Source: a virus. From it: 25,405 bases of DNA. The DNA is taken from IMG/VR virus record IMGVR_UViG_3300021197_000422, positions 1 through 25,405 of that record; one strand, given 5' to 3'. The position numbers and the translations under genes were made by a program. The stretch's first letter is position 1. Every line of letters begins with the position of its first letter. Under the pieces are notes generated by a model that was not told the origin of the DNA, did no database searches, and was given only the letters and a program-made list of their open reading frames with translations. Below, one piece after another: positions 1-25,405 of the stretch.

Positions 1-271
1 CCCAAGCGGCAGAGTGTAATCTGTGTAAACCTCTTAATATAAGGCTCATATCTGATACGCTCATTGTAGCTGGTTTTTTATCTTCTCTATCTGCTTTCAT
101 TTCTAATGTGTAGGCAGTTAGATATACCACTAAGTCTAATACTTCATCAACGGCTTCTTCTATGTTTGATAAACCTCGTTCTCTTCTGATTGGAACTTCT
201 CGGTTGTATTCTACCCAACCTTTGTCCAGTCTTTCTTTAATAAGGTTTACTATTTGGTCATTTATGCCCAT
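1..271 (-). CDS. MazG-like protein, C-terminus cut off
   Basis: This gene runs off the left edge; the first 90 residues are visible, beginning MGINDQIVNL. The acidic helix EEAVDEVLDLVVYL (about residues 38-51) resembles the second metal-binding helix of MazG-type nucleotide pyrophosphohydrolases, which phages use to hydrolyse NTPs or alarmones. The first EExxE helix of classical MazG is not obvious, so the family call is tentative. The ATG sits 14 nt inside the end of the upstream gene with GGAG and AGGTC just before it. It is the last visible gene of the leftward operon. Confidence 0.6.
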   Translation of the reverse strand, partial: MGINDQIVNLIKERLDKGWVEYNREVPIRRERGLSNIEEAVDEVLDLVVYLTAYTLEMKADREDKKPATMSVSDMSLILRGLHRLHSAAW

Positions 272-530
272 TTTGACCTGCTCCACTTTGTGGTGGTAAG
301 ACCATTATTTGACCTGATTTACTTTTTGAGTCTTTAAAGTAACTCCAAGGCATTAACTTATTATTAAAGAAGTTAAACAAGTGATTCATTGCTCCTTGCG
401 GAGAATCATCTATAGCTTGGTCATAACCGTGACGATAACCACGCCTATATGCACGTTCTTGGTTTCTATATTCTTTTTCTTCTTCTTTAGTAAATGGCTT
501 TGAAGCCTCTTTCATTGTTATTATTTTCAA
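258..530 (-). CDS. Hypothetical 90-aa charged protein
   Basis: I do not recognise this gene. It is rich in Lys, Glu and Arg in its first half, with an aromatic/basic stretch RAYRRGYRHGYDQAI (about 26-40), and Gly/Gln-rich at the C-terminus. The best start is the TTG at 530: an AAAGGAGG site lies 6 nt upstream, and TTGA overlaps the stop codon of the HNH gene by 4 nt. An ATG five codons later has no comparable site. It lies between the HNH endonuclease and the MazG-like gene. No function is proposed. Confidence 0.75.
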   Translation of the reverse strand: MKIITMKEASKPFTKEEEKEYRNQERAYRRGYRHGYDQAIDDSPQGAMNHLFNFFNNKLMPWSYFKDSKSKSGQIMVLPPQSGAGQNGHK

Positions 531-991
531 TATCTGCCTCCTTTGGCAAGTTTACGCATTACGTAAGTTGATAGTTCATCTGGTAATTCTTGTACTAGTT
601 GTATTAGCACTTTAAAGTCTGATTCATCTAAAGGACCTTTACGTGTATTGCAAGTCCTGCAAATTAACTGCAAGTTATCTTTTGTAGATATTCCGTTTTT
701 AGACAGAGGTATTATATGGTCACAGGCAATCGTTCTAAAGGTTAATTGCTTGTCACAATACTTGCACCCCTGTCCATAAACTTCTACAAACAACTCACGT
801 ATTTCTTGAGATGATATGTTAAACTCTACCTCATATTGTTCGCTTCTTCGTTTGAGCGAACCACGTAAGCTAGACATTTTAGCAGATAACTTTTTATATG
901 CTTTTTGCCAATACGTTCTGTGTATCGGCTCTAGTACCTTTTGAAATTCAGCTTTATTAAGCTGGGGCGTTGAGCCATTTTCTTTTTGCAT
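527..991 (-). CDS. HNH endonuclease
   Basis: This 154-residue protein has a C-terminal HNH domain. CKYC (C76, C79) and CRTC (C111, C114) form a zinc site. The catalytic core is C90-D91-H92, followed by PLSKNG, N106 of DNLQLIC, and N115 of the final helix TCNTRKG. Such enzymes cut double-stranded DNA. In phages they act as homing nucleases, in packaging or in host DNA degradation. The position far from the terminase argues for a free-standing or homing-type enzyme. The N-terminal 65 residues are basic and unassigned. The start overlaps the upstream gene by 35 nt and has only a weak ribosome site, so translation may be coupled. Confidence 0.9.
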   Translation of the reverse strand: MQKENGSTPQLNKAEFQKVLEPIHRTYWQKAYKKLSAKMSSLRGSLKRRSEQYEVEFNISSQEIRELFVEVYGQGCKYCDKQLTFRTIACDHIIPLSKNGISTKDNLQLICRTCNTRKGPLDESDFKVLIQLVQELPDELSTYVMRKLAKGGRY

Positions 992-1154
992 AAGGCGTCA
1001 CTAACCATTTCTTCCGTTTAAACTGCTTGTTACGTAATTGCTCCAATCTAACAGCTCCAGCACCGTTAGCAGGAATCCTTCCTGATTTAATTAAGCCTTC
1101 GTATAGCTCAATTAATCCTTTTAATGAGATATGCTCATTATGTTGGTTTTTCAT
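957..1154 (-). CDS. Hypothetical 65-aa basic protein
   Basis: I chose the ATG at 1154 (MKNQHNEHIS) over one four codons upstream. GGAG lies 6 nt before it, and its ATGA overlaps the stop of the preceding membrane-protein gene by 4 nt. The product has a helical N-terminal half (LKGLIELYEGLIKSGRI) and a Lys/Arg-rich C-terminal half (RNKQFKRKKW). No family is recognised. A DNA- or RNA-binding role is possible from charge alone. Confidence 0.65.
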   Translation of the reverse strand: MKNQHNEHISLKGLIELYEGLIKSGRIPANGAGAVRLEQLRNKQFKRKKWLVTPYAKRKWLNAPA

Positions 1155-1363
1155 ATGCTTCTCCATATGGTTATAAATCGACTAATTAAACCTTTGCGGG
1201 GCTTACGTCCTGCCGCTTGGTCTATTTTGTACTCGATTCTGTTAAGTCTGACGGTTATACTCAAGAAAAATATGAGCATAAAGAATACATACGCTTCCCA
1301 CGCTAGTAAGAATGGTACTGTGTTCTCCATCATTGATTCAAAATAAAATTGCATTTGTTGCAT
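1151..1363 (-). CDS. Small single-pass membrane protein
   Basis: This 70-residue protein has one hydrophobic segment (about residues 16-38, containing FLLAWEAYVFFMLIFFLSI). A basic, probably cytoplasmic tail follows (GRKPRKGLISR). The ATG at 1363 is preceded by AAGGAG about 10 nt upstream, within a 15-nt leader that recurs before the 147-aa gene at 6896. A long inverted repeat lies just upstream (1385-1451). No function can be assigned. Small membrane proteins at such places are often lysis or superinfection factors, but nothing here shows that. Confidence 0.7.
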   Translation of the reverse strand: MQQMQFYFESMMENTVPFLLAWEAYVFFMLIFFLSITVRLNRIEYKIDQAAGRKPRKGLISRFITIWRSI

Positions 1364-1368
1364 TATCT

Positions 1369-1383
1369 GTTTCTCCTTATTTA
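1369..1383 (-). promoter_or_regulatory. Repeated ribosome-binding leader, copy 1
   Basis: The 15-nt plus-strand text GTTTCTCCTTATTTA (minus-sense TAAATAAGGAGAAAC) also occurs at 6901-6915. Both copies sit directly before a start codon and directly after a long inverted repeat. It contains a near-perfect Shine-Dalgarno AAGGAG. Identity is read directly; common origin of the two modules is inferred. Confidence 0.6.
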
Positions 1384-1384
1384 A

Positions 1385-1451
1385 AATAATAGGGTAGTCA
1401 AAAGGAACCTTTGCCGGGAAACCACGCCCGAGGAAAAACTACCCTATTATT
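1385..1451. repeat. 14-bp inverted repeat with branched loop
   Basis: Perfect complementary arms at 1385-1398 and 1438-1451 (AATAATAGGGTAGT and its complement) enclose 39 nt. The loop can form two further small hairpins: AAAG-gaac-CTTT (1401-1412) and CGGG-8nt-CCCG (1415-1430). It lies 10 nt after the HTH gene stop and just before the ribosome site of the next gene. It could be an RNase III processing site, an attenuator or a structured RNA. There is no clean U-tract for an intrinsic terminator. Confidence 0.75.
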
Positions 1452-1461
1452 GTTGACGATG

Positions 1462-1671
1462 CTAAGCTAAACTGTACTCAGCATATTTATTACCAGTATG
1501 AGCTTTAACTCTGTCCATAACTACTTTATGTCCATCCGCTCTAATACTATGTATTACTGCGGCAAGTCTAAAACATCCACATCTGTTTAAAGCCATCATT
1601 GGTGTAACTTTTACACCTGATTCTAGCAATTCCAGAATTACTGTTTTTTGTGATTTTCTATTTCTAGGCAT
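1462..1671 (-). CDS. Helix-turn-helix protein (HTH_39-like)
   Basis: This 69-residue protein looks like the small winged HTH domain common in phages (HTH_39 type). Helix 1 is KTVILELLESG, the turn has VTPMMALNRCGCFRLAAVI, and a recognition/wing segment follows (SIRADGHKVVMDRV). Such proteins are thought to bind DNA as regulators or excisionase-like factors. GGAGG lies 10 nt before the ATG at 1671. The gene overlaps the end of the upstream small membrane gene by 34 nt. It is followed by the 14-bp inverted repeat, which may separate its transcript from the genes downstream. Confidence 0.75.
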   Translation of the reverse strand: MPRNRKSQKTVILELLESGVKVTPMMALNRCGCFRLAAVIHSIRADGHKVVMDRVKAHTGNKYAEYSLA

Positions 1672-1835
1672 CTGTTATTATCCTCCATAACAAAGTGTAA
1701 GTGTATTCCAAAACGATGTAAAGAAACACTAAAGTCTAGATAATTATTATTTGTTAAAATACTTAACTGAAATATTCTAAGCAATGTAATAATAAATCCA
1801 CCTACGGGAAAAGCTATATCTACAAGCTTACCCAT
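1638..1835 (-). CDS. Small membrane protein, 65 aa
   Basis: A hydrophobic segment near the N-terminus (about residues 4-27, VDIAFPVGGFIITLLRIFQLSI) is followed by a polar tail rich in His and Asn. The ATG at 1835 shares its A with the stop codon of the Gp157-like gene (TAATG), with GGAGG close upstream, so it is surely translated. No family is recognised. Confidence 0.65.
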   Translation of the reverse strand: MGKLVDIAFPVGGFIITLLRIFQLSILTNNNYLDFSVSLHRFGIHLHFVMEDNNRCLEIENHKKQ

Positions 1836-2362
1836 TAGGACCTCCGTACTCGTTTGACTTTTTGTATAGTCGCACCGGGTACTTCAACTCCAGACGTTAG
1901 ATGTTTACGTACTAACTTTTTATCTATTCGCCAGTCTTCTACCATATACTTGTATTCGTTATCAAGTATCTCATCATTTGTTATTGCAACAGGACCATAG
2001 GTTTCATAAAGTTTGTATCTAGCAGTGTCTGTTTCATAAACACCATCAGTACCAACTTCCTGAATAACCATAGGTATCAGTGTTTCATTAAAGTATTTCT
2101 TTAATGACTCTGTTGCTTTTCTGCGAACTGATAATCTTAGCTGTTCTTTCTTTAACGCTTCGATTTCTGCATCTATTAAATGCACTTTTCTGTCAATGTT
2201 AACCATAAAATGGTCAATACCATCAACCTTTCTGCTGATGTCTTTTTTAGTAACTGCTATAGCACTTTCTAAGACAATGGCTTCTTCTTCATTTGCATAT
2301 TGTAATTGCATATCCAAATCAATAAAGTCACCTATCAGCTCTTTTGTTGTTTTTTTAGCCAT
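1835..2362 (-). CDS. Siphovirus Gp157-family protein
   Basis: The 175-residue protein matches the layout of the phage Gp157 family (PF05565-type). An N-terminal helical part is followed by a long coiled-coil (about 55-100, with IEALKKEQLRLSVRRKATESLKKYF). A short beta segment carries the typical TARYKLYETYGPVAI. The family's ending is present: EYKYMVEDWRIDKKLVRKHLTSG-VEVPGATI. Its biochemical role is poorly defined; a Streptococcus phage homologue was linked to phage resistance. It often sits near replication and recombination genes, as here. The ATG at 2362 has AAGGA upstream and overlaps the RHH gene by 8 nt. Confidence 0.85.
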   Translation of the reverse strand: MAKKTTKELIGDFIDLDMQLQYANEEEAIVLESAIAVTKKDISRKVDGIDHFMVNIDRKVHLIDAEIEALKKEQLRLSVRRKATESLKKYFNETLIPMVIQEVGTDGVYETDTARYKLYETYGPVAITNDEILDNEYKYMVEDWRIDKKLVRKHLTSGVEVPGATIQKVKRVRRS

Positions 2363-2507
2363 CTTTATCCTTAGTAACTGCGTTTTCGATGATTAGCTCT
2401 AATTCTTTACGCATACTGCGTTTATTTTTTAGAGCTTGTTTCTGAAGTTTAAGCTTTATTTCTGGCTCAACTTCCGTTTTGACGACTTTTTTAAATGGAA
2501 CTGGCAT
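2355..2507 (-). CDS. Ribbon-helix-helix protein, 50 aa
   Basis: This short gene encodes MPVPFKKVVK...ENAVTKDKDG. The pattern is a basic N-terminal strand (KVVKTEVEP), a first helix (EIKLKLQKQALKNK) and a second helix beginning at the conserved turn (SMRKELELIIENAV). This is the Arc/CopG-type ribbon-helix-helix fold, which binds operators as a dimer. The ATG shares its A with the primase stop (TAATG), and its AAGGAGG site is encoded in the last codons of the primase. A repressor role for this operon is inferred from the fold only. Confidence 0.75.
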   Translation of the reverse strand: MPVPFKKVVKTEVEPEIKLKLQKQALKNKRSMRKELELIIENAVTKDKDG

Positions 2508-4288
2508 TAGTGCCTCCTTGGTAATCTAAAGGATGGTGTCCAATTCAATTCGACATCGAATAAATCACCATCACTGTTTTTGAATAATGAAACAGTCTTA
2601 TCCGTGGAGTCTTGCTTTCCATTTATACCTATTACTTTACGTGAAGCGTTTTCTATAGCACCTGAGCCTTTACCAGCATATATATCAAGAATTTGATTTC
2701 TTGAGTATTCTCTGGCTACTTGAGATATTTGTATTATTATAATATCCATATTGACTGCTAGGTTTGATAGATAATGAGATATGTATCTCACTTGTTCGTA
2801 TTCTCCTCGTATATTACCGGGTGTTTCTACTAAGTCTATATAGTCAACTACAACTAAATTAGGTTGTAGGTCACGTATAGTCTTTTGTATCATATCCGGA
2901 GTAGGCGAGACTGTTTGTATGTTTAAATGCTGTAAATACTTATTATAGTTTTCACTGACATACTTATAGTTCGCTGTAACATCGTCTTTACTCATTCCAC
3001 TAACAATTTGTTGATTACGTCTGTGCATATACCAACCACTAAGTTCTAAAGATAGAAATAATGTAGGTATTTGCCATTCTTGTTTAATCTCATCGTTAGC
3101 AAAATCATAGCCTAATGCTATGTTCTGTGCTAAGGCTGTTTTATTAGCACCAGTAGGACCGAATATAGTAACCAGTTCACCCGGATATATATTACAATCT
3201 CTATCTGTTAAACCAAACATTCTAGCAAGATTTATCATCTTACCAGTAAAGTCTGATTCTAGCCTTTCTTCTAACTCACTTTGCAGGTCGTTAGCTGTTT
3301 TTATTTCCACGAGATAGTCCTTATTTTTGTAATGTACACATTTAGGGTTACATACCTTTGCTAATAACTCATCGTGACAACCATATTTATATCCATAGTT
3401 ATATGTAGATTCTACTTTATCTATAACTATTTGTGGATTTAGCTGATTATCATTCCAATGTAGTAAAGATGCTTTTGTAGCATCAGAAGGTATTCCGTTA
3501 CGTCTAAAATGTGACGCTATGCGAAGCAAAGTATGATTACGATTGCCTTTGGTAGGTCCGTCATTGTACAATTTTTGTACGCAGGGCACTACATTAGATG
3601 GTTCGTTAATCTTTTGCATACTTCTAACTTTAGGAACCTCTGTAACAATCTTATCAGATAATGACTCATCACCCCATAAATCGTTTTGACCGAAGTCAAG
3701 CCGTCTACCGGATGCAATAGTAACAATGTCTGAAAATTGTGACGTTAATAGTTCTTCTGTTGTTAAAGGTACTTTGTATAGCGATGATTTTACATTAAGT
3801 GTATGAGGCATACGTATAATAGAAGTTCTAGTATACACAGCTGGGTCAGGGTCAAACTCATCAAGCAGTTTCATCATTGTAGCTTTTACAATAAATGGTA
3901 AATCTGGTGATGGTTTAAAACCAAATACTTCTGCTGATAAATCTATGTGATAACCAGTACCACTATAGTATATAGCATAGTTGCCATCTTTCAAACAGAG
4001 TTCCTTATTTATATAATTAAGTATCTGTTGTGTTCTAGCTAACGTGTATTCATCTGAGTCCTGTCCTCTGTCTATGTCAATAGGCACAGTATTTATGTAT
4101 CTCGTACCGAGAAAGTTCTTTATAGAACCATTGGCTTTTATAAACGCTAAAGCCTCTTCATCGTATCGGTAAACAGATTTATAAATAGCCTGTTCTTGCC
4201 CTTGTTCATAAACAATGTCCCATACATCATCTAAAGGAACGAGAGCCCCTCGTTTAGAGGGACTCCCGATTGCCATTTCAACAAACAT
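2507..4288 (-). CDS. AEP primase fused to SF4/DnaB-type helicase
   Basis: This 593-residue replication protein has two enzymatic halves. Residues about 60-175 fit an archaeo-eukaryotic primase: D71-I-D73 (metal), SGTGYH (109-114, H114), D146/D148 and IIRMPHTLN-KSSLYK. A Cys/His cluster (C303, C313, C317, H319) suggests a small zinc site. Residues about 350-590 are a RecA-like helicase: Walker A GPTGANKT (377-384), Walker B LVVVDY (479-483) and IISQ-like QISQV (520-524). It would unwind the fork and lay primers, doing the job T7 gp4 does with a TOPRIM primase. The start overlaps the SSB stop (TAATG) without its own Shine-Dalgarno, so translation is probably coupled. Confidence 0.88.
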   Translation of the reverse strand: MFVEMAIGSPSKRGALVPLDDVWDIVYEQGQEQAIYKSVYRYDEEALAFIKANGSIKNFLGTRYINTVPIDIDRGQDSDEYTLARTQQILNYINKELCLKDGNYAIYYSGTGYHIDLSAEVFGFKPSPDLPFIVKATMMKLLDEFDPDPAVYTRTSIIRMPHTLNVKSSLYKVPLTTEELLTSQFSDIVTIASGRRLDFGQNDLWGDESLSDKIVTEVPKVRSMQKINEPSNVVPCVQKLYNDGPTKGNRNHTLLRIASHFRRNGIPSDATKASLLHWNDNQLNPQIVIDKVESTYNYGYKYGCHDELLAKVCNPKCVHYKNKDYLVEIKTANDLQSELEERLESDFTGKMINLARMFGLTDRDCNIYPGELVTIFGPTGANKTALAQNIALGYDFANDEIKQEWQIPTLFLSLELSGWYMHRRNQQIVSGMSKDDVTANYKYVSENYNKYLQHLNIQTVSPTPDMIQKTIRDLQPNLVVVDYIDLVETPGNIRGEYEQVRYISHYLSNLAVNMDIIIIQISQVAREYSRNQILDIYAGKGSGAIENASRKVIGINGKQDSTDKTVSLFKNSDGDLFDVELNWTPSFRLPRRH

Positions 4289-4914
4289 TAGAACGGCATT
4301 GAGTCGTCTTTAGTTGTTGATATACCACCATTGGCAACAGGTGGCACTACCCCTTCTTGCACCTCTTTGATAAGGTTTTTAGACTTCATAAAGTTAATAT
4401 AACCTTCGAGGTCTTTCTTACCTTCAGCAGTGTTTGAAGTTAACTTTGGAAATACAGTTGTATATGCCTTAGAAGGGTCTTTACGACCGGGTTCTTTGTA
4501 TATATACGCAGTATAATCCAATGTTGGATTGAGAGGGTCTGTGACGTGATTGATGTTAAAATGATTAACTAAGTCAATCGCATTACCATCAGCGTCTACC
4601 ATCTCGCCTGTTACGTTAGGTCCGCCATCGAATCCGATAGCATCGAAGAGCCAATAAAGCCTCTTTAGTAACGTACAGGTTTTGATATTACCATTGGGTT
4701 CTTTGTCAAATGAACCTGCGAGTTTAAACTCTTGGGTGTATTGACTATCAGATACCTTTAAAGTACCAACAAGATACACATCAGCCCAATCGAAATCAGA
4801 TGATTTGTCTTGCCAGTCCAATATACCAACGGCACAATAACCTAACCATTTAGAACCTCCACCTCCTGTGGAAGCCTCTAAACCGTCAGGGCGAAAACGA
4901 GTTGTATTACTCAT
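4288..4914 (-). CDS. ssb: Single-stranded DNA-binding protein
   Basis: The 208-residue protein ends in the acidic tail TKDDSMPF. This matches the DDxxPF tail by which bacterial and T7-like SSBs recruit replication partners. The body is beta-rich (for example DVYLVGTLKVSDSQYTQEFKLAG), consistent with an OB fold. A flexible region and the tail follow. It lies between the Sak4-like ATPase and the primase-helicase, as expected for a replication/recombination set. The ATG at 4914 overlaps the upstream stop (ATGA), with AAGGAGG 4 nt before it. Confidence 0.85.
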   Translation of the reverse strand: MSNTTRFRPDGLEASTGGGGSKWLGYCAVGILDWQDKSSDFDWADVYLVGTLKVSDSQYTQEFKLAGSFDKEPNGNIKTCTLLKRLYWLFDAIGFDGGPNVTGEMVDADGNAIDLVNHFNINHVTDPLNPTLDYTAYIYKEPGRKDPSKAYTTVFPKLTSNTAEGKKDLEGYINFMKSKNLIKEVQEGVVPPVANGGISTTKDDSMPF

Positions 4915-5771
4915 TCTTCCTCCTTGTATTTTAGGATTTCATTAGATATAGCACTATACTCAAATGGGAGTATCTTCTGAGCTAGGGGTTTTAGTCGTGA
5001 ACCGACTACCCTTTCATCATACGCCTCAAACGAGACATAGTACTTACCATCTTCTTTTGACGCAGTTGTATAACCAATTACGTCAGCTTTAGCGGCTAAT
5101 GAATAACCTAAGCCACGAGGTAGTTCCGGTGCTAGTTGAACCTTTCCATCTTGCATCTGTGATGTTTTAGAATGGCTTACTAACACAAGGTTTCCTCCCT
5201 TTTTCTTCATAAGGTCTTGGAATCGTTTGATGACATCTAGATTTTTACGTCTAGCTTTGCCCCAATCTGCACCCCATTGACCTTCGCCCATAGCAGTAAT
5301 ACCTAGCTCGTTAATAACAGCATTTTCTATCCAGCCGTTAACTTCGCCAATAGTATCAATTACTATAGTGTCATAAGGCAGGTCATCCCATTCTTTAGCT
5401 AACCAGTTGTAACATTCTATCATAGAATATACTGGCATAGGTTGACCTTTCTCGTCACCAGACCGATAACGAAAACCTCGTTCTTCAGGTGGTGTTATTT
5501 CAGTCTTAGGTTTGCCACCTTCGACTATTTGCTTACCGTCTTTCTCAACGGCTCTTATAGGAGCGTTTAAACTAGTACAAGTAACTACGTTAGCTTTGTT
5601 TACAAAATCAGAGCCAAGGTCGGTGTCGATTATTACGACACCTTTATGACCTAATGGGCTCCAAGAACTTACTGCTGTAGTTTTACCAGTTTTAGGCTGT
5701 CCTATGATTAAATATGTCAGTCCGCTGGGCATTGCTGTCCAATCGGTTGACACTTTCCGTACGTGTATCAA
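4911..5771 (-). CDS. Sak4-like RecA-fold ATPase
   Basis: The 286-residue protein is a RecA-like NTPase. Walker A is GQPKTGKTT (24-32), an Asp-rich strand VVIIDTDLG follows, and Walker B is YDTIVIDT (133-140). A later strand, NLVLVSHSKTSQ, carries the sensor region. The size and order fit the phage Sak4 / AAA_24 group, single-strand annealing partners that work with SSB, which is encoded next. The start is TTG at 5771: AAGGAGG stands 5 nt upstream and no in-frame ATG occurs until codon 14. The first 80 nt overlap the end of the E1-like gene in another frame. Confidence 0.85.
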   Translation of the reverse strand: MIHVRKVSTDWTAMPSGLTYLIIGQPKTGKTTAVSSWSPLGHKGVVIIDTDLGSDFVNKANVVTCTSLNAPIRAVEKDGKQIVEGGKPKTEITPPEERGFRYRSGDEKGQPMPVYSMIECYNWLAKEWDDLPYDTIVIDTIGEVNGWIENAVINELGITAMGEGQWGADWGKARRKNLDVIKRFQDLMKKKGGNLVLVSHSKTSQMQDGKVQLAPELPRGLGYSLAAKADVIGYTTASKEDGKYYVSFEAYDERVVGSRLKPLAQKILPFEYSAISNEILKYKEEE

Positions 5772-6468
5772 TAGATACCTCCTTCTTCAGGTTTGGAGTT
5801 ATTAAAGTACCAAATTCTACCATATTTGGGTTCAGGCTGGTCCAAATATAGTCATAGTATGCAAGACCTGCAACTACATTATACATTTGTGCTAGTCCTA
5901 ATGATACAATATGGTTTGTAGCAAACACAGTGTGCTTCATACTACAAGGTGCGGCAGGGATAGTATGCGTGGGTGCCCAAGTGGACAGATAGTTTTGAGA
6001 CATATCTGTAGTGCACGTTACCATTTCTACACTTGTTGCACCCATACGGAGGTCAATTAAGAAAGCTCTTTCTTCGTGACTCACTTCGAGCCATCGAGTA
6101 TAAACCATCTTTCTTGATTCCATATCATCGGTGCATACTATCATTTTAGAAGTGACTTTGTCATCTACACCAAAATGTTCTTTTGGTACAAACTCCTGCC
6201 AGTCTTCCGAGTACCGTTGAAACAGCCCTTGAGCTGAGTCACGTTTAGCATTGCCACTTTCATCAAGTGGATAAGCTGTGGTACTTAAGTTATGGTCTTC
6301 TATGATGTCACCATCATAACCTATAACTTTGTGCCATCCCATCATAGCTAATCCTTGTATTAAGAATGAGCCAATGCCACCTAACCCTACTACTGACACT
6401 TCATTTAAGTGTGTCAATGGAATTAAGTCCTTATTTCTAAGAAATCTTGTTTTTATTTTATTTGCCAT
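5692..6468 (-). CDS. ThiF/E1-like adenylating enzyme
   Basis: This 258-residue protein has the Rossmann fold of ubiquitin-activating and ThiF/MoeB enzymes. The ATP-binding loop is VGLGGIGS (27-34). Acidic D52 and D54 in GYDGDIIEDHNL are followed by N60, then K75 (GNAKRD) and D114 (VCTDDMESRK). C175 in PAAPCSMKHT lies where E1-type enzymes carry the thioester cysteine. The usual Arg after NL is replaced (NLSTT), and no CxxC zinc pairs are present. This resembles PRTRC-type ThiF more than MoeB. It should adenylate the C-terminus of the 68-aa modifier and pass it to the E2-like protein. The ATG at 6468 has AAGGAG 10 nt upstream. The C-terminal 26 residues overlap the next gene. Confidence 0.88.
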   Translation of the reverse strand: MANKIKTRFLRNKDLIPLTHLNEVSVVGLGGIGSFLIQGLAMMGWHKVIGYDGDIIEDHNLSTTAYPLDESGNAKRDSAQGLFQRYSEDWQEFVPKEHFGVDDKVTSKMIVCTDDMESRKMVYTRWLEVSHEERAFLIDLRMGATSVEMVTCTTDMSQNYLSTWAPTHTIPAAPCSMKHTVFATNHIVSLGLAQMYNVVAGLAYYDYIWTSLNPNMVEFGTLITPNLKKEVSIDTRTESVNRLDSNAQRTDIFNHRTA

Positions 6469-6896
6469 TCAACAAACTCCTTCAACATTGCGTGTGCCGC
6501 TTCCTCTGAACCGAACATAGCAACGTCTTTTATGCGTGTAGCTTCTTTATAAAGTTCATTACGCTGTTCACAAATTGCATTATTTTCAGCCGTGATTTCA
6601 TTCTGTAACTCTGTTTTAAAGTCACTGAATCCTTTTAACATAGCTGATATTTCTATAGTACCTAAGTTTTCTGAACTTCCCCAGCCGTATCCTTCTTTGC
6701 CATCTGCTAAAATTAAATCTATAGCTTCCCATACTTTTGCTATTTCTTGAGGGTACATTACTTCACCTTTTGCTAGACCCATTTGAGCTATTGCTTTGTT
6801 GGTCATACCTGTAGTGTCTTTTAAATCATTTACTTTCTGTTCAGTGATTTCATCAATCCTTTTACAAAAATACTTTTTTTGTGGTACTGTCATCAT
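6453..6896 (-). CDS. Orphan protein inside the Ubl cassette, 147 aa
   Basis: I do not recognise the family. The protein looks mostly helical: an N-terminal helix pair (KKYFCKRIDEITEQKVNDLKD, then NKAIAQMGLAKG), a glycine-rich turn GKEGYGWGSSENLG (about 67-80), and a C-terminal coiled-coil (DFKTELQNEITAENNAICEQRNELYK). It overlaps the E1-like start by 16 nt, so the two are likely translated together. It might be an adaptor, substrate or E3-like partner; this is guilt by position only. The ATG is preceded by AAGGAGAAAC. Confidence 0.75.
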   Translation of the reverse strand: MMTVPQKKYFCKRIDEITEQKVNDLKDTTGMTNKAIAQMGLAKGEVMYPQEIAKVWEAIDLILADGKEGYGWGSSENLGTIEISAMLKGFSDFKTELQNEITAENNAICEQRNELYKEATRIKDVAMFGSEEAAHAMLKEFVEWQIK

Positions 6897-6900
6897 AACA

Positions 6901-6915
6901 GTTTCTCCTTATTTA
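6901..6915 (-). promoter_or_regulatory. Repeated ribosome-binding leader, copy 2
   Basis: This stretch is identical over 15 nt to 1369-1383 and gives the 147-aa gene its AAGGAG site. As in the first copy, it lies directly downstream (in the minus sense) of a long inverted repeat. Confidence 0.6.
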
Positions 6916-6928
6916 TTAATTAAGATTA

Positions 6929-7020
6929 TACAGAACTGGTCCGGCTTTATTGCCTACGGAGTGTTTCCTCTATTAGCTACACGTATTCGGTTTTATTAAT
7001 ACTGGCTTCACAGTTCTGTA
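6929..7020. repeat. 10-bp inverted repeat closing a 92-nt element
   Basis: Perfect arms TACAGAACTG (6929-6938) and CAGTTCTGTA (7011-7020) enclose 72 nt that can fold into several short hairpins. Read on the minus strand these include GTATT/AATAC, GTGT/ACAC and GGC-aataaa-GCC. The layout is cloverleaf-like but has no tRNA signatures. It sits in the gap between the JAB gene and the 147-aa gene. Only the outer arms are convincing by eye. Confidence 0.6.
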
Positions 7021-7040
7021 ATGTGGAAAGGGGGGAAGAA

Positions 7041-7116
7041 TGTGGGTTAAGCGGCGGTGTTAATACACTGTCGTAAATTTGGGATGCGACCAAAATTCAG
7101 AGCAACTTAACCCACA
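7041..7116 (+). ncRNA. Candidate structured RNA, three-way junction
   Basis: An 11-bp perfect outer stem (TGTGGGTTAAG 7041-7051 with CTTAACCCACA 7106-7116) closes two hairpins. The first has a 9-bp stem, CGGCGGTGT / ACACTGTCG, with a TAAT loop (7052-7073). The second has about 7 bp with a one-base bulge (7076-7097, loop gatgcga). Two pairs of the first hairpin are G-U on the plus strand and would be A-C mismatches on the minus strand. A plus-strand transcript, antisense to the flanking genes, is therefore favoured. No known RNA family is recognised. Confidence 0.55.
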
Positions 7117-7146
7117 ATCCAAATATACTACCGTTTATTCATAATG

Positions 7147-8046
7147 TCAATAGATTGTATTATAACCTGATTGTGCATCAATATATGAATGGGGGTCTAT
7201 ATTTGGACAATGTTTTCTGCACTGTTCAATAAAATCGTGATAATTTAATTCATTCGATTCCATTTTAATGAGCAGTTCTTCCATCTTTTCGGTTTCTTCT
7301 TGCGATACTTTCGTTACGCCGTCATATGCCGAAGTTTTTTTTTGAGGCTTGTCATCCTCTACTGTAGCTAAGCTATTTAAGTTAGCATAGCCTCCATAAC
7401 CGTAACCGTAGTTATTGTTATAGTTACGATTGTGTCCACCAAAAGCAGAGAGTTGATTCGTAGATGTATTTATGTACGTAATCTTGTTCTCTTTCTTCTT
7501 AGCTTTTTCAATCTTTGTAGCTTCTTGTTTCCATTCTTTTGGAATGTCAACAGCTACAACTGGTGTTGTTATTTCACCCTCTACCAAGTTTGTAAAACCA
7601 AACTGGTCTTTGTACGTAAGGCAACAATCAAATGGTTCTCCAGATGAAGCTACAACTGTACTAAAGAATATACCGTCTTTTACGGCTTGGTCTTTAGCTG
7701 TCTCTTTATCTGTGCCACTTAGAAAAGCACCCATAGTATGATGAGAGTGTATTAATCCTAAGAAACAGTCCTTTAAATCAGGAAATCTCTTATAGATTGT
7801 TGGTAATAGTTTACCCATTGCGTCACCATCAACTTCAGTTTCAGTTCCGTGTCCTAAGTGTATAGGTTTAAAGTACTGTAAGCTGACTTCCACAGGGAAG
7901 CCGTCTTCGTCAGTCTTATCGATACTATACCACGCTGGACCAGACCATTCTGTTTTCTTAAATCTAGAAAGCAGATAGTTGATTTTGTTCTGAATCATCT
8001 CCGAAATATGAATCTCGAATGATGCTTTTGTGTTTGTCTCTGACAC
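7147..8046 (-). CDS. JAB/JAMM metallopeptidase (deubiquitinase-like)
   Basis: The 299-residue protein has a complete JAMM zinc motif: H100-S-H102, seven residues, S110, two residues, D113 (HSHHTMGAFLSGTD). E33 (KTEWSGPAW) is the likely upstream catalytic glutamate. JAMM enzymes cut isopeptide bonds or mature ubiquitin-like precursors. After the catalytic domain (to about 170) come a Lys-rich helix, the motif NQLSAFGG (197-204), a low-complexity Asn/Tyr/Gly stretch (206-220) and a C-terminal helical region (245-299). The start is GTG at 8046 with AAGGAGG 7 nt upstream. The first 83 nt overlap the end of the E2-like gene. Expected role: processing the 68-aa modifier and removing it from targets. 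Confidence 0.9.
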   Translation of the reverse strand: MSETNTKASFEIHISEMIQNKINYLLSRFKKTEWSGPAWYSIDKTDEDGFPVEVSLQYFKPIHLGHGTETEVDGDAMGKLLPTIYKRFPDLKDCFLGLIHSHHTMGAFLSGTDKETAKDQAVKDGIFFSTVVASSGEPFDCCLTYKDQFGFTNLVEGEITTPVVAVDIPKEWKQEATKIEKAKKKENKITYINTSTNQLSAFGGHNRNYNNNYGYGYGGYANLNSLATVEDDKPQKKTSAYDGVTKVSQEETEKMEELLIKMESNELNYHDFIEQCRKHCPNIDPHSYIDAQSGYNTIY

Positions 8047-9559
8047 TAGTTAACCTCCTTGTATACTCGTTAATTACGTTAGTGTAATTCTTTACACATT
8101 CGTTTGTGAAATGCTCAGAATACTTTTCCACTTCGCTACCTTCTCTGTTATATACATCGCCGTTAGCAACATAACCTCTTATAAATGATTCTACATTTAT
8201 AGCTATATCAAAGTGGTCATCTCTTCTGAGAAACCCTGTCTTATCTTGCCCGTGAAGTTTTGCAAATGTGTGTAATGTTTCATAAGCATTATACATTCTA
8301 TCACTTCTACTCAAGTAAAAAGCAGTGTGTTTAAGTGCTTCTTTCTTGTTAAGATATTTAACCTCTTGGTTTGCAGTTCCTTTTTCAATACTACGTTTAA
8401 ATTGGAAAAGAGAAGCTACATCGACAGGTGTTCTTGTAATGTGAACATCTTGTCTAGTGAGCTGTCTTGCATCCATCATAATAGTATTCATTTGAATCAA
8501 GGGACATCGCAAAGTTGAGCGGTTTCTAGTCCAAGGTTTTACTTGGTACGTTTTAGGTACACCCATCATTGCTTCAGCGGCTAAATTAGTTGCAATGTTA
8601 TCAGGTACTTGTAAAGCTGTACTAGTTTTACCAATGGTTACATAGAATATATGTTCAATGTGTTTGTAAAAGTCCTTAAACCCATTGAAGTATCTACATT
8701 CTGTATCTCCCTTTACTACTTGATTTAGAGCGATTCCATAAAATAAATCCATTACCATAATACCCCATTTATCGTCAAAACCATACATTTGACCAATAGC
8801 GGTTAATTCACCAGTGTTAGCAATTATCCATTCACCGAATTGTCTACGTCTAGGCATAGACGTGTCCGTTCCTGTAAAATCATAATTACGACTATACAAC
8901 TCCAGCCACAAAGTCTTTTGAGTTAGCCATTTAGTAAACGGCACAGCTTTCTTGAACAATGGTGGAAGGTAACGCCACTCTCTGTAATCACTATTAATAT
9001 TCCAGAAGGCATCATTAGATGTCCACGTATTTAAAAATGATTTACAAACATTTACCAATGATGGTATTTGTCCAGAGTTTACAGCACTTGCCCAAGCATT
9101 AGACCAGCCACCTAAACAAGGTGAGCCATCATTACCAACGTGAGGATGTACTGGTATTGCTTGATTTAAATATGGAGTAGTTACATACTTACGTCCACTT
9201 GAGCGTTCCCAGTTTTCCTGTTGAGCTACACATATCTTTTTAAACAACGGGTTTTCATCGCCTGTCATTCTAATAAGAACATTTGTAGGGTATCTTGAAT
9301 TAAAGAATAAAGAATGAGATGGTAATGTGTAGTTAACAGTTCCTCTAAACTGAGGAGAACCTATTTTAACATAAAACTCATAATAATTCTGTACCCCTCT
9401 TTGACCCTCATTGATAGTTACCTGCGTACAATCGTGCATATCAATTTTGGGTAACATATTCTTTGCTAACTCCATTGCCTCATCGACATCCAATGTGCCA
9501 CCGTCATACTTTGACAATGCTCTTAGATACTTAGATAAAAATAATAATTTCTCGTGCAT
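7964..9559 (-). CDS. E2-like (UBC-fold) protein with long C-terminal extension
   Basis: Residues about 45-190 look like a ubiquitin-conjugating fold. Strands YYEFYVKIG and FRGTVNYTLP are followed by SRYPTNVLIRM (equivalent of the YPxxPP strand). The active-site segment is H138-P139-H140-VGNDGSP-C148-LGGW, then a helix VNVCKSFLNTW. Compare HPNIxxxGxICLDIL of classical E2s; C148 is the predicted thioester cysteine. At 531 residues it is about three times the normal E2 length. The C-terminal 330 residues are unassigned and largely helical, ending in NQLSAF. PRTRC protein B is the nearest known analogue I can name. AAGGAGG lies close before the ATG at 9559. Confidence 0.8.
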   Translation of the reverse strand: MHEKLLFLSKYLRALSKYDGGTLDVDEAMELAKNMLPKIDMHDCTQVTINEGQRGVQNYYEFYVKIGSPQFRGTVNYTLPSHSLFFNSRYPTNVLIRMTGDENPLFKKICVAQQENWERSSGRKYVTTPYLNQAIPVHPHVGNDGSPCLGGWSNAWASAVNSGQIPSLVNVCKSFLNTWTSNDAFWNINSDYREWRYLPPLFKKAVPFTKWLTQKTLWLELYSRNYDFTGTDTSMPRRRQFGEWIIANTGELTAIGQMYGFDDKWGIMVMDLFYGIALNQVVKGDTECRYFNGFKDFYKHIEHIFYVTIGKTSTALQVPDNIATNLAAEAMMGVPKTYQVKPWTRNRSTLRCPLIQMNTIMMDARQLTRQDVHITRTPVDVASLFQFKRSIEKGTANQEVKYLNKKEALKHTAFYLSRSDRMYNAYETLHTFAKLHGQDKTGFLRRDDHFDIAINVESFIRGYVANGDVYNREGSEVEKYSEHFTNECVKNYTNVINEYTRRLTSVRDKHKSIIRDSYFGDDSEQNQLSAF

Positions 9560-9594
9560 TATTATCCTCCTTAGTTAATTAAAAAATTCTTTTC

Positions 9595-9616
9595 AGGGAG
9601 CTCCGAAGAGCCCCCC
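9595..9616 (-). terminator. UUCG stem-loop between Ubl and E2
   Basis: On the minus strand a 9-bp G+C-rich stem (GGGGCTC side, two G-U pairs) is capped by the very stable c(UUCG)g tetraloop. An AT-rich stretch with six U follows about 10 nt later. It starts 13 nt after the modifier's stop codon and precedes the E2 ribosome site. It is probably an intrinsic terminator or attenuator, or a 3' stabiliser. The gap before the U-run makes termination likely only in part. Confidence 0.7.
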
Positions 9617-9628
9617 GAACGTCAGTCC

Positions 9629-9835
9629 CTACTTAGAACCAGAAGTTACCTTATCAGTAACAAACGCAACAAAATCATCATCTCTGAGATTTGTGTTGGG
9701 CTCTGCTTTCTTAGCATTGACATTGATTGTGGTGTTGTCCAAAGACATACCAAGGGCTTCAGCCAATCCAGCCGGATTATCTGCGTCCATAGTTTTTACT
9801 ACACCACCAAAGGTCTGTACTAGTACTTTAGCCAT
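9629..9835 (-). CDS. Ubiquitin-like modifier (beta-grasp, MoaD/ThiS-like)
   Basis: The 68-residue protein follows the beta-grasp order. Strand 1 is KVLVQTFGG, strand 2 VVKTMDAD, then a helix PAGLAEALGM, strand 3 TTINVNAKK, the loop NTNLRDDDF and the last strand FVAFVTDK. The segment from the helix to the C-terminus has the typical MoaD/ThiS spacing (vNgk...LkdgDeV). It ends VTSGSK: G66 followed by Ser-Lys rather than a free Gly-Gly. Conjugation would therefore probably need trimming, for which the neighbouring JAMM peptidase is the obvious candidate. Its ATG shares a base with the AT-hook gene stop (TAATG) and has AAAGGAG upstream. Confidence 0.75.
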   Translation of the reverse strand: MAKVLVQTFGGVVKTMDADNPAGLAEALGMSLDNTTINVNAKKAEPNTNLRDDDFVAFVTDKVTSGSK

Positions 9836-10047
9836 TATTTGACTCCTTTGTCAGCCAGAGGTTTTAAAGATTGCTTACGAGGACGTCCTCTTCTCTTACC
9901 GTTCTCTAAAGCAAGTTGTATTTCATTTAATTTGAATGTGATACCATTCAATCTTTTTTGATGTTGTCTCACTTGATACCATAGAGCATTAGTTGCTCTC
10001 TTCCAAGGCATTATGATAAACATTATCATTCTTCCGATTTTACGCAT
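9835..10047 (-). CDS. AT-hook protein, 70 aa
   Basis: The protein has a hydrophobic, basic N-terminus (MIMFIIMPWKR), a middle helix, and at residues 51-58 KRRGRPRK, a classical AT-hook core (RGRP flanked by basic residues) that binds the minor groove of A+T-rich DNA. It is translationally coupled to the ubiquitin-like modifier downstream (TAATG). The ATG at 10047 has TAGGAG upstream. It could tether something to DNA or be a modification target, but both ideas are speculative. Confidence 0.7.
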   Translation of the reverse strand: MRKIGRMIMFIIMPWKRATNALWYQVRQHQKRLNGITFKLNEIQLALENGKRRGRPRKQSLKPLADKGVK

Positions 10048-10067
10048 AAGCGTCTCCTATTTTAGGG

Positions 10068-10166
10068 TTATTGTTTCCAGATATCTCTATCTTGATACAG
10101 TATAGTTAAAAATGAGCCCATTATCATACACAGGGCTATTACTATTAATGCTCCTAATGTTTCCAT
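10068..10166 (-). CDS. 32-aa single-span membrane peptide
   Basis: This very short gene encodes METLGALIVIALCMIMGSFL followed by TILYQDRDIWKQ. It is one hydrophobic helix of about 20 residues with a charged C-terminal tail. GGAGG lies 8 nt before the ATG, and TAATG overlaps the stop of the zinc-ribbon gene, so translation is well supported. The role is unknown. Confidence 0.65.
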   Translation of the reverse strand: METLGALIVIALCMIMGSFLTILYQDRDIWKQ

Positions 10167-10396
10167 TATTCATCCTCCATATTATAACCGTTACCCGGTT
10201 CTACTTGATGTTCACAATCATCACAAATAATACCTAGTTCTGAATCTTCAGGGTCATTTGTAATGTATTCTTCATAAGTTGTGTTAGGTGAATCACATTC
10301 AGGACATTCATACGGAGAAGGGTCACCACCTATTGGCGATATTCGCTTTGGCGATAACCCTTTACCATCATTCATCTTATATTCTCTTTGAGACAT
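10166..10396 (-). CDS. Zinc-ribbon protein, 76 aa
   Basis: Two CxxC pairs, C31-PE-C34 and C58-DD-C61, are separated by 23 residues in an acidic context. This is the spacing of a small zinc ribbon, as in transcription factors or phage host-takeover proteins. The ATG at 10396 overlaps the upstream gene by 25 nt and has GGAG nearby. No specific family is assigned. Confidence 0.75.
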   Translation of the reverse strand: MSQREYKMNDGKGLSPKRISPIGGDPSPYECPECDSPNTTYEEYITNDPEDSELGIICDDCEHQVEPGNGYNMEDE

Positions 10397-10557
10397 CTTT
10401 GTCTCCAGTATTCTACTTGCTTATCTAAATGAGATACTTGTTTAACGTGATAGTTTGCGACCATTATTAATACAAATACACTTATTAATAGTAGCAAATA
10501 ACCGACAACTAGTAACACATCTAGGTAATCATTTAAGAATAAGTATCCGTCTATCAA
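10372..10557 (-). CDS. Small membrane protein with coiled tail, 61 aa
   Basis: A hydrophobic helix (about residues 11-34, DVLLVVGYLLLLISVFVLIMVA) is followed by a charged helix (VSHLDKQVEYWRQRCLKE). This is a plausible inner-membrane protein with a cytoplasmic or periplasmic coiled-coil. The start is TTG at 10557, with AGGAGG 6 nt upstream and a TTGA overlap with the stop of the preceding gene. The layout resembles Rz-type spanins only superficially; no partner is seen. Confidence 0.65.
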   Translation of the reverse strand: MIDGYLFLNDYLDVLLVVGYLLLLISVFVLIMVANYHVKQVSHLDKQVEYWRQRCLKENIR

Positions 10558-10808
10558 GATGCACCTCCTATTCCTTCTGCGTTTACGATAAATATATGCC
10601 CGTCTTCATCAACATCGACATCCCAGCCGTCTTGTTGCATTAACGTGTTAATATAATTATCTTGTTCTTTTACTTTTTGTTCTAAACTACCTTCGTATAC
10701 CTCAAGCATATTGTTGAGTTCTTTTAATGAATACTTTAGTAGTTCTGTTTCAGGTAACTGAAGCACCTCTGAGAGGTACTCCAGCCACTGAGCTTTGACC
10801 TTACCCAC
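10554..10808 (-). CDS. Hypothetical 84-aa protein
   Basis: No family is recognised. The N-terminal two thirds is helical and charged (WLEYLSEVLQLPETELLKYSLKEL). The C-terminus has an acidic beta segment, DVDVDEDGHIFIVNAEG. The likely start is GTG at 10808, overlapping the end of the 38-aa gene by 8 nt. Only a weak AGAGG lies upstream, suggesting coupling. Confidence 0.6.
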   Translation of the reverse strand: MGKVKAQWLEYLSEVLQLPETELLKYSLKELNNMLEVYEGSLEQKVKEQDNYINTLMQQDGWDVDVDEDGHIFIVNAEGIGGAS

Positions 10809-10917
10809 AGGTCGTTAATCCTCTAGCTCTCTTTAAAGCCATATAGTGGGTACTAGCTCTGACGGTTATGAGCCTACCGTTAATGATGAAGTGCCAGTTT
10901 ATTCTAGTCTTCTTCAT
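10801..10917 (-). CDS. 38-aa basic peptide
   Basis: A strong AAGGAGG lies 5 nt before the ATG at 10917. The product starts MKKTRINWHF and ends RARGLTTCG. It is strongly basic (Lys/Arg at about a quarter of positions) with a short beta-like segment IINGRLITVRAS. Its stop overlaps the next start by 8 nt. It has no recognisable family and may bind nucleic acid. Confidence 0.6.
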   Translation of the reverse strand: MKKTRINWHFIINGRLITVRASTHYMALKRARGLTTCG

Positions 10918-10959
10918 ATTGCCTCCTTGTTACAGGGTTATTGATAGTAATTGTACAGT

Positions 10960-11028
10960 GCACTAGCCACCCCTTTATATTAAGAGAGAGATAAGGATGG
11001 ATGCGGAGTCCATCGAGATGACTAGTGC
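10960..11028. repeat. Inverted repeat closing two hairpins
   Basis: Arms GCACTAG (10960-10966) and CTAGTGC (11022-11028) enclose GATGGA-7nt-TCCATC (10996-11014) and a weaker CCTTTAT/ATAAGG hairpin (10972-10996, one bulge). It occupies the gap between the 52-aa and 38-aa genes. It resembles in layout the elements at 1385, 7041 and 11858, without sharing their sequence. Confidence 0.5.
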
Positions 11029-11036
11029 TAAATAAG

Positions 11037-11195
11037 CTACTTAGCTTTCGGTATCTTCCGATGCTTAGTAACGCTAGAATAGGCTTGTTTGCCAGTCCTA
11101 GTCTTAACACCTTTAAGTGGTGTCTTGATAACTACCATTTCCATAGTAGCATTGCGAGATATTACTATCTCTTCAGTTTGTGGTTTCTTTGACAT
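11037..11195 (-). CDS. 52-aa basic protein
   Basis: The ATG at 11195 is preceded by GGAGG with 5 nt spacing. The product begins MSKKPQTEEIVISRNATMEM, has a beta-like segment MVVIKTPLKGV, and ends in a Lys/Arg/Ser-rich tail (RKIPKAK). It is unrecognised. It lies between two structured gaps at the start of the leftward run of tiny genes. Confidence 0.65.
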   Translation of the reverse strand: MSKKPQTEEIVISRNATMEMVVIKTPLKGVKTRTGKQAYSSVTKHRKIPKAK

Positions 11196-11258
11196 ACTTC
11201 CTCCAGTTGATTACTGTTTACGTTATGGTTAAATGAAATCTTATACTTGGGTAAATAT

Positions 11259-11335
11259 GGGGCGTGTTAGTAGGTACTACTCGGTATGCACTGATAGTGA
11301 GTAGATTACTGTGCAACCTCTAACTTAGTTGCCCC
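11259..11335. repeat. Nested inverted repeat with possible pseudoknot
   Basis: Outer arms GGGGC/GCCCC (11259-11263, 11331-11335) and GTTAG/CTAAC (11266-11270, 11320-11324) enclose a possible H-type pseudoknot. Its first stem is CTACTC (11277-11282) with GAGTAG (11299-11304). Its second is TGCAC (11287-11291) with GTGCA (11311-11315). A competing hairpin CACT-gat-AGTG exists. It lies in the 238-nt gap 11196-11433. Confidence 0.45.
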
Positions 11336-11395
11336 AAGGTTATTGCTGAATCCTTTAGTGGGTGTGATAAAATAGAACTACGCCATCGGGCATAA

Positions 11396-11414
11396 CGGGG
11401 ACGTATAGTCCCCG
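11396..11414. repeat. 7-bp G+C-rich hairpin after the 120-aa gene
   Basis: CGGGGAC and GTCCCCG flank a 5-nt loop. It starts 20 nt past the stop codon of the 120-aa gene in the minus sense. No U-tract follows, so it may block exonucleases rather than terminate transcription. Confidence 0.5.
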
Positions 11415-11433
11415 GTGCTCGGTAAGTGGTTCG

Positions 11434-11796
11434 TTAGAACTTGAACTCGCCCATAGGTGGTTTCTCCGGACGAAAGTACCATAGTACTGCCGGTTGGAGA
11501 GTTACACCGTTGGGATTAGTCGAGGAGTCTCGGGAGTCCGAACGGCTAAGTTCATAGTTCACACCAGCCTTTACGGATACGGAGGTGCCGTTGTCAGTGG
11601 CAAACTGGATTAGTTTACTAATCTGGGTTGCGGTTAGCTGACTAGGCATCGTAGAATCCGGGGTAGTGACAACCTTGAAACGTTCGGCAGAGTATATTAC
11701 TTTGCCAGAACGGTCACGGTCTGCCTCGTACTCTTGGGTGCGAGGATTGACACTACCTTGGGTGGTGTTGGAGATTGATATTATATTCATAGACAT
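11434..11796 (-). CDS. Hypothetical 120-aa protein, first leftward gene
   Basis: I chose the ATG at 11796 (MSMNIISISN) because AAAGGAAAC lies just upstream; a longer frame would start inside a stem-loop. The protein is polar, beta-rich in its second half (TSVSVKAGVNYEL, TLQPAVLWYFRPE), and ends PPMGEFKF. It is unrecognised. Its DNA looks noticeably richer in G+C than its neighbours by eye. As the first gene of the leftward transcript it could be expressed early and strongly. Confidence 0.7.
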   Translation of the reverse strand: MSMNIISISNTTQGSVNPRTQEYEADRDRSGKVIYSAERFKVVTTPDSTMPSQLTATQISKLIQFATDNGTSVSVKAGVNYELSRSDSRDSSTNPNGVTLQPAVLWYFRPEKPPMGEFKF

Positions 11797-11812
11797 AAAG
11801 GTTTCCTTTGTG

Positions 11813-11844
11813 GTTATGATGTATGATAGATACATCTTCATAAC
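11813..11844. promoter_or_regulatory. Stem-loop in the leader of the 120-aa gene
   Basis: GATGTAT (11818-11824) pairs with ATACATC (11830-11836) around a 5-nt loop. The stem extends by GTTAT/ATAAC (11813-11817, 11840-11844) after a 3-nt bulge. It lies just upstream of the ribosome site in the minus sense, so it may stabilise the mRNA 5' end or control initiation. Confidence 0.55.
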
Positions 11845-11857
11845 AAGCAGGGGTTGA

Positions 11858-11970
11858 TGCACCTAGTACCTGTTCGTTGAACCAGTGGAGGGGCGACTGT
11901 TTACATCGCTGTAAAGCGATTCAACAGGAGCGGTACCCCACGCCCGTGAAAACGGACGGGGTACGGTGCA
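11858..11970 (+). ncRNA. Candidate multibranched structured RNA between the two arms
   Basis: Outer arms TGCACC/GGTGCA (11858-11863, 11965-11970) close three hairpins. The first is CTGTTC-gtt-GAACCAG (11870-11885, one bulge). The second is CTGTT plus ATCGC with its complements (11897-11927). The third is GTACCCC/GGGGTAC (11933-11964), which contains CCGT-GAAA-ACGG. The GAAA loop is a GNRA tetraloop only if the plus strand is transcribed. It sits in the divergent gap between the leftward and rightward operons, where promoters or an origin would be expected. No known RNA family is recognised. Confidence 0.5.
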
Positions 11971-12031
11971 ATGTATATCACGTACTCCCATTCTACGGTA
12001 TTTTTTAAAATATTTTTTTGTAAGTTTTCGT

Positions 12032-12268
12032 ATGGAAAAATTGATTATTATTATCTTTATGTTAACTTTTACACAGATTTCTGATACAGAAGAAGTATGC
12101 CCTCCTCACTATAAGGAGATAATTGCTTCTAATGATAGCCTAAAGCACTGGTATATCGACCCTACGGAGGGTGATAACTGGTGTTGGAGGCATAATATCT
12201 ACGAAACTGTTAGGATTGTTAACCCGAAGATTAAAAAAGAAAAAGAAACTTTAAGCCTAAATCAGTAA
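12032..12268 (+). CDS. Small putative exported protein, 78 aa
   Basis: The ATG at 12032 gives a signal-peptide-like start: MEK, a hydrophobic core LIIIIFMLTFTQI, then SDTEEVCPPH. The mature part has two cysteines (VCPPHYKE and DNWCWRHN) that could form a disulfide in the periplasm. No good Shine-Dalgarno is seen (the upstream DNA is T-rich), which lowers confidence. A longer frame starting at 11966 would overlap the structured element and is less likely. It is the first gene of the rightward arm; no family is recognised. Confidence 0.5.
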   Translation: MEKLIIIIFMLTFTQISDTEEVCPPHYKEIIASNDSLKHWYIDPTEGDNWCWRHNIYETVRIVNPKIKKEKETLSLNQ

Positions 12269-12372
12269 GTAGTTGCTGTAGAAGCACCTATAGGTTTTAG
12301 GTCAAGTGTAAACTGACTATTGCATCGCTTACTATTTGTTATTACATTATTAGTATATTTTGTGACCAGTTC

Positions 12373-12388
12373 AATAGAACTGATTTAA
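12373..12388. repeat. 6-bp hairpin before the late operon
   Basis: CAGTTC-aata-GAACTG lies in the 145-nt gap before the nuclease-like gene. Apart from this hairpin the gap is A+T-rich, and I could not identify a convincing sigma-70 promoter. The half-site AGAACTG also occurs in the arm of the element at 6929-7020. Confidence 0.4.
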
Positions 12389-12413
12389 TAAATAAGGGGT
12401 TGTTTCGCACAAT

Positions 12414-13109
12414 ATGAGTAACTTAAACGAAGAACATAGTTTCATCGCTCAATACTTGTTACCTAACAATAAGCTGAATCACACGAAAGTGTGGGAGTTC
12501 TTGGCATCTATACGAGGATTCAACGCTGAGGTGACTAGGGGTAAACAATACCACGACATAATGGAGGCATATGGAAGATTTAAAAGAGATAATCTACAGG
12601 ACGTTCAGGATAATGTACCTATGGCTACAACTAGCAGTGGGTTACATAATAGTGTACACTTGGATACCAATACGCAAAGCGTTAAAATCGGTATTAAAGA
12701 ACCTATAACAGAGCAAAGCATCTGTGACTGGCTAAATCAACAAGCTAGAACGAAGTTTACATTAACAGGTGAGCAGTATTCTAGTTATGATGCTGAGGAA
12801 GACAGATATATAGCTGAAATCAAAATACGTGGCAAACACTACGATAATTGTTTAATAGAATACGACAAGTTTGATACTAATGTAGAACATTCAGGTAGAA
12901 CAGGTAAAGACTTTCTTTACATAGTAGCTGTAAAGCCAAGTATATTTGTATTTAACATAACACATCTTAATAAAAAAGAGTGGAACTATCAGTGGGAGAA
13001 CCGCAAAATGCCACAGAACACAGCATTTGGTGGGAAAGATAACAAGATAGATAAAAAAGTAGGCTATATAAATACAAGTCAAGCTAAGATTGTACCTTGT
13101 TCTCTGTAA
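12414..13109 (+). CDS. Possible PD-(D/E)XK nuclease-like protein, 231 aa
   Basis: The central region reads SSYDAEEDRYIAEIKIRG, with an acidic residue followed by E-I-K about 10 residues later. That pattern, followed by LIEYDKFD and alternating strands (LYIVAVKPSIFVFNI), resembles the restriction-endonuclease fold. The N-terminal 60 residues are helical (KVWEFLASIRGF, HDIMEAYGRFKRD). Its place just before the terminase genes would fit a packaging-associated nuclease. The assignment is by pattern only. The start has a distant AAGGGG, about 14 nt away. The end overlaps the next gene by 13 nt. Confidence 0.6.
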   Translation: MSNLNEEHSFIAQYLLPNNKLNHTKVWEFLASIRGFNAEVTRGKQYHDIMEAYGRFKRDNLQDVQDNVPMATTSSGLHNSVHLDTNTQSVKIGIKEPITEQSICDWLNQQARTKFTLTGEQYSSYDAEEDRYIAEIKIRGKHYDNCLIEYDKFDTNVEHSGRTGKDFLYIVAVKPSIFVFNITHLNKKEWNYQWENRKMPQNTAFGGKDNKIDKKVGYINTSQAKIVPCSL

Positions 13110-13873
13110 ATATAAACCATAAGGACATAGGTCCTACAGATTATATTATATATACCAAAGAAGAAGCTGAATTAGCCAATATTCCCTATAAACACTGGCA
13201 AAAATCTAATCAAGGTGAGTATGCACTCACTGATGATGAATATGTAGCTAAGATTATAAAGAAAAAAGAATATGAAGCTAAGGATGGCAGAAATTCGTGG
13301 TATTATAGGTTTGCTTTTGGTTATATTATGTGGGATTCTAAATATCCTAATAAGAAACTTAATTGTGGCGGTAGAGTCACCAATACTACTATGTCAGGTA
13401 AGAACTGGCTGGAAGTAAGATGTAATTCAGAAGACTATCAAGACTTAGCTTTCTGGGCGGCAGTTACTGAGAACAGAGATGTAGCTATTGATAAAGTATA
13501 TGGTAGTGTTTCCGTAAGTAAGAGAAGGAAGCTTAAACGCCATATGAGAACGGAGAGTTTTAAAACTATGAAAAGAGATGAGGCACAGAAGATGTTGGCT
13601 TCCAATATGATGGATGCGGACTATTTTATCGAGTTAATGAAGAAGGGCGTAGACATTGCATTAAAGAAAGAAGATGTCAACGGGATAAGGGGCTTTGTTA
13701 ACGATGGTATGGAAATACACGGAATGAAAGACAAAGAAACAGTAACCGTTACTGATAGATTAGAAGCTGTACAGACTAGGTCTTTGATTGATAGTATCAA
13801 CCAAGAAGAAAATAAGCTTATAGCCACAAGAAAGCAAGAAGTTCCTATTGAGACTAAAGATGAAGAGGAATAA
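13097..13873 (+). CDS. Putative terminase small subunit
   Basis: The 258-residue protein directly precedes the large terminase, the usual place for TerS. The C-terminal part is helical and charged (RDEAQKMLASNMMDADYFIELMKKGVDIALKKEDVNGI), with the segment GMKDKETVTVTDRLEA. Small terminases recognise phage DNA and feed it to the motor. The only available start is TTG at 13097, overlapping the upstream gene; no in-frame ATG occurs for about 75 codons. Sequence-level recognition is weak, so the call rests mainly on position. Confidence 0.55.
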   Translation: MFSVNINHKDIGPTDYIIYTKEEAELANIPYKHWQKSNQGEYALTDDEYVAKIIKKKEYEAKDGRNSWYYRFAFGYIMWDSKYPNKKLNCGGRVTNTTMSGKNWLEVRCNSEDYQDLAFWAAVTENRDVAIDKVYGSVSVSKRRKLKRHMRTESFKTMKRDEAQKMLASNMMDADYFIELMKKGVDIALKKEDVNGIRGFVNDGMEIHGMKDKETVTVTDRLEAVQTRSLIDSINQEENKLIATRKQEVPIETKDEEE

Positions 13874-15385
13874 TTGCAATCAGCAGTCAAGATAGATTCC
13901 TTTGAGGAAAAATGGGCTGAGCAAAATGCTTTAAAAAAGCTGAAGAGAGACATAGGTCTTTTTGGAAGAACTATGTTCCCTACTGCTTTAAATAAGGATA
14001 TACCTCCTTTTCATAACGAGATTTATAAATCCTTGGCTGATGTGTCTTTAAAGCGGGTATTGATAGCGGCTCCGAGAGGAACTGCTAAAAGTACCGTGAC
14101 CTCCTTGATTCTACCCCTTCACAGAATAGCTTTTAAGCCATCAGCCGAGGACCTCTTTATAGTTATTATATCTGAGTCACAATCTCAGAGTATTAACTTC
14201 TTATCTAGAATAAAATACCATTTAGATAATTCTAATAATTTTAAACAAATGTTTGGAGACTATGGTGCAACAACAGCAAAAAGATGGACCAACAACGACA
14301 TTGTACTCGCTAACGGAACTCGTGTTATTGCTGTTGGTACTGGTCAGCGTGTACGTGGGTTTATTGAGGGTGATACTCGTCCTAACCTCATTATTGTAGA
14401 TGACTACGAATCAGAATTGAATGCGGCTACAGCAGAAGGAAGAGCGAAAAATAGGAAGTGGATTACGGAAGCAGTAATCCCTTCCCTGTCGGACGAGGGA
14501 CGGGTAGTTATGATTGGCACTGTTATTTCAGAGGATTGTTTCTTATATTGGGCTAAGGAATCTCCAGCTTGGAATGTTTTATGGTATGCTATCTATGGAG
14601 ACGATGGCAAATCAATCTGGGAGGAACGATTCCCTGAAGAGCGAATACTACAGATAAAAGCAGAATTTGAATCTGTTGGTAACTTAAATGGATTCTATCA
14701 GGAGTATATGAATGAAGCACAAAGCCCGGACAACGCACCGTTTAAACCACAATATATTAAACTACATCATTATACCTATAAAAGAATTGACGGACAGAAT
14801 TTACTCTTTCGGACGATTGACGGTAAAACAGAGTATAAACCTGTTGACATTTATTGCGGGATTGACCCTGCTTCTAGTCTATCTGCTAGGAGCGATTTCT
14901 TTGTTATTGCTACTATGGCTGTCGATGGTGATGGTAATAAGTATATTGTTGATATTCTCCGTGATAAACTGGACCCTGCAATCCAGCCAAGTAAGATTAT
15001 TGAAATTTATAAAAAATATAAACCTAGAAAAATGAAAATAGAGACTGTGGGCTACCAAGAGGCACTGAGGAGTAACGTGAGAAAACAGATGCTTGAAGAG
15101 AACCTATATATACCGGGACTTGAAAAAGGCATAAAACCAAGACAGAGAAAATCCGAACGATTGTTGTCCTTGGTTGCCCCACTCGCTAGAGGTGAGTTTT
15201 TCTTTAGAGCAGAAGATATACACGCTCAACAAGAATTTTTATCATACCCCAGAGGTAAACACGATGATATACTAGATGGGATATATTACGCAATAGATGG
15301 AGTTAAACCTTGTAGGCGAAAAGAATATCTTGAAGGAGAAGTAAAGAAAAAACCTAGGAAAATACTTGACTGGATGACAATGTAG
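13874..15385 (+). CDS. terL: Terminase large subunit
   Basis: The 503-residue protein is the packaging motor. Walker A is APRGTAKST (66-74), Walker B LIIVDD (173-178). The RNase H-like nuclease has an acidic strand IYCGIDPASS (D332). The C-terminal HDDILDGIYYAID is typical of TerL. It pumps DNA into the procapsid and cuts it. The start is TTG at 13874, directly after the stop codon of the upstream gene, with GAGG about 5 nt before. It is followed, after 17 nt, by the portal. Confidence 0.93.
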   Translation: MQSAVKIDSFEEKWAEQNALKKLKRDIGLFGRTMFPTALNKDIPPFHNEIYKSLADVSLKRVLIAAPRGTAKSTVTSLILPLHRIAFKPSAEDLFIVIISESQSQSINFLSRIKYHLDNSNNFKQMFGDYGATTAKRWTNNDIVLANGTRVIAVGTGQRVRGFIEGDTRPNLIIVDDYESELNAATAEGRAKNRKWITEAVIPSLSDEGRVVMIGTVISEDCFLYWAKESPAWNVLWYAIYGDDGKSIWEERFPEERILQIKAEFESVGNLNGFYQEYMNEAQSPDNAPFKPQYIKLHHYTYKRIDGQNLLFRTIDGKTEYKPVDIYCGIDPASSLSARSDFFVIATMAVDGDGNKYIVDILRDKLDPAIQPSKIIEIYKKYKPRKMKIETVGYQEALRSNVRKQMLEENLYIPGLEKGIKPRQRKSERLLSLVAPLARGEFFFRAEDIHAQQEFLSYPRGKHDDILDGIYYAIDGVKPCRRKEYLEGEVKKKPRKILDWMTM

Positions 15386-15402
15386 TCCTTAACTTTCCCC
15401 CA

Positions 15403-17574
15403 ATGGCGTACGTAGAGAGAGAAGGCGAAGTCCCCGATGACATCGTTGAAAAGACACAAGCAATATTTAAATCTTATTCTAATAAGAGAGAGCTCTGGGC
15501 AGAACACGCCCAAGAAGATGCTGAGTTCCGTTTAGGAAGGCAGTGGACTCAAGAGCAAGAAAAAACCTTACTTGAGAGGGGTCAAGCACCTCTTGTAGTA
15601 AACAGAATCCATCCAGCAGTAGAAGCCGCAAAGGCACTTCTTACTTCAGGAAAACCACAATTTAGAGTATCACCGAGAGAAGATTCCGACAATAAGGTAG
15701 CACAAGTCTTCAATGGTTTACTAGAATATATGTGGTACATATCAGATGGGACTCAGGCACTCCGCAACTGCATAGACGACTACTATACGATGGGTATGGG
15801 AGCTATGATGTGTTATATTGACCCCTTGAAAGATTATGGTCGTGGTGAAGTTTGTATTCACGACATTGACCCATTAGATGTATATATAGACCCAAATTCA
15901 AGAGATAGATTAGCAGAAGATGCAGAAAATATTATTGTTAGCCGTATGTTTACTAAAGAACAGGCTAGACAAATGTATCCTCAATACGAAGAGGCTATTA
16001 AAAATGCTGAGTCTGATTTACACACAGATAGACCGACTACACGAAGAGTTGACGACAAGGGAATTGTTTTTCCAGAAGACACTGCAACAAAAACAGATAT
16101 AAACTTTGGAGAAAGTAACGAATACATACGAGGTTATGAGCGTTATTATAAAGTATGGGTAAAGAGATATCACGTTAAAAACAATGTTGAAAAACGTGAA
16201 GAAGTGTTTCTTGAAGAAGAAATGCAAGAGTATCTTTCTAGACCTGCTGTAAAAATAAACGGACAGCCTATTACTGATGCAAAAAAAGCAGAAGGTATTA
16301 TTAGCCAATTAATGGCTCAGTATGAACAAGGATTAGCTCAAGCAGAGCAAGAGGGAACAGATGCCCCACCTATGCCTAACATAGAAGAGATAACTCACGC
16401 AGATTTAATAAATGAAGGATTAATTGAGACCGTGTCAGTTCCAGTACAAAGGGTTAAACAGTGCGTCATTATGGGAGATAAATATCTCTACTCCCGTGTA
16501 CTCCCTATGGAACATTACCCTGTTGTTGTCTTTATGAATATTCACACTAGAACACCCTACCCGGTATCTGATGTCCGAATGGTCAAAGATATGCAAGAGT
16601 ATATTAATAAGACACGGTCTCTTATTATTGCACACGCTACTACAAGTACAAACACAAAAATTTTAATACCAAGCGGTTCTGTAGATATGCAGGACTTTGA
16701 ACAAAGATGGGCTCAACCGGGAGTTGCAATAGAAGTTGATATGGATTCTGGAGCACCACAACCTGTACAGCCTACACCATTACCTAATACATTATATCAG
16801 AATGAACAGGTAGCTAAACAGGACATAGACCACGCATTGGGTTTGTATGAACTTATGCAGGGAAATGCTCAAGCGGCTCCTCATACATACAAAGCTACTG
16901 TTAGCTTAGATGAATTTGGTCAAAGAAAAATTAAATCAAAGCTACAAGACATAGAAACAGGTTTGGTTAGATTAGCAAAGGTCGCTATTCCATTAATGCA
17001 ACAACTGTATCAAGCAGAAAAAGTAATTAGAATAGTCCAGCCAAATAACAGTTTATCAGAAATTGCTATTAATAAAAAATTGTATGATGATAAAACAGGA
17101 GAGGTAAGCGTAATAAATGATATATCCAGAGGAAGTTTTGATGTTGTTGTTGTTACTGGGTCTACGTTACCAACTAACCGTTATGCACAGCTTGAAATGT
17201 ATATGGATGCTTATGAAAAAGGCATTATTGATAAGAAAGAAGTCTTGAAGAAAACTGAAGTATTTGATATGGAAGGTATCTTAGAAAGAACAGATTTAGT
17301 TGGACAATTACAAGGACAAGTAAAAACACAACAAGAAGAAATAAAGAAATTAAAAGGCGATATGCAAACCCGTGAAAGAGAAGTATATCACGCTAAGCAA
17401 AGAGCTGAGATAGAAAAATTTAAGTCGGAACTCGATAAAACCTCAACCCAATCAAAATCGGCAGGTAGATTATTCGAGAAACGCCTTGATGACGCCCTTG
17501 GACAGGTAAAGAGCGAAGTACGCAATAGCGTAGCTCAAAGTAAAAAAGAAAGTAGCACCTCTAAGTCCAATTAG
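15403..17574 (+). CDS. Portal protein (P22-like)
   Basis: At 723 residues, this protein has features of the P22-type portal: an N-terminal core with EDAEFRLGRQWTQEQ, PLVVNRIHPAVEAAKALL and YYTMGMGAMMCYIDP; a DPLDVYIDPNSRD segment; and an elongated C-terminal helical barrel with a long coiled-coil (about 640-690). The portal dodecamer forms the DNA entry vertex, binds TerL during packaging, and later joins the tail adaptor. No Shine-Dalgarno precedes the ATG at 15403 (the upstream text is CTTTCCCCCA), unlike its neighbours. Reinitiation after TerL is likely. Confidence 0.9.
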   Translation: MAYVEREGEVPDDIVEKTQAIFKSYSNKRELWAEHAQEDAEFRLGRQWTQEQEKTLLERGQAPLVVNRIHPAVEAAKALLTSGKPQFRVSPREDSDNKVAQVFNGLLEYMWYISDGTQALRNCIDDYYTMGMGAMMCYIDPLKDYGRGEVCIHDIDPLDVYIDPNSRDRLAEDAENIIVSRMFTKEQARQMYPQYEEAIKNAESDLHTDRPTTRRVDDKGIVFPEDTATKTDINFGESNEYIRGYERYYKVWVKRYHVKNNVEKREEVFLEEEMQEYLSRPAVKINGQPITDAKKAEGIISQLMAQYEQGLAQAEQEGTDAPPMPNIEEITHADLINEGLIETVSVPVQRVKQCVIMGDKYLYSRVLPMEHYPVVVFMNIHTRTPYPVSDVRMVKDMQEYINKTRSLIIAHATTSTNTKILIPSGSVDMQDFEQRWAQPGVAIEVDMDSGAPQPVQPTPLPNTLYQNEQVAKQDIDHALGLYELMQGNAQAAPHTYKATVSLDEFGQRKIKSKLQDIETGLVRLAKVAIPLMQQLYQAEKVIRIVQPNNSLSEIAINKKLYDDKTGEVSVINDISRGSFDVVVVTGSTLPTNRYAQLEMYMDAYEKGIIDKKEVLKKTEVFDMEGILERTDLVGQLQGQVKTQQEEIKKLKGDMQTREREVYHAKQRAEIEKFKSELDKTSTQSKSAGRLFEKRLDDALGQVKSEVRNSVAQSKKESSTSKSN

Positions 17575-17601
17575 AGCCTACAAAATGAAAAGGAGAAACT
17601 A

Positions 17602-18558
17602 ATGGAAGAAGATTTCGCCCCTCAAGAGGGTACCGAACCAATTAGTCCAGAAGTAACTCAAGAGCAGGGTATGACACCTGAGTCAGCGTTTGACGCTACA
17701 AAGGATAAAGCCCAGCTAGTAGATGAATTTTTCCGTGCAAATAAGGTTGAGGAAACTCAGCCCCAAGCCCCTGACGAGCCTTCACCTGTGGAGATACCTC
17801 AAGAAGGAGCAACGGCAGAACCTGCTGTTTTGGATAACGATGTCAAGCGTTACCAATACTGGCAAAGTGAAGCAGATAAAGCTCGTAATGAAAAACAAGA
17901 ACTTGAGTCTAGGCTTAATGCTCTTGAACAACAAGCTCAACCTCTTCAGCCAGAAGACGTAGAACCAGAACCAGAGGAACAGTTTCCTGAACCTCCAATG
18001 AAGCCGGGGAAACCTCGTGGATTTAGTAGACAGGACGCTATGGATGACCCTCAATCTGAATCAGCGGCTTACCTTGATGAAGTAGATAACTGGCGTGATA
18101 ATATGGATGAGTACAATAGGTTACACACTCAATATACACAAGCAGTAGTACAAGAAGAAAGACAGCGGTTGATACAAGAGAGAGAAGATATTCTTAGGCA
18201 ACAATCTGAAAAAGAACATCAAGCAAATAATATGGCTCAGATGGGAGAACATCTTACTAAAACATACGGAGCATCTCAAGACGAGATAAACCAATTTGTT
18301 CAAGTAATGGATGACCCTAAGAACATAACGGTTGATAATCTATTTCAGCTATATAGGATGCAAAATGGGGGACAACAGGCTTCAACACCTGTAACTCAAA
18401 CTGCTCCGAATGAAAGCTTCGAACAAAGAAAAAGGGCACAGCAGGTTCCAACACCTATGGGTGTTGTACCTTCTCAAACTAATTCTGGTGGAAGTGGCAG
18501 TGACTCGGTAATGGACTCTATGGTTACAGATTATAAGAACAGAAATCCTTTCGGTTAA
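17602..18558 (+). CDS. Scaffold protein
   Basis: The 318-residue protein lies between portal and capsid genes and has scaffold-like character. It has an acidic Glu/Pro/Gln-rich N-terminus (about 1-80), a coiled-coil (KARNEKQELESRLNALEQQ), a Pro/Glu-rich stretch (PEDVEPEPEEQFPEPPMKPG), further helices, and a flexible Gln/Ser/Gly-rich C-terminus. Scaffolds guide procapsid assembly and then leave or are degraded. AAGGAG lies 6 nt before the ATG. The stop codon sits inside a strong hairpin. Confidence 0.85.
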   Translation: MEEDFAPQEGTEPISPEVTQEQGMTPESAFDATKDKAQLVDEFFRANKVEETQPQAPDEPSPVEIPQEGATAEPAVLDNDVKRYQYWQSEADKARNEKQELESRLNALEQQAQPLQPEDVEPEPEEQFPEPPMKPGKPRGFSRQDAMDDPQSESAAYLDEVDNWRDNMDEYNRLHTQYTQAVVQEERQRLIQEREDILRQQSEKEHQANNMAQMGEHLTKTYGASQDEINQFVQVMDDPKNITVDNLFQLYRMQNGGQQASTPVTQTAPNESFEQRKRAQQVPTPMGVVPSQTNSGGSGSDSVMDSMVTDYKNRNPFG

Positions 18559-18566
18559 GGATTTCT
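18541..18566 (+). repeat. 10-bp stem-loop at the scaffold stop codon
   Basis: Perfect arms AGAAATCCTT (18541-18550) and AAGGATTTCT (18557-18566) flank a 6-nt loop. The scaffold stop TAA straddles the loop edge and the right arm. It lies about 8 nt before the capsid gene's ribosome site. It may set the 5' end of a processed capsid mRNA or uncouple the two genes. Confidence 0.7.
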
Positions 18567-18584
18567 ATAACTAAGGAGTAACTA

Positions 18585-19904
18585 ATGGCTAATGCTTTTA
18601 GTAACAGTACTGGTGTCGCACCTCAAGGTGTAAGCATCAATGACTCCCGCCGAATTTATAATTTTGGCGAGAGAGTTGCAGAACTCGCTCCTCAGCAGTC
18701 ACCGTTCTTTGTCTATCTTTCTAAAGTTGCGAAGGAGTCTACAGATGACCCCGTTTTCAAATTTCTTGAACAACGTCATCAGTGGCAACGTAGGAACTTT
18801 AAAGTAGAGACAGATGGAGCGGCTTATGCTAAGGATGCAACGGACGTAGCATATGACCTTACTTGTGATTATGACAAGTATGGTAACTCAGTAACAAGTG
18901 CCGCACCACTTTATATTTTAGTAGGTCAGGTATTACGTATTGCCGGTAAAGCTGTTAAAGTAACAGCTGTAACTCCCGGTAATGGCGTTGCCGCTACTTA
19001 TGATGCAAGTGATGCTAACACTCATACGGGTATAGTTGGAACAGCTCTAGAAGCTATCGCTGAAACAGACATCGAAATCGGTGCTAAGGGACAGGTAATC
19101 GGTAGTGCTTGGGGTGAAGGAACTGATGACCCTGATGGATGGAAAGATGAGATGTACTCAAGAGAAGGATACTGTCAGATTTTTAAGACAGCTATTCAGC
19201 TCTTTAGTGGTACAGCTCTAGCTACTCGTTACAGAGGTCGTCCTGATGAATATCGCAGAGTTTGGGCTGATAAGTTAATGGAACATAAAATGGATATCGA
19301 ACACGCTATGTTGTTTGGTGTTGGTTCTTCTAACGAATCAGGTTCAGGTCCTGTTAGATATACACACGGGATGGTTCCTTATACTGAGGCGAATGGTAAA
19401 GTGATGAACTTTGATTATTCAAGTTCTACTTATGACGATTTCCTAGACCAGATGCAAGTTTTCTTTGCACCTGAAACAGGTAATAGTGGTGATAAGTTAG
19501 TCTTGACTTCTCGTAAGATTCTAGCTTGGTTGCAGAAGTTATCTGCTTCTACTGGTGGTTTTTTAAAGAATACCGTTGGTGGAAACTCTCAGTACAACTT
19601 GGATGTTCAAAACATTCAAGGGCAATTTGGACACTCAGTTACAAAGATAAATACCATATTTGGTAATTTACACTTTGTTGCAGAGCCTCTTTTCAGAAAC
19701 CAAGACGAAGACATTGCTTTGGCAATCGACTTGGCTAATGTTAAGTATCGCCCACTTGCTGGTAATGGAGTATCAAGAGACACTCATATTATGACGAACA
19801 TTCAGAATAATAACGTTGATGGAAGGAAAGATATGGTTCTAACCGAAGCCGGTTTAGAAATCAGTCTACCTGAAACCCACGCTATTATGAAGTTTGTACC
19901 GTAA
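18585..19904 (+). CDS. Major capsid protein
   Basis: This 439-residue protein follows the scaffold, as expected for a major capsid protein of HK97-type fold. The N-terminal arm has RRIYNFGERVAELAPQQSPF. A beta-rich insertion lies at about residues 100-185 (PLYILVGQVLRIAGKAVKVTAV...GAKGQVIGSAW). The C-terminal A-domain-like part has LVLTSRKILAWLQKL and MVLTEAGLEISLPETHAIMKF. It forms the icosahedral shell. AAGGAG stands 7 nt before the ATG. The gene is bracketed by two strong stem-loops, consistent with high expression from a stabilised mRNA. Confidence 0.87.
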   Translation: MANAFSNSTGVAPQGVSINDSRRIYNFGERVAELAPQQSPFFVYLSKVAKESTDDPVFKFLEQRHQWQRRNFKVETDGAAYAKDATDVAYDLTCDYDKYGNSVTSAAPLYILVGQVLRIAGKAVKVTAVTPGNGVAATYDASDANTHTGIVGTALEAIAETDIEIGAKGQVIGSAWGEGTDDPDGWKDEMYSREGYCQIFKTAIQLFSGTALATRYRGRPDEYRRVWADKLMEHKMDIEHAMLFGVGSSNESGSGPVRYTHGMVPYTEANGKVMNFDYSSSTYDDFLDQMQVFFAPETGNSGDKLVLTSRKILAWLQKLSASTGGFLKNTVGGNSQYNLDVQNIQGQFGHSVTKINTIFGNLHFVAEPLFRNQDEDIALAIDLANVKYRPLAGNGVSRDTHIMTNIQNNNVDGRKDMVLTEAGLEISLPETHAIMKFVP

Positions 19905-19921
19905 ACAATAGAGGGTATATT

Positions 19922-19945
19922 ATGGGGGGTCTTCGGACCCCTCAT
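19922..19945 (+). terminator. UUCG stem-loop after the capsid gene
   Basis: A 10-bp stem (GGGGGTC / GACCCCT core, one G-U pair) with a c(UUCG)g tetraloop starts 18 nt after the capsid stop. No U-tract follows, so it may be a weak terminator, an RNase barrier or a processing site that favours capsid mRNA over downstream structural genes. Confidence 0.7.
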
Positions 19946-19961
19946 ATAACAGAGAGAGCAT

Positions 19962-20900
19962 ATGTCGTTTAGTAGTAAAATACAAAATTATACAAATAGC
20001 GTAAGTAGTGAAACTGTAGCTGACGCATTGAAAAAAGGTGTTGATTACACATTGGGTGCAATAAAAGCTATGAACCCAGATATGTTAAGACTTTTTGCTT
20101 ATAAAATTGATTTTAATAACAACACAGGTTCTAACGTAGACTGGGAGTCATCGTTTAATTTATCATACATTACAGATGTAATGAGAGGTGATAAATACTG
20201 TAGACCAGTAACAGATAGATTAGCTAATGATGTAGTAGACACATCAAGTATTTATTACGCATTAAGTGATGACCCTGTTTATTGGTTAGACGCTGAAGGA
20301 AGACTATTTGCCAAACCAGCAACTAGCACTAGTAATAAATTAAGTGTATACGGTGTTCCTGCTTCAACAGGTAGAACTATAAATGATTCTGCTGAAACAA
20401 TAACAATAACTAGTTGGGGACCTTTAAATGGAGTTAGTTATGTTGGAGCGGCTGATAAACATTTCCCAAATATATTTAAAGAATTAGTTTTGTTACACGC
20501 CGCTGAATGTATTTTAATGGAAAGATTAGCTGATTTTAGAACAAGTATTCCAGCGGGTTTAGATGCAGAATGGGCAGATGCTTTAGCAAAAGCTAAAACA
20601 CTATTTGATAGCGGTGCTAGTATTGGCGGAGATAATGCTGGTGCAAGTATGAGTGTTCAGTATTGGTTAAATGACGAAGACGAAGATATGGCTGGTACAA
20701 CTTTACAAGCTATAGGCTCTGAAATACAAAGAGCAAACTCATACGCTTTAAAATTTAAAACAGATATTGAAAAAATATCATTAGATTATCAATGGACTCA
20801 AGGTCAACTACAAATGCTTGGTCAAAAGAAACAAGAATTTATACAGTCTAATATTCAAATAGGTCCTACCGGTTCTCCAGATAAAGAGGCTAAAGTATGA
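19962..20900 (+). CDS. Virion structural protein, 312 aa
   Basis: This protein lies just after the capsid gene and before the adaptor-like pair, which suggests a head-completion or connector role. The N-terminal half is mixed (DALKKGVDYTLGAIKAMNPDM, SSFNLSYITDVMRGD), with a small beta section (RLFAKPATSTSNKLSVYGVP). The C-terminal half is helical, with FPNIFKELVLLHAAECILMERLADF and a coiled segment (YALKFKTDIEKISLDYQW). The family is not firmly recognised. The ATG at 19962 lies after AGAGAG, a modest ribosome site. Confidence 0.65.
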   Translation: MSFSSKIQNYTNSVSSETVADALKKGVDYTLGAIKAMNPDMLRLFAYKIDFNNNTGSNVDWESSFNLSYITDVMRGDKYCRPVTDRLANDVVDTSSIYYALSDDPVYWLDAEGRLFAKPATSTSNKLSVYGVPASTGRTINDSAETITITSWGPLNGVSYVGAADKHFPNIFKELVLLHAAECILMERLADFRTSIPAGLDAEWADALAKAKTLFDSGASIGGDNAGASMSVQYWLNDEDEDMAGTTLQAIGSEIQRANSYALKFKTDIEKISLDYQWTQGQLQMLGQKKQEFIQSNIQIGPTGSPDKEAKV

Positions 20901-21187
20901 AATTAAAAGAAATGATAGACAGAGTAAGACAGCATCATCCAGATATGGGTGAAGTAGAAATAATAAGAAGTTTAAATGACGCTTTAAATGACTTTGGTTC
21001 AAGAACAGAAATAATAGAATCTGTTGACCAATTCAATATAGCAAACCCTAGTGGAGAAACTAGTTATAAAGCTGGACAAAGAGTTTATCCATTAAAAAAG
21101 CACATTATAAAAGTAAAGTCCGTAGATTACGATGGTAAATCAATCAAGAAATTATTGAACAGACCCCTAGAGAGAGACTTGATATAA
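20897..21187 (+). CDS. Adaptor-like protein, N-terminal half (96 aa)
   Basis: The protein begins MKLKEMIDRVRQHHPDMGEV and continues into IIRSLNDALNDFGSR, the helical opening typical of phage head-tail adaptors (P22 gp4-like). It then has beta strands (GQRVYPLKKHIIKVKSVDYDG). It stops where such proteins normally continue; the next gene, overlapping by one base (TAATG), looks like the other half. It overlaps the upstream gene by 4 nt (ATGA). Confidence 0.6.
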   Translation: MKLKEMIDRVRQHHPDMGEVEIIRSLNDALNDFGSRTEIIESVDQFNIANPSGETSYKAGQRVYPLKKHIIKVKSVDYDGKSIKKLLNRPLERDLI

Positions 21188-21654
21188 TGGAACGAAATAA
21201 CATAAGCCTTAGCCAAACAGTATGGTGGATAGAAAGAGACAGCGTTTGCATCGTATATTATGATGCTGGAGCTGGTAAATTCACAAATCATACAGATACA
21301 AGTAAGCTAGTATCTTTGTTATATATACAACGTCCAGATAAATTTTTAATACCAGACGAAACTCCTGAAAGAGATGGCTTTGTTGCAGGAGATACTTATT
21401 TAGAAACTATACTAGCTTCTGATGCAAAAGTAAGTGATGCTACTTATAAGGAACAAGCAACAGAAATACCAGAACAATTTCACGAAACATTAGTTGCAAG
21501 AGTAATAGCAAATGGCTATGAAAGAAAAGTGGAAACAATTCCACTGGCACAATATTATATGCAAAAATATGAAGCTGGAGTAAAAAAAGGAAGAGCGTAT
21601 GCTTTTAGAGGCAGAGATGGTTCTACTATAACTAGAGTACAGGTGGATTTCTAA
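21187..21654 (+). CDS. Adaptor-like protein, C-terminal half (155 aa)
   Basis: The first half is beta-rich (QTVWWIERDSVCIVYYDAGAG, LVSLLYIQRPD). The second half carries the helical ending typical of phage adaptors: IPEQFHETLVARVIANGYER, then IPLAQYYMQKYEAGVKKGRAY. Together with the preceding 96-aa protein this adds up to about 250 residues, a plausible single-adaptor size. The proteins may work as a complex that extends the portal toward the tail. The ATG is coupled to the upstream stop (TAATG). Confidence 0.6.
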   Translation: MERNNISLSQTVWWIERDSVCIVYYDAGAGKFTNHTDTSKLVSLLYIQRPDKFLIPDETPERDGFVAGDTYLETILASDAKVSDATYKEQATEIPEQFHETLVARVIANGYERKVETIPLAQYYMQKYEAGVKKGRAYAFRGRDGSTITRVQVDF

Positions 21655-21869
21655 TGTCAAATGCAATCTTTAGCACACTTAATAAATCATTCAATGACAT
21701 CAATCACCCATTTACAAACATTATACTTGGTGCAGTTTTATTTGGTACAGTCTCTACAAGAGTTGCTAAATCAACAGCTCCTGTATTAACTAGAGTAAAA
21801 TTTCCTAGTATTCCTGTAACAACTAGAGTTCAACCACCAGTTGCCCCTGTATACACTAGAGTAAGATAA
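21654..21869 (+). CDS. Small hydrophobic protein with TRV repeats
   Basis: This 71-residue protein has one hydrophobic segment (FTNIILGAVLFGTV, about 21-34). The tripeptide TRV then recurs four times at roughly 10-11 residue spacing (VSTRV, VLTRV, VTTRV, VYTRV) with Pro/Val-rich linkers. The even spacing suggests repeated beta-strands or binding sites. It is flanked by one-base overlaps, so it is translated with the virion genes. The function is unknown. Confidence 0.6.
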   Translation: MSNAIFSTLNKSFNDINHPFTNIILGAVLFGTVSTRVAKSTAPVLTRVKFPSIPVTTRVQPPVAPVYTRVR

Positions 21870-22171
21870 TGTCAGAAGCTTGGACTAGAAAAGAAGGTAA
21901 ATCTAAATCAGGTGGCTTAAATGCTAAAGGTAGAGCTAGTTACAAAAAAGGAACTTTAAAAGCTCCAGTAACTAAAAAGAATCCTACTGGTAAAGCAAAA
22001 GCAAGGCGTAAAAGTTTTTGTGCTAGAATGTGTGGTATGAAAAAAAGACTTACTGGTGCTAAAGCTAGAAACGACCCTAAGAGTAGAATTAATTTAGCTT
22101 TAAAAAAATGGAGATGTAATTGTGGTTCAGTTAATAAAGCTAAAGCAGTAAGTAAGGCTAAGAAATTATAA
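21869..22171 (+). CDS. DUF6321-like basic protein, 100 aa
   Basis: The N-terminal pattern EAWTRKEGKSKSGGLNAKGR and the later RRKSFCARMCGMKKRLTGAK match a family of small, very basic proteins common in marine phages (DUF6321-like). About a third of residues are Lys or Arg. Cysteines occur at SFCARMCG and WRCNCG. In virion operons such proteins may bind packaged DNA or RNA, but the role is not established. Confidence 0.8.
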   Translation: MSEAWTRKEGKSKSGGLNAKGRASYKKGTLKAPVTKKNPTGKAKARRKSFCARMCGMKKRLTGAKARNDPKSRINLALKKWRCNCGSVNKAKAVSKAKKL

Positions 22172-22317
22172 TGGCTGGTAAAGGTGGTTTAATAAGTTGG
22201 ATGTTTGGTGGCAAAAGATATTCAGGTAGGCTTATACCAAGTAGGGAAACAGCTACGCATAGATTTGCTAGAACGCACAATGGAAAAATTAAAAAACTAC
22301 CTAAGAGAGGTAAATAA
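22171..22317 (+). CDS. 48-aa basic protein
   Basis: This gene is joined to both neighbours by TAATG one-base overlaps. It encodes MAGKGGLISWMFGGKRYSGR and ends IKKLPKRGK. It is glycine- and lysine-rich, with a short hydrophobic stretch. It is unrecognised; its charge resembles the preceding DUF6321-like protein. Exact fit between the flanking genes is the main evidence that it is real. Confidence 0.7.
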   Translation: MAGKGGLISWMFGGKRYSGRLIPSRETATHRFARTHNGKIKKLPKRGK

Positions 22318-22658
22318 TGGCAGGAAGTTTATCAAGTCCTAATCTAGTCAAGGATGTCTATACTAAGCTTGTATGGTATAATACAAGTGATGGTAAAATG
22401 TATAGAGACAATGGTTCTACTGACGTAGAAGTATTGCCTGACTTAGTATCTGGAAATATTTTAAAACATAAAACAAGTGGTTCTGTATCGTCAGGAGACT
22501 TGTTTCAAATCTTAAATAACAGCACACAAGTGTTCTCTGTAGACTATCAGGGAGCAGTGCATTTGAAACCAAGAACATCGGCACCAGCAGACAACTCCGA
22601 AGGAACTATCTACTATGATAGGTCTCAAGGGTCCTTATTGGTATCAGTCGAAGTATAG
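22317..22658 (+). CDS. Tail- or fibre-associated protein, 113 aa
   Basis: The product is beta-rich with repeated short strands (KLVWYNTSDGKMYRDNG, TQVFSVDYQGAVHLKP). It ends in SAPADNSEGTIYYDRSQGSLLVSV, a motif seen in phage tail-fibre ends (value-with-label strand pairs). It directly precedes the large fibre-like gene. A structural role in the tail or as a fibre subunit is inferred. Confidence 0.6.
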   Translation: MAGSLSSPNLVKDVYTKLVWYNTSDGKMYRDNGSTDVEVLPDLVSGNILKHKTSGSVSSGDLFQILNNSTQVFSVDYQGAVHLKPRTSAPADNSEGTIYYDRSQGSLLVSVEV

Positions 22659-22670
22659 GAGAATAACACT

Positions 22671-24095
22671 ATGGCTAAAGAGTGGAAAAAAATCCAGCGG
22701 TCTGATGAGGACTATACTGGTAAAGTTACAGGTACAATAGATGGTACATCTGTAGCGGATATTAAATCAGGAGCGTCAGCAGGAACTGCATCGAAAGTAG
22801 TAACAGATGCGGCGTTCGATGGAAGTAATGTTTTAAAGGAAAGTAATGCCGCCGCTGGGTTAAAAAACTCAGGGGTTACTATTAATGCAGATGGTACATT
22901 AAGCGGAGCTGGTTCAGGTCAGGTTACACCAGCAGGAGTTGGAGCAGTAGATACTGATTTAAGTAACGCTCCAGACGCTATTAAGAACAGTGAGACAACT
23001 AAAACTGACGTTGGGTTGGACCAAGTAGTTAACGAAAGTCCATCTACATTAAAGACTACTATGTCTCTTAATAATGTTGAAAACAAAAATCAAGCAACAA
23101 TATTAGGTGGAAACTTAACTGGTACCATTGGTGGAACAGCTAATGCTACTGTCGTAAGTGGTGCCGCAGATGGTGCAACGATAAAACCAGCTTTTGACAC
23201 ATCTGGTTCAGACCCAATAATTAAAGTAGCTAACGCTCCATCAACCTTAAAAAACGCTTCTATTAGTATAAACTCTGATGGTTCGTTAACTGGTGCTGGT
23301 TCAGGTTCAGTAAGTGCTACTGGATTAGGAGCTATTAAAACTGACTTAGCAAACGCACCTACAACTATTTTAAACTCTAATACAACTAAAAGTGATGTAG
23401 GTCTAGACCAAGTAACAAATGAATCTAAAACAACTATGTTTACATCTCCAACTTTTAGTGGTACGGTAGCAGGTGTTAGTAAAACACACGTTGGATTAGG
23501 AAGTGTAAGTAACATTACTACTACTGCAATAAGAGAAGGTGTAACTAAAGATAATGTTGGATTGGGAAGTGTAGATAATACAGCAGATTCGGCAAAGCCT
23601 GTATCAACAGCACAAGCGGCTTCAATAGCAACAAAAGCTCCTACAGCAAATCCTACTTTCACAGGAACTGTAGCAGGTGTTAGTAAGGGAATGGTTGGAC
23701 TGGGAAGTGTTGTTGACCAAGCAATAACAGTAGCATCTGGTAAGATTAAATTTGACGGAACGGCTCAAACTATTGACGCTGATAAAATTGGTGGCTCTAC
23801 ATTGAACGAAGCTAAAACCGCCGCCGCTACTCTAGCAGAAGGTAATATTCTTGATGGTGCACCAGCAGGTTTACAAACACTAAATGAACTAGCCGCCGCA
23901 TTAAATGATGATGCTAGTTTCAATACAACTGTAACCAACAGCATAGCAACTAAAGGTCCAGCACCTCTTACATTGACAGCAGAAGATGTAGACGGAGACT
24001 CAACCTTTTCGAGTGCGGCAAATACTCCATCGAACCTAATAGTGGGTCAAGTGGGAGTGTTTGGTGGTAATCAATATGTAGTCGTAGACGTTTAG
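22671..24095 (+). CDS. Tail-fibre-like repeat protein, 474 aa
   Basis: The protein carries repeats of the fibre motif VGL(D/G)xVxN (around residues 114, 243, 274, 296 and 342), the kind that forms trimeric fibre shafts. A longer unit of about 60 residues occurs twice (about 64-123 and 193-252; both contain GAGSG and end in VGLDQV-NES). Two copies of F(S/T)GTVAGVSK follow (262-271 and 330-339). Fibre proteins bind host surface receptors. AGGAG lies upstream of the ATG. Its N-terminus, MAKEWKKIQR, is paralogous to the gene at the right edge. Confidence 0.8.
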   Translation: MAKEWKKIQRSDEDYTGKVTGTIDGTSVADIKSGASAGTASKVVTDAAFDGSNVLKESNAAAGLKNSGVTINADGTLSGAGSGQVTPAGVGAVDTDLSNAPDAIKNSETTKTDVGLDQVVNESPSTLKTTMSLNNVENKNQATILGGNLTGTIGGTANATVVSGAADGATIKPAFDTSGSDPIIKVANAPSTLKNASISINSDGSLTGAGSGSVSATGLGAIKTDLANAPTTILNSNTTKSDVGLDQVTNESKTTMFTSPTFSGTVAGVSKTHVGLGSVSNITTTAIREGVTKDNVGLGSVDNTADSAKPVSTAQAASIATKAPTANPTFTGTVAGVSKGMVGLGSVVDQAITVASGKIKFDGTAQTIDADKIGGSTLNEAKTAAATLAEGNILDGAPAGLQTLNELAAALNDDASFNTTVTNSIATKGPAPLTLTAEDVDGDSTFSSAANTPSNLIVGQVGVFGGNQYVVVDV

Positions 24096-24104
24096 GAGTA
24101 AAAA

Positions 24105-24653
24105 ATGGCTAAGAAAGTAATAAAATCTTTTGCTTTAAAAGACCTAAAATGTTCTTTACCCGACAGTGGTCAGTTTCCTGAAAAGGAGACTGGCACTTCA
24201 GGTAAGGAGTATGTAGGCTTACCACTCTATGAATACGAACCCCTAAAAAAATCTTTACAAGATAAAGGTTATAAACCTGAAGAATACGATTATATTGTAG
24301 CCACATCAGATGGTAAAGTTTTATGGGGTGGTAGAAGAGTATGGTTAATGCAGAAAGATATGGGATTAGACCAAGGAAAAATGATTGATTGTGAAATATG
24401 GGAGGAACAAGATTGGTTAGATGAGTTAAAAAAAGCAATGACAGCTAATGTTAATCCAAACTTATTTCGCACAAAAGATAAAGATGGTAAAACAGTTATG
24501 CCGACTGCTCAGTTAACTATGGGACCAGACCACAAAGGATATCAAAACTTAAGGAAATATAAAAAAAATATGAAAATGCCTTACAACCTTGATGATTTTG
24601 TGCTATCAAATGGTTTAACACTAAAAGAACAAAGAGAGTTAAACGATAAATGA
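24105..24653 (+). CDS. ParB-like domain protein, 182 aa
   Basis: The segment LPLYEYEPLKKSLQDKGYKPEEYDYIVATSDGKVLWGGRRVWLMQ resembles the ParB/sulfiredoxin-like N-terminal domain: a helix before a glycine, a strand, then DGkvl-GxrR. In phages such proteins often accompany nucleases or DNA-modifying enzymes. A C-terminal part (DELKKAMTANVNPNLFRTKD, NLRKYKKNMKMP) is unassigned. It sits among tail genes, an unusual place. The function is uncertain. Confidence 0.6.
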   Translation: MAKKVIKSFALKDLKCSLPDSGQFPEKETGTSGKEYVGLPLYEYEPLKKSLQDKGYKPEEYDYIVATSDGKVLWGGRRVWLMQKDMGLDQGKMIDCEIWEEQDWLDELKKAMTANVNPNLFRTKDKDGKTVMPTAQLTMGPDHKGYQNLRKYKKNMKMPYNLDDFVLSNGLTLKEQRELNDK

Positions 24654-24901
24654 GTTTCTGGGATGATGCAAAATCAAAATTAAAACCGGCGAAAGCCAAT
24701 GAAGAAGTAGTAGACTTACAACAAAAACTATCAAAGTTAGAACTTTCTGACATAAATTATATTTATGATATGATGTTGAATGGAAACTATAGGGGTAGAG
24801 AAATAGAACAAGCAACAACGACTTATTTAAAAGTTAAGTTTATTAAAGCTATGCTAGAACAAGGAGATAGTAATGGAAAAGAAGAAGTTGAAAGTAGTTA
24901 A
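24650..24901 (+). CDS. Hypothetical 83-aa helical protein
   Basis: The protein is helical and charged (EEVVDLQQKLSKLELSDIN, then YLKVKFIKAMLEQG). It overlaps the ParB-like stop by 4 nt (ATGA) and the next gene by 29 nt. No family is recognised. Its place between fibre genes suggests a small assembly factor or chaperone, without proof. Confidence 0.65.
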   Translation: MSFWDDAKSKLKPAKANEEVVDLQQKLSKLELSDINYIYDMMLNGNYRGREIEQATTTYLKVKFIKAMLEQGDSNGKEEVESS

Positions 24902-25070
24902 ATGTACCACACAAGAACTTGAAGGTATCTGCACACTAATATCAGGTATTGAAGTTAAAGTAGGTGAAGGTGCTTGGGTATATGAAATGCACAAAAAATT
25001 TATGAAAGCATTTGAAGAGGCGGCTAAAGCCGACCCTAATTATGAATTACAAGAAGTAGATAATGGCTAA
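24873..25070 (+). CDS. Hypothetical 65-aa protein
   Basis: AAGGAG lies 7 nt before the ATG. The product begins MEKKKLKVVKCTTQELEGI and has a C-terminal helix (MHKKFMKAFEEAAK). It is unrecognised. It overlaps the start of the second fibre-like gene by 8 nt, which implies coupled translation. Confidence 0.65.
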   Translation: MEKKKLKVVKCTTQELEGICTLISGIEVKVGEGAWVYEMHKKFMKAFEEAAKADPNYELQEVDNG

Positions 25071-25405
25071 ACAATGGAAACAAGTACAAAGAGCTGACTC
25101 TGATTTTGCTGGTAATGTAACCGGTACTTTTGGTACTAAGTCTTTATCTGCTTTTTACAGAACTGATAACAAGCCCACTAAGTCAGATGTTGGTCTTGGT
25201 AATGTAGGTAATACATCAGTAGCAGATATTAGGTCAGGCGTTACTAAATCAGATGTTGGTTTAGGTAATGTAGAAAATTTTAGTAAGGCATCTATATTAA
25301 GCGGTACTTTTACTGGTGATATAGGTGGTACAAGTGCGGCTGATATTAAATCTAAAGCTGTTGCTGGAGAAGCGGCTAAAAGTGCTGTAGATGGTAGCTC
25401 AGCTA
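25063..25405 (+). CDS. Second tail-fibre-like protein, cut at right edge
   Basis: The first 114 residues are visible. The start MAKQWKQVQRADSDFAGNVTGT parallels MAKEWKKIQRSDEDYTGKVTGT of the 474-aa fibre gene, and both carry TSVADI(K/R)SG. The motif KSDVGLGNV occurs twice in this fragment (about residues 40 and 63). It is evidently a paralogue produced by duplication. The rest of the gene lies outside the window. Only a weak ribosome site is seen, so it is probably coupled to the 65-aa gene. Confidence 0.75.
   Translation, partial: MAKQWKQVQRADSDFAGNVTGTFGTKSLSAFYRTDNKPTKSDVGLGNVGNTSVADIRSGVTKSDVGLGNVENFSKASILSGTFTGDIGGTSAADIKSKAVAGEAAKSAVDGSSA

What the first reader, a model, noticed from the sequence alone, without database searches (positions are those of the whole stretch)
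5692..9835. Phage-encoded ubiquitin-like pathway: Ubl, E2, JAMM peptidase and E1 in one operon
Seen: a 68-aa beta-grasp protein; a UBC-like protein with HPH...C148; a complete JAMM motif (E33, H100, H102, S110, D113); and a ThiF/E1 fold with GxGGxG, D52, D54, K75 and C175. All lie on one strand with one 147-aa orphan among them. Known: bacterial E1-E2-JAB-Ubl sets include PRTRC and the anti-phage Bil operon, which modifies phage virions. Inferred: here the virus owns the system and has it next to Sak4, SSB and primase-helicase. It may modify replication proteins or host targets, or interfere with a host Ubl-based defence. Genes of this type in phage have been noted before for tail assembly (JAB/Ubl), but a full E1-E2 set within a replication operon seems unusual.
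Basis: partly seen in the sequence, partly recalled or inferred. Interest (0 to 1): 0.92.

Follow-up and report, generated by a model that had tools for sequence, protein, structure and literature searches.

The report
Phage-encoded ubiquitin-like protein-tagging operon
A family of uncultured tailed phages carries its own complete set of genes for attaching a small ubiquitin-like tag to proteins (tag, two attaching enzymes and a tag-removing enzyme), kept beside its DNA-replication genes in nearly every relative, and crAss-like phages of Bacteroides carry a similar, unrecognised set.

Summary
On the minus strand, directly upstream of Sak4, SSB and a primase-helicase, lie a 68-aa beta-grasp protein (UBL), a 531-aa E2-like protein, a JAMM peptidase, a 147-aa orphan and a ThiF/E1, each with a strong Shine-Dalgarno site. 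All named catalytic residues are invariant across relatives. A primase-helicase search that did not use these genes found E1 in 50 of 53 loci with enough upstream DNA; 23 of 28 longer ones hold all four parts by profile. Every UBL ends in K-x-x-S-G plus 0-5 variable residues, as expected of a precursor trimmed to a C-terminal glycine; divergent members end in GG. AlphaFold gives UBL a clear TtuB/MoaD/SAMP fold; the E2 N-terminal part matches UBC/UEV/RWD folds, weakly, and carries HPH-x7-C. E1 keeps its catalytic residues in 30 of 30 proteins, including crAss-like phages, where Ubl (KKIKSG), E2-like (HSH..C), JAB and E1 genes have the same order but are annotated hypothetical or thiamine biosynthesis. 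I read it as a phage-owned, reversible Ubl-conjugation pathway, a core gene set of this lineage, distinct from Bil and PRTRC. Targets are unproven; replication-fork proteins are my best guess.

The parts
9629..9835 (-). UBL: 68-aa ubiquitin-like modifier, mature C-terminus predicted at Gly66 (KVTSG|SK)
   Evidence: AF2 pLDDT 87.7, VIA Z 9.3 to TtuB, 8.4 MoaD, 8.0 SAMP2; Foldseek to SUMO/ubiquitin E 3.5e-4; KxxSG plus a 0-5 residue tail in 29 of 29 distinct sequences; dN/dS 0.04-0.14
9592..9619 (-). 12-bp GC-rich hairpin with UUCG loop followed by a U-rich tract, between UBL and E2; possible attenuator or RNA-processing site giving more UBL than enzymes
   Evidence: strong hairpins or larger structures in the same gap of most relatives
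7964..9559 (-). E2-like protein, 531 aa: UBC-like domain about 1-215 with HPH (138-140) and C148; divergent helical C-terminal domain 216-510; conserved tip QNQLSAF
   Evidence: AF2 pLDDT 83.5; top VIA rows nearly all UBC/UEV/RWD, Z 5.4-4.4; invariant H138 P139 H140 P147 C148 L149 G150 N177 W179 N189; domain identities
7964..7990 (-). C-terminal tip of E2 (EQNQLSAF and stop) overlapping the JAB frame; conserved QxQLS-hydrophobic motif resembling sliding-clamp-binding peptides
   Evidence: Selected in the E2 frame although it overlaps JAB: JAB codon 22 third base C in 25 of 28 versus about 12% for Ile and 11% for Val elsewhere in JAB; 57% mean identity in the last 11 residues versus 16% in 301-510
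7147..8046 (-). JAMM/JAB metallopeptidase, 299 aa, GTG start with AAGGAGG
   Evidence: E33, H100-S-H102-x7-S110-x2-D113 conserved in 43 sequences and invariant in 31; Prok-JAB 2.4e-4; best solved match archaeal Rpn11-like JAMM, E 0.18
6453..6896 (-). orphan, 147 aa, conserved MTVPQKKYFxxRID and TRIKDxxMFGSEExAHxMLxxF ends; absent from some relatives
   Evidence: no convincing family or structure match
5692..6468 (-). E1 / ThiF-type activating enzyme, 258 aa, single adenylation domain, conserved Cys175 in the crossover-loop region
   Evidence: Pfam ThiF 6.6e-9; profile to UBA3 1.7e-8, also UBA6/UBA5/MoeB/Cap2; R11, D52, D54, K75, D114, C175 in 30 of 30
4911..5771 (-). Sak4-like recombinase (neighbour, TTG start)
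   Evidence: phrog_124 2e-25
4288..4914 (-). SSB-like protein ending in DDSMPF (neighbour)
   Evidence: sequence; no family hit; SSB-type acidic tail; conserved next to Sak4
2507..4288 (-). primase-helicase (neighbour)
   Evidence: DnaB_C 7.6e-13, PriCT_1 7e-6
9835..10047 (-). 70-aa basic protein with RGRPRK, directly upstream of UBL; conserved in many relatives; possibly part of the operon
   Evidence: AT-hook hint only, E 0.1

Best explanation
A phage-encoded, reversible ubiquitin-like conjugation pathway that works like eukaryotic ubiquitin/SUMO transfer. (1) The JAMM enzyme trims the short tail after the conserved Ser-Gly of the UBL precursor (inferred). (2) The single-domain E1 adenylates the UBL C-terminal glycine and takes it as a thioester on C175 (inferred from invariant R11/GxGGxG/D52/D54/K75/D114/C175). 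(3) UBL passes to C148 of the E2-like protein beside its HPH motif (inferred). (4) The fast-evolving helical C-terminal domain of the E2 acts as a built-in target selector in place of an E3, and UBL is joined to a target amine (inferred). (5) The JAMM enzyme removes UBL again (inferred). The genes belong to the core replication operon; the most likely targets are phage or host proteins at the replication fork (Sak4, SSB, primase-helicase, or host clamp partners reached through the conserved E2 tail). Shown: genes, conservation, folds at model level, selection on the tail. Not shown: any chemistry or target. The confidence given is for the conjugation pathway as such; for replication-fork targets it is about 0.4.
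For: Full, ordered UBL-E2-JAB-(orphan)-E1 set in related contigs wherever the contig is long enough. A scan with the primase-helicase alone found E1 in 50 of 53 loci with at least 1 kb upstream of Sak4. Beta-grasp model for UBL. UBC/UEV/RWD matches for the E2 N-terminal part, with HPH-x7-C at the spacing of eukaryotic HPN-x7-C (from memory of E2 sequences). Divergent relatives read even more like E2s, e.g. HPYIS..GTICLD in L123. UBL KxxSG plus a 0-5 residue tail, and GG ends (NNKVGG, KIKNGG) in divergent members. E1 residues kept in 30 of 30. JAMM motif invariant. UBL under strong purifying selection, dN/dS 0.04-0.14. Same gene order beside Sak4, primase and helicase in crAss001 and DAC15, and beside a toprim protein in Flavobacterium FpV4, with group I introns interrupting the E2-like gene (L151) and the JAB gene (L142).
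Against: No biochemistry. E2 fold similarity is modest (best Z 5.4; Foldseek nothing at E<=0.001), many top rows are inactive UEV/RWD folds, and there is no Pfam hit for the E2. The UBL ends in SG rather than GG. The E1 lacks the second Arg of MoeB-type NLQRQ (here HNLSTT). No E3 is recognised. The link to replication targets is gene neighbourhood plus a tail motif. Profile-profile comparison does not unite the marine and crAss E2s or Ubls, so that parallel rests on JAB/E1 homology, gene order and motifs.
Confidence: 0.82

Rival explanations
1. Sulfur-carrier pathway: UBL is a ThiS/MoaD/TtuB-like carrier activated by the E1 to a thiocarboxylate for tRNA or nucleotide thiolation, and the 'E2' is an unrelated partner.
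For: Closest structural neighbours of the UBL model are TtuB and MoaD; ThiF-type single-domain E1; JAMM proteins also occur with sulfur carriers (PMC1779556).
Against: An E2-fold protein with invariant HPH and Cys in the same operon; no rhodanese or sulfurtransferase recognised nearby; UBL ends SG in most members with a variable tail.
Confidence: 0.1
2. Counter-defence or host takeover: the conjugation pathway tags host defence or metabolic proteins (or decoys a host Ubl defence such as Bil) rather than phage replication proteins.
For: E2 C-terminal domain diverges fast (14-16% identity; whole-gene dN/dS 0.24-0.63) while UBL is nearly fixed, as expected if the target differs between hosts.
Against: Near-constant presence within the replication operon of this lineage (50 of 53) and beside replication genes in crAss-like phages is unlike typical accessory counter-defence genes; no resemblance to Bil beyond generic folds.
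Confidence: 0.35
3. Virion or tail maturation, as proposed for lambda-type TAPI/TAPK Ubl/JAB genes.
For: Phage JAB/Ubl pairs of that kind are known (PMC1779556).
Against: This set lies in the replication operon on the strand opposite the structural genes, has E1 and E2, and its JAB is not fused to NlpC/P60.
Confidence: 0.07

Closest known systems
Bil / bacterial ubiquitin-like anti-phage operons (BilABCD; Bub)
   Same: Ubl, E2, JAB and E1 encoded together; predicted Ubl precursor processing by JAB
   Different: Bil is a bacterial defence; BilA has two Ubl domains, BilB a CEHH motif and BilD paired inactive/active adenylation domains (PMC11354881). Here: single Ubl, HPH before Cys, 258-aa single-domain E1, phage-owned, part of a replication operon
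Iyer et al. 2006 operon type 6d (which I equate, from memory, with PRTRC)
   Same: stand-alone Ubl with C-terminal Gly, separate E2, JAB and E1 plus an extra protein
   Different: 6d E2 lacks the upstream His and has a downstream one (PMC1779556); here the upstream HPH is invariant and there is no invariant downstream His. PRTRC models score far below cut-off
crAss-like phage genes (crAss001 Gp76-Gp79) and Flavobacterium FpV4 'thiamine biosynthesis' cluster
   Same: same order Ubl, E2-like, JAB, E1 near replication genes; homologous JAB and E1; KxxSG and H-x-H...C motifs
   Different: Ubl carries a roughly 100-220 aa C-terminal extension after KSG; E2 motif is HSH with a longer loop; not annotated as a ubiquitin-like system; fold of these Ubl/E2 proteins not tested here
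Caldiarchaeum E1/E2/RING/Ub operon
   Same: E1-E2-JAMM-Ubl logic
   Different: cellular, eukaryote-like, with RING E3 (PMC5654768, abstract); no RING protein recognised here
Phage tail-assembly Ubl/JAB (lambda TAPI/TAPK)
   Same: phage-encoded Ubl and JAB
   Different: no E1 or E2; structural gene context

Membership tests
Ubl conjugation pathway (Ubl-E1-E2-JAMM), general kind | beta-grasp modifier ending in a free or releasable glycine | tested here: met
   AF2 fold and structural matches; KxxSG plus a 0-5 residue tail in 29 of 29
Ubl conjugation pathway (Ubl-E1-E2-JAMM), general kind | adenylating E1 with catalytic Cys | tested here: met
   R11, GxGGxG, D52, D54, K75, D114, C175
Ubl conjugation pathway (Ubl-E1-E2-JAMM), general kind | UBC-fold E2 with active-site Cys | tested here: met
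   top VIA rows nearly all UBC/UEV/RWD over residues 1-220, Z up to 5.4 (modest); invariant HPH-x7-C148
Ubl conjugation pathway (Ubl-E1-E2-JAMM), general kind | JAMM motif E...HxH-x7-S-x2-D | tested here: met
   and 31 sequences
Ubl conjugation pathway (Ubl-E1-E2-JAMM), general kind | covalent Ubl conjugates formed in vivo | not testable with these tools
   needs biochemistry
Bil (BilABCD) | tandem Ubl domains in BilA | tested here: not met
   68-aa single domain
Bil (BilABCD) | E1 with inactive plus active adenylation domains | tested here: not met
   258 aa with one ThiF domain
Bil (BilABCD) | E2 CEHH motif downstream of Cys | tested here: not met
   no invariant Glu/His after C148
PRTRC / Iyer type 6d | scores above the PRTRC ThiF and PRTRC A models | tested here: not met
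   23.7 vs 144.75 bits and 12.9 vs 101.8 bits
PRTRC / Iyer type 6d | E2 without upstream His, with conserved downstream His | tested here: not met
   HPH upstream invariant; no invariant downstream His
CBASS type II Cap2/Cap3 and 6a/6b E1-E2 fusions | E1 and E2 fused in one protein | tested here: not met
   separate genes
ThiS/MoaD/TtuB sulfur carriers | C-terminal GG thiocarboxylated for sulfur transfer | tested here: inconclusive
   fold fits; terminus SG in most and GG in divergent members; chemistry not testable

The most novel reading that the evidence does not exclude
Tailed phages of at least two lineages (this uncultured group and crAss-like/Flavobacterium phages) run their own SUMO-like protein-modification pathway as a core part of DNA replication, with a dedicated E2 whose conserved C-terminal tail docks on a sliding clamp and whose variable domain chooses replisome targets: a viral counterpart of PCNA modification.
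Probability: 0.25. Interest if true: 0.96.

Novelty: new variant of a known kind. Interest (0 to 1): 0.86.

Why it matters
Complete E1-E2-Ubl-JAMM pathways in prokaryotes are best known from cells, where Bil, Bub and CBASS use this chemistry against phages. Here the phage owns such a pathway and keeps it as a near-constant part of its replication operon, and abundant human-gut crAss-like phages appear to hold a parallel set annotated as hypothetical or thiamine genes. If the chemistry is confirmed, viruses would be a major reservoir of ubiquitin-like signalling, with laboratory phages (crAss001, DAC15, FpV4) in which the question is testable at once.

Tried and rejected
Chance ORFs or over-reading: rejected by conservation, Shine-Dalgarno sites and dN/dS. 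Wrong JAB/E2 overlap: rejected, since JAB has its own AAGGAGG-GTG and both frames look selected. E2 tail motif as a by-product of the JAB frame: tested, and the JAB third-codon positions are biased towards what the E2 frame needs; a nucleotide-level signal is not fully excluded. DNA-level search of phages and E2 searches of phages and IMG/VR by single sequence found nothing because the E2 diverges too fast; the operon was reached through E1 and the primase-helicase. Sequence profiles of the E2 against the PDB gave only chance helical hits. hhalign between marine and crAss E2s and Ubls was not significant, so I do not claim proven homology there. No Rfam family for the UBL-E2 RNA structures. 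Host not identified: capsid, terminase and primase hits are too remote. Literature searches held nothing describing such a phage system, but subscription papers and preprints were not searchable; three Crassvirales papers contain no mention of ubiquitin or ThiF.
Full report
WHAT IS THERE. The window is one IMG/VR virus record of 25,405 bases. Its right part encodes terminase, portal, major capsid and tail proteins; its left part, on the other strand, a replication operon. Upstream of Sak4 (phrog_124, 2e-25), an SSB-like protein and a primase-helicase lie five genes: UBL, E2-like, JAMM, a 147-aa orphan and E1. Each has an AAGGAG-type ribosome-binding site, so the overlapping starts (JAB within E2, Sak4 within E1) look genuine.

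CONSERVATION. A scan of IMG/VR with the E1 gave 58 contigs; profiles found Sak4 in all of them and the other parts in the same order in most contigs long enough to hold them. Because that search was seeded with E1, I repeated it with the primase-helicase. Of 53 such loci with at least 1 kb upstream of Sak4, 50 have E1; L126-L128 lack it in the stretch available. Of 28 with at least 4.5 kb upstream and E1, 23 have all four parts by profile, two lack only a recognised UBL, and three match only JAB and E1. By eye, four divergent loci (L113, L122-L124) carry small proteins ending in GG or GGAA and E2-like proteins with HP[FY][IV]S...C. The module is therefore close to a core feature of this lineage.

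THE FOUR PROTEINS. UBL: AF2 on 17 sequences gives a beta-grasp fold (pLDDT 87.7) whose best structural neighbours are TtuB (Z 9.3, 1.5 A over 61 residues), MoaD (8.4) and SAMP2 (8.0); Foldseek lists SUMO and ubiquitin. All 29 distinct UBLs end in K-x-x-S-G followed by 0 to 5 variable residues, the pattern of a precursor trimmed to its glycine. It is strongly conserved (dN/dS 0.04-0.14). E1: Pfam ThiF above cut-off, profile hits to UBA3, UBA6, UBA5, MoeB and Cap2; across 30 proteins from the window's group, crAss-like and Flavobacterium phages, Patescibacteria and a Verrucomicrobia bin, R11, D52, D54, N60, K75, D114, R119, D139, R141 and C175 are kept in all. The second MoeB arginine (NLQRQ) is not kept. 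JAB: the complete JAMM motif is conserved in 43 sequences. E2: only residues 41-215, above all 131-215, and the last 11 residues are conserved; HPH138-140 and PC148LG are invariant. For the AF2 model (pLDDT 83.5) nearly all of the top 24 structural rows are UBC, UEV and RWD folds (Z 5.4-4.4, residues 1-220). That Z is modest and Foldseek found nothing at E<=0.001, so the fold is well supported only together with the HP-x-x7-C motif, which in L123 reads HPYIS..GTICLD, very close to the eukaryotic HPNI..G.ICLD (from memory). Residues 216-510 are helical, differ widely between relatives (medians 14-16% identity) and are a natural candidate for target selection.

THE E2 TAIL. The last residues (QNQLSAF in the window; QLSLEAF, QLSIDSF, QISIESF, QVQLF elsewhere) overlap the start of JAB in another frame. 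If only JAB mattered, its third codon positions would be free. Instead JAB codon 22 ends in C in 25 of 28 diverse sequences although ATC is 12% of Ile and GTC 11% of Val codons elsewhere in JAB, and codon 24 ends in T in 28 of 28. So the E2 reading of this stretch appears to be selected in its own right. It resembles sliding-clamp-binding peptides (QL[SD]LF or QxxLxxF, from memory); this is a lead, not a test.

PARALLEL IN CULTURED PHAGES. tblastn with the E1 and JAB finds mainly crAss-like and Flavobacterium phages. In crAss001 the order is Gp79, Gp78, Gp77 (JAB), Gp76 (ThiF), with primase, Sak4 and helicase next door; DAC15 and Dulem virus 41 agree, and FpV4 has the same four genes near a toprim protein. 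Gp79-type proteins start with about 85-100 residues that end in KK[IV][KRS]SG (FpV4 KQVKSG) and then carry a long extension; K85, S89 and G90 are invariant in 13 sequences. In L141 an inserted NUMOD/HNH-like ORF separates the two parts just after KKIKSG. Gp78-type proteins share invariant Y-x-H-S-H and C-x-G. Group I introns interrupt the E2-like gene of L151 next to this motif and the JAB gene of L142, as such introns often do in important phage genes. PHROGs lists all of these families as unknown function.

HOW IT LIKELY WORKS. JAMM trims UBL; E1 adenylates it and forms a thioester on C175; UBL moves to C148 of the E2; the E2 C-terminal domain picks the target; JAMM reverses the mark. These steps are inferred from residues and gene content. 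As to purpose, near-constant linkage to replication genes and the selected tail favour replication-fork targets (about 0.4); rapid divergence of the E2 C-terminal domain fits host-specific targets almost as well, so I give the counter-defence or takeover reading 0.35.

KNOWN OR NEW. E1-E2-JAB-Ubl operons in bacteria were described in 2006 (PMC1779556) and one type (Bil) is an anti-phage system (PMC11354881). Tested features exclude Bil (single Ubl, single-domain E1, no CEHH), PRTRC/type 6d (model scores, His position) and the E1-E2 fusions. Phage Ubl/JAB pairs for tails are known but lack E1 and E2. I found no paper in the held library on a phage-owned complete set; subscription papers and preprints could not be searched. 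I rate it a new variant of a known kind with high interest.

Noticed in passing
L084:4650-4746, L011:2062-2162, L028:2080-2213, L110:1974-2072 (UBL-E2 gap); L093:3826-3912, L094:7157-7243, L096:7180-7258 (JAB-orphan gap); L100:3305-3420 (before E1): A structured RNA element with core UGAAGCCAAYAGUAAUAAAACCGACURUGUG...AAAGCCGGAC inside a covarying outer stem (9 of 16 pairs with compensatory changes) sits in different intergenic gaps of the same operon; no Rfam match.
   Followed up: partly
L151:2261-2492 and L142:3663-3922: Group I introns (Rfam RF00028) interrupt the E2-like gene (next to its HxH motif) and the JAB gene in crAss-like phage contigs.
   Followed up: partly
L141:1770-2973: An inserted NUMOD/HNH-like ORF splits the crAss-like Ubl gene right after KKIKSGKF, at the Ubl/extension boundary.
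   Followed up: no
L064:7040-9696 and L065:7051-9948: Patescibacteria contigs carry a membrane E2-like (HPxG..C.G) - JAB - E1 cluster, in L065 followed by a 70-aa Ubl ending KIKNGG.
   Followed up: partly
L066:8974-10181: E1-JAB gene pair in a Poseidoniales (marine group II archaea) bin; E1 relatives also in several other Euryarchaeota bins (L067, L068, L070, L071).
   Followed up: no
L073:6192-9657: Verrucomicrobia-binned contig with Ubl-like, E2-like (HPHISNNDFCLGG), JAB and E1 in order; possibly viral.
   Followed up: partly
window 4240-4268, minus strand: A 12-pair GC-rich hairpin lies inside the first codons of the primase-helicase gene, just after the SSB stop.
   Followed up: no
window 6453-6896: 147-aa orphan with strongly conserved ends but no known relative; not found in some lineages that keep the rest of the set.
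   Followed up: partly
L126-L128: Relatives by primase-helicase and Sak4 in which no E1 is found within the available 1.2-1.7 kb upstream; in L126 and L127 other genes stand there.
   Followed up: partly
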